Source: Neomegalonema perideroedes DSM 15528 (GTDB lineage Bacteria; Pseudomonadota; Alphaproteobacteria; Rhodobacterales; Rhodobacteraceae). Taken from it: a stretch of 64,000 nucleotides of DNA. Each line of letters begins with the position of its first letter. Position 1 is the stretch's first letter. The position numbers and the translations under genes were made by a program. Location of the stretch: assembly GCF_000374145.1 (NCBI RefSeq), contig NZ_KB893653.1, positions 1,411,923-1,475,922 of the forward strand, written 5' to 3'. The notes beneath the pieces were generated by a model that saw nothing but the letters and a program-made list of their open reading frames with translations, searched no databases and was not told the DNA's origin. Of the stretch, positions 1 to 64,000 are shown in pieces.

Positions 1-89
1 GCCAGAACCAAAGCCGCCAAAAGCCCCAAGGCCCAGAGCGGGACCAAAGGCGCGAAGCGCGCGCCGGTCCAGGTGAGTTCCGCGTCCAA
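1..89 (-). CDS. Partial membrane protein (5' end only), last gene of the MoxR operon
   Basis: Only the first ~29 codons are in the window. A TTG at 89..87 lies 7 bases after a strong Shine-Dalgarno (AAGGGGG) that overlaps the stop of the upstream gene. The readable peptide starts M-D-A-E-L-T-W-T-G and runs into a hydrophobic, Leu/Ala-rich segment typical of a first membrane helix. In many alphaproteobacteria the gene after a BatA/DUF4159 gene encodes a large membrane protein with a class I glutamine amidotransferase-like domain. That identity is inferred from gene order only. Confidence 0.5.
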   Translation of the reverse strand, partial: MDAELTWTGARFAPLVPLWALGLLAALVL

Positions 90-101
90 GCTCGCGCCCC
101 C

Positions 102-2978
102 TTATCTTCCGAGCCGCTCAAGCAGCATGGGAATATGGACCTGATCCGACTTATAGGAGCCGGTGTAGGCGTACATGGCGACGTTCACGCCGAAGCGGAC
201 CGCCGTCTCGCGGCGGCGCTCGCCGCCTTCGGGCATGGGAAGGACGGGATCTCCCGCCCCCCAGCCGTCGCGGCTCGGGCGGAGCGCCCAAGCGCCGGCC
301 CAGTCGCGCCCGCCGACGATCACCGGCGAAACCCCGTCGTTGGAGAAGCCGAGGGCTTCGGCGTCCTCCAGTTCGGCGGCGTTGGGCGCGGCCTCCACCC
401 AGACCTCGCCGCCGTCCCAGCGGCCCGGAAACTCCTTCAGCAGGAAGAAGCTCCGCGCGAGGACATGGCGCTCGTCCAGCGGCGCGAGCGGCGGCAGATC
501 CAGCCCCTGAGCCACCCGGCGCAGAGCCTCCGCGCCCGGCGTGGGGCGTCCGTCGAAGGCCAGATGCGCGTCGCGGGTGTCGAAGAGGATCATCCCGCCT
601 TGGCGCAGATAGGCGTTGAGCTTGGCCACCGCCGCCGAACTCGGCGTCTCCTGCCGCGCGGTGATCGGCCAATAGAGGAAGGGATAGACGTTCAGCTCGT
701 CCCGCTCGACGTCCACGCCCTCCGGCGGGCCGGGCTCGATGGAGGTGCGGGCGGTCAATTGCTGCGCCAGCCCGTAGAGCCCCGCGCGGCTGATCTCGTC
801 GATCTGGGAATCTCCGGTTAGCACATAGCCGAAGGAGGCCTCCAGCGCGGCCTCTTCGGCCTTGGCCAGAGTCTCGGCGTCGAGGCGTTCGGGGGCGCTT
901 TGGGCGAAGGCGGAGCCGCCGCCTCCCAAAGCCAAGCCGAGCGCCAGAAGCGCCGCGCCCGCCGCCGCGCCGCGCGCCGGGAAGCGCAGACGCCCCGTCA
1001 CGAGCAGCGTGCCGAGGGCGTCCGCCGCCAAAAGCAGCAGCGCGAGGGTCAGCAGCAGCGGCTTCAGCGGGCGCTCGGGCGCGCCGCCCAGAGGCTCCTG
1101 AACCACATTGGCGGGGAAGGCGGGCAAAGGCGCGAGGCGCGCGCCGGGCGCCATGAGGTTCGAAGCGATCTGCGCGCCGTCGCGGGCGTAGATTCCGGGA
1201 GGCGCGTCATGATCGGGGCGGTTCTCGGCGAGCCGCGCCCCGGTCGCGGGACGCGCCGCCGCATCCGCGGTCTGGGGGACGCCCCAAGCGTCGAGGAGGG
1301 TCGTGGGCGTCCAAAGCGCCTCCGCCTCCGAGACGAGATTTTGCGCGGCGCGGCCGTCGAAGGCCGCCGCCCGCTCCAGCGTGCGCCCGAGCATCTCGAT
1401 GAACAATCCCGAAAGCGGCAGGCTCGACCATGAAGGCTCCGCGCTGACATGCAGGAAGACCACGCCGCCCTCGCCGCGCCTTTCGGCGGTGACGAGCGGC
1501 GAGCCGTCGGCGAGCCCGGCCCAGACCTTGGGCGGCAGATCCACGTCCGGCTCCGCGAGGATCTGGCGGGAGATCAGCACGTCGGCGGGGGGCGTCAGGC
1601 CGAAGAAGGGGCTGTTTTCGTCGAAGGGCGCGATGGGCTGAGGCTCGCCCCAGCTCATGGCGCCGCCCAAGGTCCGGCGTCCGGGCCGCAGCCGCACCGG
1701 CAAAAGCGGATCGGGCGTCTTGAAGCCGCTCTGATCGTCGGCGGCGGCCAGAGTGGCCGGGCCGGCGAAGCGGATCAAGGTGCCGCCCTTGCGCACCCAA
1801 GCTTCGAGCGCCGCGGCCTCCGAGGGCGCGAAGGCGCCGACGTCCACCAGAATCACGGCGTCGAAGGCCGCGAGTCCGGCCCCGTCGGCCTGAGTCAGGG
1901 TCATAAGGTCGACGTTCTGGGTCTCGGCCAGAGGCGCCAGAGCCTCGCGGAGGAAATAGCCGCCAGAGAGCAAAGGCTGATCCTCGCGCGCGCGCTCGCC
2001 GCTGACGAGGGCCACGCGCTTGCGTTTGAAGCGATTGTCCAGAAGGGTCGCGCCGCCCGCGCTGCGGCTCTCCTCGAAGCTGAGGAAGGCGACGCGGTTC
2101 AGCAGATCCAGCGGCGCCTCGATCTCGGCGGCGGCGCTCGTCTCGCCCGCCGCGAAATCGGCCTGAGCCGAGGCCAGAGGGCGCGGCGCGGCGTTCTCGG
2201 GGGCCTCCCAAGCGAGGATGCGCCGGGTCTCCGGGCCGGAGGCCTCGGCGCGCAGGGCGGTCAGCTTCAGCTTGCCGGGCTCCTCGCCGGGGGGCTCGGC
2301 CCTCAGGCCGCGCGCGGTCTCCAGCGGGCCGACGGCGCGCGCGGAGAGTCCCGCCAGCCGCGCGGCGAACTCCCCGGCGCCGGGGCCGTCGAGCCCGTCG
2401 TGAATCCAGACCAGATAGGAATCCGCCGGAAGATCGGCGACGGCCAGAGCCTCGCGATGAGGCGCCCAAGGCTTGGGCCGCATCTCCTCCAGCAAGCCGA
2501 GCGCGTCGGCGGCGGGGCGGGGCTCGATGAGCAGGCGGCCTTCGGAGAGAGGCGGCTCCGCCAGACCGATCAGCGCGGCGGGGCGTCCGGCGCGCTCGGC
2601 CTGAGCGAGGATCTCGCGGGCGGCCTCGCGGCGGGCCTCCCAATCGGGCGCCGAGGCCCATCCGTCGTCCAGAACGAGGATCGCCGGGCCTTCGCCCTCG
2701 GAGAGCCGGGGGCGCGGATCGAGCACGGGCTGCGCGAAGGCGAAGATCAGCAGAGCCGCCGCCAGAATCCGCAGAGCCAAAAGCCACCAAGGCGTGCGCT
2801 TGGGGGTCTTCTCCGGGGGCTCCACGCCGAGCAGGATCGCCACGCCGGGGAAGCGCTCGCGCAGAGGCGCGGGCGGCGTCGCGCGCAGCAGCCACCAGAG
2901 GATCGGCAAGGCCGCCAAAGCCGCTAAAAGCCAAGGATTCAGAAAGGCGAGAGAGCCGATGCTCAGAGAGGGGATCAT
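102..2978 (-). CDS. BatA N-terminal / DUF4159 domain membrane protein
   Basis: About 958 residues. The N-terminus has the BatA-type (aerotolerance) membrane module: helices near residues 8-30 and 60-85, with an F-L-N-P-W-L-L start common in this family. A long periplasmic or cytoplasmic middle follows, then another hydrophobic segment near residue 660. The C-terminus (about 720-958) looks like DUF4159, containing Y-P-F-L-Y-W-P-I and a G-G-M-I-L-F-D motif. I chose the ATG at 2978 because it overlaps the stop of the DUF58 gene (ATGA) and starts just before the conserved helix; an in-frame upstream start would lie inside that gene. Function is unknown; it is predicted to work with the MoxR AAA+ ATPase and the DUF58 protein in cell-envelope or protein-complex maturation. 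Confidence 0.9.
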   Translation of the reverse strand: MIPSLSIGSLAFLNPWLLAALAALPILWWLLRATPPAPLRERFPGVAILLGVEPPEKTPKRTPWWLLALRILAAALLIFAFAQPVLDPRPRLSEGEGPAILVLDDGWASAPDWEARREAAREILAQAERAGRPAALIGLAEPPLSEGRLLIEPRPAADALGLLEEMRPKPWAPHREALAVADLPADSYLVWIHDGLDGPGAGEFAARLAGLSARAVGPLETARGLRAEPPGEEPGKLKLTALRAEASGPETRRILAWEAPENAAPRPLASAQADFAAGETSAAAEIEAPLDLLNRVAFLSFEESRSAGGATLLDNRFKRKRVALVSGERAREDQPLLSGGYFLREALAPLAETQNVDLMTLTQADGAGLAAFDAVILVDVGAFAPSEAAALEAWVRKGGTLIRFAGPATLAAADDQSGFKTPDPLLPVRLRPGRRTLGGAMSWGEPQPIAPFDENSPFFGLTPPADVLISRQILAEPDVDLPPKVWAGLADGSPLVTAERRGEGGVVFLHVSAEPSWSSLPLSGLFIEMLGRTLERAAAFDGRAAQNLVSEAEALWTPTTLLDAWGVPQTADAAARPATGARLAENRPDHDAPPGIYARDGAQIASNLMAPGARLAPLPAFPANVVQEPLGGAPERPLKPLLLTLALLLLAADALGTLLVTGRLRFPARGAAAGAALLALGLALGGGGSAFAQSAPERLDAETLAKAEEAALEASFGYVLTGDSQIDEISRAGLYGLAQQLTARTSIEPGPPEGVDVERDELNVYPFLYWPITARQETPSSAAVAKLNAYLRQGGMILFDTRDAHLAFDGRPTPGAEALRRVAQGLDLPPLAPLDERHVLARSFFLLKEFPGRWDGGEVWVEAAPNAAELEDAEALGFSNDGVSPVIVGGRDWAGAWALRPSRDGWGAGDPVLPMPEGGERRRETAVRFGVNVAMYAYTGSYKSDQVHIPMLLERLGR

Positions 2979-3913
2979 CTGGGCGCGCTCCAGCTTTGCG
3001 AGGCGGCGCTCAGGGCGCCATGCAGCGCCAGCAGCAGAGGCGCGGGAGATTGGTCGGTGCGATGGAGGAATAACCGCCATCCGGCGCCGCGCGCCAGATC
3101 CTCAAGACGGGCGCGGCGTTCGGCGAGCTTGTCTTGATAGGCGGCGTTGAGGGCCTCGGCGCGGTCGGCTTCGTAATTCAGCAGGCCGCCCATGCTCTCG
3201 AAGAGCAGCCGCCCGCGATAGGGGAAGGCCTCCTCGGCGGGATCGAGGATCTGCACCAGAGCGCCCCCCGCCTCCTGAGCCGCCGCCGAGGCCAGACGCC
3301 GCGCCAGAGGCTCCAGAGGGCCGAAGAAATCCGAAAACAAAGCCACCCGCGCCCTGCGGCCGAGCGGCGCGGCGGGCGGAGCGCCGTAATCGGGCGGAGT
3401 CTCCTGATCCGTCGCGGCCAGAGCCAGGGCCATGCGCCGCAGCCCCGTCTCGCGGGAGGTCGGGGCCAGAGGCGGAGCCAGCAGAGCGAAGCGCTCGCCG
3501 CTGCGCGCCGCCAGAGCCGCCAAAGCCAGAGACAAGAGCGAAGCCCGCTCCGCCTTGGTCGAGGGCGCGCCCTTCGAGCGGAAGCGCATCGCCGCCGAGC
3601 GGTCGGGCCAGAGCCAGAGCGTTTGCGCGGCCTCCCACTCGGTTTCGCGGACGTAAAGCTCGTCGGCGCGGGCGGAGCGGCGCCAGTCCATATCCGACAA
3701 GGCGTCTCCGGGGAGCGCGCGGCGATATTGCCAGAAGGTCTCCCCCCGCCCCGAGCGGCGGCGCCCATGAGCGCCCGTCACGAGGCTCGCGAGGCGCTCG
3801 GCGGCCAGCAGCAGCGGCGGCAGAGCCGAAGCCGCGCCCTCCGCGTCGCGACGGAGGCGCGCGGCCTCCGCGCCTGACGAGAAGGCCGCCTCCGGGCGGC
3901 GCGGCTCGCTCAT
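2975..3913 (-). CDS. DUF58 domain-containing protein
   Basis: 312 residues. The family hallmark is present in the first half: Y-R-R-A-L-P-G-D followed by D-W-R-R-S-A-R and Y-V-R-E-T-E-W-E, as in DUF58 proteins that accompany MoxR ATPases. These proteins have a divergent von Willebrand-A-like fold and are thought to be MoxR partners. The start at 3913 is set by ATGA overlap with the stop of moxR, and the gene ends by ATGA overlap with the BatA/DUF4159 gene. The three genes are therefore translationally coupled. Confidence 0.92.
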   Translation of the reverse strand: MSEPRRPEAAFSSGAEAARLRRDAEGAASALPPLLLAAERLASLVTGAHGRRRSGRGETFWQYRRALPGDALSDMDWRRSARADELYVRETEWEAAQTLWLWPDRSAAMRFRSKGAPSTKAERASLLSLALAALAARSGERFALLAPPLAPTSRETGLRRMALALAATDQETPPDYGAPPAAPLGRRARVALFSDFFGPLEPLARRLASAAAQEAGGALVQILDPAEEAFPYRGRLLFESMGGLLNYEADRAEALNAAYQDKLAERRARLEDLARGAGWRLFLHRTDQSPAPLLLALHGALSAASQSWSAPR

Positions 3914-4977
3914 GCTCCGGCCTTGGGAAGAGCTCCGGCCTTGGCGAGGGCTTCGGCGATCACGCCGTCGAGGCTGACGCCCTCGGCGCGGGCGGCGAAG
4001 CTCAGGGCCATGCGGTGGTGCAGGGCGGGAATCGCGAGATCCGCCACATCCTGAAGATCCGGCGCGAAGCGGCCTTCGAGCAGAGCCTTGGCGCGGACGG
4101 TCAGCATCAGCGCCTGAGCCGCGCGCGGGCCGGGCCCCCAAGCCACATGGCGGCGGGCGCTCTCCAGAGCCTGCGGGTCGCCCGGACGGCAGCAGCGCAC
4201 GAGGGTCAAAATCGCCTCGGTGACCTTCTCGCCCACCGGAATGCGCCGCACCAGCCCTTGAAAGCGCTGAAGCTGCTCGGCGGTGATCGCGGCGTGAGGC
4301 GTCACGCTTTCGGCGCCGGTGGTGGCGAGCAGAATGGCCCGCTCGGCGTCGCGGTCGGGATAATCCACGTCGATCTCGAAGAGGAAGCGGTCGAGCTGGG
4401 CCTCCGGCAGCGGATAGGCGCCTTCCTGCTCGATGGGGTTGCGCGTGGCCAGCACATGGAAGGGCGCGGGCAGGTCGTGGCGCTCGCCGGCGATGGTGAC
4501 GTGCTTCTCCTGCATGGCCTGAAGCAGCGCCGATTGCGTGCGGGGGCTGGCGCGGTTGATCTCGTCGGCCATGAGCAATTGCGCGAAGATCGGGCCCTTC
4601 ACGAAGCGGAAGGCCCGCGAGCCGTCGGCGCCCTGCTCCAGCACCTCGGCGCCGAGGATGTCGGAGGGCATGAGGTCCGGCGTGAATTGGATGCGCCGCG
4701 CGTCCACCCCGAGGACCACGCCGAAGGTCTCGACGAGCAGCGTCTTGGCCAGCCCCGGCGCGCCGACCAGCAGCGCATGTCCGCCCGAGAGGATCGCCGC
4801 GAGGGTCAGATCCACCACGCGCTCTTGTCCGATGACGCGGCGGCCGATCTCGGCGCGCGCCTGAGCCAGAGCTCCCTGCGCCTCCTCGACGATTCGCAGA
4901 AGGGCGTCCTCCTCCGCGAAGCGGGCGGAGGAGCCGGAGCCGGAGTCGGCGGCGAGGCTGTCGGCGGGTGCGGTCAT
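3910..4977 (-). CDS. MoxR family AAA+ ATPase
   Basis: 355 residues from the chosen ATG. Walker A is V-G-A-P-G-L-A-K-T (about residues 71-79). Walker B is L-L-M-A-D-E-I-N, followed by the sensor segment A-T-R-N-P-I-E and the L-D-R-F-L-F motif typical of MoxR. MoxR ATPases act as chaperones that assemble or activate protein complexes; their substrate cannot be told from sequence. The ATG at 4977 has an AGGATCC-like ribosome site upstream, while the longer in-frame extension is arginine/proline-rich and not family-like. First gene of a coupled operon with DUF58 and BatA/DUF4159 genes; the promoter should lie in the gap before the divergent DUF1285 gene. Confidence 0.93.
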   Translation of the reverse strand: MTAPADSLAADSGSGSSARFAEEDALLRIVEEAQGALAQARAEIGRRVIGQERVVDLTLAAILSGGHALLVGAPGLAKTLLVETFGVVLGVDARRIQFTPDLMPSDILGAEVLEQGADGSRAFRFVKGPIFAQLLMADEINRASPRTQSALLQAMQEKHVTIAGERHDLPAPFHVLATRNPIEQEGAYPLPEAQLDRFLFEIDVDYPDRDAERAILLATTGAESVTPHAAITAEQLQRFQGLVRRIPVGEKVTEAILTLVRCCRPGDPQALESARRHVAWGPGPRAAQALMLTVRAKALLEGRFAPDLQDVADLAIPALHHRMALSFAARAEGVSLDGVIAEALAKAGALPKAGA

Positions 4978-5183
4978 GCCGGATCCTGTCGTTTTTGAGG
5001 GGCCATCCGGCCCGAAGCGCGGCGGAGAGAGGCGGAAGGCCTTGCGTCGAAGGAGCTGCGCCCTCATCTCTGGGGGGCGAAGGTTATATTAAGCTATATC
5101 GCCGAGATTAAACCCCCGCCCTCCGTATTGTCGCACAAGAGCTTGTGAGCCGACGCGGGAGGCGGGTCGGCCTGAGAGGAGTC
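4978..5183. promoter_or_regulatory. Divergent intergenic region moxR / DUF1285
   Basis: The two flanking genes are transcribed outward, so promoters for both are expected here. Bases 5085-5115 are unusually A/T-rich for this genome (TTATATTAAGCTATAT and a nearby GATTAAAC). I do not assign exact -35/-10 boxes. Confidence 0.35.
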
Positions 5184-5780
5184 ATGTCGGAGCCCCCCCG
5201 TTCGCCCGCAAACGCCCTTCCGAACTCCGCCCCCGGCCTCGCCGGTCTGGGCGAGGCGAAGAAGACCCGCCTGCCCAAACATCTTTGGAATCCTGCGATC
5301 TGCGGCGAGATCGACATCGCGATTCGCCGGGACGGGACGTGGATCCACGAGGGCCGTCCCATTTTGCGCCGCGAATTGGCGAAGCTCTTCGCTTCGGTCC
5401 TGCGCCGCGAGGGCGAGGATCATTATCTGGTCACGCCGGTCGAGAAAATGAAGATCCGCGTCGAGGACGTCCCCTTCCTCGCCGTGGAGATGCGCGCGGA
5501 GGGAGAAGGCCGGGAGAGGCGCCTGATTTTCGTCACGAATCTGGACGAAGAGGCGGCGCTCGATTCGCCCGGGGGCCTGCGCGCCGCGCGCGGCGCCTCG
5601 GACGGCTTGACGCCCTATCTGCGGATGCGGGATGGTCTGGAGGCGCGGCTCGACCGCAAGACGACCTATCGGCTGATCGAGTTGGGGGAGACGCAGGGCG
5701 AAGGCGAAGAGGCGGCCTTCGGAATCTGGTCGGGGGGAATCTTCCACCCGCTGGCCCCGGCCTCGGAGGCGGAGCCATGA
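5184..5780 (+). CDS. DUF1285 family protein
   Basis: 198 residues. It matches the DUF1285 pattern: I-C-G-E-I-D-I-A-I-R-R-D-G-T-W near the N-terminus, then G-R-P-I-L-R-R-E-L-A-K-L-F-A-S-V-L-R, and a Y-L-V-T-P-V-E-K segment. The family is cytoplasmic and of unknown biochemical role. The ATG at 5184 follows GAGAGGA by 3-4 bases and is preferred over an upstream in-frame ATG at 5145 that lacks a ribosome site. The stop overlaps the start of the Nudix gene (ATGA), indicating a shared transcript. Confidence 0.88.
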   Translation: MSEPPRSPANALPNSAPGLAGLGEAKKTRLPKHLWNPAICGEIDIAIRRDGTWIHEGRPILRRELAKLFASVLRREGEDHYLVTPVEKMKIRVEDVPFLAVEMRAEGEGRERRLIFVTNLDEEAALDSPGGLRAARGASDGLTPYLRMRDGLEARLDRKTTYRLIELGETQGEGEEAAFGIWSGGIFHPLAPASEAEP

Positions 5781-6481
5781 ACATGACGACGAACGCCTTG
5801 CGGTCTTTGCGAAGCCCGCCGGGACTTTTCCCCCCCGTCGAGCGCGCCGAGCTGCGGCGCGCCGTAGCCCAGACCTTGCCGCTCGCGGCGGGCGGCGACG
5901 ACGTGGCGCCGGACGCCGCGCCCCGCATGGCGGCGGTGCTCTGTCCGGTGGTCGAGCGCGAAGACGGGCTTTGGGTCTGGATGGTCCGCCGGGGCGACCA
6001 TCTGCGCCGCCACGCCGGACAGATCGCTTTTCCCGGCGGCAAGGTGGAGGAGGAGGATTCTTCTCCTCTGGCGGGCGCCCTGCGCGAGACTCAGGAGGAG
6101 ATCGGCCTCGACCCCGGGCGGGTGGAGGTGGCGGGGGCGCTCGCGCCCTATCTGACCGTGACGGGCTTCCTCATCATCCCCTTCGTGGGCTTCGTGGACG
6201 CCGAATTCCATCCCGAGCCCGACGGCGACGAAATCGCGGAGGCCTTTCAGGCCCCGCTCGACCTTCTGCTCGATCCTGAGAAAATCCAGCGCCTCCAGCG
6301 AGAATACGCCGGTCGTCAACGCTTTTATTACGCCATCGACTATAATGACCGGAACATATGGGGCGCCACGGCGGGGATGTTGAAATCCCTATCGGAACGC
6401 GTGCTCGCCCTCCGCGAGAGCGAAGGGCGGTCCGTGGGCCCCGAGGCGGGATCGGGAGGCGCCGGGTGGGACGCATCCTGA
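5777..6481 (+). CDS. CoA pyrophosphatase-type Nudix hydrolase
   Basis: 234 residues. A full Nudix box lies at about residues 87-110 (G-G-K-V-E...R-E-T-Q-E-E-I-G-L), and just upstream is the UPF0035/CoA-pyrophosphatase signature L-R-R-H-A-G-Q-I-A-F-P-G-G. Such enzymes cleave CoA and its derivatives to 3',5'-ADP and phosphopantetheine, with Mg or Mn bound by the E-E glutamates. The start is fixed by ATGA overlap with the DUF1285 gene. The last ~25 residues are Gly/Ser-rich and overlap the next small gene by 16 bases. Confidence 0.93.
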   Translation: MNMTTNALRSLRSPPGLFPPVERAELRRAVAQTLPLAAGGDDVAPDAAPRMAAVLCPVVEREDGLWVWMVRRGDHLRRHAGQIAFPGGKVEEEDSSPLAGALRETQEEIGLDPGRVEVAGALAPYLTVTGFLIIPFVGFVDAEFHPEPDGDEIAEAFQAPLDLLLDPEKIQRLQREYAGRQRFYYAIDYNDRNIWGATAGMLKSLSERVLALRESEGRSVGPEAGSGGAGWDAS

Positions 6482-6762
6482 TCTTGATTTTCGCCCTAGG
6501 CGCCTCGCCCTTCGTGGTGGCCGCCTTCTACGAATGGCGTCGGGATCAGGGCGGCTGGCGTCGCCGGGGGCTCTGGGCGCGGGAAAGGCTGCTGAAGCTC
6601 GCCCTTTGGGGATTGCTGCTGGCGGCGACGGGATCTCTGGCCATGGCGCTCGTCATGGACCCGGGCGGACAAACCGGTCGTTACGAGCCGGCGCGATTTG
6701 AAAACGGACAGGTGACGCCGGGACGGATCGTCCCGGAGGAGCCCCAGCCGCGGAGCAGATAG
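6466..6762 (+). CDS. Small two-helix membrane protein (DUF6111-like)
   Basis: 98 residues from a GTG at 6466 that follows GGGAGGC; the gene overlaps the Nudix gene by 16 bases. It has two hydrophobic helices (about residues 3-19 and 43-63) separated by a basic W/R-rich loop and a polar C-terminal tail rich in Pro and Glu. Small membrane proteins of this shape, named DUF6111, commonly precede the CCA-adding enzyme gene in alphaproteobacteria; the assignment rests on that context and topology. Function unknown. Confidence 0.7.
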   Translation: MGRILILIFALGASPFVVAAFYEWRRDQGGWRRRGLWARERLLKLALWGLLLAATGSLAMALVMDPGGQTGRYEPARFENGQVTPGRIVPEEPQPRSR

Positions 6763-6772
6763 GGGTGGGCAG

Positions 6773-7981
6773 ATGAGTCTGGAGATTCGGGCGCCATGGC
6801 TTGAAGCCGAGACCACGAAGGCCGTCTGGTCGGCCCTGACCGCCGACGGCGCCTTCGTGCGCTTCGTCGGCGGCTGCGTGCGCAACGCGGTGATCAACGG
6901 TCCGCCCACCGACGTGGATCTGGTGATCGACCGCGCGCCCGAAGGCGCGGTGGATCTTCTGGACCGGGCGGGCATCCGCGTCGAGCCCACAGGCTTCGAT
7001 CATGGCGTGGTGATGGCCGTGCTGGACGGCCAGAGCTTCGAAATCGCCTCCATGCGCCGCGACGTGACCCCCGACGGGCGGCGCTCCAAGGTCGAATTCG
7101 GCGCCGATATTCTGGAGGACGCCCAGCGCCGCGACTTCACCATCAACGCCCTTTACGCCGACGAACACGGCCATGTCGAAGATCCCATAGGATGGGCCCT
7201 CTCCGATCTGGAGGCCCGGCGGGTGCGCTTCATCGGCTCGCCCGCCAAACGGATTCAAGAGGATTATCTCCGCATTCTGAGGCTCTTCCGCTTCCACGCC
7301 TGGTATGGCGAGGGCGAGATGGAGCCGCCGGGCCTGGTCGCCTGCGCGGGTCTGGCCGGGGGTCTGGAGCGCGTGTCCCGCGAGCGGATCGGCGCCGAGA
7401 TCATGAAGCTTCTGGCCGCGCCGGATCCCTCCATCGCCCTGAAGGCCATCGAGGAGACCGGAGTCATGGAGCACGCCTTGCCCGAGGCGCGCCGCAACGG
7501 CCCTTTCGCGGCTCTGGTCGCTCTGGAGCGCCGTTACGGCCTTCAGCCGGTGGATCCTCTGCGCCGGCTCGCGCTGCTCACGCGCGGCGCGGCCCCCGAG
7601 GAGGTGATGGAGCGGCTGCGCCTGTCGCGGCATACGGCCAACGAACTGGCCGCGCGCAGCGTCTCTTATCCGATCACGGATTCCTCCACCGCGCGCCGCC
7701 TCGGCTATGAGCGCGGCGCCGAGGCCGCCCGCGACGTGATGCTCATCGCCGCCGCCGACGGCGGCCCCGCCATCCACGCCCGCTGGGTCGGCGACATCAA
7801 CGAAGGCGCCCGCCAAAAGCTGCCGGTCACCGCCAACGACCTGATCGACGTCGGATTCACGCCGGGGCCGCGCTTGGGGGCCGCTCTGGCTTCGGCCGAG
7901 CGCGACTGGGTCGCCAGCGACTTCGTGCTGGACCGCGCCACGCTGGTCTCGCGCGCTTCGGAGATGCGCGAAGCGGGCTGA
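6773..7981 (+). CDS. cca: CCA tRNA nucleotidyltransferase
   Basis: 402 residues. The class II polymerase-beta signature is clear: R-F-V-G-G-C-V-R-N at about 30-38 and the metal-binding D-V-D at 47-49, followed by the R-R-D-F-T-I-N-A-L motif and R-I-L-R-L-F-R-F-H. It adds or repairs the 3'-CCA end of tRNAs. It starts 10 bases after the small membrane protein gene and is followed by a rho-independent terminator, so it closes the operon that begins with the DUF1285 gene. Confidence 0.95.
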   Translation: MSLEIRAPWLEAETTKAVWSALTADGAFVRFVGGCVRNAVINGPPTDVDLVIDRAPEGAVDLLDRAGIRVEPTGFDHGVVMAVLDGQSFEIASMRRDVTPDGRRSKVEFGADILEDAQRRDFTINALYADEHGHVEDPIGWALSDLEARRVRFIGSPAKRIQEDYLRILRLFRFHAWYGEGEMEPPGLVACAGLAGGLERVSRERIGAEIMKLLAAPDPSIALKAIEETGVMEHALPEARRNGPFAALVALERRYGLQPVDPLRRLALLTRGAAPEEVMERLRLSRHTANELAARSVSYPITDSSTARRLGYERGAEAARDVMLIAAADGGPAIHARWVGDINEGARQKLPVTANDLIDVGFTPGPRLGAALASAERDWVASDFVLDRATLVSRASEMREAG

Positions 7982-8028
7982 TCCCGCCCGTCTTCTGCGA
8001 AGCTTATGCGGAAATCTTCTTTACAAAG

Positions 8029-8055
8029 CCCTTCGGACCTTGTCCGGAGGGTTTT
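8029..8055 (+). terminator. Rho-independent terminator after cca
   Basis: Arms CCCTTCGGAC (8029-8038) and GTCCGGAGGG (8042-8051) pair over 10 bp with one G-U wobble and a 3-base loop, followed directly by TTTTCTC. Confidence 0.8.
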
Positions 8056-8222
8056 CTCATTGCGAAAACGCCGCTTGAGCGCTCCGCCCGCCTTTTCTAG
8101 GCCGGGTTCCGCGACGAAAGGATGACGGAGACTCTTGCGCGGGGCGGCGGCCTCTGCTTAGTCTGAGGGCATAAAAGGCGCGAGCCGCCCGTGAAAACAG
8201 ACGACCCGTCAGGAGAAGATTT

Positions 8223-9806
8223 ATGAAAATCCAACGCTTCGCGGGGCTTGCCGCTCTGCTCGCCTCGACCCTCATGGCCTCCTCGGCCATGGCCGAGACC
8301 TTGCGCTGGGCCCGCGCCAGCGACGCCTTGACCCTTGATCCTCATTCGCAGAATCAGGGCGTGACTCATAACTTCGCCCATCATATTTACGAAACTCTGG
8401 TGGATCGCGCCGTGGACGGCTCGCTCACGCCGCGCCTCGCGACCGAGTGGTATGTGAAGGAGGACGATCCCAACGTCTGGGTCTTCAAGCTCCGCCATGA
8501 CGTGAAGTTCCACGACGGCGCCGACTTCACCGCCGAGGACGTGGTCTTCTCGCTGGATCGCGCGCGCTCCGAAAACTCCAATATGCGCCAGCTGCATTCC
8601 GCCATCGCGAGCGTCGCGGCGGTGGACGACCACACCGTCGAAGTGACGATGACCGGCCCTTCGCCGCTCTATCCGAACAACCTGACCAACACCTTCGTCA
8701 TGGACAAGGGCTGGTCCGAGGCCCACAGCCTCCAGAGCGTGCAGGATTACGCCGCCGGAGAAGACAACTACGCCGTGCGCAACGCCAACGGCACCGGCCC
8801 TTATATCCTCGAATCCCGCGAAGTGGACGTGCGCTCGGTGCTCAAGCGCAATGAAGCCCATTGGGCCGAAACCAAGCCGCAGGTCACTGAAATCATCTAT
8901 CTGCCCATCGCCGAGAACGCCACGCGCATCGCGGCCTTGCTCTCGGGCGAGGTGGATCTCGTGCAGGACGTGCCGGTGCAGGACATCGAGCGCCTCAAGA
9001 ACACCGCGGGTCTGAAGGTCGAGACCGGCCCCGAGAACCGCATCATCTATTTCGGCTATCGCATGGACGACAAGCCGCTGAAATCCTCGAACGTCGCGGA
9101 TAAGAACCCCATCGCCGACCCCCGCGTGCGCGAGGCCATGCATCTGGCCATCGACCGCGAGGCCATCAAGCGCGTGGTGATGCGCGGCAATTCGCTGCCG
9201 GCGGGCGTGGCCATGCCGCCCTTCGTCCATGGCTGGACCCCCGAGCTCGACGCCTTCCCGGCCCCCGATCCCGAGCGCGCCAAGGCTCTGCTCGCGGAAG
9301 CGGGCTATCCGGACGGCTTCAGCGTCACGCTCGACACGCCGAACAACCGCTACGTCAACGACGAGGCGATTTCTCAGGCGGTGGTCGGCATGCTGGGCCG
9401 CATCGGAATCAAGGTGACGCTGGCTTCGCGCCCGGTGGCGCAGCATTCGCCGCTGATCACCGGCGACAACACCGATTTCTATCTGCTCGGCTGGGGCGTG
9501 CCGACCTTCGATTCCGCCTATATCTTCAACGACCTGATCCACAGCCGCAATGGGCATTTCGGCGCCTATAACCCCTCGGGCTACGCGGATCCGGCGCTCG
9601 ACGCCAAAATCGAGGGCCTCGCCACGGAGATCGACGTCGAGAAGCGCGACGCCGACATCGCGGAGATCTGGGCGCAGGTCCAGCGCGACCGCGTGCTGCT
9701 GCCGATCCATAACCAGCTTCTGGCCTACGCCATGAAGGACAATCTCACGCTGGCGGTTCATCCTGAGAACCAGCCTCTGATGACCATGGTCACTTACGGC
9801 CAGTAA
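8223..9806 (+). CDS. Peptide-type ABC transporter substrate-binding protein (SBP family 5)
   Basis: 527 residues with a Sec signal peptide (K near the start, hydrophobic core, cleavage after A-M-A at about residue 23). The mature protein starts with an E-T-L-R-W-A segment and carries the family-5 pattern H-I-Y-E-T-L-V...L-A-T-E-W and F-K-L-R-H-D-V-K-F-H-D-G. Family members bind di/oligopeptides, nickel, opines or other compounds in the periplasm, so the ligand is not certain. The start follows AGGAGAAGATTT. It is the first gene of a transporter operon and is followed by a hairpin that may keep its message more abundant than that of the permeases. Confidence 0.93.
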   Translation: MKIQRFAGLAALLASTLMASSAMAETLRWARASDALTLDPHSQNQGVTHNFAHHIYETLVDRAVDGSLTPRLATEWYVKEDDPNVWVFKLRHDVKFHDGADFTAEDVVFSLDRARSENSNMRQLHSAIASVAAVDDHTVEVTMTGPSPLYPNNLTNTFVMDKGWSEAHSLQSVQDYAAGEDNYAVRNANGTGPYILESREVDVRSVLKRNEAHWAETKPQVTEIIYLPIAENATRIAALLSGEVDLVQDVPVQDIERLKNTAGLKVETGPENRIIYFGYRMDDKPLKSSNVADKNPIADPRVREAMHLAIDREAIKRVVMRGNSLPAGVAMPPFVHGWTPELDAFPAPDPERAKALLAEAGYPDGFSVTLDTPNNRYVNDEAISQAVVGMLGRIGIKVTLASRPVAQHSPLITGDNTDFYLLGWGVPTFDSAYIFNDLIHSRNGHFGAYNPSGYADPALDAKIEGLATEIDVEKRDADIAEIWAQVQRDRVLLPIHNQLLAYAMKDNLTLAVHPENQPLMTMVTYGQ

Positions 9807-9821
9807 GAATCTTCGGCGGGA

Positions 9822-9850
9822 GGGCCGGGGGCGTCCTGCGCCTTCGGCCC
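9822..9850 (+). other. Intercistronic hairpin after the substrate-binding protein gene
   Basis: Outer arms GGGCCG (9822-9827) and CGGCCC (9845-9850) with a small inner GGCG/CGCC pairing. There is no clean T-run. Such stems behind a binding-protein gene often stabilise the upstream message or partly stop transcription. Confidence 0.45.
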
Positions 9851-9918
9851 CCTTCGTTTCGACGGCGGACGCGAGGCCGGCGACGGCCCCGCGCCTCTCC
9901 TCATAGCCCGGAGATCCC

Positions 9919-11049
9919 ATGCTCGCCTTCATTCTCCGGCGGCTGCTGCAATCGCTCATCGTGATGCTGGCGGTCGCGTTCATCGCCTTTCTGATGTTCC
10001 GTTTCGTCGGCGATCCCGTCGAGGGCATGATGGGCGTGGACGCCCGCCTCGCCGACCGCGAGGCTCTGCGCGACAGGCTCGGGCTCAACGACCCCTTTTA
10101 TATGCAGTTCTGGACCTTCGTGAAAAACGCGGCCCGGGGCGAATTCGGCATCTCCTACCGGCTTCAGCAGCCGGTGACGCAATTGATCCTCAGCCGTCTG
10201 CCCGCCACCATAGAGCTCGCCGTCGTCTCGGCGAGTCTGGCGCTGATCGTCGGGGTGACGCTGGGCGTCTTCACGGCCATTCACGGCCGCCTCCCGCCTT
10301 CGAGCCGCGAGACTCTGACCGCTCTGGCGGCGATCATCCTGCCCGCTCTGGCGCTCTGGTTCTTAGGGCGGGGCCTCCTCTGGAGCTTCGGCGCGGCGGC
10401 TCTGATCTTCGTCTCGACGGCCTTTTGGGCGAAAAGCTTCTTTTCTCAGGCGGTGATGGCGGTTTCGCTGGTGGGCGTCTCGCTGCCGACCTTTCTGATC
10501 GGCATTGGGCTGATCTTCGTCTTCGCGGTGGAGCTGAAGCTTTTGCCCTCTTTCGGGCGCGGCCAGACGGTCGAGCTTTGGAAGGGTTGGAGCACCGGAT
10601 TCCTGACGAAATCGGGTTTGCTCTCGCTGATCCTCCCGGCGGTGACGCTCTCGTTGTTTCAGATGACGCTCATCATGCGGCTCGTCCGCGCCGAGATGCA
10701 GGAGGTCTTGCGCAGCGACTATATCCGCTTCGCCCGCGCCCGCGGCCTGCCGGAATCGACGATCAATTTCCGCCATGCTCTGAAGAACACCATGGTTCCG
10801 GTGATCACCATCACGGGCCTGCAACTGGGCTCGATCATCGCCTTCGCCATCATCACCGAGACGGTCTTCAACTGGCCCGGCGTGGGCTCGCTGTTTGTGA
10901 ACTCGGTGCAGGCGGTGGACGTGCCGGTGATGGCGGCCTATCTGCTCTTCGTGGCGCTGGTCTTCGTGGTGATCAATCTCATCGTCGATCTTCTTTATTA
11001 CCTCGTCGATCCGCGCCTGCGCGTGGACGGCCGTTCCGGGAGGGCCTGA
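9919..11049 (+). CDS. Peptide-type ABC transporter permease (DppB-like)
   Basis: 376 residues, multi-pass inner-membrane protein. It opens with the typical DppB start L-R-R-L-L-Q-S-L and G-D-P-V segment. The EAA loop is present (Y-I-R-F-A-R-A-R-G-L). It is longer than usual DppB proteins (~310-340): about 45 extra, strongly hydrophobic residues sit around residues 118-170 between the second membrane region and the conserved S-L-P-T-F segment. Forms the channel with the next gene product. Confidence 0.93.
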   Translation: MLAFILRRLLQSLIVMLAVAFIAFLMFRFVGDPVEGMMGVDARLADREALRDRLGLNDPFYMQFWTFVKNAARGEFGISYRLQQPVTQLILSRLPATIELAVVSASLALIVGVTLGVFTAIHGRLPPSSRETLTALAAIILPALALWFLGRGLLWSFGAAALIFVSTAFWAKSFFSQAVMAVSLVGVSLPTFLIGIGLIFVFAVELKLLPSFGRGQTVELWKGWSTGFLTKSGLLSLILPAVTLSLFQMTLIMRLVRAEMQEVLRSDYIRFARARGLPESTINFRHALKNTMVPVITITGLQLGSIIAFAIITETVFNWPGVGSLFVNSVQAVDVPVMAAYLLFVALVFVVINLIVDLLYYLVDPRLRVDGRSGRA

Positions 11050-11052
11050 GCC

Positions 11053-12014
11053 ATGACCGAAGCTCCTCCTCCCGAAGCGCCCGTCGAGGCCGCCGCTCCC
11101 GCGCGGGGCTTTTGGGCGCGGTTCTGGGACAGCGACGTCTTTTGGTCCTATCGGCATAATCCGGTGGCGGTGGTCTCTTCGCTGGTGGCTCTGACGCTGA
11201 TCCTCGCGGCGGTCTTCGCGCCCTGGATCGCGCCGCATGATCCCTTCAACCCCGCGACGCTCCAGCTCATGGACGGCTTCACGCCGCCCGGCGAAGCGGC
11301 CATGTCGGGGACGGTCTATCGCTTCGGCACGGACGACCAAGGCCGGGATCTGCTCTCGACCATTCTGTATGGCTCGCGGGTTTCGCTCTTCGTGGGCTTC
11401 GCGGCCACGCTCTTCTCCATGACTCTGGGCGTGAGCTTGGGCCTCTTCGCGGGCTATCGCGGCGGCCTCGCGGATACGATCATCATGCGCGTCGCCGACG
11501 TGCAATTATCCTTCCCGGCGATCCTCATCGCCTTGCTGATCTTCGGCGTGGCGCAGGGCGTCATCCCGCCCAATAAGCAGGAAAGCATGGCGATTTGGGT
11601 GCTGATCCTCGCCATAGGACTCGCCAATTGGGCGCAATTCGCCCGCACCGTGCGCGGCGCCGCCATGGTCGAGCGGCAGAAGGATTACGTCTCCGCCGCG
11701 CGGATCATGGGCGTGCCGGGTCCGGCCATCGCCTTCAAACATGTCCTGCCGAACGTCCTCGGCCCGGTGCTGGTCATCGCGACGATCAGCCTCGCTCTGG
11801 CGATCATCGAGGAGGCGACCCTCTCTTATCTTGGGGTGGGCGTGCCGCCGACCCAACCTTCGCTCGGGACGCTGATCCGCATCGGCCAGCGCTTCCTCTT
11901 CTCCGGCGAGTGGTGGATTTTGTTCTTTCCCGCTCTGATGCTCATTTTGCTCGCGCTTTCGGTGAATCTCCTCGGCGATTGGCTGCGCGACGCCCTGAAC
12001 CCGAAGTTGCGCCA

Positions 12015-12018
<4 letters not shown>
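11053..12018 (+). CDS. Peptide-type ABC transporter permease (DppC-like)
   Basis: 321 residues. After a polar, Pro/Glu-rich N-terminal leader it has the DppC N-terminal segment and the motif F-G-T-D-D-Q-G-R-D-L-L-S. The EAA loop is D-Y-V-S-A-A-R-I-M-G. It starts 3 bases after the DppB-like gene and overlaps the ATPase gene by ATGA, so all components are coupled. Confidence 0.94.
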
Positions 12019-13682
<1,664 letters not shown>

Positions 13683-13697
13683 GGCGAGGCGAGCCCC

Positions 13698-14621
13698 TTA
13701 TTTTGGCAGGAAATCGCCCTTCATGGCGAGGATCTCGGCGCGGATGCGCGCCGTCGCCGGGCTGAGCGGCGCGGCGCGCGGCCGGACGAGCCGCCATTGC
13801 CGCACCAGAGGCAGGCCCGGCGCCCGCACCAAGGCGAGGCGTCCTTGGCGCAGCTCCTCCATGGCCGTATGCAGCGAGAGGAAGGCCATGCCCAATCCCG
13901 CCATGGCCGCCTGTTTGATGGATTCGTTCGAGCCCATTTCGATCAATTCGAAGCCGCGCCCGTCGGCCAGAGAATCCAGATAGCGCGCCATCAGCAGCCG
14001 CGTGCCGGAGCCCTGTTCGCGCGAGATGATCGGCTCGCGGAGCAGATCCTCCGCCCCGACCTCCTTCAGCTTCGTCAAAGGATGCTCCGGCGCGGCGATC
14101 AGCCCATGCGGATGAGGCCCGAGAATATCCTCCTCGATCTCCGGCGCCCTCGGCGGACGCCCCATGATCGCGAGATCCAATTCTTGGCGCTCCAGCCCCT
14201 CCAGCACCCTTTCGCGGTTGGATTCGCGCAGGACCACCTCGATCTCCGGCAGGATCTCCCGCAGGCGCGCCACCAGACGCGGCGCGAAATATTTCCCCGT
14301 CGAGACCGCCCCCAGCACCACGCGCCCGGTTTTCCCCTGAGCCTGAGCCGCCAGATCCGCGGCGAGGCGTCGCAGGATGTCTTCGATCCGCCGTCCGGCC
14401 TCTATGGCCATCTCGCCTTCAGGGGTGGGGGAGGAGCCTGCGGAATCGGCCCGCCTCTGCAAAAGCGCCACGCCTAAAACCCCTTCCAGAGCGCGGATTT
14501 GCGCATGAACGGCGGGCGGCGTCAGTCCGAGGCTCTCGGCGGCGGCGGCCAGAGATCCCCCCCGCGCCACGGCGGCGAGCGAGCGCAATTGACGCAAGGT
14601 CAGGGCTTCGGGACGGCTCAT
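13698..14621 (-). CDS. cbbR: LysR-family regulator of the Calvin-cycle operon (CbbR)
   Basis: 307 residues. N-terminal LysR winged helix (L-R-Q-L-R-S-L-A-A-V-A...S-L-A-A-A-A-E-S-L-G-L-T-P-P-A-V-H) and a C-terminal effector domain with the CbbR-like segments G-A-V-S-T-G-K-Y-F-A-P-R and G-L-I-A-A-P-E-H-P-L. CbbR activates cbb genes in response to metabolites such as RuBP or NADPH. Divergent orientation to cbbF is the classic arrangement. The ATG at 14621 puts the helix-turn-helix at the usual place; an upstream in-frame extension would reach into the control region. Confidence 0.92.
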   Translation of the reverse strand: MSRPEALTLRQLRSLAAVARGGSLAAAAESLGLTPPAVHAQIRALEGVLGVALLQRRADSAGSSPTPEGEMAIEAGRRIEDILRRLAADLAAQAQGKTGRVVLGAVSTGKYFAPRLVARLREILPEIEVVLRESNRERVLEGLERQELDLAIMGRPPRAPEIEEDILGPHPHGLIAAPEHPLTKLKEVGAEDLLREPIISREQGSGTRLLMARYLDSLADGRGFELIEMGSNESIKQAAMAGLGMAFLSLHTAMEELRQGRLALVRAPGLPLVRQWRLVRPRAAPLSPATARIRAEILAMKGDFLPK

Positions 14622-14852
14622 TCGATTTTCCTGAATGCGGCTTCTGATTTTTAAAATTTCTTTTTGGCCTCTCATCCGCAAGCTTAAAGGCGAGACGGGG
14701 AGATCGAAAAGGATCTTCTGAAAATCGCCTCTCAAAAGAAAGGCTTAGATCTTTTCTCCGAGCCCTCGGGCGCGGCGGGATGAGCTAAGCCCGAGAAGAT
14801 CAAGGGACCGGAAAACCGGCCCGTCCATTGGTTTCCAGGGAGGAGACCCCCC
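14622..14852. promoter_or_regulatory. cbbR-cbb divergent control region
   Basis: A 231-base gap between cbbR and cbbF, clearly richer in A/T at 14630-14760 than its surroundings. It must contain both promoters. LysR regulators bind interrupted inverted repeats here; one candidate with arms AAAAGA (14734-14739) and TCTTTT (14750-14755) is visible. Exact operators and promoters cannot be fixed by eye. Confidence 0.55.
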
Positions 14853-15875
14853 ATGCGCGACGCCCCTAGGCGCGATATGACGAGAATCCTCAGGGATTCC
14901 GCGATCCCCGAGGCTTTCGACGACCTCATCAACCGCATCGCCCTGGTGGCGACGGGGCTTTCCCGGCGGATCGCCCGCGGCGGGCTCGACGAGGATCTGG
15001 CCGGAGCGCGCGGCCAAAACGCGGGCGGCGACGGGCAAAAGGCCCTCGACGTGATCGCGGACGAGGCCTTCATGGAGGCTCTGCGCGGCTCGGCGGTGCG
15101 CTTCTACGCCTCCGAGGAGCAGGATGAGGCCGTGGACCTCAACGGCGCGGGCGAGTTCGCGCTGGCGATAGACCCTCTGGACGGCTCCTCCAACATCGAC
15201 GTGAATCTCTCCATCGGCACGATCTTCGGCGTCTATTCCGCCGAGGCGACGGCTCAGGCGAGCTTTCTGCGGCCCGGCCGCGATCTTCTGGCCGCGGGCT
15301 ATGTGGTCTATGGGCCGCAATGCCTGCTGGTCGCGACTTTCGGACAGGGCGTGCTGCATTTCCTGCTCGACCCCGAGGATGGGCGTTTTCATCGCCTCGA
15401 CCGGAATTTCGACCTTTCGGGGAAATTCGGCGAATTCGCGATCAACGCCTCGAACCACCGCCATTGGCCCCGGCCCATCCGGGCCTATGTCGAGGATTGC
15501 CTCGCGGGCGACCAAGGGCCGCGCCGCCGCAATTACAATATGCGCTGGGTGGCCTCGCTCGTGGCCGAGACCCATCGCATCCTGACGCGCGGCGGGGTCT
15601 TCCTCTATCCCGGCGACGCCCGCAAGGGCTATGAGCGCGGGCGCCTGCGCTATCTCTACGAATGCGCGCCCATCGCCTTCCTCATCGAGCAATCGGGCGG
15701 CGCGGCCACCGACGGCGTGACGCCGATCCTCGCGCAGACCCCCGACGCCTTGCACGCCCGCACGCCCTTCGTCTTCGGCGGAGCGGCCAATGTGGCCCGC
15801 GTCGCGGCCTATCACGAGCTTTCGCATGAAGAAACCTCGGCGCTGTTCGGCGGCCGCGGCCTGTTCCGGAGCTGA
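14853..15875 (+). CDS. cbbF: Fructose-1,6-bisphosphatase class I
   Basis: 340 residues. Signature [10 protein letters not shown] metal/phosphate site at about 107-116, and the active-site region Y-P-G-D-A-R-K-G-Y with R-Y-L-Y-E-C-A-P downstream. It hydrolyses fructose (and in this pathway often sedoheptulose) bisphosphate for RuBP regeneration. The ATG follows GGGAGGAG by 7 bases. First gene of the cbb operon; phosphoribulokinase begins 5 bases after its stop. Confidence 0.96.
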
Positions 15876-15880
15876 CCCCT

Positions 15881-16753
15881 ATGAGCCGTCTGCATCCCAT
15901 CATTTCGGTCACCGGGTCTTCGGGCGCGGGCACCTCCACGGTGAAGCACACCTTCGACCAGATTTTCCGCCGTGAGGGCGTCAAGGCCGTCTCCATCGAG
16001 GGCGACGCCTTCCACCGCTTCAACCGCGCCGAGATGAAGGCCGAATTGGCCCGGCGCACCGCCGCCGGAGACTTCACCTTTTCGCATTTCTCCTATGAAG
16101 CCAACGCCTTGGACGAATTGGAGCGGGTCTTCCGCGAATATGGCGAGACCGGAGAGGGCCGCACCCGCCATTACGTCCATGACGACGGCGAGGCCGAGCG
16201 TTTCGGCGTCCCGCAAGGCGAATTCACCGACTGGACGTCCTTCGACTCCGGTTCGGACCTCCTCTTTTACGAGGGGCTGCACGGATCGGTGATCAACGAC
16301 GAGGTGAATCTCGCGGCTTTGGCGGATCTCAAGGTCGGGGTGGTGCCGGTGATCAATCTCGAATGGATCCAGAAGATCCACCGCGACCGCGCTCAGCGCG
16401 GCTATTCCACCGAGGCCGTCACCGACGTGATCCTGCGGCGCATGCACGCCTATGTCCATTGCATCTGCCCGCAATTCGCCGAGACCGACGTGAATTTCCA
16501 GCGCGTGCCGGTGGTGGACACCTCCAATCCCTTCATCGCGCGCTGGATCCCCACCGCCGACGAAAGCCTTGTGGTGATCCGCTTCAAGAATCCGCGCGGG
16601 ATCGACTTCGCTTATCTCACGCAGATGATCTCCGGCTCCTGGATGAGCCGCGCGAACTCCATCGTCGTTCCCGGACCCAAGATGGATCTGGCGATGCAAT
16701 TGATCCTCACCCCCCTCATCGAGCGGCTCGTCTCCGCCAAGCGGCGCGGCTGA
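15881..16753 (+). CDS. cbbP: Phosphoribulokinase
   Basis: 290 residues, the length of the proteobacterial (type I, octameric) enzyme. P-loop G-S-S-G-A-G-T-S at about 9-16, then the conserved E-G-D-A-F-H-R-F-N-R and the F-Y-E-G-L-H-G segment with its acidic catalytic region. It makes ribulose-1,5-bisphosphate from ribulose 5-phosphate and ATP; octameric forms are activated by NADH. Located between cbbF and transketolase. Confidence 0.96.
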   Translation: MSRLHPIISVTGSSGAGTSTVKHTFDQIFRREGVKAVSIEGDAFHRFNRAEMKAELARRTAAGDFTFSHFSYEANALDELERVFREYGETGEGRTRHYVHDDGEAERFGVPQGEFTDWTSFDSGSDLLFYEGLHGSVINDEVNLAALADLKVGVVPVINLEWIQKIHRDRAQRGYSTEAVTDVILRRMHAYVHCICPQFAETDVNFQRVPVVDTSNPFIARWIPTADESLVVIRFKNPRGIDFAYLTQMISGSWMSRANSIVVPGPKMDLAMQLILTPLIERLVSAKRRG

Positions 16754-16765
16754 AAGGAGAAATCC

Positions 16766-18763
16766 ATGAACCTGCATGATCCTCGCGCCGCTCAGGAGAA
16801 GCTCATGGCCGACGCCTTGCGCGCTCTGGCGATGGACGCGGTGCAACAGGCCAATTCCGGGCATCCCGGCATGCCCATGGGCATGGCCGACGTGGCGGCG
16901 GTGTTGTTCAACCGCTTCATGAAGCTTGATCCGGCCGCCCCCGGCTGGCCCGACCGCGACCGCTTCGTCCTCTCGGCGGGCCATGGCTCGATGCTGCTCT
17001 ATGGGCTGCATCATCTGCTCGGTTACGCCGACATGGACATGGCGCAGATCCGCGCCTTCCGTCAGCTCGGCGCCCGCACGGCGGGACATCCGGAATATGG
17101 CCACGCCCAAGGAATCGAGGTCACCACCGGGCCGCTCGGACAGGGGATCGCCACCGCCGTCGGCATGGCGCTGGCCGAGCGTCTGGAGGCGGCGCGCTTC
17201 CCCGGTCTGGCGGATCACTTCACCTATGTGATCGCCGGAGACGGCTGCCTCATGGAGGGCGTGAGCCAGGAGGCCATCGATCTCGCGGGACATCTGAGGC
17301 TCTCGAAGCTCATCGTGCTCTGGGACGACAACCGCATCACCATCGACGGCTCGACGGAGCTTTCGACCTCCGTGGATCAGGCGGCGCGCTTTCGGGCCAG
17401 CGGCTGGAACGCCCTCGAAGCCGACGGCCATGACGTCGAGGCCGTGGCCGCCGCTCTGGAGCAGGCCCGCGCCTCGGAGAAGCCGACCCTCATCGCCTGC
17501 CGCACGATCATCGGCTATGGCGCGCCGAATAAACAGGGCGGCCATGACGTCCATGGCGCGCCGCTCGGCGCGGAGGAGATCGCCGCCGCCCGCAAGCAGC
17601 TCGGCTGGAGCCATGGGCCTTTCGAGATCCCGGAAGAAGCCTACGTCGCCTTTCGCACGGCGGCGTCTCGCGGCGCCGAGGCGCATCGGATCTGGCGCGC
17701 GCGGCTGGAGGCTTCTCCCCAACGCGCCGCCTTCGAGGCGAACCGCGCGCAGGATCTCGCGCCTTTGACCAAGGCCATGGCCGCCCATAAGGCGAAGCTT
17801 CTGGCCGAGCGTCCGAAGATCGCCACCCGCAAGGCCAGCGAACTCGCCATTGGGGTTGCGAATGAGGCTCTGCCTTTCCTGATCGGCGGCTCGGCGGATC
17901 TGACCGGCTCGAACCTCACCCGCAGCAAGGGCCAGCGCTCGGTCACGGCGGAGGATTTCGGCGGAAGCTACGTCCATTACGGCATCCGCGAGCATGGCAT
18001 GTCCGCCGCGATGAATGGAATCGCGCTGCATGGAGGCTTCCGGCCTTTCGGCGGCACCTTCCTCGCCTTCGCCGATTACGCCCGTCCCGCGATCCGCCTT
18101 GCGGCGCTGATGGGCGTCCCGACGATCTTCGTCATGACCCATGACTCCATCGGCCTCGGCGAGGACGGCCCGACCCATCAGCCTGTCGAGACCATCGCGA
18201 GCCTGCGCGCCATTCCCAATCTGACCGTGCTTCGTCCCGCCGACGCTCTGGAGACCGCCGAGGCTTGGGAGATCGCCTTAGCCAACCGCAACGGCCCGAC
18301 GCTTCTGGCTTTGTCGCGGCAGAATCTGCCGCTCCTGCGCCGCGAGGAAGGGCCGAACCGCTCGGCGGAGGGCGCCTATCTTCTGCGCGGCGGCCCCGAT
18401 GCAGGCGAAAGCCAGCGCGACGCGACGCTGATCGCCACCGGCTCCGAGGTCGAGATCGCCATGAGGGCGGCCGAACTCCTGAGCGAGCAGGGTTTGCGCG
18501 TGGCGGTGCTCTCCGTCCCGAGCTTCGAGATCTTCGCGGCGCGTCCCGCCGCCGAGCGCGCGGCGCTCTTGGGGGAGGCGCCCCGGGTGGGCGTGGAGGC
18601 GGCGATCCGCATGGGCTGGGATCTGCTGCTGCGGCCCGAAGACGGCTTCGTCGGCATGACGGGCTTCGGCGCTTCGGCGCCCGCCCCGGCGCTCTACCAG
18701 CATTTCGGGATCACCGCGGAAGCCGTCGCCGCCGAGGCGCTGAGCCGCCTGCGCAAAGCCTGA
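16766..18763 (+). CDS. cbbT: Transketolase
   Basis: 665 residues, full length. Thiamine diphosphate motif G-D-G-C-L-M-E-G...N-R-I-T-I-D-G-S-T at about 155-195, substrate-binding [10 protein letters not shown], and the pyrimidine domain [10 protein letters not shown]. It moves two-carbon units between sugar phosphates in RuBP regeneration. Strong ribosome site AAAGGAG. In the cbb operon 12 bases after cbbP. Confidence 0.96.
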
Positions 18764-18791
18764 ATCAAAAACTGAAAGGGAGGATCGCGCG

Positions 18792-19865
18792 ATGGCGCTC
18801 ATCACGCTGAGACAGCTTCTCGACCACGCCGCCGAACAGGGTTACGGCGTCCCCGCCTTCAACATCAATAATATGGAGCAGGGCCTCGCGATCATGGAGG
18901 CGGCCCGCGCCGTGGACGCTCCGGTGATCATGCAGGCCAGCCGGGGCGCTCGCGGCTACGCCGGAGACGTCATGCTCGCCAAGATGATCGAGGCCATGGC
19001 CGCGACCTATCCCGAGATCCCGATCTGCATGCATCAGGATCACGGCAATAATGAAGCCACCTGCCTGACCGCCATCCGCCATGGCTTCACCTCGGTGATG
19101 ATGGACGGCTCGCTCGAAGCCGATATGAAGACCCCCGCGAGCTACGACTATAACGTGGCGATCACCGAGCGGGTGGCGCGCATGGCCCATTGGGTCGGGG
19201 CTTCGGTCGAGGGCGAGCTTGGGGTTCTCGGCAGCCTCGAGACCGGAGAAGGCGAAGCCGAAGACGGCCATGGCGCAGAGGGCAAGCTCGACCATTCCCA
19301 GCTTCTGACCGATCCGGATCAGGCGGTGGATTTCGTCGCGAAGACCGGCGTGGACGCTCTGGCCATCGCCTGCGGCACCTCGCATGGCGCCTATAAATTC
19401 AGCCGCAAGCCCGACGGCGAGATCCTCGCCATGGGCGTGATCGAAGAGATCCACCGGCGGCTTCCGAACACGCATCTCGTGATGCATGGCTCCTCCAGCG
19501 TGCCGCAGGAGCTTCAGGACGTCATCAACGCCCATGGCGGCGAGATGCCTCAGACCTTCGGCGTCCCCGTCGAGGAGATCGTGCGCGGCATCAGACACGG
19601 CGTGCGCAAGGTCAACATCGACACCGATTGCCGCATGGCCATGACCGCCGAATTCCGTCGGATCGCGACCAAGAATCCCCGCGAATTCGATCCGCGCAAA
19701 TTCCTCAAGCCCGCCATGGACGCCATGGCGAAGCTCTGCACGGCGCGTTTCGAAGCCTTCGGAACCGCCGGACAGGCCCATAAGATCCGGCCCGTCTCCC
19801 TCGACGAGATGGCCAAAAGCTACGCCGCCGGAAGGCTGGCCCGGCCTCAGGCGAAAGCCGCCTGA
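18792..19865 (+). CDS. cbbA: Fructose-bisphosphate aldolase class II
   Basis: 357 residues, typical of the CbbA-type class IIB enzyme. It begins [10 protein letters not shown] and has the zinc-ligand segment H-Q-D-H-G-N, the G-T-S-H-G-A-Y-K-F loop, M-H-G-S-S-S-V-P and the K-V-N-I-D-T-D-C-R phosphate site. It condenses triose phosphates to FBP and, in the Calvin cycle, can form sedoheptulose bisphosphate. Ribosome site GGGAGG. Confidence 0.96.
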
Positions 19866-19888
19866 GTCTCCCGCTTCCGACCTCATAA

Positions 19889-21382
<1,494 letters not shown>

Positions 21383-21396
21383 AGGAGGATTCAGAC

Positions 21397-21789
21397 ATGC
21401 GCGTCACTCAAGGCTGCTTCTCCTTCCTGCCCGATCTGACCGACGAGCAGATCACCGCCCAGATCGAATATTGCCTCGGCAAGGGCTGGGCCATCGGCGT
21501 CGAACATACGGACGATCCTCATCCCCGGAATATCTATTGGGAGATGTTCGGCCATCCGATGTTCGACCTGCGCGACGCCAAAGGCGCGATGATGGAGCTG
21601 GAGGCTTGCCGCAAGGCTTTCCCCGATCATTACATCCGCATCAACGCCTTCGACTCGACCCGCGGCTTCGAGACGGTGACCATGAGCTTCATCGTCAATC
21701 GCCCGAAGACCGAGCCGGGCATCCGCATGACCCGCACCGAGGTGGACGGGCGCTCCATCCGCTACACGCACAGCGTTCAGCGGGCTTGA
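21397..21789 (+). CDS. cbbS: Ribulose-bisphosphate carboxylase small subunit
   Basis: 130 residues. It starts [15 protein letters not shown], the usual start of red-type small subunits, and contains [10 protein letters not shown] and Y-W-E-M-F-G-H-P. The C-terminal extension after F-I-V-N-R-P, specific to red-type forms, is present but ends a little early (S-V-Q-R-A). Ribosome site AAGGAGG. It follows cbbL by 14 bases and ends 8 bases before a strong hairpin. Confidence 0.96.
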
Positions 21790-21797
21790 GCTCAGAG

Positions 21798-21836
21798 GCC
21801 GGGCGGCTTTTCCCCCGCCGCCCGGCTTTCCTTTAT
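21798..21836 (+). terminator. Terminator/attenuator between cbbS and cbbX
   Basis: Perfect 10-bp stem: GCCGGGCGGC (21798-21807) and GCCGCCCGGC (21817-21826), 9-base loop, followed by the T-rich TTTCCTTTATT. It lies between cbbS and cbbX, with 35 bases from the stem to the cbbX start. It probably limits readthrough into cbbXY, so activase is made in smaller amounts than Rubisco. Confidence 0.8.
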
Positions 21837-21861
21837 TCATCTTCGGGCAGGGAGGCCGCCC

Positions 21862-22797
21862 ATGACCGACCATCCGACTGTCGAAGCTCCCCAAACCGCC
21901 CCGCAAACCATAGACCTGAAGGCCGAATATGAAGCCTCGGGCGTGCGCGAGGTGCTGGAGGAGCTGGATCGCGAATTGATCGGCCTCGCGCCGGTGAAGC
22001 AGCGCATCCGCGAGACCGCCGCGCTGTTGCTGGTGGATCGCGCCCGGCGCAGCCTCGGACTCTCACAGGAGACGCCTACGCTGCATATGTCCTTCACAGG
22101 CAATCCCGGCACGGGCAAGACCACCGTGGCGCTGAAGATGGCGGGCCTGCTGCATCGGCTCGGCTATGTGCGCAAGGGGCATCTGGTGAGCGTCACGCGC
22201 GACGATCTGGTCGGGCAATATATCGGCCACACCGCGCCCAAGACCAAAGAGATCCTCAAGAAGGCCATGGGCGGCGTCTTGTTCATCGACGAGGCTTATT
22301 ACCTCTATAAGCCCGACAACGAGCGCGATTATGGGCAAGAAGCCATCGAGATCCTGCTGCAGGTGATGGAGAACAACCGCGACGACCTCGTGGTGATCCT
22401 CGCCGGATACGCCGACCGCATGGACCGCTTCTTTCAGGCCAATCCGGGCTTTCGCTCGCGGGTGGCCCATCACATCGACTTCCCCGATTACGAAGACGGC
22501 GAATTGCTCCGCATCGCGGATTCCATGCTGGACGGCCAAGGCTACGGCTTCTCGCCCGAGGCCCGCGAGGTGATGACCCGCTATATCGCGATCCGCCGCG
22601 CTCAGCCCCATTTCGCCAACGCCCGCTCGATCCGCAACGCCCTCGACCGCGCGCGCCTGCGTCAGGCGAACCGGCTCTTCAGCCGCGACGCCCCGGTGAG
22701 CGCGGCGGATCTCTCGACCATCCTGCCGGAAGACATCTCGGTCAGCCGGGTGTTCACGGGCGGGTTGAAGACCGGCAGGCCGGAGGAGGACGCATGA
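21862..22797 (+). CDS. cbbX: Red-type Rubisco activase CbbX
   Basis: 311 residues, AAA+ protein. Walker A G-N-P-G-T-G-K-T at 80-87, the pore loop Y-I-G-H-T-A-P at 120-126, and Walker B V-L-F-I-D-E-A at 139-145. CbbX hexamers pull on the C-terminus of red-type CbbL to release inhibitory sugar phosphates, and are activated by ATP and RuBP. Presence beside a red-type cbbLS is as expected. Ribosome site GGGAGG; the stop overlaps the cbbY start (ATGA). Confidence 0.97.
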
Positions 22798-23486
22798 TCT
22801 GGCCTGCGGCCCTCATCTTCGACGTCGACGGAACCCTCGCCGAAACCGAGCAAGCCCATTTGCAGGGCTTTAATCTGGCCTTCGCGGCGGCGGGTCTGGA
22901 TTGGCGCTGGAGCCCTGAAGCCTATCGCGCTTTGCTGACCACCACCGGCGGCAAGGAGCGCATGGCGCGCTATGTTCGGGAGCAAGGCGGAGATCCGACG
23001 GCTTATCCCATCGCGGATCTGCATCGGGCGAAGACCCGCCTGTTCACGGAGATCGTCGCGGGAGGCGGCTTGCAGCCGCGGGCCGGAATCCGCGCCATCC
23101 TCGCCGAGGCCCGCCGCGATGGGATACGCCTTGCGGTCGCCACCACCACCTCGCCGGAGAACGTGGCGGCGCTCTGCCTCGCGCTCTTCGGCGCGCCCAT
23201 GGAGACGGTCTTCGAGGTCGTGGCGGCGGGGGACATGGTCGCGGCCAAGAAGCCCGCGCCGGACGTCTATCTGCTCGCGCTGGAGCGGCTCGGGCTGCCC
23301 GCCTCCGCCTGCCTCGCGCTGGAGGATTCCCGCAACGGCGTCCTCGCGGCCAAGGGGGCGGGGCTCAAGGTCGCCCTGTCGCAAAGCTTCTTCACGCGGG
23401 GCGAGCCGACGGAATCCCCGGATCTTCAGGCGGCGGAGTTTTCGGAGCTGCTGCCTCTCGCGCGATTGAGCGCGGCTGTTTCGTGA
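22794..23486 (+). CDS. cbbY: HAD-family sugar phosphatase CbbY
   Basis: 230 residues. HAD motif I D-V-D-G-T-L at about 10-15 (nucleophile D10), motif II T-T-T-S region, and C-terminal [17 protein letters not shown]. CbbY of this type dephosphorylates xylulose-1,5-bisphosphate, an inhibitor made by Rubisco misfire, so it works downstream of CbbX. The start is ATGA-coupled to cbbX. The last ~31 codons overlap the end of the convergent lipocalin gene. Confidence 0.94.
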
Positions 23487-24027
23487 AGCGCAGCAGAGAA
23501 AGATCATAGCCCAGAGCCTGAGCGCGTTCGAGCAGCAGCGCCCGCGTGGCGGCGTCAGGGCGCGGCTGACGGCAGAGCAGCCAGAGGAAGCGTCCCGAGG
23601 GCTCGCCGACGATGGACCAGCTATAATCCTCGGCGCGGTCCAGCACCCAGTAATTCCCGTAGAAGGGGCCGAAAAAGGCGACGCGCAGCTTGGCGTTCAG
23701 GCCGCTGGGCTCCTTGACGACATAAGCCCGGCCTATGGCGCTTTTGAGCGGCCCCTCAAGGCCGCCCTGACGCCCCGAATTCACCACCTTGACCTTGCCG
23801 CTCGGCTTGAGGCTGTAATGAGCGGTCACGGCCTCCATGCCGCGCTGAAAGCCGTTCTCATAGCGGGCGATCTCATGCCAGAGGCCCAGATAGCGCGTCA
23901 GATCCACGGGCTTCGTGGGTTCGGGGACGTCGTCGTTGCCCACCGGCCCGGCGTCAGGCCGCCGCACCGAGAGCCATGATGCTAAAGTCAGGCCGCCCGC
24001 CAGAAGAATCCGCGTCGTCAGCCGCAT
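23392..24027 (-). CDS. Lipocalin family protein (Blc-like)
   Basis: 211 residues with an N-terminal hydrophobic signal segment but no lipobox cysteine. The lipocalin core is clear: Y-L-G-L-W-H-E-I-A-R-Y-E-N-G-F-Q-R-G, Y-W-V-L-D and the L-W-L-L-C-R-Q-P strand. Blc-type lipocalins bind lipids or lysophospholipids in the envelope. The conserved part ends near residue 180; the last ~30 residues (Ala/Pro-rich) lie in the 95-base overlap with cbbY. Start follows GAGGAG. It may be transcribed with the upstream glycogen operon or from its own promoter. Confidence 0.86.
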   Translation of the reverse strand: MRLTTRILLAGGLTLASWLSVRRPDAGPVGNDDVPEPTKPVDLTRYLGLWHEIARYENGFQRGMEAVTAHYSLKPSGKVKVVNSGRQGGLEGPLKSAIGRAYVVKEPSGLNAKLRVAFFGPFYGNYWVLDRAEDYSWSIVGEPSGRFLWLLCRQPRPDAATRALLLERAQALGYDLSLLRFTKQPRSIAREAAAPKTPPPEDPGIPSARPA

Positions 24028-24041
24028 GACGAATCTCCTCT

Positions 24042-24070
24042 TGAAGGGGCGGCTTCATCCGCGCCCTTCA
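24042..24070 (-). other. Hairpin between glgB and the lipocalin gene
   Basis: Arms TGAAGGGGCGG (24042-24052) and CCGCGCCCTTCA (24059-24070) pair almost fully with one bulge. On the minus-strand message it sits directly before the lipocalin ribosome site (GAGGAG) and after glgB. It could end the glgB message or affect lipocalin translation; there is no U-run. Confidence 0.4.
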
Positions 24071-24106
24071 GGGATTTTGGGGCGGGAGACGCCAGCTTCA
24101 AGGGGC

Positions 24107-26590
24107 TCAGCCCACCTGTCGCAGGATCGCGCCCGAGAGTCCCGCCAAACGCAGCTTCAGCGACCAAGGGCGACCATCCGCCGGAATCGGCTCCGCCACG
24201 ACGAAGCGCGCCGGACCTGCGCCGCCGCCCTCATAAACGGAGTCGTCCGTATTGATCACGGTCTCCCAGCGCCCCGGACCATCCACGCCCAAACGCCATT
24301 CGGGGCGCTCGACGGGGGTGAAGTTGAAGACGCCGATGGCGGAGGCGCCGTTTTTGGCCCAGCGCTGGAAGGCGTAGACGGATTCCGCGGCGCGGTCGGC
24401 CTGAATCCAGCGGAAGCCGCCTTCCTCGCAATCGCGCTCGTAAAGCGCGGGCGTGGCGCGATAGACGAGATTCAAATCCCGCACGAGGCGCCGCACGCCC
24501 TCATGAGCCGGCGCCCCGAGCAGATGCCAGTCCAGAGACCGATCCGCGTTCCATTCGTTCCGCTGGGCGAATTCGCCGCCCATGAAGAGCAGCTTCTTGC
24601 CCGGATGCGCCCACATGAAGGCGAAATAAGCGCGCAGATTATCGAATTGCGCCAGCCCTTCGCCGGGCATGCGGCTGAGCAGCGAGCCCTTGCCATGAAC
24701 GACTTCGTCATGGCTCAGAGGCAGGATGAAGTTCTCGGAGAAGGCGTACATCATCCCGAACGTCATCTGATGGTGATGATGGCGCCGGTGGATCGGATCG
24801 CGCGACATATAGCCGAGCGTGTCATGCATCCAGCCCATGTTCCATTTATAGCCGAAGCCGAGCCCGCCCATGGAGGTCGGGCGCGAGACCATCGGCCATG
24901 AGGTGGATTCCTCGGCCATGGTGGTCGCGCCGGGGACGCGCCCGTAAACGGTCTCGTTCAGCCGTTTGAGGAAGGCGACGGCCTCCAGATTCTCGCGGCC
25001 GCCTTGGGCGTTGGGAATCCAGCCCCCCGCCGGACGCGAATAATCGCGGTAGAGCATCGAGGCCACGGCGTCCACGCGCAGCCCGTCGAGATGCATCTCG
25101 TCGAGCCAGTACAGCGCGTTGGCGATGAGGAAATTCGCCACCTCGCGCCGCCCGAAATTATAGATGTAGGTGTTCCAGTCGAGGTGATAGCCCTCGCGGG
25201 GATCCTCATGCTCATAAAGCGCGGTGCCGTCGAAGCGCGCGAGGCCATGGGCGTCGGTGGGGAAATGGGCGGGCACCCAATCGAGGATCAGGCCCAGATC
25301 CGCCTCATGGCAGGCCTCGACGAAGGCGCGGAATTCGTCGGGCGTCCCATAGCGCGAGGTGGGCGCGTAAAGCCCGATGGGCTGATAGCCCCATGAGCCG
25401 TCGAAAGGATGCTCGGTGATGGGCAGAAGCTCCAGATGAGTGAAGCCCATCTCCTTGGCGTAGCCGACCAATTGGCGCGCATGCTCCAGATAGGTCAGCG
25501 GGCGCCCGCCTTCCTCCAGATTCCGCCGCCATGAGCCGAGATGGACTTCATAGATCGACACCGGGGCGTCCAGAGCCTGAGCCGCCGCGCGCCCGGCCAT
25601 CCATGCGCCGTCCTTCCATTCATGCCGCGAGGGCGCCGCGAGGACCGAAGCCGTCTCCGGGCGCATCTGAGCTTGCAGCCCCACCGGATCCGCCTTGAGG
25701 CGCAAGGCTTCGTCCGGCCCGACGACCTCGTATTTATAGGCCGCTCCGGGCTCGACGCCGGGAATGAAGATCTCCCAGATTCCCGTCGAGCCGCGCGGGC
25801 GCATGAGATGGCGCCGCCCGTCCCAGAGGTTGAAGCCGCCCACCACCGAGACGCGCTTGGCCGCAGGCGCCCAGACCGCGAAACGCGCGCCGCTCACGCC
25901 TTCATGTTCGGTCGGGCGTCCGCCCAAAACCTCCCAGAGCCGCCAATGGGCGCCCTCGGAGAAGAAATACTCGTCCCATTCGCCGAGCAAAGGCGCGAAG
26001 CGATAGGCGTCTTCAAAGCTCCATGCGTTTTCGCCGCGCCGCGCGCGCAGGCGATAGGCGGGGCGTTCGGCCTGAGGCCAGAAGCCTTCGAACAACTCGG
26101 GCGCATCGGGATGCGGCGTCAGACTCAGCAGGATTTCGCCGCTCTCCGGCGCGAAGGCTTCGAGGCTTTCGGCGCCGGGCTCGAAGACGCGGATGCGCCA
26201 GCCGCCCGCGACCGGATGCGCCCCCAGAGCCGCGAAGGGGGCGGCGTGGCGGCCCTCGACGAGGGCGCGGGCCTCGGGCGTCGGCAAAGGCGGCGGGGGG
26301 AGCCGCTCCGCGGACGTCTTCGGCGTCGCCTTCGCCTTGCGGGGCTTCGTCTCGGGCGTTTTGGCTGCGGCGGGCGGCTTCTTGGCCGCCGCCTTCGCAG
26401 GCGCGGCTTCAGGCGTCTTCGCCGCTTTGGCGGGCTTGGCCCGGGCTTTCTTCGGCGCGGCCTCGGCGGGCTTCTCCGCTTTGGGGGCCGCCTGCTTCTT
26501 CATGGGGGCCTCCGGAGTCTTGGCTTCCGGCGCGGCGCGGGCGGGGCGACGTTTGGACGTCTTCGCCTCGGGCTTATCCTCTGCGGTCAT
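24107..26590 (-). CDS. glgB: 1,4-alpha-glucan branching enzyme with lysine/alanine/proline-rich N-terminal extension
   Basis: 827 residues. Residues ~100-827 are a normal GlgB: N-terminal CBM48-type domain, the GH13 catalytic barrel with D-W-V-P-A-H-F, D-G-L-R-V-D-A-V-A-S-M-L-Y and A-E-E-S-T motifs, and the C-terminal beta domain. It forms the alpha-1,6 branches of glycogen. Residues 1-~95 are almost only K, A, P, T, E, R with repeated A-A-K and P-A-K-A runs, like a histone H1 tail, and are not part of the family. The ATG at 26590 follows GGGAGACGAG; this start keeps the tail in the protein. Last biosynthetic gene of the glycogen operon. Confidence 0.94.
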   Translation of the reverse strand: MTAEDKPEAKTSKRRPARAAPEAKTPEAPMKKQAAPKAEKPAEAAPKKARAKPAKAAKTPEAAPAKAAAKKPPAAAKTPETKPRKAKATPKTSAERLPPPPLPTPEARALVEGRHAAPFAALGAHPVAGGWRIRVFEPGAESLEAFAPESGEILLSLTPHPDAPELFEGFWPQAERPAYRLRARRGENAWSFEDAYRFAPLLGEWDEYFFSEGAHWRLWEVLGGRPTEHEGVSGARFAVWAPAAKRVSVVGGFNLWDGRRHLMRPRGSTGIWEIFIPGVEPGAAYKYEVVGPDEALRLKADPVGLQAQMRPETASVLAAPSRHEWKDGAWMAGRAAAQALDAPVSIYEVHLGSWRRNLEEGGRPLTYLEHARQLVGYAKEMGFTHLELLPITEHPFDGSWGYQPIGLYAPTSRYGTPDEFRAFVEACHEADLGLILDWVPAHFPTDAHGLARFDGTALYEHEDPREGYHLDWNTYIYNFGRREVANFLIANALYWLDEMHLDGLRVDAVASMLYRDYSRPAGGWIPNAQGGRENLEAVAFLKRLNETVYGRVPGATTMAEESTSWPMVSRPTSMGGLGFGYKWNMGWMHDTLGYMSRDPIHRRHHHHQMTFGMMYAFSENFILPLSHDEVVHGKGSLLSRMPGEGLAQFDNLRAYFAFMWAHPGKKLLFMGGEFAQRNEWNADRSLDWHLLGAPAHEGVRRLVRDLNLVYRATPALYERDCEEGGFRWIQADRAAESVYAFQRWAKNGASAIGVFNFTPVERPEWRLGVDGPGRWETVINTDDSVYEGGGAGPARFVVAEPIPADGRPWSLKLRLAGLSGAILRQVG

Positions 26591-26664
26591 CTCGTCTCCC
26601 TCCCTGGATTGATTTTCGCTGGCCGCGCCCCCGGCTCGCAGGGGCGCGGCGGATTTGAGGCGGC

Positions 26665-29097
26665 TCAGAAAGCCGTGTCGGCCGTCCAGACCTCCCGCGC
26701 ATAGCTGCGGATGGTGCGGTCGGAGGAGAACCAGCCCACGCGCGCGGTGTTGGTCGCGGCCATGCGCGCCCATTCCAGCGGCTTGCGATAGGCTTCGTCC
26801 ACGCGGCGCTGAGCGGCGGCGTAATCGTCGAAATCCGAGCAGACGAGGAAATAATCATAGCGCCGCAGATTCTCCGCGATGGCGGAGAAGCGATGATGAT
26901 CGTCCGGCGAGAAGACGCCGGAGGCGATCTGCTCGATGGCCTCCTGAAGCGCCGGGCTGGCCGAGATGGCCGCCGCCGCATGATCGGGGCGCTTGCGCTC
27001 CTCGACGGCCTCCTCGGCGGTGAGGCCGAAGAGGAAGAAGTCGTCCGCCCCGACCAGATCGCGGATCTCGACGTTCGCGCCGTCCAGCGTGCCGATGGTG
27101 GGGGCGCCGTTCATCGCGAATTTCATATTGCCGGTGCCGGAGGCTTCTTTGCCCGCCGTGGAGATTTGTTCCGAAAGATCGGCGGCGGGGATGATCACCT
27201 CGGCGGCGGAGACGTTGTAATTCTCCGGATAGGCGATGACCAGCCGCCCCCTCATCAGCGGATCGGCGTTGATGACTTTCGCCACGTCGTTGATCAGCTT
27301 GATGATCTGCTTGGCCAGAGCATAGCCCGGCGCCGCCTTGCCGCCGAAGATCCGGACGCGCGGAATCCAGTCGCGGTCAGGCTCGCGGCGGATGGCGTTC
27401 CAATGGGCGATGGCCTCCAGCAGGTTCAGATGCTGGCGCTTATATTCATGGATGCGCTTGATCTGCACGTCGAAGAGCGCGTCCGGATCGGCCTCGACGC
27501 CCGTGCGGATCTTCAGCCAATTCGACAGCCGGACTTTATTCTCGCGTTTAGCGGCGGCGAATTTCTCAAGGAAGGCGGAATCCTTCAGATGGGGCTCCAG
27601 ATCCTCCAGCTTGCCGAGATCCTCCGTCCAGCCGTCGCCGATGGTCTCCAGCAGAAGATTGCGGAGCGGCGGATTGCAGGCCGTCAGCCAGCGGCGGGGC
27701 GTCACGCCGTTGGTCTGGTTGACGATGCGGTCGGGATGCATGACGTGGAAGTCGTGGAAGACGGTCTTCTTCATGAGGTCGGTGTGGAGCGCCGAGACGC
27801 CGTTGACCTTATTCGCCATGACGAAGGCCAGATTCCCCATGCGCGTCTCGCCATGGTCGATGAGCCAGGTCGAAGGCGGACGCTCCACGCCCCGCGCGCG
27901 GTTCTGGCGGATATGCCAATCGTCGATGCGCTCGATCAGGCGCATATGGCGCGGCAGAACGCGCCACATCAGGCTCGTGGACCAGCGCTCCAGAGCCTCC
28001 GGGAGGAGGGTGTGGTTGGTGTAGTTCAGCACGCCCCGGGCGGTTTCGATGGCCTCGTCCACCTCGAAGCCGTTCTCATCCACGAGGATGCGCACCAGCT
28101 CCGGCGCGGCGATGGTCGGATGGGTGTCGTTGAGCTGGATCGCCACCTTCTGAGGCAGCTTGCGCAGATCGTCGCCATGCTCGTCGCGGAAGCGGGCGAG
28201 GATGTCGCGCACCGAAGCGGCGGTGAAGAAATACTCCTGCTTCAGACGCAGCTCGCGGCCATGCTCGGTGGTGTCGTCGGGATAGAGCACGCGGGAGAGC
28301 GTCTGCGCGAGGCTGGCCTGCTCGGCGGCGCCGAGGAAGTCGCCGCGGTTGAAGCGCTCCAGATCGAAGATGCGGGTCGGCTTGGCCGCCCAGAGCCGGA
28401 GCGTGTCGGTCCAGCGGGCTTTCCAGCCGACGATGGGCGTGTCGTAGGCGGCGGCCATCACGGTCTCGCCGGGCGTCCAGACGGCGCGGCCGGAGGCGTC
28501 TTCGCGCATCTCGCCGCCGAAGCCGATGACCTGATTATCCTCCGGGCGCTCGAACTCCCAAGGATTGCGGCGCTTGAGCCAATCCTCCGGAGATTCGACC
28601 TGCCAGCCGTCATGGAAGCTCTGGCGGAAAAGGCCGTGGTCGTAGCGCACGCCGTAGCCCATGGCCGGAAGGCCGATGCTCGCCATGCTCTCCAGAAAAC
28701 AGGCCGCCAGACGCCCGAGCCCGCCATTGCCGAGCGCCGCGTCCGGCTCCTCGGCGACCACGGCGTCGTAATCCTGCCCGAAGCTGGCCAGAGCCTGACG
28801 CGAAGCCTCCTCAAGCCCGAGATTGGTGATGGCGTCGGAGATCAGACGCCCGATCAGAAACTCCATCGAGAGATAATAGACCCGCTTCAGCCCCTCCTCG
28901 CGGACGCGGCGACGGCTGGCGAGCCAGCTGTCCACGATCCGGTCGCGCAGCGAGAAGGCCAGCGCCAGACGCCAGTCGTTGAGGGTGGCGCGTCCCGGTT
29001 CGCAGCCGATCACATAGCGCATGCGGCGGTCGATCTCGCGGCGCAAAAAGGCCACGTTGTCCACCAAGTTTCCTTGGCTCAGATCCTGCGGAGTCAT
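26665..29097 (-). CDS. glgP: Glycogen phosphorylase
   Basis: 810 residues, full length. The pyridoxal-phosphate lysine lies in the motif E-A-S-G-T-G-N-M-K-F-A-M-N-G-A near residue 660, and N-terminal segments such as Y-Y-L-S-M-E-F-L-I-G-R are exact family hallmarks. It releases glucose-1-phosphate from glycogen chain ends. Ribosome site GAGGAGAAG. It lies 56 bases after pgm and 74 bases before glgB in the same operon, so synthesis and breakdown enzymes are made together and flux must be set by effectors. Confidence 0.96.
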   Translation of the reverse strand: MTPQDLSQGNLVDNVAFLRREIDRRMRYVIGCEPGRATLNDWRLALAFSLRDRIVDSWLASRRRVREEGLKRVYYLSMEFLIGRLISDAITNLGLEEASRQALASFGQDYDAVVAEEPDAALGNGGLGRLAACFLESMASIGLPAMGYGVRYDHGLFRQSFHDGWQVESPEDWLKRRNPWEFERPEDNQVIGFGGEMREDASGRAVWTPGETVMAAAYDTPIVGWKARWTDTLRLWAAKPTRIFDLERFNRGDFLGAAEQASLAQTLSRVLYPDDTTEHGRELRLKQEYFFTAASVRDILARFRDEHGDDLRKLPQKVAIQLNDTHPTIAAPELVRILVDENGFEVDEAIETARGVLNYTNHTLLPEALERWSTSLMWRVLPRHMRLIERIDDWHIRQNRARGVERPPSTWLIDHGETRMGNLAFVMANKVNGVSALHTDLMKKTVFHDFHVMHPDRIVNQTNGVTPRRWLTACNPPLRNLLLETIGDGWTEDLGKLEDLEPHLKDSAFLEKFAAAKRENKVRLSNWLKIRTGVEADPDALFDVQIKRIHEYKRQHLNLLEAIAHWNAIRREPDRDWIPRVRIFGGKAAPGYALAKQIIKLINDVAKVINADPLMRGRLVIAYPENYNVSAAEVIIPAADLSEQISTAGKEASGTGNMKFAMNGAPTIGTLDGANVEIRDLVGADDFFLFGLTAEEAVEERKRPDHAAAAISASPALQEAIEQIASGVFSPDDHHRFSAIAENLRRYDYFLVCSDFDDYAAAQRRVDEAYRKPLEWARMAATNTARVGWFSSDRTIRSYAREVWTADTAF

Positions 29098-29119
29098 CGG
29101 CTCTTCTCCTCTCTCGGTC

Positions 29120-29137
29120 CCCTCCCGGCGGGGAGGG
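29120..29137 (-). other. Hairpin in the pgm-glgP intergenic gap
   Basis: Perfect 7-bp arms CCCTCCC (29120-29126) and GGGAGGG (29131-29137) with a 4-base loop, inside the 56-base pgm/glgP gap. No U-run follows. It may protect message ends or slightly reduce readthrough. Confidence 0.4.
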
Positions 29138-29153
29138 CGTCCTTTTCAAATCG

Positions 29154-30785
29154 TCATGTGCGCACGTCCGGGCCCTCGCGCCCGGAGCTTGCGCGCAAAT
29201 GGGTCAGGGCCTCCACGGCGGCGGCGAGATCCGCGAGGGCCTCTTGCGGGTCTTGGGCGTGGCGGGCCGGATCGGGCTCGAAGCGCTCCAGATAGATGCG
29301 GAGCGTGGCGCCCTCGGTGCCGGTGCCCGAAAGCCGCAGCACGGCGCGGGCGTCTCCGGCGAAATAAATCCGGATTCCCTGACGCTCGGTCAGAGAGCCG
29401 TCCACCGGATCGCGATAGGCGAATTCATCGGCCTTCTCGACGGCCAATCCGGCGAAGCTCTTCCCCGGCAAAGAGGGCAGGGCGGCGCACAGGTCGTTCA
29501 TGAGGCCCTCGGCGAAGGCGGAATCCAGCGCCTCGTAATCATGGCGGGTGTAATAATCGCGGCCGAATTCGCGCCAATGGGCTTGCAGGATCTCCGCGAC
29601 GGATTGGCGCCGCGCCGCGAGGATGTTCAGCCAGAGCAGCACCGCCCAAAGCCCGTCCTTTTCGCGGACGTGATCCGAGCCGGTTCCGGCGCTCTCCTCG
29701 CCGCAGAGCGTGACCTTGCCCGCGTCGAGCAGATTGCCGAAGAACTTCCAGCCGGTGGGAGTCTCGAAGAAATTCATCCCCCGCGCGGCGGCGACGCGGT
29801 CGGCGGCGCGGCTGGTCGGCATGGAGCGCGCCACCCCCGCCAGACCCTCGGCGTAGCCCGGCGCGAGGGGCGCGTTGGCCGCCAGAACCGCGAGGCTGTC
29901 GGAGGGCGAAACGTAGCAGCTCCGGCCGACGATCATATTGCGGTCGCCGTCGCCGTCGGAGGCGGCGCCGAAATCAGGGGCTGCGGGGCCATACATCTCA
30001 TCCATGAGGGGCTTGGCCCAGACGGGATTGGGGTCGGGATGCCCGCCGCCGAAATCCGGCGAGGGCTCGCCGTTGATCACCGTCCCGGCGGGGGCGCCGA
30101 GGTCGCCTTCGAGGATCGCCTTCGCGTAAGGCCCGGTGACGGCGTGCATGGCGTCAAAGCGCATCTGGAAGCCGGAGGCGAAAAGCGCCCGGATCGCCTC
30201 GAAATCGAAGAGCGGCGCGACGGTTTCGCGCCAGCATTCGACGGGATCCACCACCTCCACGACCATCTCGCCGAGGCGGCTTTCGCCGAGCCGCGCAAGA
30301 TCGACGTCGGGGGCTTCGAGGATGAGATATTCGGAAAGCTTCTTCGTGAGGGCGAAGATGGCGTCGGTGACGCTCTCCGGGGCGGGGCCGCCGTTGGCCA
30401 TATTGAACTTGAGGCCGAAATCCGCGTCGAGGCCGCCGGGATTATGGCTCGCCGACATGATGAATCCGCCCTGAGCCCGACGCGCCCGGATCAGAGCCGA
30501 AGCGGCGGGCGTCGAGAGGAGCGCGCCGCGCCCGACGACCACGCGGGCCGCGCCATGGGCCGCCGCCATCTTGAGCAGAATCTGAGCGGCCTTGTCGTTG
30601 AAGAAGCGCCCGTCGCCGCCGAGGATCAGCGTCGCGCCTTTGACGCCGACCGCCTGAAGCGTGGCTTCGGCGTAATTCTCCAGATAGCCCGGCGTCATGA
30701 AGACGCGGGTCTTCTTGCGCAGGCCCGAAGTGCCGGGCTTTTGCCCTTCGATGGGCTGCGTCGGAACGCGGCGAACGGCGGTCAT
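29154..30785 (-). CDS. pgm: Phosphoglucomutase (alpha-D-glucose phosphate-specific)
   Basis: 543 residues. Phosphoserine loop M-S-A-S-H-N-P-G-G near residue 110, metal loop D-G-D-G-D-R-N near residue 280, and sugar-binding C-G-E-E-S-A-G-T-G-S-D. It interconverts glucose-6-phosphate and glucose-1-phosphate, linking gluconeogenesis or the Calvin cycle to GlgC. Start ATG at 30785 lies 2 bases inside the downstream end of malQ's gap, so the two genes are coupled. Confidence 0.96.
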   Translation of the reverse strand: MTAVRRVPTQPIEGQKPGTSGLRKKTRVFMTPGYLENYAEATLQAVGVKGATLILGGDGRFFNDKAAQILLKMAAAHGAARVVVGRGALLSTPAASALIRARRAQGGFIMSASHNPGGLDADFGLKFNMANGGPAPESVTDAIFALTKKLSEYLILEAPDVDLARLGESRLGEMVVEVVDPVECWRETVAPLFDFEAIRALFASGFQMRFDAMHAVTGPYAKAILEGDLGAPAGTVINGEPSPDFGGGHPDPNPVWAKPLMDEMYGPAAPDFGAASDGDGDRNMIVGRSCYVSPSDSLAVLAANAPLAPGYAEGLAGVARSMPTSRAADRVAAARGMNFFETPTGWKFFGNLLDAGKVTLCGEESAGTGSDHVREKDGLWAVLLWLNILAARRQSVAEILQAHWREFGRDYYTRHDYEALDSAFAEGLMNDLCAALPSLPGKSFAGLAVEKADEFAYRDPVDGSLTERQGIRIYFAGDARAVLRLSGTGTEGATLRIYLERFEPDPARHAQDPQEALADLAAAVEALTHLRASSGREGPDVRT

Positions 30786-30786
30786 G

Positions 30787-32853
30787 TCAGGTCTCCTCCG
30801 CAGGACGTCCGGCTTTTTGCTCGGATCTTCCGGCCGCGGCCATGAGGGCGGCGGCCTGATTCACGCCGGGGGCTCCGGCGATGTCTTCGAGGCTCGCGGC
30901 GGAGCGGCGGCGCCAATTGGGATGGCGGTCCACGTCGCCGGGCAGATTGGGTTGTTCGATCTGGAGCAGCAGATCCTCAAGCTGGACCGCCGCCAGAGCG
31001 CAGGGCGTGCGCGCGAGGAAGCCATGGGCGCCCTCCGCCGCTTCGAGGTCATGGCCTTCCGGCTCCTCGCCGAGGACCGGGACGCGCTCCGGCGCGGCGA
31101 CCGCCTCCGCGAAGCGCCAGCGCTCATGGGCGCGCTCCTCGCGCATCAGGGCGGCGGCCTCCGGGGTTATGTCGCCAAGCTTTGCGCGCCAGTCGATTTC
31201 GCGCCCCCGCCGCCAGCCCGCGAGGGTCGGCAGGTCATGGGTCGAGAAAGCCGCGAGAGCCGCCTCCGGATAGCTCTCGGGCGGCAGGAACTCGCCGCCC
31301 CGGATGGTCTCGCCGCGCTCGAAAAGCGCCAGCCGATAGCCCATCAGCCCCGCCCCCGCGAGGCTCTCGCGCAGGCCCTCCGGCAAAAGGCCGAGATCCT
31401 CGCCCACCACGGCGCAGCGCGCCCGATGGGCCTCGATGGCCACCACCGCCAGAAGCTCCGGCAGAGGCTGGCGCAGATAGGCGCCGGGCAGGCCGTCCGG
31501 CAGCCAGAAGCTGCGGTCGTAGCCGATCATATGGTCGATGCGCAGAACGCCCGCCCCCCGCATGGAGGCCCGCAGAGTCTCGGTCAGGGCGGCGTAGCCC
31601 GTGGCGCGGGCGCGCAGAGGATCGAAAGGCGCGAGGCCCCAGCGCTGACCCGTCGGGCCGAGGGCGTCGGGCGGGGCGCCGAGCGAGACGCCGCGCAGGA
31701 AGGACTCCGGATCGGCCCACACCTCGGCGCCGTCGGGGCGCACCCCCACCGCGAGATCCAGATAAAGCCCCAGAGCCATGCCCGCCGCTTTGGCTCGCGC
31801 CTGAGCCTCGGAAAGCTGGGTCTCCGCGATCCAGAGCCAGAAGGCTTGGCGCGAAACGACATGGGCGTGGGTGCGGGCGAAGGCGAGGGCCTCCGGCGAA
31901 TCCGGGCGGCGCAGAGCCTCGGGCCAAGTCGGCCATGAAGGGCCATGGGTCTCGGCGAGAGCCTCGTAAAGCGCCATGCGCTCCAGAGCCTCGCCGCGCG
32001 CCTGACGCCAATCGGCGAAGGCTTGGCGCCGCTCGCCGGAGGCTTCGGCGGCGAAAGCCTTATAAAGCGCGGTCATGCGCGGCGCGCGCCAGGCGTGGAC
32101 GGCGCGATAATCGATCAGCTCGCCGGAGGCGGGGGGCGGCTCGTTTTTCAAAGCTTCGGGCAAAGAGGCCCATTCGGGCGGAAGATCTAGCGCGACATGG
32201 GCGGCGTTGACCGCGCGGCGGCTGCTCGGGGAATAAGGCGCGTAAAGCCCGCCGTCGCTGGAGCCGAGCATATGGACGGGATTGATCCCGAGGAAGCTCG
32301 CGCCCTTCCCGGCGAGGATCTCGGCGAGGCGGCCCAGATCGGCGAAATCCCCGAGGCCGCCATTGCGCCCCGAGCGCAGCCCATAAAGCGCGCCCGTCGC
32401 GCCCCAGAGCCTTGCGCGGCCCGTCAGAGCTTTGACCGAGGGCGCGCCTTCGGGCGGCGGAACCAGCAGCCAGACGCGATCCTCGCGGCCCGCGCCTTCG
32501 AGCAGGATCTCATGACGCCCGACCGGCAGCCCCGAAGGCCGCACCGAGCCTTCGCCGCGCCGCTGCTCCCCGCTTTCGCAGAGGATGCGCCAGCGCCGCA
32601 CGCGCGGATCCAGCGTCAGGGGGGCGTAGGCCGAAGCGAGCAGGGTCGGCGGCGCGAGCCGGGAAGCCTCCGCCGTCTCCAGCCCGGCGAGTTGGTCGCG
32701 GGCGTCGTCTTCGGTCTCCGCCGCCAGCCCCAGAGCCGCGAGGATCGCGCGGCGCGTCTCATCCGGCGCGACATGCTCCAGACCGGTGGAATCGGCGAAG
32801 CGATCCGTCAGGCCGATCCAGTCGCAAAGGGCGTCGAGGGCGGTGCGGCTCAT
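30787..32853 (-). CDS. malQ: 4-alpha-glucanotransferase (amylomaltase)
   Basis: 688 residues. GH77 pattern: L-G-I-N-P-V-H near residue 200, the S-R-R-A-V-N segment, catalytic R-I-D-H-M-I-G-Y region near residue 440 and V-G-E-D-L-G-L-L-P near 490. It rearranges malto-oligosaccharides released by GlgX and GlgP. The start overlaps the glgX stop by ATGA. The C-terminal ~40 residues are less conserved. Confidence 0.95.
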   Translation of the reverse strand: MSRTALDALCDWIGLTDRFADSTGLEHVAPDETRRAILAALGLAAETEDDARDQLAGLETAEASRLAPPTLLASAYAPLTLDPRVRRWRILCESGEQRRGEGSVRPSGLPVGRHEILLEGAGREDRVWLLVPPPEGAPSVKALTGRARLWGATGALYGLRSGRNGGLGDFADLGRLAEILAGKGASFLGINPVHMLGSSDGGLYAPYSPSSRRAVNAAHVALDLPPEWASLPEALKNEPPPASGELIDYRAVHAWRAPRMTALYKAFAAEASGERRQAFADWRQARGEALERMALYEALAETHGPSWPTWPEALRRPDSPEALAFARTHAHVVSRQAFWLWIAETQLSEAQARAKAAGMALGLYLDLAVGVRPDGAEVWADPESFLRGVSLGAPPDALGPTGQRWGLAPFDPLRARATGYAALTETLRASMRGAGVLRIDHMIGYDRSFWLPDGLPGAYLRQPLPELLAVVAIEAHRARCAVVGEDLGLLPEGLRESLAGAGLMGYRLALFERGETIRGGEFLPPESYPEAALAAFSTHDLPTLAGWRRGREIDWRAKLGDITPEAAALMREERAHERWRFAEAVAAPERVPVLGEEPEGHDLEAAEGAHGFLARTPCALAAVQLEDLLLQIEQPNLPGDVDRHPNWRRRSAASLEDIAGAPGVNQAAALMAAAGRSEQKAGRPAEET

Positions 32854-34925
32854 GGGGCGGGGCTTTCAGGAAGGCGCAGGAGGGTCAGGGATTCGGGGGG
32901 CAGAAGCCATGGATCGGGCGGAGCGGGGTCGGCGGTCGAGATTTCGCGCCGCCAGTCCCCCGCCAAAGGCGCGAAGGCTGCGGCTTCGGTCGTTCCATTG
33001 ATGAGAATGGCGATCTCCGGCCCCGTCTCCGCGCGGAGGATCAGGCCGAAAGCGCGGAAATCCGGCGCGTTCCAGTCCTCAGGCGAGGGCTCGGCGCCGT
33101 CGGGGCGCAGCCAAGAGACGTTGGGCGCGCCGTCTTTGGCGCGGGGCTCGCCATGGAGGAAGCGGCTCTGGCGCAGAGCGGGAGTCTCGCGGCGGAGCGC
33201 GGTCAGGCGGGCGATGAAATCCGCCATGGAGGCGTCTTGGTCTTCGGCCTCCCAATCGATCCAGCCGAGGGCGTTGTCCTGCGGATAGGTGTTGTTATTG
33301 CCCTGCTGGCTGCGGAGGATCTCGTCTCCGGCGAGGATCATCGGAACGCCTTGCGAGAGAAGCAGCGTCGCCATGAGCGCCCGCGCCCGCGCCTTGCGCC
33401 GGGCCGCAAGCTCAGGGTCTTGGGTCGGGCCGTCGGGGCCGATGAGGAGGTTGATTTCTCCGCTATTGCCGTCGCGGTTCTCCTCGCCGTTGGCGTGGTT
33501 GCGCTTGGCGGCGTAGCGCGTGAGATCCGCCAGAGTGAAGCCGTCATGAGCCGTGACGAAATTCACCGAAGCCTGAGGCGGACGCCTGCCGCGCGCATAG
33601 ACGTCCGCCGAGCCGAGCAGCCGGGGCGCCAGACGCGCCGCGCCGACCTCTCCGCGCCAGAAACGGCGGGTTTCGTCGCGGAACTGGTCGTTCCATTCGG
33701 CGAAGGGCGCGGGGAAGCCTCCCACCTGATAGCCGCCCCACCCAATGTCCCAAGGCTCGGCGATGAGGCGAAGGCGGCTCAGAATCGGATCTTGCCTCAA
33801 GGCGGTGAGGAAAGGCGCATCCGGCGCATAGCCGCTGCCGGGCAGGCGGGCGAGGGTGGTCGCCAGATCGAAGCGGAAGCCGTCCACGCCCCAGACTTCG
33901 GCCCAATGGCGCAGAGAATCCAGCGCCAGCCGCGCCCCGAAAGGATGCGCGAGGTTCAGCGTGTTTCCGGTGCCCGCGTCGTTGAGGTAATAACGCGGAT
34001 TCTCAGGGTTCAGGCGGTAATAGGCGGCGTTGTCGAGGCCGCGAAAGCTCAGCGTCGGGCCGAGTTCGTCGCTTTCGGCGCTATGGTTATAAACCACGTC
34101 GAGGATGACCTCGATCCCCGCCGTCTGAAGCGCCCGGATCGCGGCCTTGGCCGCCGGGACTCCGCCGGGGCCTAAATAACGCTCCATGGGCGCGAAGAAG
34201 CCGAGCGTGTTATAGCCCCAATAATTCCTGAGGCCCTTCTCGACGAGAAAACGGTCGTCGAGGAAGCTGTGCACCGGCAGAAGCTCCACCGCCGTCACGC
34301 CGAGCCTCAGAAGCCGCTCGATCAGCCGCGGATCGCCGAGGGCCTCGAAATTCCCCCGGAAGCGCGGCGTCACGCCCGGATCAAGCTGCGTCAGGCCCTT
34401 GAGATGGGCCTCGTAGATCACGCTCTCCGCGAAGGGCCGCAGCTTCGGGCGCTCGCCTTGGGCGGGGCGCTCCTCCTCCGGCGCGAGGATCACGCCTTTG
34501 GGGACGAAAGCGGCGCTGTCGCGGTCGTCGCGCCGGAGATCCGCCTCTGGTCCGCCATAAACATGGCCGTGAACCGCGTCGTTCCAGATCGCTTCGCCGT
34601 CCAGCCGCCGCGCATAGGGGTCGAGCAGCAGCTTGGCCGGATTGAACCGCAAGCCCCGCTCGGGCGCCCAAGGCCCAAAGGCCCGATAGCCGTAGCGCAT
34701 CCCCGGAGTCGCGCCGGGAAGACGTCCATGCCAGACCTCGCCCTCGCGCTCGGGCAGATCGACGCGCCGGATCTCCGCGCCTTGGGCGTCGAAAAGCTGA
34801 AGCTCGATCCGTTCGGCGCCGGAGGAGAAGAGGGAGAAGCTCACGCCTTCCGGATCGGCCCAAGCGCCGAGGCGCTGCGGGTCGCCCGGCTCCATTCTCC
34901 CCAATCCCCCCCGAGCCTTGGTCAT
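32850..34925 (-). CDS. glgX: Glycogen debranching enzyme
   Basis: 691 residues. GH13 isoamylase-type enzyme: CBM48-like N-terminus (S-F-S-L-F-S-S-G-A), barrel motifs D-V-V-Y-N-H-S-A-E and D-G-F-R-F-D-L-A-T, A-E-P-W-D-I-G and N-F-V-T-A-H-D-G-F. It removes short side chains left by GlgP. The chosen ATG at 34925 overlaps the glgA stop (ATGA) with AAGGAGG 13 bases upstream; an internal ATG 10 codons later is an alternative. Confidence 0.95.
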   Translation of the reverse strand: MTKARGGLGRMEPGDPQRLGAWADPEGVSFSLFSSGAERIELQLFDAQGAEIRRVDLPEREGEVWHGRLPGATPGMRYGYRAFGPWAPERGLRFNPAKLLLDPYARRLDGEAIWNDAVHGHVYGGPEADLRRDDRDSAAFVPKGVILAPEEERPAQGERPKLRPFAESVIYEAHLKGLTQLDPGVTPRFRGNFEALGDPRLIERLLRLGVTAVELLPVHSFLDDRFLVEKGLRNYWGYNTLGFFAPMERYLGPGGVPAAKAAIRALQTAGIEVILDVVYNHSAESDELGPTLSFRGLDNAAYYRLNPENPRYYLNDAGTGNTLNLAHPFGARLALDSLRHWAEVWGVDGFRFDLATTLARLPGSGYAPDAPFLTALRQDPILSRLRLIAEPWDIGWGGYQVGGFPAPFAEWNDQFRDETRRFWRGEVGAARLAPRLLGSADVYARGRRPPQASVNFVTAHDGFTLADLTRYAAKRNHANGEENRDGNSGEINLLIGPDGPTQDPELAARRKARARALMATLLLSQGVPMILAGDEILRSQQGNNNTYPQDNALGWIDWEAEDQDASMADFIARLTALRRETPALRQSRFLHGEPRAKDGAPNVSWLRPDGAEPSPEDWNAPDFRAFGLILRAETGPEIAILINGTTEAAAFAPLAGDWRREISTADPAPPDPWLLPPESLTLLRLPESPAP

Positions 34926-36382
34926 CCGCCGCGCAAGCCTCCTTGAGCGAGCCGCGCGTAATGCGCGGCGTAGATGGGCGCCGAATCCGTCCAGCCCACC
35001 GGATGCCCCATGGCCCGACGCACCGTCTGCGTCCAAAGCTCCGGCCGGGCGTAGAGGTCGCAGGCGCGGCCTATCGCGAGGGACAGAGCCTCCATGGAGT
35101 TCGGATCATGGGTGAAGCCCGTGGCGGCGCCCGCCCGCAAGGCGGCGTCGTTGGCGTCGATGACGGTGTCCGAGAGGCCGCCCGTGCGGGCCACCACCGG
35201 CAGAGTCCCATAGCGCAGGCCGTAAAGCTGGGTCAGGCCGCAGGGCTCGAAGCGCGAGGGCGCGAGCACCGCCTCGCCGCCGCCGAAGAGCCGATGCGAA
35301 AGATCCTCGTCATAGCCGATCCGCACCGCGACCCGCCCCGGATGGCGCTCTGCGAGGTCGCGGAAGGCGCGCTCCAATTCGCTCTCGCCCGAGCCGAGCA
35401 AGGCCAGCCTGCCGCCCCGGCCCAAAAGCCGCGGCATGGCCCCGAGCAGCAGATCGAAGCCCTTTTGCCAGGTCAGGCGGCTGACCACCACGAAGAGCGG
35501 CCCGCCCGTCTCTTGCTCAAGGCCGAGTTCGGCGCAGAGCGCCCGCGTGGCGGCGGCCTTGCCCTTGAGCTTGCGGAGGGAATAGGGCTCCGGGAGGCGC
35601 GGATCCGTCTCGGGATTCCATTCCTCCAGATCCACGCCGTTGAGGATGCCGAAGAGATCGGCCTCGCGGCTGCGGATCAGGCCCTCCATGCCCATGCCGA
35701 ATTCCGGCGTGGTGAGTTCGCGCGCATAGGCCGGGCTGACGGTCATGACCGCGTCGGCGTGGACGATCCCCGCCTTGAGGAAGCTCAGGCGACCGTAATA
35801 TTCAAGGTCGTCGGGGGTGAAGCGGGCCTCCGGCAGGCCGATGCGGGGCAGGATCTCGCGGTCGAAGATCCCCTGAAAGGCGATGTTGTGGATCGAGATC
35901 GCCGTCGCCGGACGCGGGCGTCCGTCGAAATCGAGATAGGCCAGCGCGAGGGCGCCTTGCCAGTCATGGGCGTGGACGACCTCGGGCCGCCAGCCGTCCG
36001 AGAGCGCGCCGAAGCCGATCTCCGCCGCCGCCTTGCCGAGCGCCGCGAAGCGCAGGGCGTTGTCCGGCCAGTCGCGGCCGTCCGGTCCGGCGTAGATCCC
36101 GCCCTGACGCGCGAAGAGGCCCGGGGCGTCGAGGAGCAGCAGATCCAGCCCCTTCGCCTTGCCGCCGAGGATGCGCGCCGCCTCGCCATGAAGCGCGCCG
36201 CTCCAGAGGACCGTCGCCCCCGTCAATTGCTCCGCGAGTCCCGGATAGGCGGGCATGAGGAGGCGCGTCTCGACGCCCAGAGGCTTGAGCGCCTTGGGCA
36301 AGGCCCCGGCCACGTCGGCGAGGCCGCCGGTCTTCGCGAGCGGCGCCGCCTCCGAGACGACGAAAAGGACTTTCCGGCTCAT
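34922..36382 (-). CDS. glgA: Glycogen synthase
   Basis: 486 residues. GT5 enzyme with the ADP-glucose motif K-T-G-G-L-A-D-V near residue 17, H-A-H-D-W-Q, and a C-terminal P-S-R-F-E-P-C-G-L-T-Q-L motif. It adds glucose from ADP-glucose to glycogen. I use the ATG at 36382 because GGGGAGG lies 5 bases before it and the protein then starts M-S-R-K-V-L-F-V-V-S-E like its family. An ATG at 36400 overlapping the glgC stop is possible. Confidence 0.96.
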   Translation of the reverse strand: MSRKVLFVVSEAAPLAKTGGLADVAGALPKALKPLGVETRLLMPAYPGLAEQLTGATVLWSGALHGEAARILGGKAKGLDLLLLDAPGLFARQGGIYAGPDGRDWPDNALRFAALGKAAAEIGFGALSDGWRPEVVHAHDWQGALALAYLDFDGRPRPATAISIHNIAFQGIFDREILPRIGLPEARFTPDDLEYYGRLSFLKAGIVHADAVMTVSPAYARELTTPEFGMGMEGLIRSREADLFGILNGVDLEEWNPETDPRLPEPYSLRKLKGKAAATRALCAELGLEQETGGPLFVVVSRLTWQKGFDLLLGAMPRLLGRGGRLALLGSGESELERAFRDLAERHPGRVAVRIGYDEDLSHRLFGGGEAVLAPSRFEPCGLTQLYGLRYGTLPVVARTGGLSDTVIDANDAALRAGAATGFTHDPNSMEALSLAIGRACDLYARPELWTQTVRRAMGHPVGWTDSAPIYAAHYARLAQGGLRGG

Positions 36383-36396
36383 GAGCGCCTCCCCGT

Positions 36397-37674
36397 TCAT
36401 GAGCGCCCCCGGGTCCAGCGGTCGACCATGCCCTGCGTGACGAGGCAGACGCCGGAATCGGTGCGCCGCCACCAGCGGGCGTCCTCCTCGGCGTCCTCTC
36501 CGACCACGAGCCCCTCGGGGATCTGCACGCCGCGGTCGATCACCACGTCGCGCAGCCGCGCATAGCGCCCGACGGTCACGTCGGGCAGAGCCACCACGCC
36601 CTCCATCCGCGCCCAGCTATGGACGTGGCAGCGCGTGAAGAGCAGCGAATTGCGCACCTGTCCGCCCGAGATGATGCAGCCGCCCGAGACCAGCGAGCTG
36701 ATGGCTTCTCCGCGCCGCCCGCCCGGCTCGTCATGGACGAATTTCGCCGGAGGCGTGATCTCGGTGTGGGTCCAGATCGGCCAGTCGCGATGATAGAGAT
36801 CCAGCTCCGGCTCAATGGAGGTGAGGTCGATGTTGGCGCGCCAGAAGGCGTCCACCGTGCCGACGTCGCGCCAATAGGGCTCCTTCTCGGAGCCGCTCAT
36901 GATGCAGGATTCGGCGAAGCGATGCGCCACCGCCTTGCCTCCCGCCACGAGGGCCGGGATGAGATCCTTGCCGAAATCATGGCTGGAGTTCGCGTCTTCG
37001 GCGTCCTTGAGCAGCAGATCGCGCAGGAAGGGCCATGAGAAGACGTAGATGCCCATGCTGGCCAGAGAAACCTCGGGATTCTCCGGGGTGCCGGGGGGAT
37101 CGGCGGGCTTCTCGACGAAATCGAGGATGCGGCCCGCGTCGTCGACCTTCATCACGCCGAAGCCGACGGCCTCCATGCGCGGCACTTCGAGGCAGCCGAT
37201 GGTGACGTCGGCCTCGGTGCTCACATGCTGCTCCAGCATGATCTCGTAGTCCATTTTATAAATATGGTCGCCAGCGAGGATCACGAGGTAGAGCGGCGCG
37301 TAGGAATCGATGATGTCGATGTTCTGCGTCACGGCGTCGGCGGTGCCCGCATACCATTTCTCCTCGGAGACGCGCTGCGAGGCGGGCAGGATGTCCACGA
37401 ATTCGTTGCGGCCCGAGACGAAGCCGCTCCAGCCGCGCTGAATATGCCGGATGAGGCTATGGGCCTTATATTGGGTCGCCACGCCGATGCGGCGGATGCC
37501 CGAATTCACCGCGTTGGAGAGCGCGAAATCCACAATGCGGCTTTTGCCGCCGAAATAGACGGCGGGTTTGGCGCGGTTGTCGGTCAGCTCCTTGAGGCGG
37601 CTGCCCCGTCCGCCGGCCAGCACGTAGGCCATCGAATGTTGCGCCAGTCTGCGGCGCGGCGCGTCGAGTTGCAT
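36397..37674 (-). CDS. glgC: Glucose-1-phosphate adenylyltransferase
   Basis: 425 residues. Nucleotide-binding [17 protein letters not shown], the ADP-glucose signature and a C-terminal left-handed beta-helix (V-G-R-Y-A-R-L-R-D). It makes ADP-glucose from glucose-1-phosphate and ATP, the regulated first step of glycogen synthesis. GGGAGG is 6 bases before the ATG at 37674; an ATG two codons earlier (37680) touches the ribosome site and is less likely. First gene of the seven-gene glycogen operon. Confidence 0.96.
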
Positions 37675-38000
37675 GGGCATCCTCCCTGATCGCCCGCGCC
37701 TCGCCTGGGTCGGCTTCGGCGCGAAACGCGGGCTGAAGACGCGGCCGAGGCGCGCTTCGCTTGTTCCAAAGCGTTATGAGCTTCCGCACAATCGGGCGCC
37801 GCGCGAACGGCGTCAATGGGATTGTCGAAGCGGTTTGAGGCGGAAGGGCCGCGAATTCCCTCCCGGAAAACCCGGAAAGGGGGAAGCGGGCCCGACCGGA
37901 ACCCTTGCTTTACGCTTTGAGCCTATGCCTGAAGCCGGAGACGGAGCGAGGACGCTTCTCCGCGCGCCCGCCGTCCAGCGGGCCAGCCCGCCGGACGACG
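37675..38000. promoter_or_regulatory. Divergent control region glgC / sensor kinase
   Basis: 326 bases without a convincing gene. The glycogen operon promoter should be on the minus strand here and the kinase promoter on the plus strand. I see no clear consensus boxes or palindromic operator. A TTG at 37905 could start a 32-residue longer kinase but has no family support. Confidence 0.4.
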
Positions 38001-39527
38001 ATGAAGAAGACGAAACGCCGATCTTCTTTCCGCACGAAGATCCTCGGGGTGGCCATGCTCGCCAGCCTTCTGGCGGTGCTGTCCGCGACGGCGGCCATGA
38101 GCGTGCGCGACTACATCTCGCAGAATCTGAGCTTTCGCGACCATCACAACCGCCTCGCCCAGAGTCTGGCCCTGACGGCGGCGGTCGGCATGGCCGCCCG
38201 TCCCGACGCCCAGATGCACGAGGCCTTCGCCATGATGGCCCGCGCGCCGGGCGTGGACAGCGTCAAGCTGGCGGCGCCGGACGGGACGATCCTCTCCAGC
38301 TTCGTGCGCAATCCCGACGGCCTGAACGAAAAGCCGAGCGTGTTGTTCTATGCGCCGGTGATCTCGCCTGAAGGCCGGGTTCTGGGCTCGGTGCGGCTGA
38401 TGGCGCGGCGCGTCCAGCCGATGACCCTGTTGCAGAATCATCTGATCGTGGCGGGGATCATCCTGACTCTGGCGAGCGGGCTGTCCTATCTGGCGGCCCT
38501 GCGGCTCTGGCCGACGGTGGGCGAGCCGCTGCGTGAATTGCGCCGGGCCATGCGGCGGCTGGCGGAGACGAAGGATTACTCCAGTCGGCTGGACCGCTCG
38601 CCGGACGGAGAAGTGGACGATCTGATTCAGGCCTTCAACGCCATGATCGCCGAAATCGAGCGGCGCGACCTCGCTTATGACGCGGCCATCGGCGAACTGG
38701 CCTCCGCCCGCGACGCCGCCAATCGCGCCAATCGCGCCAAGACGCAATTCCTCGCGGTGATGAGCCATGAGCTGCGCACGCCTCTGAACGCGGTGATCGG
38801 CTACGCCGAGCTCATCAAGGAGGAGCTGCGCCACGGCGCCGATCCCCATGAGCTGATCCCCGACGCCGACCGCATCCGCAGTTCGGCGCAGGGCCTGCTG
38901 GAGATGATCAACGGCATCCTCGACATGACCACCGCCGAGGGCGGCCGCATGCGGGTCAACTGGTCGCCGGTGGACGCCGGAGATCTCGCGCGCGACGTGA
39001 CCGAAACCCTCGCGCCTCTGGCCGCCCGCAAGGGCAATCTTATGACCGTCGAGATTCTGGAGCAGCCGAAAGGCTTCGTCACCGACGAGCAGCGCCTGCG
39101 CCAGTGCCTCGTGAATCTGCTCGGCAACGCGGCGAAATTCACCGAACAGGGCGAGGTCGGGCTGCGGATCTCCATGCGCTACGTCCCCGGGGCCGCGCCG
39201 CGCGTGATCTTCGAGGTGGGCGACACCGGGCCGGGCATGTCGCAGCAGCAGGTGGAGAGCCTTTTTCAGCCCTTCGCCCAGCTCGACAGCTCCAGCGCCC
39301 GCAAGCATGAGGGCGCCGGGCTGGGGCTCGCCATCAGCCGCAAGCTCGCGCGGCTGCTCGGCGGAGACATCCATGTGCGCAGCGTCGTGGGGGTGGGCAG
39401 CGTCTTCTCGATAGACCTGCCCCTCGCGCCCCCGGGATACGCCGCCGCCTCGCGCGAAGAGCCCGAAGCCGCCGCTCCCGCGCGGAGTTCGGGCTTCGGG
39501 CCGGGAGAAGTCGAAGATGCGGCCTGA
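38001..39527 (+). CDS. Membrane sensor histidine kinase
   Basis: 508 residues. Membrane helices at about 14-34 and 147-167 enclose a ~110-residue periplasmic sensor domain of CHASE/dCache-like size. HAMP follows (about 168-222), then a HisKA domain with H256 in M-S-H-E-L-R-T-P, the N-box L-L-G-N-A-A-K-F, and ATP-lid motifs D-T-G-P-G-M and G-A-G-L-G-L-A-I-S. The C-terminus is a short Ala/Pro-rich tail. The signal is unknown. Start ATG has only a weak ribosome site. It is followed 30 bases later by a second kinase with a receiver domain, a likely partner. Confidence 0.9.
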   Translation: MKKTKRRSSFRTKILGVAMLASLLAVLSATAAMSVRDYISQNLSFRDHHNRLAQSLALTAAVGMAARPDAQMHEAFAMMARAPGVDSVKLAAPDGTILSSFVRNPDGLNEKPSVLFYAPVISPEGRVLGSVRLMARRVQPMTLLQNHLIVAGIILTLASGLSYLAALRLWPTVGEPLRELRRAMRRLAETKDYSSRLDRSPDGEVDDLIQAFNAMIAEIERRDLAYDAAIGELASARDAANRANRAKTQFLAVMSHELRTPLNAVIGYAELIKEELRHGADPHELIPDADRIRSSAQGLLEMINGILDMTTAEGGRMRVNWSPVDAGDLARDVTETLAPLAARKGNLMTVEILEQPKGFVTDEQRLRQCLVNLLGNAAKFTEQGEVGLRISMRYVPGAAPRVIFEVGDTGPGMSQQQVESLFQPFAQLDSSSARKHEGAGLGLAISRKLARLLGGDIHVRSVVGVGSVFSIDLPLAPPGYAAASREEPEAAAPARSSGFGPGEVEDAA

Positions 39528-39557
39528 TCCGCGCCATCTCCAGCCGCCGAGGGCTTC

Positions 39558-40832
39558 ATGACGGCTTTCTCTCCCCAAGCCTCCAATCAGCCGGCGAGGC
39601 TGCTGGTGGTGGACGATTCCTTCGAAAGCCGCGACATGCTCGCCCGGCGCCTGCGCCGACGCGGCTACGCCGTGGCGGAAGCCGCCTCCGGCGCCGACGC
39701 TCTGGCGCTCATCGAGCGCTCGCCGCCGGACGTGGCGCTCTTCGATTATATGATGCCCGAGATGAGCGGGCTGGACGCTTTGAAGATCATCCGCCGCTCC
39801 TGGGGGCGTTCGGATCTGCCGGTGATCATGGTCACGGCGCGGGCCGATCAGGAAAGCATCGTCGAGACGCTGAACGCGGGCGCCAACGACTACGTGGCCA
39901 AGCCCGTCGAGGTGATGGTGGCGGTGGCCCGCATCGAGGCCCAGCTGGAGCGCCGTCGGGCGGCTTTGGCTCTGCGGAGCATGAACGCCCATCTTGAGGC
40001 CCTCGTCGCCGAACGCACCGCGGCGCTCAGCGCGGTCAACGCCGAATTGCGCCGCGAGATCGCCGCCCGGACTCTGGCGGAGCAGGCCCTCCGCGAGGCC
40101 AAGGCCCTCGCGGAGGAGGGCAGCGCCGCCAAGACGCGCTTCCTCGCCAATATGAGCCATGAGCTGCGCACGCCTCTGAACGCGGTGATCGGCTTCGCGG
40201 AATTGCTCTCGGACCAATCCCCGACCGACAGCCCTCAGGGCGAATATTCCGAGGCCATTCTGGAGAGCGGCCGTCAGCTTCTGGGCCTGATCAACAGCGT
40301 GATCCACTTCGTGCGGGTGGATTCGGGCGCCGATCCTCTGCATGAGGTCGAGACGAGCCTTGGCGATTTCCTGACCGACATGGCCCGCGCCGCGACTCCT
40401 TCGGCGATGCGGGCGGGCGTGGAGATCCGCACCCATCTGGCCGAGGGCCTGCCGCGGGCGCGGGTGGACGTGCGGCTGCTGGCGGAGGCTCTGGGCAAGC
40501 TGATCGACAATGCGGTGAAGTTCACGCCTCCGGGCGGCGAGGTGCGCCTCTGGGTGGGCTACGCCCGCGAGGGCGTGGAGATCCGGGTGGAGGACGACGG
40601 CCCCGGCGTGGATCCGGCTCTGGCGGAGCAGATGATGAAGCCCTTTTCGCTCGGGGATGAAAGCTACGCCCGGGCGCATGGGGGGCTCGGGCTTGGTCTG
40701 CCGACGGCTCTGCGGGTGATGGAGCGCCACGGCGGACGCCTGATCGTCGAGCGCCGCGAGGGCGGCGGCGGAGTGGCGCGGGCGATTCTGCCGATGGACC
40801 GGCTCAGCCCCTCGACCGAAAGCGCCGCCTGA
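39558..40832 (+). CDS. Receiver domain-histidine kinase protein (soluble)
   Basis: 424 residues, no membrane helix. N-terminal receiver domain (about 13-130) with D19/D20, phosphoacceptor D63 in L-F-D-Y-M-M-P, T93 and K115. Next is a coiled coil (about 125-190), a HisKA with H201 in M-S-H-E-L-R-T-P, N-box L-I-D-N-A-V-K-F and ATP motifs D-D-G-P-G-V and G-L-G-L-G-L. The kinase upstream may phosphorylate D63, which would then tune H201. No DNA-binding response regulator is encoded beside it, so the output is elsewhere. Confidence 0.9.
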   Translation: MTAFSPQASNQPARLLVVDDSFESRDMLARRLRRRGYAVAEAASGADALALIERSPPDVALFDYMMPEMSGLDALKIIRRSWGRSDLPVIMVTARADQESIVETLNAGANDYVAKPVEVMVAVARIEAQLERRRAALALRSMNAHLEALVAERTAALSAVNAELRREIAARTLAEQALREAKALAEEGSAAKTRFLANMSHELRTPLNAVIGFAELLSDQSPTDSPQGEYSEAILESGRQLLGLINSVIHFVRVDSGADPLHEVETSLGDFLTDMARAATPSAMRAGVEIRTHLAEGLPRARVDVRLLAEALGKLIDNAVKFTPPGGEVRLWVGYAREGVEIRVEDDGPGVDPALAEQMMKPFSLGDESYARAHGGLGLGLPTALRVMERHGGRLIVERREGGGGVARAILPMDRLSPSTESAA

Positions 40833-40837
40833 GAGTT

Positions 40838-41050
40838 GTGGTTTCGGATCTTGAGGCGCTGAAAACTCCGCCGCCGGAGTTTTCGCGCCTGACGGAGTCG
40901 CAGGCGCTGATTCTCTCCTGCGCCTCCGTGAGCGACCTGACGCCTCTGGCCGGGCTGAGGGAGTTAAAAGAACTCAACCTTCCCGCCTCCGCGACCTGTG
41001 GCCTCGCGCCTCTGGAGCCGCTGGCCGCGCGAGGGCTCAGGATCGGAAGA
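40838..41050 (+). pseudogene. Leucine-rich-repeat fragment (decayed or partial gene)
   Basis: An open frame starting with GTG 5 bases after the kinase stop reads about 70 residues of LRR-like sequence: S-V-S-D-L-T-P-L-A-G-L-R-E-L-K-E-L-N-L and A-P-L-E-P-L-A-A-R-G-L. After ~residue 72 the frame loses this character and continues, without a stop, out of frame under the MFS gene. It looks like the remnant of an LRR protein whose rest is lost; no continuation is seen in the other frames. Confidence 0.4.
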
Positions 41051-41192
41051 CGCGAACAACCCCATCCGCGGCTTTCGCGTCACATCGGGCGCCATATGGG
41101 GGGCGGCGGGCGGCGGGCGGGCCTCGACGCGCTGCGGAGAAAGGCGCATAGGGGGCGGCCTGTCCCTCCCCACTCGCCGGACCTCCTGAATC
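41051..41192 (+). other. Intergenic stretch before the MFS gene
   Basis: Follows the LRR remnant. It holds no convincing gene; it probably contains the promoter of the MFS gene. No clear ribosome site stands close to the ATG at 41193. Confidence 0.3.
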
Positions 41193-42611
41193 ATGTTGAT
41201 TCCGCTCATCATCGCCTGCGCGCTCTTCATGGAGAATCTCGATTCCGCCGTGCTCTCGACGGCCCTTCCGGCCATCTCGCAGGATCTCGGCGTCGATCCC
41301 ATCGCGCTCAAACTGGCCTTCACGAGCTATCTGCTCTCCATCGCGGTCTTCACGCCGATCTCCGGATGGTGCGCCGACCGCTACGGCTCCCGCACCGTCT
41401 TCCGCACCGCCATCGTGATCTTCACGGCGGGCTCTGCGCTTTGCGGCTTCGCCAGCTCGCTGGAGGGCTTCATCGGCGCGCGCGTGGTGCAGGGGCTCGG
41501 CGGGGCGATGATGGTGCCGGTGGGGCGTCTGGTGCTGCTGCGCTCGGTGGAGCGCAAGGATTACGTCCGGGCGCTCTCATGGCTGACCATTCCGGGGCTG
41601 CTCGGGCCGGTGATGGGCGCGCCGCTCGGCGGATTCATCACCACCTATTTCGAATGGCGCTGGATCTTCTGGATCAACATTCCGATTGGAATCCTCGGCT
41701 TCGTTCTGGCCACGATCTTCATCCAGAATTTCCGCGAGGAGAACCCGCCGCCCCTCGACGGGACGGGCTTTCTGCTTTCGGCGCTCGGCATGACGGGGCT
41801 GGTCTTCGGCGTGGCGGTGAGCGGCGTCGGGATGCTGGCGGGCTGGATCGAGATGCTGATCATCTTCGGCGGCGCCGGATTCCTCGCGCTTTACGCGCGC
41901 CACGCCTTCCGCACGCCGCATCCTCTGGTGAATCTGCGGATTCTCAACGTCCAGACCTATCGCGTGAGCGTCACGGCGGGGTCGGTCTTTCGTCTGGCCA
42001 TCGGAGGCTGGCCTTTCCTTCTGCCGCTGATGCTGCAGCTCGGTTTCGGCAAGACGCCCATGGAGAGCGGCCTTCTGACCATGGCCGGAGCGGCGGGCGC
42101 GCTCTCGATGAAATTCGCGGCGCCGCCTTTGCTGCGCCGTTACGGCTTTCGGCGGGTGCTGACGGTCAACGTCTTCCTGACGGCGATTTCTCTGGGCCTC
42201 TACGGCGCGATGAGCGTCGAGACTCCCGCCTTTCTGATCTTCGGCCTGATCTTCGCGGGCGGCTTTCTGCGCTCGCTGCAGTTCACGGCCTTCAACGCCA
42301 TGGCCTACGCCGATCTGCCGAATAATCTGATGAGTCAGGGCACCAGCCTCTCCAGCGTGATGCAGCAGGTCTCCATCGCCTGCGGCGTGACGCTCGCGGC
42401 GCTGCTGCTGGAGACGAGCCGCGGCCTCGACGGGCGGACGGAGCTTGCGGTGTCGGATTTCTCCTTCGCCTTTGTGGTTTTGGCGGGGCTGGCGCTGCTC
42501 TGCGCGCCGATCCTGCTGCGTCTGCCGCCTTCGGCGGGCGAGAACGTGTCCGGGCATCAGGAGAATCCGCGCAACGCCAAGCTGCCCCATCTGCGCGAGC
42601 CGCCGCATTAG
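41193..42611 (+). CDS. MFS drug:H+ antiporter-2 (DHA2) family exporter
   Basis: 472 residues with about 14 membrane helices, typical of the DHA2 family (EmrB-like). It has the motif-A loop G-W-C-A-D-R-Y-G-S-R and the motif-C-like G-L-L-G-P-V-M-G-A-P-L-G-G. Substrate unknown. The protein begins directly with a helix (M-L-I-P-L-I-I-A-C-A-L-F), slightly short at the N-terminus, so an upstream start is possible but not supported. Its TAG stop is the first triplet of the palindromic repeat at 42609-42712. Confidence 0.9.
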   Translation: MLIPLIIACALFMENLDSAVLSTALPAISQDLGVDPIALKLAFTSYLLSIAVFTPISGWCADRYGSRTVFRTAIVIFTAGSALCGFASSLEGFIGARVVQGLGGAMMVPVGRLVLLRSVERKDYVRALSWLTIPGLLGPVMGAPLGGFITTYFEWRWIFWINIPIGILGFVLATIFIQNFREENPPPLDGTGFLLSALGMTGLVFGVAVSGVGMLAGWIEMLIIFGGAGFLALYARHAFRTPHPLVNLRILNVQTYRVSVTAGSVFRLAIGGWPFLLPLMLQLGFGKTPMESGLLTMAGAAGALSMKFAAPPLLRRYGFRRVLTVNVFLTAISLGLYGAMSVETPAFLIFGLIFAGGFLRSLQFTAFNAMAYADLPNNLMSQGTSLSSVMQQVSIACGVTLAALLLETSRGLDGRTELAVSDFSFAFVVLAGLALLCAPILLRLPPSAGENVSGHQENPRNAKLPHLREPPH

Positions 42612-42712
42612 AGCGTTTTCCAGCGAAACCGATCAGGTTTCGCGTCGCGAAAGCGCGACAGAATAAAGAGTTGGAGCGTTTGAACGACCCGATTAGGTCG
42701 GAAAACGCGCTA
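42609..42712. repeat. Intergenic palindromic repeat, copy 1
   Basis: About 104 bases between convergent genes. The ends are inverted: TAGAGCGTTTTCC on the left, and TAGCGCGTTTTCC read from the right. Inside are small stems such as GAAACC/GGTTTC and TTTCGCG/CGCGAAA. Two diverged copies occur at 57338-57442 (opposite orientation) and 58977-59080. Both terminal TAG triplets are used as stop codons, for the MFS gene (plus) and the RHH gene (minus). Confidence 0.85.
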
Positions 42713-42961
42713 AGAGGAGGCTTCGCCGATCTCGCCCTTCAGCGCCGCCCTGAGCGCCCGCACCCGAATGGCCGAAGAGAGATTGAGCTCTCCCTCTTTC
42801 AGGCGCTCGGCGTCGATGCGGGCGGCCATTTCGCCCAGACTCACGCCCTCGGCGGCGGCGAGCGCCCGGAAGGCCGCCCAGAAAGGCGCCTCCAGAGTCA
42901 CGCTGGTGCGGTGCCCCCGGATGCTCAGGGAATGTTTGACCAGCTTCAGGCCGCCGCTCAC
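42710..42961 (-). CDS. Ribbon-helix-helix domain protein
   Basis: 83 residues from a GTG at 42961 that overlaps the stop of the CPBP gene (GTGA). The sequence K-H-S-L-S-I-R-G-H-R-T-S-V-T-L-E-A-P-F-W and S-L-G-E-M-A-A-R-I-D fits the small RHH_4-type family of alphaproteobacterial proteins. RHH folds bind DNA as dimers; this family is often annotated as a regulator or an accessory protein of unknown target. It is coupled to the membrane protease gene. Its TAG stop is provided by the right end of the palindromic repeat. Confidence 0.8.
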   Translation of the reverse strand: MSGGLKLVKHSLSIRGHRTSVTLEAPFWAAFRALAAAEGVSLGEMAARIDAERLKEGELNLSSAIRVRALRAALKGEIGEASS

Positions 42962-43908
42962 GCCTTGAGTCCGATCCAGCGCCCGAAAGGCAGATGCGGA
43001 GTCGTGAAGGCCCAGAAACAAGAGGCGAGATAAAGCGCCATCGTGACCATCAGGCTCAGGGGCGGCAGTCCGGAGGAGGAGAGCGCCGCATCCGGCGAGA
43101 CGTCGCCGCCCGACAGGAAGAGCAGCAGAAAGACGATGTAGTTGTTCATCGCGTGAAAGCCGACGGCGCCTGAAATCCCGCCTTCGGCGCGGGTCATGGC
43201 CAGAGTGATCGCGCCCATGCCCGCCGCGAACAGAATCTGGACCCAGACCATGCCGGCCTCCGTCTGAGAGCTCACGCTGGTGATGTGGAGCCCCGCGAAG
43301 AGGAGCAGCGGCAGGCTCGACCAGAGCCCGACCCAAGGCCGCCAGCGCGCCGCGAGAATTTGCGTCATATGCCCGCGAAAGAGCATCTCCTCCGCGCCGG
43401 ATTGCAGGATCGCCATCGGAAAAAGCAGAACGGCGAACCAGAGAAGCCCGTCCGGCGGGCCGCCCGCCTGCGCCGGAGCGGCGCCCGTCGCCATCGCCGC
43501 CGCGAGATGTCCGGAGGCGAACAGATAGGCCCAGAGCAGAGGAAGGAAACCGATCCGCCCGAGCACGGCGCACAGGACTCCGCCCCAGAAGGGCCGCCAT
43601 TCGAATTGGCGGCTCCAGCCCCAGATCGTCGAGGGCGTCAGGCCGTGCAGCCAGAAGCGCAGGGCGAAGACGCCGATCCAGATCCCCGCGAAGGAGAGCA
43701 GCAGAATCGTCGTGCTGGCGAAGCTGGAGAATTGTTCGAAGCCGCCGGGGCCTGCGCCCATCGCCAGCAACAGGGCGATGGTCAGCAGCATCTGACAGGT
43801 CAAGGCCGCGGCCAGCGACAGGATCACGCTGAGGCCGATCCTCCATCCGCCCCCCAGACGCGCCGCGCGGGCCTGATCCAGCCAGATGTCGAAACGGTCG
43901 CGCGCCAT
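42958..43908 (-). CDS. CPBP family intramembrane metalloprotease
   Basis: 316 residues, about eight membrane helices. The three CPBP (CAAX-protease/bacteriocin-processing) motifs are intact: E173-E174-x-x-x-R178, F-x-x-x-H208, and H252-x-x-x-N256. Such enzymes cut substrates inside the membrane, or act in bacteriocin self-immunity; the substrate is unknown. The ATG is family-like though the ribosome site (GGAGG 5-6 bases upstream) is modest. Coupled to the RHH gene. Confidence 0.9.
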   Translation of the reverse strand: MARDRFDIWLDQARAARLGGGWRIGLSVILSLAAALTCQMLLTIALLLAMGAGPGGFEQFSSFASTTILLLSFAGIWIGVFALRFWLHGLTPSTIWGWSRQFEWRPFWGGVLCAVLGRIGFLPLLWAYLFASGHLAAAMATGAAPAQAGGPPDGLLWFAVLLFPMAILQSGAEEMLFRGHMTQILAARWRPWVGLWSSLPLLLFAGLHITSVSSQTEAGMVWVQILFAAGMGAITLAMTRAEGGISGAVGFHAMNNYIVFLLLFLSGGDVSPDAALSSSGLPPLSLMVTMALYLASCFWAFTTPHLPFGRWIGLKA

Positions 43909-43955
43909 GGGCGGGCCTCCTGCGTTCAGGGCGGACCGCCTCGGGCGCGCGAAAA

Positions 43956-43980
43956 CGCGCGGCCCGTGCAGGGCCGCGCG
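43956..43980 (-). terminator. GC-rich hairpin downstream of etfA
   Basis: Perfect 10-bp stem CGCGCGGCCC (43956-43965) and GGGCCGCGCG (43971-43980) with a 5-base loop. It lies between the etfA stop and the CPBP start on the minus strand. No T-run; together with the next hairpin it probably ends or stabilises the etfBA message. Confidence 0.45.
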
Positions 43981-44011
43981 CCTTGTCGGTCCGCGTCTTA
44001 TACTGAAGCTC

Positions 44012-44035
44012 GCTCCGCCTGAAAAGAGGCGGAGC
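44012..44035 (-). terminator. Hairpin right after etfA
   Basis: Perfect 9-bp stem GCTCCGCCT (44012-44020) and AGGCGGAGC (44027-44035), 6-base loop, starting 8 bases after the etfA stop. It lacks a clear U-run on the minus-strand message. Confidence 0.5.
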
Positions 44036-44042
44036 CCAAGGC

Positions 44043-44945
44043 TCAGCCCAGAGCCTTCTCCAGCTTGGGCGCGATGTCGAAAAGGTCGCCCACAAGGCCG
44101 TAATCGGCGATCTGGAAGATGGGGGCCTCCTCATCCTTATTGATCGCGACGATGACCTTGCTGTCCTTCATGCCCGCCAGATGCTGGATCGCGCCGGAGA
44201 TGCCCAGAGCCACGTAAAGCTGCGGCGCGACCACCTTGCCGGTCTGGCCGACCTGCTGGTCGTTGGGGGCGTATCCGGAATCCACCGCCGCGCGCGAGGC
44301 GCCCACCGCCGCGCCCAGCTTGTCGGCGAGGCTCTCGATGATGGCGAAGTTCTCCTTGGAGCCGACGCCGCGTCCGCCCGAGACGACGATCTTCGCCGCC
44401 GTCAGTTCGGGACGCTCGCTCTTGACCGTCTCGTCCGAGATCCATTCCGAGCCGCCGCCCGAAGCCGCGGCCGAAGCCGCCTCGCTCGGCGCGGAGCCGG
44501 TCGCGGGGGCGGGATCGAAGGCGGCCGTGCGGAAGGTCACGATCTTGATCTTGTCGGAGCTTTTCACGGTCTGGATCGCCGCGCCCGCATAGATCGGGCG
44601 CTCGAAGGTTTCGGCGTCCACCACGCCGATGGCGTCGGAGACGATCATCACGTCGAGCAGCCCCGCCGCGCGGGCGAGGATGTTCTTGCCGTTGGAGGTG
44701 GCGGCGGCCACGATATGCGTGTAGCCCGGCGCCAGAGCCGCCAGCAGAGCCGCCAGAGGCTCGGCGAGGCCATGCGCGTCTCCGGGGGCGGTCAGAACCT
44801 TGGCGACGCCCTGAAGCTTGGCGGCCTCGGCGGCCTCGCCCTGTCCGGCGACGAGGACATGGACCTCGCCTCCGAGCTTCTGGGCGGCGGTCACGGCCTT
44901 GGCGGTCGCGTCGAGCTGCGCGTCGGCGAGCAGAAGAACGGCCAT
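44043..44945 (-). CDS. etfA: Electron transfer flavoprotein alpha subunit
   Basis: 300 residues. N-terminal alpha/beta domain (M-A-V-L-L-L-A-D) and the C-terminal FAD domain with [21 protein letters not shown]-x-L-Y and [12 protein letters not shown]. With EtfB it carries electrons from acyl-CoA and other flavin dehydrogenases to ETF-ubiquinone oxidoreductase. One base separates it from the etfB stop. Confidence 0.97.
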
Positions 44946-44946
44946 G

Positions 44947-45708
44947 TCAGAGCACCTTCGCTTCGGTCTTGAGCTTCGCCACCAGCTCCTCGACGGAGCC
45001 GACCTTGATTCCGGCCTTGCGCGCGGGCGGCTCGGAGACCTTCACCACCGTCAGACGCGGCGCCACGTCCACGCCGAGATCGGCGGCGGTCTTGACGTCG
45101 AGCGGCTTTTTCTTGGCCTTCATGATGTTGGGAAGGCTGGCGTAACGCGGTTCGTTGAGGCGCAGATCCGTGGTGACCACGGCGGGCAGGGCCACCTTGA
45201 TCGTCTGGAGTCCGCCGTCGACTTCGCGGGTGACCTTGGCCGCGCCGTCCTCAAGCTCCAGCTTGGAGGCGAAGGTGGCCTGAGGCCAGCCGAGCATCGC
45301 CGCGAGCATTTGTCCGGTGGCGTTGCTGTCGTTGTCGATGGCCTGCTTGCCCATGATGATCAGATCGGGCTTTTCGGCCTCGATGATCGCCTTGAGGATC
45401 TTGGCCACGGCCAGAGGCTCGACGTCCTCGTCGACGCTGGCGGCCGCCTGCACGAGGATCGCGCGGTCGGCGCCCATGGCGAGCGCCGTGCGGAGCGTCT
45501 CTTGCGCTTTATCCACGCCGATGGAGACGGCGATGATCTCCGTGGCCTTTCCGGCCTCCTTCAGACGCACCGCCTCCTCGACGGCGATTTCGTCGAAAGG
45601 ATTCATCGACATCTTGACGTTGGCCAGATCCACGCCCGAGCCGTCGGCTTTCACGCGCGCCTTGACGTTATAGTCGATCACCCGTTTCACGGGCGTCAGA
45701 ATCTTCAT
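44947..45708 (-). CDS. etfB: Electron transfer flavoprotein beta subunit
   Basis: 253 residues beginning [10 protein letters not shown], the family start, with the AMP-binding region G-K-Q-A-I-D-N-D-S and a C-terminal A-K-K-K-P motif. The ATG at 45708 follows GGGAGGCTCC; a longer frame to 45783 has no family match. First gene of the etfBA pair, pairing with fatty-acid or amino-acid oxidation. Confidence 0.96.
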
Positions 45709-45814
45709 GACGGAGCCTCCCAATCGCAAGATTGCGTCTTGTCCCTTGCGCCTGTCACTAAGACGCGAGGCGCCGGGCGTCAATATCGACGCTGCGGCGC
45801 CCTGAAATCGAAGC

Positions 45815-47296
45815 TCACCACCAGCGGGCGGGCTTGGCCGAGAATTCCGAATCCCGCTCCAGAACCTCGGCGAGGGCCAGAAGGCCGGATTCGTCGAAAG
45901 GCCGCCCGATGAGCTGAAGCCCGAGCGGCGTGCCCTGCTGCGCCAGCCCGGCGGGCAGGCTGACGGCGGGCAATCCGGCGAGGTTCACCGGAACGGTGAA
46001 GACGTCCTCCAGATACATCGCCACCGGATCATTGGTCTTCTCGCCGAGCCCGAAGGCGGGCGAGGGGGTGGTGGGGGTCAGGATGGCGTCGACCTGTTTG
46101 AAGGCCTCGTCGAAATCGCGCTTGATGAGCGCGCGGACCTTCTGAGCGCGCAGATAATAGGCGTCGTAGAAGCCCGCCGAAAGGGCGTAGGCGCCGATCA
46201 TCACGCGGCGGCGGACTTCGCGGCCGAAGCCCTCGGCGCGGGTCTTCTCATAGAGATCGGCGATTCCGTCGCCCTGCGCGAGCTTGGCCCGACGGCCATA
46301 GCGCACGCCGTCGTAGCGGGCGAGATTCGAAGAGGCCTCGGCGGGCGCCACGATGTAATAGGCCGCGAGGGCGTATTTCGTATGCGGCAGAGAAACCTCG
46401 ACCAGCTCCGCCCCGGCCTCGCGCAATTTCAGCGCGCCATGGTCCCAGAGGCTCTGGACCTCGCCGGACAACCCGTCGACGCGATATTCCTTCGGGATTC
46501 CGATCCGCTTGCCCCGGATCGAACCGCCCAGAGCGGCCTCGTAATCGGGCACCGAGATCTCGGCGCTGGTGGAGTCCTTGGGATCGAAGCCCGCGAAGGC
46601 CTTCAGGAAGATCGCCGCGTCGCGGACGGTCTTGGTCATCGGCCCGGCCTGATCCAGCGAGGAGGCGAAGGCCACCACGCCCCAGCGCGAGACGCGCCCA
46701 TAGGTCGGCTTGAGGCCCACGATGCCGGTCAGGGCGGCGGGCTGACGAATGGAGCCGCCCGTATCCGTGCCGAGCGCCGCCAGCGCCAGATCCGCCGAAA
46801 CCGCCGCCGAGGAGCCGCCCGAAGAGCCGCCCGGAGTCAGAGGCTTGGTTTCGCCCTTGCGCCGCCAAGGCGAGATCGCGGGGCCGTAGACGCTGGTCTC
46901 ATTGGAGCTGCCCATGGCGAATTCGTCCATGTTCAGCTTGCCGAGGAAGACCGCGCCCGCCGCCCGCAGCTTGGCCGTGACGGTGGAGTCGTAGGGCGGG
47001 AGGAAGCCTTCGAGAATCCGCGAGGCCGCCTGAGTCGGCACGCCCTCCACGGCGAAGAGATCCTTCACGCCGATGGGCAACCCGCAGAGGTCGGGCGCCT
47101 CGCCTTCGGAAAGGCGCGCGTCGGCGGCTTCGGCCATGGCCAGCGCCGATTCCGGCGTCGGATGGACATAGGCGTTGAGCGCCTTGGCCCCGGCGACGGC
47201 GGCGTTATGGGCCTCGGTCAGCTCGACGGCGCGGAAATCCTTGCGGCGCAGGCCGTCGCGGGCCTCGGCGAGGGTGAGCTTGGTCAGGTCGGTCAT
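45815..47296 (-). CDS. gatA: Asp-tRNA(Asn)/Glu-tRNA(Gln) amidotransferase subunit A
   Basis: 493 residues. Amidase signature with catalytic Lys in G-V-K-D-L-F, and the Gly/Ser-rich [12 protein letters not shown] that holds the cis-Ser and nucleophile Ser. It releases ammonia from glutamine for amidation of misacylated tRNA. I use the ATG at 47296 (GGAG 8 bases upstream) instead of a GTG at 47305 that overlaps the gatC stop. gatB is not in this window. Confidence 0.95.
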
Positions 47297-47301
47297 AACG
47301 C

Positions 47302-47589
47302 TCACTCCACCACTTTAGGCACGACGAAGAAGCCCTCGCGGGTTTCCGGGGCGTTCATCAGGATCTTCTCTTGAATATTCCCGTCGGTCACGACATCGGG
47401 GCGCTGACGGGCGTCGGCGACGTTGGGGGTGGTGAGCGGCTCGACGCCCTCCACGTCCACCTCGTTGAGCTGTTCGATCCAGGTGAGGATGCCGTTCAGC
47501 TCGGCGGCCAGAGGCTCCAGCTCCTCGGTCTTCACGGCGATGCGCGCGAGCTTCGCGGCGCGGCGGACGTCTTCAGCGTCGACGGACAT
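47302..47589 (-). CDS. gatC: Asp-tRNA(Asn)/Glu-tRNA(Gln) amidotransferase subunit C
   Basis: 95 residues. Typical GatC pattern: [10 protein letters not shown] near the N-terminus, [11 protein letters not shown] and a C-terminal [16 protein letters not shown]. It stabilises GatA/GatB. Ribosome site AAGGAGG-like (CAAGGAGG region reads in reverse as GGGAGACCC). Directly upstream of gatA. Confidence 0.95.
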
Positions 47590-47685
47590 TCAAAGGGTCT
47601 CCCAAGGAGGGCTTTTGCGCAGGCTGGGGTCTTTTAAGCCCATCGGGCGGCCTTTTCCAAGCCGCCTTATTCGTCTCGCCCCTGA

Positions 47686-48513
47686 TCAGCCCAGCAAAGC
47701 CTTGCGCAGCATGTTCAGCGCGATCAGCCCGAGGAAGATCGCGAAGATCCGCTTGAGCGGCTTGACGTCGAGCTTATGGGCCAGCCGCGCGCCATAGGGC
47801 GCCAGAAGCGCCGTCAGAGGCGTGATCAGCAGGAAGGCGGGGATGTTCACATAGCCGAGGCTGTAGGGCGGGCGGTTGGGCTCGCCCCAGCCGGTGAGGA
47901 TGAAGAGCAGCATCGAGGGCAGGGCGATGATGAAGCCGAAGCCCGAAGCCGTGCCGATGGCCCGATGGATCGCCACGCCGTACAGCGAGAGGATCGCCAC
48001 CCCGAAGGCGCCGCCGCCGATGCCCATCAGCGCTGAGAGGAAGCCGAGCCCCAAACCCCAAGCCGCCCGGATTCCGCCGGCGGGGGGCGCCTCGCCGAGC
48101 CGGGTCTTGGGATTGCCGAGGCCCATTTGCGCGGAGGTCAGCAGAGCCAGCGAGCCGAAGACGATCATCAGCCCGCGCGTGTCGAGGCTCCCCGCGACCA
48201 GCCCGCCGAGCGCCGCGCCTCCGGCCACCCAAGGCGCCCAGGCCTTGAGCAATTCCCAATCCACCGCGCCCTTGCCGGAATGCGTCCGCACGGAGCGTTG
48301 CGAGGTGAAGACGATGGTCGCCAGAGAGGTGCCCACCGCCACATGCATCAGATGGTCCTGCGGAAAGCCGAGCGCCGAAAACACGTAATAAAAGGCGGGC
48401 ACCAGAACCGCCCCGCCGCCGATGCCCAGCAGCCCCGCGATCAGCCCTGCGAAGACCCCCACCGCCGCCAGAAGCGCGAACAGCGGCGCCAGAGTCGCAA
48501 AATCCATCGTCAT
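47686..48513 (-). CDS. TauE/SafE family membrane exporter
   Basis: 275 residues, about eight membrane helices. Two family repeats each begin with a G-I-G-G-G motif (G-L-L-G-I-G-G-G-A-V-L-V-P near residue 25 and S-A-L-M-G-I-G-G-G-A-F-G near 160). Members export sulfite, sulfoacetate or other organosulfonates; the substrate here is unknown. ATG at 48513 follows AAGGGA by 7 bases; the longer open frame to 48645 is not family-like. Confidence 0.9.
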   Translation of the reverse strand: MTMDFATLAPLFALLAAVGVFAGLIAGLLGIGGGAVLVPAFYYVFSALGFPQDHLMHVAVGTSLATIVFTSQRSVRTHSGKGAVDWELLKAWAPWVAGGAALGGLVAGSLDTRGLMIVFGSLALLTSAQMGLGNPKTRLGEAPPAGGIRAAWGLGLGFLSALMGIGGGAFGVAILSLYGVAIHRAIGTASGFGFIIALPSMLLFILTGWGEPNRPPYSLGYVNIPAFLLITPLTALLAPYGARLAHKLDVKPLKRIFAIFLGLIALNMLRKALLG

Positions 48514-48939
48514 TCCCGCATCCCTTCGCAGTTGCGGGAAAAGATTCGGCCCAGCCGCGCGGATTGGCAAGCGAAAACCATAGGCCCTTTCAGGGCTCGG
48601 CCCGGAGCCGGTTTTTCGTGCGCCGCAAGACGAAAGGAGGGCCATGACGAGAAGATAAAATTCGAACGAAATGGATCGTGCCGCGTAATATGGCCGTCGT
48701 CCTAGAATTCAAGACGAGATTTATAAAATCCGGTGCGAAATTTGGCGGAATTTTGGCGAAGCCATAGGAAGTTCTCGGAAATTAACGGGTTTTCGCGCCG
48801 ACTTGGGCGTATTCCATAAAATTGGAGCCAAGCATCTATAGTTTTACTTTGAAAAACTTCCGGCGTTTAGTTTCGATTGAGAGTTTCGGCCCAAGCTCCG
48901 GATCAAGACCTCGGGGGGAGGTCCCGCAAGGAGGGATCC
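48514..48939. promoter_or_regulatory. A/T-rich divergent intergenic region
   Basis: 426 bases between the TauE/SafE gene and the secreted protease gene. Bases 48640-48880 are strikingly A/T-rich against a ~65% G+C background, with runs such as TTTATAAAAT and CCATAAAATTGG. It should hold promoters for both genes and could hide a small RNA or an unusual regulatory sequence. No coding frame is convincing. Confidence 0.45.
48907..48923 (+). other. Hairpin before the protease ribosome site
   Basis: Arms GACCTC (48907-48912) and GAGGTC (48918-48923) around a 5-G loop, a few bases upstream of the AAGGAGG of the protease gene. It may shape leader stability or translation. Confidence 0.4.
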
Positions 48940-49935
48940 ATGTCGTTCAAGAAGGCTCTGGGCTTGGCCCTTGGCGCGAGCGTGTTGGCGACGAGCGCCG
49001 TTCAGGCGCAGTCCGCGCCGCGCTCCAGCCTCACCGGGCTCAACGCCTACGCCTGCGGCGCGCCCAATACGGGCCTGCGCACTCAGGCGGGTTCGTCGGA
49101 GGTCGGCCAGCGCTATCGCCGCGACCGTCCCGAGCGCATCGGCGAGCAGCGCGATCCGATGTTTCCCTGGATCGCGAAGCTCAACATCATCCATCGCGAG
49201 ACCGCCAGCGCCGGGGGCGTCAGCACCGAGATGGTCAATTGCGGCGGCTCGATCATCGACTCGCGCTGGATCCTGACCGCCGCCCATTGCGTGGCGGAAG
49301 GCGGCTGGTCGCGCATCGAGATCATCTCCGGCTCGCATGACATCGAAAGCGGCGTGGTCATGCGCACCGCCGTGGACGCCGTCTGCCATGCGGGCGCCAA
49401 TACGGGCACCCTCGACCATGACGTGGCGCTGATCCGGCTCAACGAGCCGCTGCCGCAGACTCTGGTGGACACCGCCGCGAAGCTGCCGCCGCAAAGCGCC
49501 GAAGTGGTGCGCGCGGGAGATCTGGCCCACGCCGCGGGCTGGCGCGTTTCGGGTCCGGTCGATCCGGCCCATACGCTCCGCCGCGCCGAGGTCAAGGTCA
49601 CCGAGGTCGAGCCGCGCGGCTTCGTCACGGTCTCTTCGGTCAACGGGGCTTTGCGGGGCATCTGCCGCGGCGAGAGCGGCGGCCCGCTGCTCACGCGCAA
49701 GAACGGCGTCGCGCTGACCATCGGCGTCTTCTCGGGCGTGGATCCGGGCGGCCGCGACGCGCGCAGCGGCGCTGCGCTCGGCCCCTGCTCCGCGCCGGGC
49801 TACAACATGTATTTCACGCCGGTCTCGCGCTATCGCAACTGGATCGACCAAGTCCGCCTGCATTGCGACGCCGATCCCGACAGCTGCCGCGCCCAAGGCC
49901 GGTATCAGGCCGCCGCCGAGCGCAGCTTCCCGTAA
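48940..49935 (+). CDS. Secreted trypsin-like serine protease (S1)
   Basis: 331 residues with a Sec signal peptide (K-K-A-L-G-L core, cleavage near A-V-Q-A-Q at about 23). Chymotrypsin fold with catalytic triad H116 (T-A-A-H-C), D161 (D-H-D-V-A-L-I) and S246 (G-E-S-G-G-P-L). A disulfide C101-C117 next to the histidine is likely, and further cysteines lie in the C-terminal part. The usual Asp before the catalytic Ser is Glu (G-E-S-G-G-P). Excellent ribosome site AAGGAGG. Exported protease of unknown substrate. Its stop codon abuts the stop of the convergent phosphatase gene. Confidence 0.9.
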   Translation: MSFKKALGLALGASVLATSAVQAQSAPRSSLTGLNAYACGAPNTGLRTQAGSSEVGQRYRRDRPERIGEQRDPMFPWIAKLNIIHRETASAGGVSTEMVNCGGSIIDSRWILTAAHCVAEGGWSRIEIISGSHDIESGVVMRTAVDAVCHAGANTGTLDHDVALIRLNEPLPQTLVDTAAKLPPQSAEVVRAGDLAHAAGWRVSGPVDPAHTLRRAEVKVTEVEPRGFVTVSSVNGALRGICRGESGGPLLTRKNGVALTIGVFSGVDPGGRDARSGAALGPCSAPGYNMYFTPVSRYRNWIDQVRLHCDADPDSCRAQGRYQAAAERSFP

Positions 49936-50460
49936 TCATTCAGAGGTCTTGGGGGAGGAGGAGGCGCGGCCCGGACCGATTCTGCGGCGCGCCTCCTCCA
50001 GAAGACCGTCGGCCGCCGAAGCGCAGAGGTCGAAGACCTCGGCGAAGCCTTCGGGGCCGCCGTAATAAGGATCCGGGACTTCGCGCGCGACAGAGGAAGC
50101 GCCCGGGAGGAAATCCAGAAATAACTTCAGCTCCGCCATCGCGCTCGGCGGAGCCTTTTCTTTGAGGTCGCGCAGATTGGCTGCGTCCATGGCGAGGATC
50201 AGGTCGAAATCCTGAAAATCCGCCGCCCGGACCTGACGCGCCCGCAATCCCGAGACGTCCACGCCGCGCCGCAAGGCTTCGGCCTGGCTCCGCCGATCCG
50301 GCGGATGGCCGACATGATAGCCCGCCGTCCCCGCCGAATCCGTCTCGACGCGGCCCAGAAGCCCCGCCTCCCGAAGCTTATGGCGAAAGACGCCCTCCGC
50401 CGTGGGCGAGCGGCAGATGTTGCCGAGGCAGACGAACAACACCCGAAAAGCCGGAGCCAT
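49936..50460 (-). CDS. Low-molecular-weight protein-tyrosine phosphatase
   Basis: 174 residues. P-loop C-L-G-N-I-C-R-S-P (C(X)5R-S) near the N-terminus and the acid loop D-P-Y-Y-G-G near residue 130. Cytoplasmic, dephosphorylates tyrosine or possibly arginine phosphate. I choose ATG 50460 (GGAG 8 bases upstream) over a GTG at 50469. The C-terminus has a polar Ser/Arg tail. Next to pepN, 5 bases after its stop, so probably co-transcribed. Confidence 0.92.
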   Translation of the reverse strand: MAPAFRVLFVCLGNICRSPTAEGVFRHKLREAGLLGRVETDSAGTAGYHVGHPPDRRSQAEALRRGVDVSGLRARQVRAADFQDFDLILAMDAANLRDLKEKAPPSAMAELKLFLDFLPGASSVAREVPDPYYGGPEGFAEVFDLCASAADGLLEEARRRIGPGRASSSPKTSE

Positions 50461-50465
50461 GGCGC

Positions 50466-53126
50466 TCACTCCAGAATCTTGCTGAGAATCTCATAGAGAT
50501 TCTTCGAAGGCTTGCGCTCGGCGCGCAGCATGTCGTTCATGGCGGCGCGGGCTTGAGCCTGACGCGTCTCGTCATAGCGCTGCCAGGTCTCGAAGCCCTT
50601 GGCGATGCGGGCGGAGATCTGCGGATTGAGCAGATCCATCCGTCCGATCCAATGGGCCGCGAAGCGATAGCCCGAGCCGTCGGCGGCGTGGAAGCGCCAG
50701 TGATTCGCCATGAAGCCGCCGATCAGCGCCCGGAAGCGGTTGGGCGTGCGCCATTCGAAATCCGGATGGCGCGTCAGAGCCTCCATGCGCTCGACGAGAT
50801 CGGCGCGCGGCGCCAGAGCCTGACGCAGAAACCAATCGTCGAGCAATTGCGGATCCTTGCGCCAGCGCTCATGGAAGCGGGCGAGGGCGGCCTCCGCCTG
50901 AGGCGCTCCGGCGGCGACGAGGGCGCTCAGGGCGGCGGCTTCGTCGGTCATATTGGCGGCGGAGTCGAATTGACGGGCGGCGAAATCGCCGTCGAGCGCG
51001 GCGAGATAGCCGAGCGCCGCGTTCTTCAGCGCCCGACGTCCCGCGCTGGCGGCGTCGGGGGAATAGGGCTCGGGCGCGCCGAATTCGGCGTAGGCCGCGC
51101 GCAGCTCCGGCTCCAAGCGCCGCGCCAGAAGCCGCGCGAGGCGGGTCTTGGCGGCGTGGATGGCCTCGGGATCGGCGGTTTCGCCGCGCTGGGCGGCCTC
51201 GGAGGCCATTTCTTCGGCGGGGGGCGTGGCGAGGAGCAGAGCCTTATAAGCGGGCTCCAGCCGCGAATCGGCCAGAGTCGCGCCGAGCGCCCGCGCGTAA
51301 TCCTCTCCGCCGGTCGGGTCTCCGCCCGCCTGAATCTCGCGAATCAGGCCGCGCAGGGTGGAGCGGGCGAAATCGCGCCCCGCCTCCCAGCGGTTGAAGG
51401 GATCGGGATCATGAGTCAGCAGAAAGGCGCGCTCGGAATCCTCGACCTCGCGCTCGACGATGACCGGCGCCGAGAAATCCCGCAGGAAGGAGAGGGTGGG
51501 CTTTTCGGCGATCTCCTCAAAGACGAAGACCTGCTCCGGCGCCGTGAGTTCGAGGATCTTCGTCTGAGCCTCGCCCTCGCCGCCGATCTCCAGAGGCGCG
51601 CCGTTCGCGCCGAGCAGCCCCACCGCAAGCGGGACATGCAGCGGCTCTTTCTTCGGCTCGCCGGGGGTGGGCGGAACCTGCTGCGCCACGGTCAGCGCAT
51701 AGCGCCGGGCCTCGGGATCATAGGCTTCGGAGAGCTTCAGGCGCGGCGTTCCGGCCTGAGTCCACCAGCGGAAGAATTGCTGGAGGTCGCGGCCGGACAC
51801 CTCCTCGAAACAGGCGAGGAACTGCTCCAGCGTGGCGGCCTCGCCGTCATGGCGGCTGAGGTAAAGATCAGTGGCCTTGCGGTAAAGCTCCGGCCCGAGC
51901 AGCCGATGGAGCATGCCCACGATCTCGGCGCCTTTCTCATAGACGGTCGCCGTATAGAAGTTGTTGATCTCCAGATAGCTGCGGGGGCGCGGCGGATGGG
52001 CCAGAGGTCCGGCGTCTTCGGCGAATTGCCGCCCGCGCAGCGCGATGACGTCGGCGATGCGATGGGCCGCCCGCGAGCGCTGATCCTGCGTGAAGCATTG
52101 ATCCCGAAAGACGGTCAGGCCCTCTTTCAGCGTGAGCTGGAACCAGTCGCGGCAGGTCACGCGGTCGCCGGTCCAATTGTGGAAATATTCATGCGCCACG
52201 ATGGATTCGATATTGACGTAAGTCGCGTCCGTGGCGGTCTCGGGGCTGGCGAGGACATATTTCGAATTGAAGATGTTGAGGCCCTTATTCTCCATGGCGC
52301 CCATGTTGAAGTCGTCCACGGCGACGATCATGAAGAGCCCGAGATCATATTCGCAGCCATAGGCCTCTTCATCCCATCTCATCGCGCGTTTCAGCGAATC
52401 CATGGCGTAGGCGCATCGGTTCTCGTCGCCGGGGCGGACGTAGATCCTGAGGTCCACCGGCTTGCCGGAGGCGGTCGTGAACCGATCCTCATGCGCGATG
52501 AGATTCCCCGCCACCAGAGCGAAGAGATAGCTCGGCTTGCGATGGGGATCGCGCCATTCGGCGAAATGGCGGCCTTCCGGCAGATCGCCCCGCGCGAGGG
52601 GATCGCCGTTGGAGAGCAGCGCCGGACAAGAGGATTTATCCGCCTCGATCCGCACCTCATAGGCGGCCATGACGTCGGGGCGATCGAGGAAATAAGTGAT
52701 CTTGCGAAAGCCCTGCGCCTCGCATTGCGTGCAATACATGCCCTTGGACATATAGAGCCCTTCAAGGGCGAGGTTGTCCACAGGCGCGATCTCGGTGACG
52801 CATTCCCAGAGGAAGGGCGCATCTTGAGGGACCAGCGCCGCCGGGACGCTCAGGCTCTCCTCGTCGATCCGCAGATTGGCGGCGGGCAGAGGCCGCCCGT
52901 CGAGCGAGGCGGCGATCAGCTTGAGGCTTCTTCCGTCGAAGCGCAGATCCTGCGGCGCCTCGACCAAGGCCGCCGGATTGCGCCGCATGGCCAGAGCCGC
53001 CGTCACGCGGGTCGCCTGAGGCTCCAGCTCGAAGGTCAGGCGGACCGTGTCGATGAGATAGGGCGGGGGCGCGTAATCGGCGAGCAGGACCGGAGCGGGC
53101 GTCGGGGCGGAGTCGTCGGGGCGCAT
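50466..53126 (-). CDS. pepN: Aminopeptidase N
   Basis: 886 residues, M1 family, full length. Substrate motif G-A-M-E-N at about 276-280, zinc site H312-E-Y-F-H316 with third ligand E335, and the T-V-Y-E-K-G-A-E catalytic tyrosine segment. It removes N-terminal residues from cytosolic peptides. ATG at 53126 follows GAGGAAG by 6 bases. It fits the peptide importer and M3 oligopeptidase in this window functionally. Confidence 0.96.
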   Translation of the reverse strand: MRPDDSAPTPAPVLLADYAPPPYLIDTVRLTFELEPQATRVTAALAMRRNPAALVEAPQDLRFDGRSLKLIAASLDGRPLPAANLRIDEESLSVPAALVPQDAPFLWECVTEIAPVDNLALEGLYMSKGMYCTQCEAQGFRKITYFLDRPDVMAAYEVRIEADKSSCPALLSNGDPLARGDLPEGRHFAEWRDPHRKPSYLFALVAGNLIAHEDRFTTASGKPVDLRIYVRPGDENRCAYAMDSLKRAMRWDEEAYGCEYDLGLFMIVAVDDFNMGAMENKGLNIFNSKYVLASPETATDATYVNIESIVAHEYFHNWTGDRVTCRDWFQLTLKEGLTVFRDQCFTQDQRSRAAHRIADVIALRGRQFAEDAGPLAHPPRPRSYLEINNFYTATVYEKGAEIVGMLHRLLGPELYRKATDLYLSRHDGEAATLEQFLACFEEVSGRDLQQFFRWWTQAGTPRLKLSEAYDPEARRYALTVAQQVPPTPGEPKKEPLHVPLAVGLLGANGAPLEIGGEGEAQTKILELTAPEQVFVFEEIAEKPTLSFLRDFSAPVIVEREVEDSERAFLLTHDPDPFNRWEAGRDFARSTLRGLIREIQAGGDPTGGEDYARALGATLADSRLEPAYKALLLATPPAEEMASEAAQRGETADPEAIHAAKTRLARLLARRLEPELRAAYAEFGAPEPYSPDAASAGRRALKNAALGYLAALDGDFAARQFDSAANMTDEAAALSALVAAGAPQAEAALARFHERWRKDPQLLDDWFLRQALAPRADLVERMEALTRHPDFEWRTPNRFRALIGGFMANHWRFHAADGSGYRFAAHWIGRMDLLNPQISARIAKGFETWQRYDETRQAQARAAMNDMLRAERKPSKNLYEILSKILE

Positions 53127-53297
53127 GGCGGCTTCCTCAGCTGGGGGCCTTCGAGCCATAGCGCCCGCCGTCCGGAAAGAAAAGCGCGGGGGCTCCTCCC
53201 GGCGCGATCACGAAGCGCGGAGGCGGGATGTTCGGCGGCCGGAGAATCCGATAAGGAGACTCGGATTTCTTGTCCTTGGAAAAACTAAGGTGGCCCT

Positions 53298-53699
53298 ATG
53301 AACGATCTCGCCCTGAAGCTCAACGGATTCCGCCCGCAGGTCTTGAGCCTGCTGCGCATCATGGCGGGGCTGCTGTTCCTCGCCCATGGCACGGCCAAGC
53401 TGCTCGGCTTTCCCGCGACCGGGATGAGCCCTTCGATCACGTCGATCTATGGGATCGCGGGCGTGATCGAGCTGATCACCGGCGTCTTGCTGACTCTCGG
53501 CCTGTTCACGCGCCCGGCGGCCTTCCTCGCTTCGGGCCTCGGCGCGGCCGCCTATTTCATCGGGCATCAGACCCCGGAGAAATTCTTTCCGATTCAGAAC
53601 GGCGGCGACGCGGCGGTTCTTTATTGCTTCGTCTTTCTCTATTTCGTCTTCGCCGGCCCCGGCCCCTGGAGCGTCGATGCGGCGCGCGGGCGGGAATAA
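53298..53699 (+). CDS. DoxX family membrane protein
   Basis: 133 residues, four predicted helices. DoxX pattern: L-L-R-I-M-A-G-L-L-F-L-A-H-G-T-A-K-L-L-G-F-P and G-L-F-T-R-P-A-A-F. Family members are small membrane proteins linked to redox or quinone function, but role is not certain. Ribosome site AAGGTGG. It is divergent from pepN and followed by a terminator. Confidence 0.9.
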   Translation: MNDLALKLNGFRPQVLSLLRIMAGLLFLAHGTAKLLGFPATGMSPSITSIYGIAGVIELITGVLLTLGLFTRPAAFLASGLGAAAYFIGHQTPEKFFPIQNGGDAAVLYCFVFLYFVFAGPGPWSVDAARGRE

Positions 53700-53763
53700 G
53701 CCTCGCCCCCTCTGCGGCGAAGCCTGATCTTTCCTTCGCCAAAGCCTTGAATTTTCAGAGCCT

Positions 53764-53797
53764 CCGCCGCAGAGCCCTTGCGGCGGGGGCGTTTTTT
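53764..53797 (+). terminator. Rho-independent terminator after doxX
   Basis: Perfect 8-bp stem CCGCCGCA (53764-53771) and TGCGGCGG (53779-53786), 7-base loop, then GGGCG and a TTTTTT run (53792-53797). Confidence 0.8.
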
Positions 53798-54066
53798 CGA
53801 CCTCAAGGTTTGACGCGGGCCTCTTGAGAGGTTACATCTCCGTCATCTTTCAGCGCGCCCTACGCCGGGCGTCGCTCTGGAGCCGCCTGCGCCGACGCGC
53901 GCAAAGGCGGCTTTGGTTCTCGCCTTCCTTCGTCTTTTCGGAACGGGCGAGGCCGCTTCGCTCGGGCGTCGGCGATTCCGTCTTGCGTCCAGACCCTCAA
54001 CGAGCGTCGGTGTTGTCGTCAGCGCCGGCTCTTGAGCTTCGCTTAGGCGGGGCGACGGAGTTCACA
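53798..54066 (+). promoter_or_regulatory. Leader/control region of the betaine-type ABC operon
   Basis: About 270 bases from the doxX terminator to the binding-protein start. It should hold the operon promoter. An in-frame coding extension to 53824 exists but is Arg/Ser-rich and lies before the signal peptide, so it is not counted. A GAGAGG/TCTCC imperfect inverted repeat sits at about 53825-53840; no riboswitch is recognised. Confidence 0.4.
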
Positions 54067-55092
54067 ATGCGATTTTCTCACAAGGCCGGCGCGCGCGTCG
54101 CGCTGGGCTTCTTCTCTATTCTGGGCGTCTCCGCGGCTTCTCAGGCCGAGGCCTGCGAATTGAACCGCCCCATCGTCTTCGCGGGGCTGGACTGGGATTC
54201 CAACGCCGTCCACACCGAGATCGCCCGGTTCATCTTTGAAAAGGGCTATGGCTGCCGCACCGACGTTCTGCCGGGCACCACCGTGCCTTTGCTCAACGGG
54301 CAGATCCGCGGCGACGTCGACGTGACCATGGAGATGTGGCGCGACAACGTGCGCGACATCTACGACCCCGCCATCGAAAAGGGCGAAGCCGTGGATCTCG
54401 GGGTGAATTTCCCCGATGCGATTCAGGGCTGGTTCGTGCCGAATTACCTCACCGCCGAGGGCGCGCCCGCCGAGGGCCTGAAGTCGGTGGAGGATCTGCC
54501 GCGCTTCAAGGAGGTCTTCCGCGATCCCGAAGAGCCCGGAAAAGGCCGCTTCTACAACGGCGTGCCCGGCTGGGGCGCCGAAGGCGTCTCGACCAAGAAG
54601 CTCCACGCCTATGGCCTGACCGAGGATTATGTGAATTTCCGTCCCGGCTCGGGCGCGGCGCTCTCGGGGGCCATCGAGGCGGCGGTCCTGCGCAAGCGGC
54701 CCATCGTCTTCTATTACTGGGGCCCGACTTGGCTGCTCGGCAAGCTGGGCGATCAGGTGACCATGCTGGAGGAGCCGCCCTTCGATCAGGCGATCTGGGA
54801 CGCCATGCAGGCCGAAGAGGATCCGGAGAAAGTGACCGCCGCCACGGCCTTTCCCGTGATCGAGGTGACGATCAGCGCCAATCCGAAATTCGTGGAGGCC
54901 GCGCCGCAATTGGTCGAATTCCTCCGCGCTTATGAGACGACCGGACAGCAGGTCTCGAACCTGCTCGCCTGGATGCAGGAGACCGACGGATCCGCCGAGG
55001 AGGCGGCGCTCCAGTTCCTGCGCGAGAACAAGGACCAATGGCGCGCCTGGACGCCTGAGGAGGTCGCGGCGCGGGTCGAGGCGGCGCTCTAA
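54067..55092 (+). CDS. Glycine betaine/proline-type ABC substrate-binding protein
   Basis: 341 residues with a signal peptide (R-F-S-H-K-A start, hydrophobic core, cleavage after Q-A-E-A near 26). OpuAC-type fold: D-V-T-M-E-M-W segment, G-W-F-V-P-N-Y, F-Y-Y-W-G-P-T-W and W-D-A-M. Trp and Tyr residues of this kind form the aromatic cage for quaternary ammonium ligands. The ligand (betaine, choline or proline) is unresolved. Operon order is binding protein, permease, ATPase, as in rhizobial ChoXWV-like loci. Confidence 0.88.
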   Translation: MRFSHKAGARVALGFFSILGVSAASQAEACELNRPIVFAGLDWDSNAVHTEIARFIFEKGYGCRTDVLPGTTVPLLNGQIRGDVDVTMEMWRDNVRDIYDPAIEKGEAVDLGVNFPDAIQGWFVPNYLTAEGAPAEGLKSVEDLPRFKEVFRDPEEPGKGRFYNGVPGWGAEGVSTKKLHAYGLTEDYVNFRPGSGAALSGAIEAAVLRKRPIVFYYWGPTWLLGKLGDQVTMLEEPPFDQAIWDAMQAEEDPEKVTAATAFPVIEVTISANPKFVEAAPQLVEFLRAYETTGQQVSNLLAWMQETDGSAEEAALQFLRENKDQWRAWTPEEVAARVEAAL

Positions 55093-55192
55093 AAGCGTCC
55101 TTCTCTCCTCGCCGGGATGCGACGCGGAGCAGGGTCCGGCCTGCTCCGCGCCGTTCCTTTTGCTTCTCCGCAGGCCTCGGAAGGATTCCTCC

Positions 55193-56047
55193 ATGTTCGT
55201 CGATCTGGGCAAACCCATCGCGGATGGCGTCAATCAATTCGTCCGCTATCTGATCGTCAATTACGGGGACGGCTTCGAAGCCGTCTCCAATTTCATTCTC
55301 AAGATCCTGTTGTTCATTGAAACGGGCTTGCGGGATCTGCATCCGGCGATCCTGCTGATCGTGGTCTTCGGGCTCGCTTGGGCGAGCTCGCGCCATTTGC
55401 TCATGGCGGCGGGGCTGACCTTCCTCATGTGGCTGATCGGCTGCTTCGGGCTCTGGGAGCAGGCGATGCAGACCCTCGCCATCGTGCTGGTGGCGGTGTT
55501 GATCTCCGCGCTGATCGGCTTGCCGCTCGGAGTCTTTTCGGCGCGTTCGGCGCGCTTCCGGGCCGTTCTGAGCCCCATCCTCGACCTCATGCAGACCATT
55601 CCGAGCTTCGTCTATCTCATTCCGGCGGCGATGCTTTTTGGTTTGGGCAAGGTGCCCGCCGTGCTGGCCACGGTGATCTACGCCGCGCCGCCGCTGATCC
55701 GTCTGACGGAGTTGGGAATCCGGCAGGTCGACGCCGAGGTGGTCGAGGCCTCGCGGGCCTTCGGCGCGACCCGCTGGCAGATGCTGCGCGGGGTGCAATT
55801 GCCTTTGGCTTTGCCCTCGATCATGGCGGGTCTCAACCAGACCATGATGATGGCTCTGGCCATGGTGGTCATCGCCTCGATGATCGGCGCGCGGGGCGTG
55901 GGCGAGACGGTGCTGCTCGGCTTGCAGCGCAACGACGCCGGACGCGGATTGATCGGCGGCTTGGTCATCGTGATCCTCGCCATCGTGCTGGACCGTATCA
56001 CGCAGAATTTCGGGCGGCGGATGCAGATCCGCAGCGGAGAGGGCTGA
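55193..56047 (+). CDS. Betaine/proline-type ABC permease (ProW-like)
   Basis: 284 residues, about seven helices. It has the ProW EAA loop ([15 protein letters not shown]) and the I-P-S-F-V-Y-L-I-P and G-I-R-Q-V segments. ATG at 55193 has GGAAGGA about 8 bases upstream. It lies 100 bases after the binding protein gene and 4 bases before the ATPase gene. Confidence 0.93.
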
Positions 56048-56051
56048 CGCC

Positions 56052-57302
56052 ATGAGCATGATCGAAGTCAAGAACGTCACCAAGATCTTCGGCGAAAACC
56101 CGCAGGAGGCTCTGCGCCTCCTCCGCGAGGGGGCGGCGAAAGACGAGATCCTCGCCAAGACCGGCTGCACGGTCGGCCTGCGCGACGTCTCGCTGGAGAT
56201 CAAACGCGGCGAGATCTTCGTGATCATGGGCTTGTCCGGCTCGGGCAAATCCACCTTGATCCGCCACTTCAATCGGCTGATCGATCCCACGGACGGACAA
56301 ATCCTTTTCGAAGGCGAGGACATCCTCAAATATGACGCGCGGCGTCTGGAGGCCTTCCGCCGCGAGAAGCTCGGAATGGTGTTCCAGCGCTTCGGGCTCA
56401 TGCCGCACCGGACCGTGCTGGAGAACGCCGCCTATGGGCTTTCGGTGCGGGGCGTCCCCCGCGCCGAACGCGAGGCCAAAGCCATGGAATGGCTGAAGAC
56501 GGTGGGGCTCGAAGGCTTTGAAAAGCAATATCCGGGGCAGCTTTCGGGCGGCATGCAACAGCGCGTCGGGCTGGCGCGGGCTCTGGCCAACGACCCCGAC
56601 GCCCTGCTGATGGACGAAGCCTTCTCGGCGCTGGATCCTCTGATCCGCGGCCAGATGCAGGACCAGCTCGTCGAGCTTCAGGCGCAGCTCAAGAAGACCA
56701 TCGTCTTCATCACCCATGATCTCGACGAGGCTTTGCGCCTCGGCGACCGGATCGCGATCCTCAAGGACGGCGCGCTGGTGCAGGTCGGGACGCCGAATGA
56801 GATTCTGCTTGAGCCCGCCGATGATTACGTGCGGGCCTTCGTGCGGGATGTGAATCGCGCCAAGGTGCTGACCGTCGAGAAGCTGATGAAGCCTCCCGCG
56901 CATCGCATCGCGCATGACGACCTCGACCGCGCTTTGCTCGACATGCGCAAGGCGGGCGAGACTTACGGCTTCGTCTATAAAAGCGGGGCTTTTCAGGGCG
57001 TGCTGACCGAGGCGGCGCTTCAGGTGGCCGTGGCCGAGGGCTCTTCGGCCAGTCCGGCGGATTTGGCTCAGGAGCCGCCGCGCATCGAACAGGGCTCGCC
57101 CCTCGCCGAGGCTCTGCCGATGGCCATGGGCACGGATCTGCCTTTGGCGGTGATGGAGGAGGACGAATTGCGCGGCTTCCTGCATCAGGAGAGGATCGGC
57201 GAGGTTCTGGCCGTGGAGCCCGCGCCGGAGCCCATCCCTGAAGCCGCGCCCCCCGCGCCCCTCGCAGCGAAGGAGACGGAGGCCGCCAAGCCCGCCGCCT
57301 GA
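56052..57302 (+). CDS. Betaine/proline-type ABC ATPase (ProV-like)
   Basis: 416 residues. Walker A G-L-S-G-S-G-K-S at 60-67, signature L-S-G-G-M-Q-Q-R, Walker [12 protein letters not shown]. An N-terminal ProV-specific segment (G-E-N-P-Q-E-A) precedes it. A C-terminal CBS-like regulatory region follows at about 280-380, and the end is a Pro/Ala/Glu-rich tail. CBS domains in this family sense ionic strength. Completes the transporter. Confidence 0.93.
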
Positions 57303-57337
57303 TCGGGAAGGGGGCCTTGCGCGGCCCCCTCGCCCTT

Positions 57338-57442
57338 TAGAGCGCTTTCCGATCATATCTGATCGTTCAAACGCTCTAAGCTTTGACGTGGCCGCATTTT
57401 CGCGACGCGAAGCCAGAAAGGCTTCGCTGGAAAATGCTCTAG
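57338..57442. repeat. Intergenic palindromic repeat, copy 2 (inverted)
   Basis: Reverse complement aligns with copy 1: it begins CTAGAGCATTTTCC and ends with TAGAGCGCTTTCC on the other strand, with the TTTCGCGTCGCGAAAA-like core kept. It sits between proV and amaB; the amaB stop TAG is its terminal triplet. Confidence 0.85.
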
Positions 57443-58959
57443 TCGATGTCGAAGACCACGCCCTGAGCCAGCGGCAGGGCGTCGGAGTAATTGATGGTGT
57501 TGGTGGCGCGGCGCATGTAGCCCTTCCACGCGTCGGAGCCGGATTCGCGTCCGCCTCCGGTCTCCTTTTCGCCTCCGAAGGCCCCGCCGATCTCGGCGCC
57601 CGAAGTGCCGATATTGACGTTGGCGATGCCGCAATCCGAACCCGCCGCCGAGAGGAACCGCTCCGCCTCTCGCAGATCCCGCGTGAAGATCGCCGAGGAA
57701 AGCCCCGCCGTCACGGCGTTTTGCGCGGCGACGGCCTCCTCAAGATCGGCGTAGCGCATCACATAGAGGATCGGAGCGAAGGTCTCCTCCAGAACAGGGC
57801 CGACTTGCCCGGAGATCTCCACGAGGGCGGGGCGCATGTAATAAGCCGCCTCCGGCCCGACCGCCTCGCGTCCGCCGCCATGCACGATTCCGCCCGCCGC
57901 CTTGGCCGCCTCCAGCGCCTTGACCATGCCGTCATGAGCCGCCTTGTCGATCAGCGGCCCCACGAGGGCCTCCGTCGCCAGAGGATCGCCCACCGAAACC
58001 GAGGCGTAGGCTTTCTTCAGACGCGGCACGAGGGCGTCGTAGATCGAGTCATGGACGAAGAGCCGCCTCAGGCTGGTGCAGCGCTGGCCCGCCGTGCCCA
58101 TGGCGCCGAAGGCCACGGCGCGCAGAGCCATGTCGAGATCCGCCGTCGGCGCGACGATGGCCGCGTTATTGCCGCCCAATTCGAGGATGCTCCGCCCGAA
58201 GCGCGCCGCGACCTTCGGCCCGACGATCCGGCCCATGCGCGTCGAGCCTGTGGCCGAGATCAGCGGAACGCCGGGATTCTCCACGAGGGCCGCGCCGATC
58301 TCCGGCCCGCCGATGAGGATTTGGCTCAGATGCTCCGGCGCCGAGCCGAAGCGCGCTAAAGCCTTCTCCAGCACGGCCTGAGAGGCGAGGGCGGTCAGAG
58401 GCGTCTTCTCCGAGGGCTTCCAGATCACAGGATCGCCGCAGACCAGAGCCAGAGCCGCGTTCCACGACCAGACCGCCACCGGGAAGTTGAAGGCCGAGAC
58501 GATCCCCACCGGGCCCAGCGGATGCCACGTCTCCATCATGCGATGTCCGGGGCGTTCGCTGGCGATGGTCAAGCCGTAAAGCTGGCGCGAGAGGCCCACG
58601 GCGAAATCGCAGATGTCGATCATCTCCTGAACCTCGCCGAGGCCCTCGGAGCGGCTCTTCCCCGCTTCGATGGAGACCAAAGCCCCGAGATCCTCTTTGG
58701 CGGCGCGCAATTCCTCGCCGAGGAGCCGCACAAGCTCGCCCCGGCGCGGCGCGGGAACCTCGCGCCAGATGCGGAAGGCCGCCTGAGCCCGCTCCACGGC
58801 CTGCGCGGCCTCCGCGAGGGAATGGGGCGTCAGCCCGCCGACGACCTCGCCAGTCAGCGGCGAACGGCTCTCCAGAGGTCCGCCCTGAAAGGCGGAGGCC
58901 GCGACTCCCAAACGAGCGAGAATTTCGGCGGTCCGGGCGGCGAGAGGCGAGGACGACAT
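57439..58959 (-). CDS. amaB: Aldehyde dehydrogenase, L-piperidine-6-carboxylate (alpha-aminoadipic semialdehyde) type
   Basis: 506 residues, ALDH7-like. Catalytic C294 in G-Q-R-C-T-S-L-R-R and general base E260 in L-E-L-G-G-N-N. The C-terminal N-V-N-I-G-T-S-G-A-E-I-G-G-A-F-G-G-E-K-E-T-G-G-G-R-E-S-G is specific to the AmaB/ALDH7 group. It oxidises alpha-aminoadipic semialdehyde in lysine/pipecolate degradation. Divergent from an AmaA-like oxidase, which supports this role. Palindromic repeats flank it on both sides. Confidence 0.85.
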   Translation of the reverse strand: MSSSPLAARTAEILARLGVAASAFQGGPLESRSPLTGEVVGGLTPHSLAEAAQAVERAQAAFRIWREVPAPRRGELVRLLGEELRAAKEDLGALVSIEAGKSRSEGLGEVQEMIDICDFAVGLSRQLYGLTIASERPGHRMMETWHPLGPVGIVSAFNFPVAVWSWNAALALVCGDPVIWKPSEKTPLTALASQAVLEKALARFGSAPEHLSQILIGGPEIGAALVENPGVPLISATGSTRMGRIVGPKVAARFGRSILELGGNNAAIVAPTADLDMALRAVAFGAMGTAGQRCTSLRRLFVHDSIYDALVPRLKKAYASVSVGDPLATEALVGPLIDKAAHDGMVKALEAAKAAGGIVHGGGREAVGPEAAYYMRPALVEISGQVGPVLEETFAPILYVMRYADLEEAVAAQNAVTAGLSSAIFTRDLREAERFLSAAGSDCGIANVNIGTSGAEIGGAFGGEKETGGGRESGSDAWKGYMRRATNTINYSDALPLAQGVVFDID

Positions 58960-58976
58960 GGCGGGCCTTTCTTATC

Positions 58977-59080
58977 GAGCATTTTCCAGCGCAGCCGATC
59001 AGGCTTCGCGTCGCGAAAATGCGACCACATAAAAGCTTAGAGCGTTTGAGCGATCCGATGGGATCGGACAACGCTCTCAG
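58977..59080. repeat. Intergenic palindromic repeat, copy 3
   Basis: Same orientation as copy 1. It starts CGAGCATTTTCCAGCG and keeps the core GCTTCGCGTCGCGAAAATGCG; the right end is CAACGCTCTC. Terminal TAG triplets are mutated in this copy. It lies in the amaB/amaA divergent gap. Confidence 0.85.
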
Positions 59081-59211
59081 GCGGGGAATCGCCGCCAGAT
59101 TAAACATGGAGGGCGTCGCAAAGCCACCCCGTCCAGCTTGCGCGAAGCCTCTGGCGCGGGGCGGGAATCCGCGCGAGAAGGAAGCATCCTCTCCCTTTTT
59201 CGGGTCGCGCC

Positions 59212-60504
59212 ATGTCGCTTTTGACGAAAGATCCCCGCAGCCATGGACTTTGGGCGCGCAGCGCTCCGCCCGCGCCCGAGACGCCGCCTCTGGCCGGAGA
59301 AGCGGAGGCCGAGGCTCTGGTGATCGGGGCGGGCTATACGGGGCTTTCGGCGGCGCTGCATCTGGCCGAAGGCGGAATGAACACCCTCGTTCTGGAGGCC
59401 GAAGAGCCGGGCTTCGGCGGGGCCGGACGCAATGTCGGGCTGGTCAACGCGGGCATGTGGGTCATGCCGGAGGCGGTGCTTGAAGCCTTTGGGCCGGAGC
59501 GCGGCGGGGCCTTGCTGGATCTGCTCGGGGCGGGGCCTGAGCGGGTCTTTCGCCTGATCGCGCGCCATGACATCTCCTGCGAGGCGGTCCATGCGGGCAC
59601 GCTCCATTGCGGCGTCGGACGCAAGGGGCTGGCGGAGCTTCAGGCGCGCGCAGGCCAATGGAGGGCGCGCGGCGCCGACGTCGAGCTTCTCGGCCGCGAG
59701 GCCGCCGCCGGACTGATCGGCTCCGGCGTTTATGAGGCCGCGCTTCTGGATCGCCGCGCCGGGACGATCCAGCCTCTGGCCTATGCGCGCGGTCTGGCGC
59801 GGGCGGCTCTGGCGGCGGGAGCGCGGATCTGCGGCGGCTCGCCCGCCCTCGAAGCCCGTCATGACGGCGAGGCTTGGGTGGTCCGCACGCCGGAGGGCTC
59901 GGTTCGGGCGCCGCGCCTGATCCTCGCGACAGACGCTTATGGCCATGATCTCTGGCCCGAGGCCGCCGGGCAACAAACCCGCCTGCCTTACTTCAACTTC
60001 GCCACCGCCCCCTTGCCGGAGGCTCTGCGGACGAAGCTCCTGCCTCAGCGCCAAGGCGCATGGGACACCAAAGAGGTTCTGACCTCCTTCCGCATGGACG
60101 CCGCCGGAAGGCTGGTGGTGGGGAGCGTCGGGGCGCTTCAGGGGATCGGCGCGCGGATTCATCGGGATTGGGCGCGTCGGGCCATGGCGGCGATCTATCC
60201 CGATCTCGCGGAGATCCCCTTCGAAGCCGAATGGTTCGGCATGATCGGCATGACCGACGACAGCTTGCCGCGCCTGCATCGGCTGGGGCCTCAAGCTCTG
60301 GCGATCTGCGGCTATAACGGGCGCGGCATAGCTCCGGGCACGGTCTTCGGGGCGACTCTGGCGGCGCATCTGCTCGGAGATCTGCCGCTTGAGGGGATTC
60401 CTCTGCCGGAGAAGCCCCTCGCGCAGGCGCCTTACCGGGCCTTGCGCGAGGGGTGGTATAGCCTCGGGGCGCAGATGCTCCACGCCGTCGAGAAAAGAAT
60501 TTAA
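59212..60504 (+). CDS. amaA: FAD-dependent amine oxidoreductase, L-pipecolate oxidase-like
   Basis: 430 residues, DAO-type fold. The dinucleotide-binding motif G-A-G-Y-T-G-L-S-A-A-L-H-L is at about 43-55 after an ~38-residue N-terminal part with G-L-W-A-R, and the family G-G-A-G-R-N-V-G-L-V-N-A-G and G-Y-N-G-R-G-I segments are present. AmaA of Pseudomonas oxidises L-pipecolate to piperideine-6-carboxylate, the step before AmaB. The pairing with amaB favours this; other secondary amines are possible. Ribosome site weak. The stop TTAA is shared with the convergent M3 gene. Confidence 0.78.
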   Translation: MSLLTKDPRSHGLWARSAPPAPETPPLAGEAEAEALVIGAGYTGLSAALHLAEGGMNTLVLEAEEPGFGGAGRNVGLVNAGMWVMPEAVLEAFGPERGGALLDLLGAGPERVFRLIARHDISCEAVHAGTLHCGVGRKGLAELQARAGQWRARGADVELLGREAAAGLIGSGVYEAALLDRRAGTIQPLAYARGLARAALAAGARICGGSPALEARHDGEAWVVRTPEGSVRAPRLILATDAYGHDLWPEAAGQQTRLPYFNFATAPLPEALRTKLLPQRQGAWDTKEVLTSFRMDAAGRLVVGSVGALQGIGARIHRDWARRAMAAIYPDLAEIPFEAEWFGMIGMTDDSLPRLHRLGPQALAICGYNGRGIAPGTVFGATLAAHLLGDLPLEGIPLPEKPLAQAPYRALREGWYSLGAQMLHAVEKRI

Positions 60505-62528
60505 GCGAGGCCGCGCTTCTTCATCATGGCTTCGGGGGCGGGCATCCGGCCCCGGAAGGCGGTGTAAAGCGCTTCGGGGTCTTTGGAGCCGCCCGCCGCA
60601 TAAATGTTGTCGCGCAGCTTCTTGGCCACGGCGGGATTGAAGACGTCGCCCGTCTCGGAGAAGGCTTCGAAGGCGTCGGCGTCCAGCACCTCGGACCACA
60701 TGTAGGAGTAATAGCCCGAGGAATAGCCCTCGCCCGAGAAGACATGCAGGAAATGCGGCGTGCGATGACGCATGGCGATGGTTTCAGGCATATCAAGGCG
60801 CTTGAGGGTCGCGGCCTCGAAGGCGGCGGGATCCTCGGGCGCCTCCTCCTCGGCGTGATAGGCCATATCCACCAGAGCCGAAGCCGCGAACTCCACCGTC
60901 GCGAAGCCTTGCCCAAAATTCCGCGCGGCGAGCATCTTCTTGAGCAGATCCTCCGGCAGAGGCGCGCCCGTGTCATGGCGCAGAGCATGGGCCTTCAGCA
61001 CTTCGGGCGTGGTCAGCCAATGTTCGTAAAGCTGCGAGGGCAATTCGACGAAATCGCGCGGGACGGAGGTGCCCGCGATGGAGGGCCAGCGCACTTCCGT
61101 CAGCATCCCATGCAGAGCATGGCCGAATTCATGGAACAAGGTGCGGGCGTCGTCGATGGAGAGCAGCGCGGGCTTTCCGGCGGGCGGCTTGGCGAAATTG
61201 CAGACGTTGTAGATGATCGGCGTCGAGCCCGCCCCGAGGCTATAGCCCGATTGCAGCGAACTCATCCAAGCCCCGGAGCGCTTCGAGGGACGGTTGAAGT
61301 AATCGCCGAGGAAGACCGCCCGATGGGAGCCGTCGGCGTTCGTGACCTCATAGACCTTCACGTCGGGGGTCCAGCCTTGAACGTCCTTGCGCTCCTCGAA
61401 GCGCAGGCCGAAGAGCTTGCCCGCCACGTCGAAGGCCGCCGCGATCATGCGGTCGAGCTGAAGATAGGGCTTCAGCTCCGCCTCGTCGAAGGCGTAGCGC
61501 TCGGCGCGGAGCTTCTCCTCATAGAAGCGCCAATCCCAAGCCGCGAAGGGGTCGTTGGCCCCCGCCTCGCGCGCCAGACGCTCCATGTCGGCCTGATCCT
61601 CGGCGGCGCGGGCGCGGGCCTTCTCCCAGACGGGATTCAGCAGATCCAGCACCGCTTGCGGGGTCTTGGCCATGGTGTCGTCGAGCTTATAGGCGGCGTA
61701 AGTCGGATAGCCGAGGAGCTTGGCCTTTTCCGCCCGCAGCGCGAGGGTCCGTTTGACGATCTCGGCGTTGCGGGCCTCGCCGCGGGCGATGAAGCCGCGC
61801 CAAGCCTTTTCCCGCAGATCGCGCCGCGTGGAGCTTTGCGAAAAGGGCTCGTAGATCGAGCGCGAGAGGGTCAAGGCGTAGCGGCCTTGGGCGCCGCGCG
61901 CTTCGGCGGCTTCGGCCATGGCCTCCCTGAGCGCCTCCGGAACGCCGTCGAGATCGGCCTCGTCGAGGATCAGGGCCCATTCGGCTTCATCGGCGAGGAC
62001 GTTCTGAGAAAATTGCGCGCCGAGGCCCGCCGCCTCCTCGTTGATCGCCGCGAGCCGGGCCTTGTCGGCCTCGTTCAGCTTGGCGCCGGATTTGACGAAG
62101 CCTTTCCAGCTTTTCTCCAGCACCCGCAGAGTCTCGGAGTCCAGCCCGAGGCTCTCGCGCTTCTGATACAGCGCGTCGATGCGGGCGAAGAGCGCCGCGT
62201 TCATCGAGATGGCCGAGCCGTGACGCGCCATTTTCGGCGAAATCTCGCGCTCCAGAGCCTGAATCTCCGGGGTGGCGTCGGCGCCCGCCTTGAGCCAGAA
62301 GACGGAGGAGACGCGGTCCAGAGCCTCGCCGGAGAGGTCCAGAGCCGCCAGCGTGTTGTCGAGGCTCGGCGGTTCGGGATTTTGCGCGATGGCCTCGATC
62401 TCCGCCGCGTGGGCCTTGATCGCGGCCTCGAAGACCGGGCCGAAATCGGCGTCCTTGATCGCTCCGAAATCCGGCAGGCCGAGCGGCCCGGTCCAATGCG
62501 TCAGGGGTGAGCGGGCGAGATCGGTCAT
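60501..62528 (-). CDS. M3 family oligopeptidase (peptidyl-dipeptidase Dcp/oligopeptidase A type)
   Basis: 675 residues, full length. Zinc site H466-E-F-G-H470 in T-L-F-H-E-F-G-H-A-L-H, and the S-G-Y-Y-S-Y-M-W-S-E segment of the active cleft near the C-terminus. Cytoplasmic, cuts short peptides. Ribosome site GGATTCTC-like. Ends by a 4-base tail overlap (TTAA) with the amaA-like gene. Confidence 0.94.
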   Translation of the reverse strand: MTDLARSPLTHWTGPLGLPDFGAIKDADFGPVFEAAIKAHAAEIEAIAQNPEPPSLDNTLAALDLSGEALDRVSSVFWLKAGADATPEIQALEREISPKMARHGSAISMNAALFARIDALYQKRESLGLDSETLRVLEKSWKGFVKSGAKLNEADKARLAAINEEAAGLGAQFSQNVLADEAEWALILDEADLDGVPEALREAMAEAAEARGAQGRYALTLSRSIYEPFSQSSTRRDLREKAWRGFIARGEARNAEIVKRTLALRAEKAKLLGYPTYAAYKLDDTMAKTPQAVLDLLNPVWEKARARAAEDQADMERLAREAGANDPFAAWDWRFYEEKLRAERYAFDEAELKPYLQLDRMIAAAFDVAGKLFGLRFEERKDVQGWTPDVKVYEVTNADGSHRAVFLGDYFNRPSKRSGAWMSSLQSGYSLGAGSTPIIYNVCNFAKPPAGKPALLSIDDARTLFHEFGHALHGMLTEVRWPSIAGTSVPRDFVELPSQLYEHWLTTPEVLKAHALRHDTGAPLPEDLLKKMLAARNFGQGFATVEFAASALVDMAYHAEEEAPEDPAAFEAATLKRLDMPETIAMRHRTPHFLHVFSGEGYSSGYYSYMWSEVLDADAFEAFSETGDVFNPAVAKKLRDNIYAAGGSKDPEALYTAFRGRMPAPEAMMKKRGLA

Positions 62529-62579
62529 GAGAATCCTCGGAGAACAGAGAGAGTCGGGGGGAGGGAATCCGCTTCCCTT

Positions 62580-63530
62580 TTAGCGCTTTTCGGCGAAAGG
62601 CCGGAGCCTTTTCAGCAGACGCCCCCAGAGAGGAGGCGGCGCGGCGAGAAACCTCCGCCGCAGCAGCGCCGCCGCAGGCTCCAGATCGGCGTAGGTCAGC
62701 CGCAGCCGCAGCAGGGATCCCGCCAGCTTCGCCATGCGCGCCGCCGTTTCGGGCTGAGGAAAGCCCATGCTTTGCGCCTGAAGATGGGCGGCGGCTTCCT
62801 CGGAGGGCATCAGGCTCAGGGTGGGGCGGACGCCTCTGCGGCGCTCCAGCACCACCAGCGCCGCCAGAGGCGCCCGCGCGCCGAAAGGCGCGAGTCCCGG
62901 CGCGGTCAGATGGGCGTAACGATCGTCCCGAAAGCCGCCGTGCCGCGCCAGATGCGCCCGCAGCGCCGATCCGGCTCCGGCGGGCAGAGGCAGCCGCAGA
63001 CGCGGCGCCGCGCCTAAGGCCAGCCCCTCGCCCTGAGGCGTGAGCGGCAGAACGTCGTCGCAGAAGATCCGCAGGCCGGGCTCCGCCGAGAGCCGCGCGA
63101 TGAGCGTGCTTTTGCCCGCCTTCTGCGGCCCGAGCAGCAGCGCCAGCCCTTGCGGCGCGAGGAAGGCCCCGCAATGCAGCCCGAGGAACCCAGGGCGGCT
63201 TTCGTAAAAATCCTGCGCCAGATCGGCGACCAAGGCGCTGACCGCGCTGGCGAGCGGCAATCCGGTCAAAGGCCGCTCCAAGGCTCGGGAAGCGATCTCA
63301 TAGCCGCCCGCGTCGGGACGGGCCGCCGCGAGCGGGGCGGCGAAATCCTCCGGCCGGGCGGGGCGCAATCTGGGCCGCCAGCCCTTGAGCGCCTGAGCGA
63401 GTCCTCCGGCGATCTCCGGCGCGCGGGTCAGAAGGATGGGGGCCGAGGCGCCGGGAAACAGCAGCGCGAGGCTCTCGCGGGCCGTCTCCGAAGCGGCGGC
63501 GTCGCAGTTCCATCCGGGAGTCTCAGGCAC
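62580..63530 (-). CDS. HprK-like P-loop protein of unknown role
   Basis: 316 residues from a GTG at 63530 (GAGAGGA upstream). P-loop G-P-Q-K-A-G-K-S at 134-141 in a context L-H-C-G-A-F-L-A-P-Q-G-L-A-L-L-L-G, followed by an F-C-D-D-V-L-P-L segment at 156-162 that matches the acidic pair of HPr kinase/PEP carboxykinase-type folds. Such HprK-related proteins often accompany PqqD-like or peptide-modification genes, but none is seen here. Alanine-rich and leucine-rich elsewhere. Orphan; function not assigned. Confidence 0.72.
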   Translation of the reverse strand: MPETPGWNCDAAASETARESLALLFPGASAPILLTRAPEIAGGLAQALKGWRPRLRPARPEDFAAPLAAARPDAGGYEIASRALERPLTGLPLASAVSALVADLAQDFYESRPGFLGLHCGAFLAPQGLALLLGPQKAGKSTLIARLSAEPGLRIFCDDVLPLTPQGEGLALGAAPRLRLPLPAGAGSALRAHLARHGGFRDDRYAHLTAPGLAPFGARAPLAALVVLERRRGVRPTLSLMPSEEAAAHLQAQSMGFPQPETAARMAKLAGSLLRLRLTYADLEPAAALLRRRFLAAPPPLWGRLLKRLRPFAEKR

Positions 63531-63624
63531 GAAGAGCGGATCCTCTCTGAAGCGGGGGAGGGGCGATCAGACCATCAAACCCGCCCGAGGCCGGGGCGTC
63601 AACCGCGCCCGTCTGCGCATAAGC

Positions 63625-63652
63625 GCGGCGGCCCCCTTTCGGAGGCCGCCGC
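63625..63652 (-). terminator. GC hairpin downstream of prpE
   Basis: Perfect 9-bp arms GCGGCGGCC (63625-63633) and GGCCGCCGC (63644-63652) with a 10-base loop, starting 23 bases after the prpE stop on the minus strand. No U-run is present; likely an end-of-message structure. Confidence 0.5.
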
Positions 63653-63675
63653 ATCGTCATCTCCGGAAAGGAGCC

Positions 63676-64000
63676 TCAGGCCTTGGCGCCGCCGTCGCGG
63701 TTCTTGCCGATGATCTCTTCGATCTCGCCGAGCACGGCGGGATCGTCGATGGCGGCGGGCATCTCCCAGGGCAGGCCGTCGGCGATCTTCTGCATGGTGC
63801 CGCGCAGCACCTTGCCCGAGCGCGTCTTGGGCAGGCGGTTCACCGGCAGAGCCATGCGGAAGGCGGCCACGGGGCCGATCCTGTCGCGCACGAGCTTCAC
63901 CAGCTCCTCCGCGATCTGCGCGGGCGGGGTGGTCACGCCGTTGTTCAGCACGAAGAAGCCCGCCGGAGACTGGCCCTTGAGCGCGTCCTGAACGCCGATG
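63676..64000 (-). CDS. prpE: Propionyl-CoA synthetase C-terminus (partial)
   Basis: About 107 C-terminal residues; the start is beyond the window. The sequence D-A-L-K-G-Q-S-P-A-G-F-F-V-L, then L-P-K-T-R-S-G-K-V-L-R-G-T and M-P-A-A-I-D-D-P-A-V-L, fits acyl-CoA synthetases of the PrpE type rather than Acs. The lysine in R-S-G-K is the acylation-controlled catalytic residue. It activates propionate (or acetate) to its CoA ester. Confidence 0.85.
   Translation of the reverse strand, partial: IGVQDALKGQSPAGFFVLNNGVTTPPAQIAEELVKLVRDRIGPVAAFRMALPVNRLPKTRSGKVLRGTMQKIADGLPWEMPAAIDDPAVLGEIEEIIGKNRDGGAKA

What the first reader, a model, noticed from the sequence alone, without database searches (positions are those of the whole stretch)
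42609..42712. Palindromic repeat whose two ends serve as stop codons of convergent genes
The repeat starts TAGAGCG on the plus strand and TAGCGCG on the minus strand. The MFS exporter ends exactly on the left TAG and the RHH gene ends exactly on the right TAG. In copy 2 the terminal TAG is also the stop of amaB. So the element seems to have settled in or just after gene ends while bringing its own stop codons, letting it replace native 3' ends.
Basis: seen in the sequence. Interest (0 to 1): 0.55.

Follow-up and report, generated by a model that had tools for sequence, protein, structure and literature searches.

The report
Mobile repeat landing on stop codons
A short repeated DNA element inserted itself into the TA shared by the stop codons of two facing genes, and because it copies that TA and adds a G, both genes got a new stop codon in the same place and their proteins kept their ends.

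Summary
In detail: the repeat at 42609-42712 begins TAG on each strand, and these are the stops of the MFS and RHH genes. The reading that it replaces native 3' ends is wrong. The close relative Neomegalonema sp. STC_130 has the empty site CCGCATTAAGAGG, a TTAA shared by two overlapping TAA stops, with both stops at the same codon. The element proper is 100 bp (42611-42710) between duplicated TAs, so each "TAG" is host TA plus the element's G. A model finds 133 matches in the genome, some partial or overlapping. In copies with clean ends the target reads YTAR; 20 of 45 touch a gene stop exactly. Orthologous stops keep their position as often at the element (19 of 25) as elsewhere (72 of 90). 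Once gene context is matched, YTAR preference plus tolerance of gene ends explains most of the coincidence. The element is a TA-duplicating, MITE-like repeat resembling the Bru-RS and CIR repeats of Alphaproteobacteria. YTAR with TA duplication is also the published target of Brucella IS711. No mover was found. New member of a known kind.

The parts
42611..42710 (+). element proper, copy 1 (100 bp, GAGCGTTTTCC...GGAAAACGCGC)
   Evidence: bounds set by comparison with the empty site in L113
42609..42610 (.). left copy of the duplicated target TA; first two bases of the MFS stop
   Evidence: empty site CAT-TA-AGAGG in L113
42711..42712 (.). right copy of the duplicated target TA; first two bases (minus strand) of the RHH stop
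   Evidence: empty site in L113
41193..42611 (+). MFS exporter gene, stop TAG shared with the element end
42710..42970 (-). RHH_4 gene, stop TAG shared with the element end (start not settled)
57340..57439 (-). element copy 2 (100 bp), TA at 57338-57339 and 57440-57441
57439..58959 (-). aldehyde dehydrogenase gene whose TAG stop is the end of copy 2
58977..59076 (+). element copy 3 (100 bp), both flanking dinucleotides read TC, no stop touched

Best explanation
The repeat is a non-coding, TA-duplicating mobile element (MITE-like, 100 bp, ends GAGCG...CGCTC) that inserts at YTAR. Shown by sequence: in the relative the two convergent genes overlap tail to tail in TTAA, both ending TAA; in our genome the central TA is duplicated around the element, so the plus gene reads TA+G at the left end and the minus gene TA+G at the right end, with both stops at the same codon. 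YTAR carries TAR on both strands, so tolerated landings fall often on TAA/TAG stops and in 3' gaps. Inferred: mobilisation in trans by an IS whose transposase duplicates TA at YTAR, like IS711.
For: Empty site GCCGCCGCATTAAGAGGAGG in L113, predicted in a note before it was read. Other junctions with TA in the relative: C1:835281 (TTAA), C1:424901 (CTAA, right copy now TC), C2:687175 (CTAG, left copy now CA). In 47 copies with clean ends the flanking dinucleotide is TA on the left in 27 and on the right in 19; 40 of the 48 other flanks are one step from TA; the next base out is Y in 43 and R in 46. Genes pointing into the 45 clean copies end exactly at the end TAG/TAA in 23 cases and inside the element in 2 (another 23 stop within 100 bp before it); chance framing would give one in three of those reaching the element (P 1.5e-9). 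Orthologous stop positions are kept. IS711: TA duplicated at YTAR (PMC2266754, PMC3163539, passages).
Against: At 4 of 8 junctions that I could read closely the relative has TGA, not TA (C2:273832, C12:75757, C1:1264415, C1:1469260). More widely, at 14 element-end stops whose site is without the element in the relative, 11 are TGA there, against 9 of 19 TAA/TAG stops away from the element (Fisher P 0.09). Ordinary stop turnover can account for this, but the TA before insertion is then inferred. 25 of 45 clean copies touch no stop. No IS with matching ends was found: PF13358 0 and PF13340 0 in this genome, PF01609 1 with other ends.
Confidence: 0.86

Rival explanations
1. The element brings its own stop codons and replaces native gene 3' ends.
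For: Its ends are the present stops. Of 16 element-end stops with an ortholog, three differ by one or two codons (C13:55170 +2, C2:338666 +1, C1:1219685 +1).
Against: 13 of those 16 keep the position, among them both focal genes and the copy 2 gene; overall 19 of 25 against 72 of 90 elsewhere; 23 exact against 2 inside.
Confidence: 0.03
2. Insertion also takes TGA stops (TG instead of TA); the TG then turns to TA because TG+G would open the frame.
For: 11 of 14 element-end stops are TGA in the relative, which lacks the element there. At C1:1264415 the far flank reads CA, which is TG on the gene's strand, as in the relative.
Against: Three of the four closely read TGA cases have TA at both element ends, so both copies would have had to change. 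TA is the commonest flank at both ends. The excess of TGA over background is not significant (P 0.09).
Confidence: 0.08
3. The element is kept at gene ends because it works there, as a two-way transcription terminator or a 3' stabiliser of mRNA.
For: Strong fold (-46.7 kcal/mol, z -6.2). 15 of 45 clean copies lie between convergent genes and 5 between divergent ones.
Against: No terminator-like site with a T run in 42300-43100. Position is largely explained by YTAR preference plus tolerance once context is matched (convergent 10 of 16 against 13 of 23; codirectional 9 of 22 against 15 of 70). No expression data were available.
Confidence: 0.15
4. Active targeting of stop codons or of terminating ribosomes rather than of YTAR.
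For: In convergent plus codirectional contexts 19 of 38 copies are at a stop against 28 of 93 YTAR sites (P 0.04).
Against: In convergent contexts alone there is no excess (P 0.75) and in codirectional ones P is 0.09. Copies away from stops show the same Y and R flanks.
Confidence: 0.07
5. The mover is an IS630/Tc1-mariner system, as proposed for pneumococcal RUP, rather than an IS711-like one.
For: TA target and inverted ends are also the RUP/IS630-Spn1 pattern (PMC2229807 passages).
Against: No DDE_3 domain match in this genome. YTAR with TA duplication is the IS711 rule.
Confidence: 0.25

Closest known systems
Brucella Bru-RS1/Bru-RS2 palindromic repeats and IS711
   Same: 103-106 bp palindromic repeats of an alphaproteobacterium; IS711 duplicates TA at YTAR and has been found inserted in Bru-RS (PMC2266754, PMC3163539, PMC10800456 passages).
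   Different: Sequence relation to Bru-RS was not tested (no Brucella sequence fetched). No IS711-like partner was found in this genome.
CIR repeats of Caulobacter and Brucella
   Same: About 110 bp, inverted-repeat arms, 5'TA3' at the termini (PMC2229807, Table 1 row in a passage, and section 7).
   Different: CIR carry conserved GANTC; only 7 of 45 clean copies here do and the focal copy has none (read). Their TSD is given as '?' in that table; here TA duplication is shown.
Repeats on Agrobacterium, Martelella and Rhizobium plasmids (perhaps RIME-like)
   Same: Same two-part layout, TAGAGC-TTTCC-hairpin-GGAAA-GCG, linker, TAGAGC...GCTCTA, in an alignment with copies from other Alphaproteobacteria.
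   Different: Not found from the focal copy by blastn in plasmids; the link runs through the model R1 and my alignment. RIME sequences themselves were not seen; RIME is only named in a passage of PMC2573895.
BOX repeats of Streptococcus pneumoniae
   Same: In 36 of 58 overlapping genes the BOX repeat encodes the stop at the extreme 3' end, without strong evidence of truncation (PMC3049150 section 9).
   Different: A modular repeat of another phylum; no two-sided TA+G rule is described in that section.
RUP, Correia/NEMIS and ERIC elements
   Same: Small repeats with inverted ends, TA at the termini and target duplication (PMC2229807 Table 1 row in a passage).
   Different: Other hosts; sequences not compared here.

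Membership tests
TA-duplicating MITE | short, non-coding, many dispersed copies | tested here: met
   100 bp; 133 model matches at E 0.01, some partial or overlapping
TA-duplicating MITE | inverted terminal repeats | tested here: met
   GAGCGYTTTCC / GGAARRCGCTC ends; 45 copies with at most 1 mismatch at each end and at least 60 bits
TA-duplicating MITE | target duplication shown by an empty site | tested here: met
   four junctions with TA in the relative; four more closely read ones have TGA there
TA-duplicating MITE | autonomous IS with the same ends in the genome | tested here: inconclusive
   PF13358, PF13340, PF01609 searches and end inspection found none; other IS families were not searched and the mover may be lost
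CIR | about 110 bp with 5'TA3' termini | tested here: met
   104 bp counting both TAs
CIR | conserved GANTC site | tested here: not met
   7 of 45 copies; 1.8 per kb in the element against 4.1 per kb in all own-genome DNA held
CIR | two inverted-repeat arms joined by a linker | tested here: inconclusive
   hairpins within an outer stem in the focal fold and in the consensus
Bru-RS | sequence similarity to Bru-RS1/RS2 | not tested
   no Brucella sequence was fetched
RIME | sequence similarity to RIME1/RIME2 | not tested
   the RIME paper is not held and no RIME sequence was seen

The most novel reading that the evidence does not exclude
The alphaproteobacterial TA-G...C-TA repeats form a class of stop-preserving elements: YTAR targeting plus a terminal purine at both ends lets them land in TAA/TAG stops, even in the shared stop of overlapping convergent genes, without changing either protein, and this safe-landing rule helped them spread in compact high-GC genomes.
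Probability: 0.25. Interest if true: 0.55.

Novelty: new member of a known kind. Interest (0 to 1): 0.33.

Why it matters
It turns a puzzling coincidence into a simple rule: TA duplication plus a terminal G restores a stop on both strands. It shows TA duplication at YTAR for a repeat resembling CIR, whose duplication is marked unknown in the 2007 review seen here, and points to IS711-like transposases as possible movers. Annotators should not read such ends as truncated or rewritten C-termini.

Tried and rejected
Tried without result: Rfam (0 matches); focal copy by blastn in plasmids and phages (no match); G033 copy in plasmids (no match); terminator scan (0); ends of IS5-type transposase loci in the relative (no inverted pair in L324-L328 at the script's settings; L330 of the own genome has a 22-base inverted pair of another sequence). 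The review PMC10969869 holds none of the terms asked for.

Set aside: insertion at TG (TGA stops) as the general rule is kept as a weak rival. That the terminal G is an adaptation is not argued, since a purine at both ends has a chance of about one in four (my estimate). That stop ends keep TA is nearly true by definition and is not used.

Rows dropped: 133 model matches, 128 with fetched flanks (5 not fetched), 45 with at most 1 mismatch in each 11-base end and at least 60 bits; one search used 47 without the bit limit. One search scored 150 of 3138 first-look candidates. Of 28 copies probed in the relative, 18 sites have both flanks aligned with at most 56 bases between them, 2 hold an element or its remnant, 1 is unclear, 5 align on one flank only, 2 have no match (my reading). 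Genes were called by my own codon-score script, not a standard gene finder. Stop comparison used only the DNA of the relative then held.

Not in print: I met no description of the two-sided TA+G rule in paper searches; nearly all papers listed there were seen only in the listing.

Full report
The observation. The repeat at 42609-42712 reads TAGAGCG on one strand and TAGCGCG on the other, and its two end TAGs are the stops of the MFS gene (41193-42611, +) and the RHH_4 gene (minus, ending 42710). Copy 2 ends on the stop of an aldehyde dehydrogenase gene; copy 3 touches no stop.

The empty site. I proposed that TA is a duplicated target and that the site before insertion was CAT-TAA-GAGG, a TTAA shared by two overlapping stops. 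The relative Neomegalonema sp. STC_130 (MFS protein 95% identical) reads GCCGCCGCATTAAGAGGAGG, exactly that. Both genes keep their stop position; TAA became TAG. The element proper is 42611-42710, 100 bp.

Genome-wide. A covariance model from 28 copies finds 133 matches in the 3.41 Mb genome, some partial or overlapping. In 47 copies with clean ends the flanking dinucleotide is TA in 27 (left) and 19 (right), with Y outside on the left in 43 and R outside on the right in 46: target YTAR, with decay in other copies. Of 45 copies with clean ends and at least 60 bits, 20 have at least one end exactly on the stop of a called gene, three at both ends. Genes pointing into these copies end at the end TAG/TAA in 23 cases, inside the element in 2, and within 100 bp before it in 23.

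Does it change proteins? Of genes with stops on or in the element and an ortholog in the DNA held from the relative, 19 of 25 have the stop at the same codon; off the element 72 of 90 (Fisher P 0.78). Of the 16 that end exactly at a clean copy's end, 13 keep the position and three differ by one or two codons.

Results against. At four of eight closely read junctions the relative has TGA where TA is expected. At 14 element-end stops where the relative has no element, 11 are TGA there, against 9 of 19 TAA/TAG stops elsewhere (P 0.09). Stop turnover can explain this, yet TA before insertion is inferred at those sites. The excess at stops is large against all YTAR sites (30 of 249) and non-coding ones (30 of 173), but mostly goes when gene context is matched: convergent 10 of 16 against 13 of 23, codirectional 9 of 22 against 15 of 70, together P 0.04. 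So target choice plus tolerance of gene ends nearly suffices, with at most a weak extra preference. The comparison sites come from the same fetched stretches.

Relatives. By blastn 2 of 41 genomes match, the own one and the same-genus G001. The model matches 5 of 142 genomes at E 1e-4, the own one included. The eight matches in the other four genomes share the two-part layout to varying degree; 3 of 8 have TAG at both ends. A copy from one of them (G147) matches 14 plasmid records, 7 of them Agrobacterium. In G147 6 of 14 inspected copies, and in G033 2 of 4, have an end on a called gene stop. The model's E-values are rough.

Mover. No DDE_3 or DUF4096 match in the genome; one DDE_Tnp_1 match with other ends; IS5-type genes in the relative without matching ends in the DNA held. 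IS711 of Brucella duplicates TA at YTAR and has been found in Bru-RS repeats (PMC2266754, PMC3163539, passages). That IS711 belongs to the IS5 family is recalled, not from a call.

Known precedents. BOX elements supply the stop of 36 pneumococcal genes without strong evidence of truncation (PMC3049150 section 9). CIR repeats have TA termini and an unknown duplication (PMC2229807) but carry GANTC, which is scarce here. I file the element as a TA-duplicating MITE-like repeat resembling CIR and Bru-RS, not as a CIR.

Verdict. Observation confirmed, interpretation corrected, stop preservation well supported, mover unknown.

Noticed in passing
window 42611-42710 and loci L269, L266, L321: The element looks nested: its second half is itself bounded by (TA)GAGC...GCTCTA, as if two modules were joined by a linker.
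   Followed up: partly
G000:C2:785342-785547; C1:1219483-1219685; C2:685608-685810; C1:1179965-1180171: Tandem or overlapping runs of copies, some perhaps inserted into or next to one another.
   Followed up: no
G000:C2:1172203-1172314 (L004): A copy of 108 bp with an 8-base insertion beside a similar stretch (GTTTGAAG/GTTTGAAC).
   Followed up: no
G147 copies L297, L298, L301, L302: A second length class of 111-112 bp beside the class of about 100 bp in another alphaproteobacterium.
   Followed up: no
window 38735-38809 and 40127-40201: Two neighbouring stretches, the second inside the sensor-like ORF 39558-40832, are 89% identical over 75 bases.
   Followed up: no
G000 and G001 stops: TAA/TAG stops of G000 away from the element are TGA in G001 in 9 of 19 cases, while TGA stops are TGA in 67 of 71.
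   Followed up: partly
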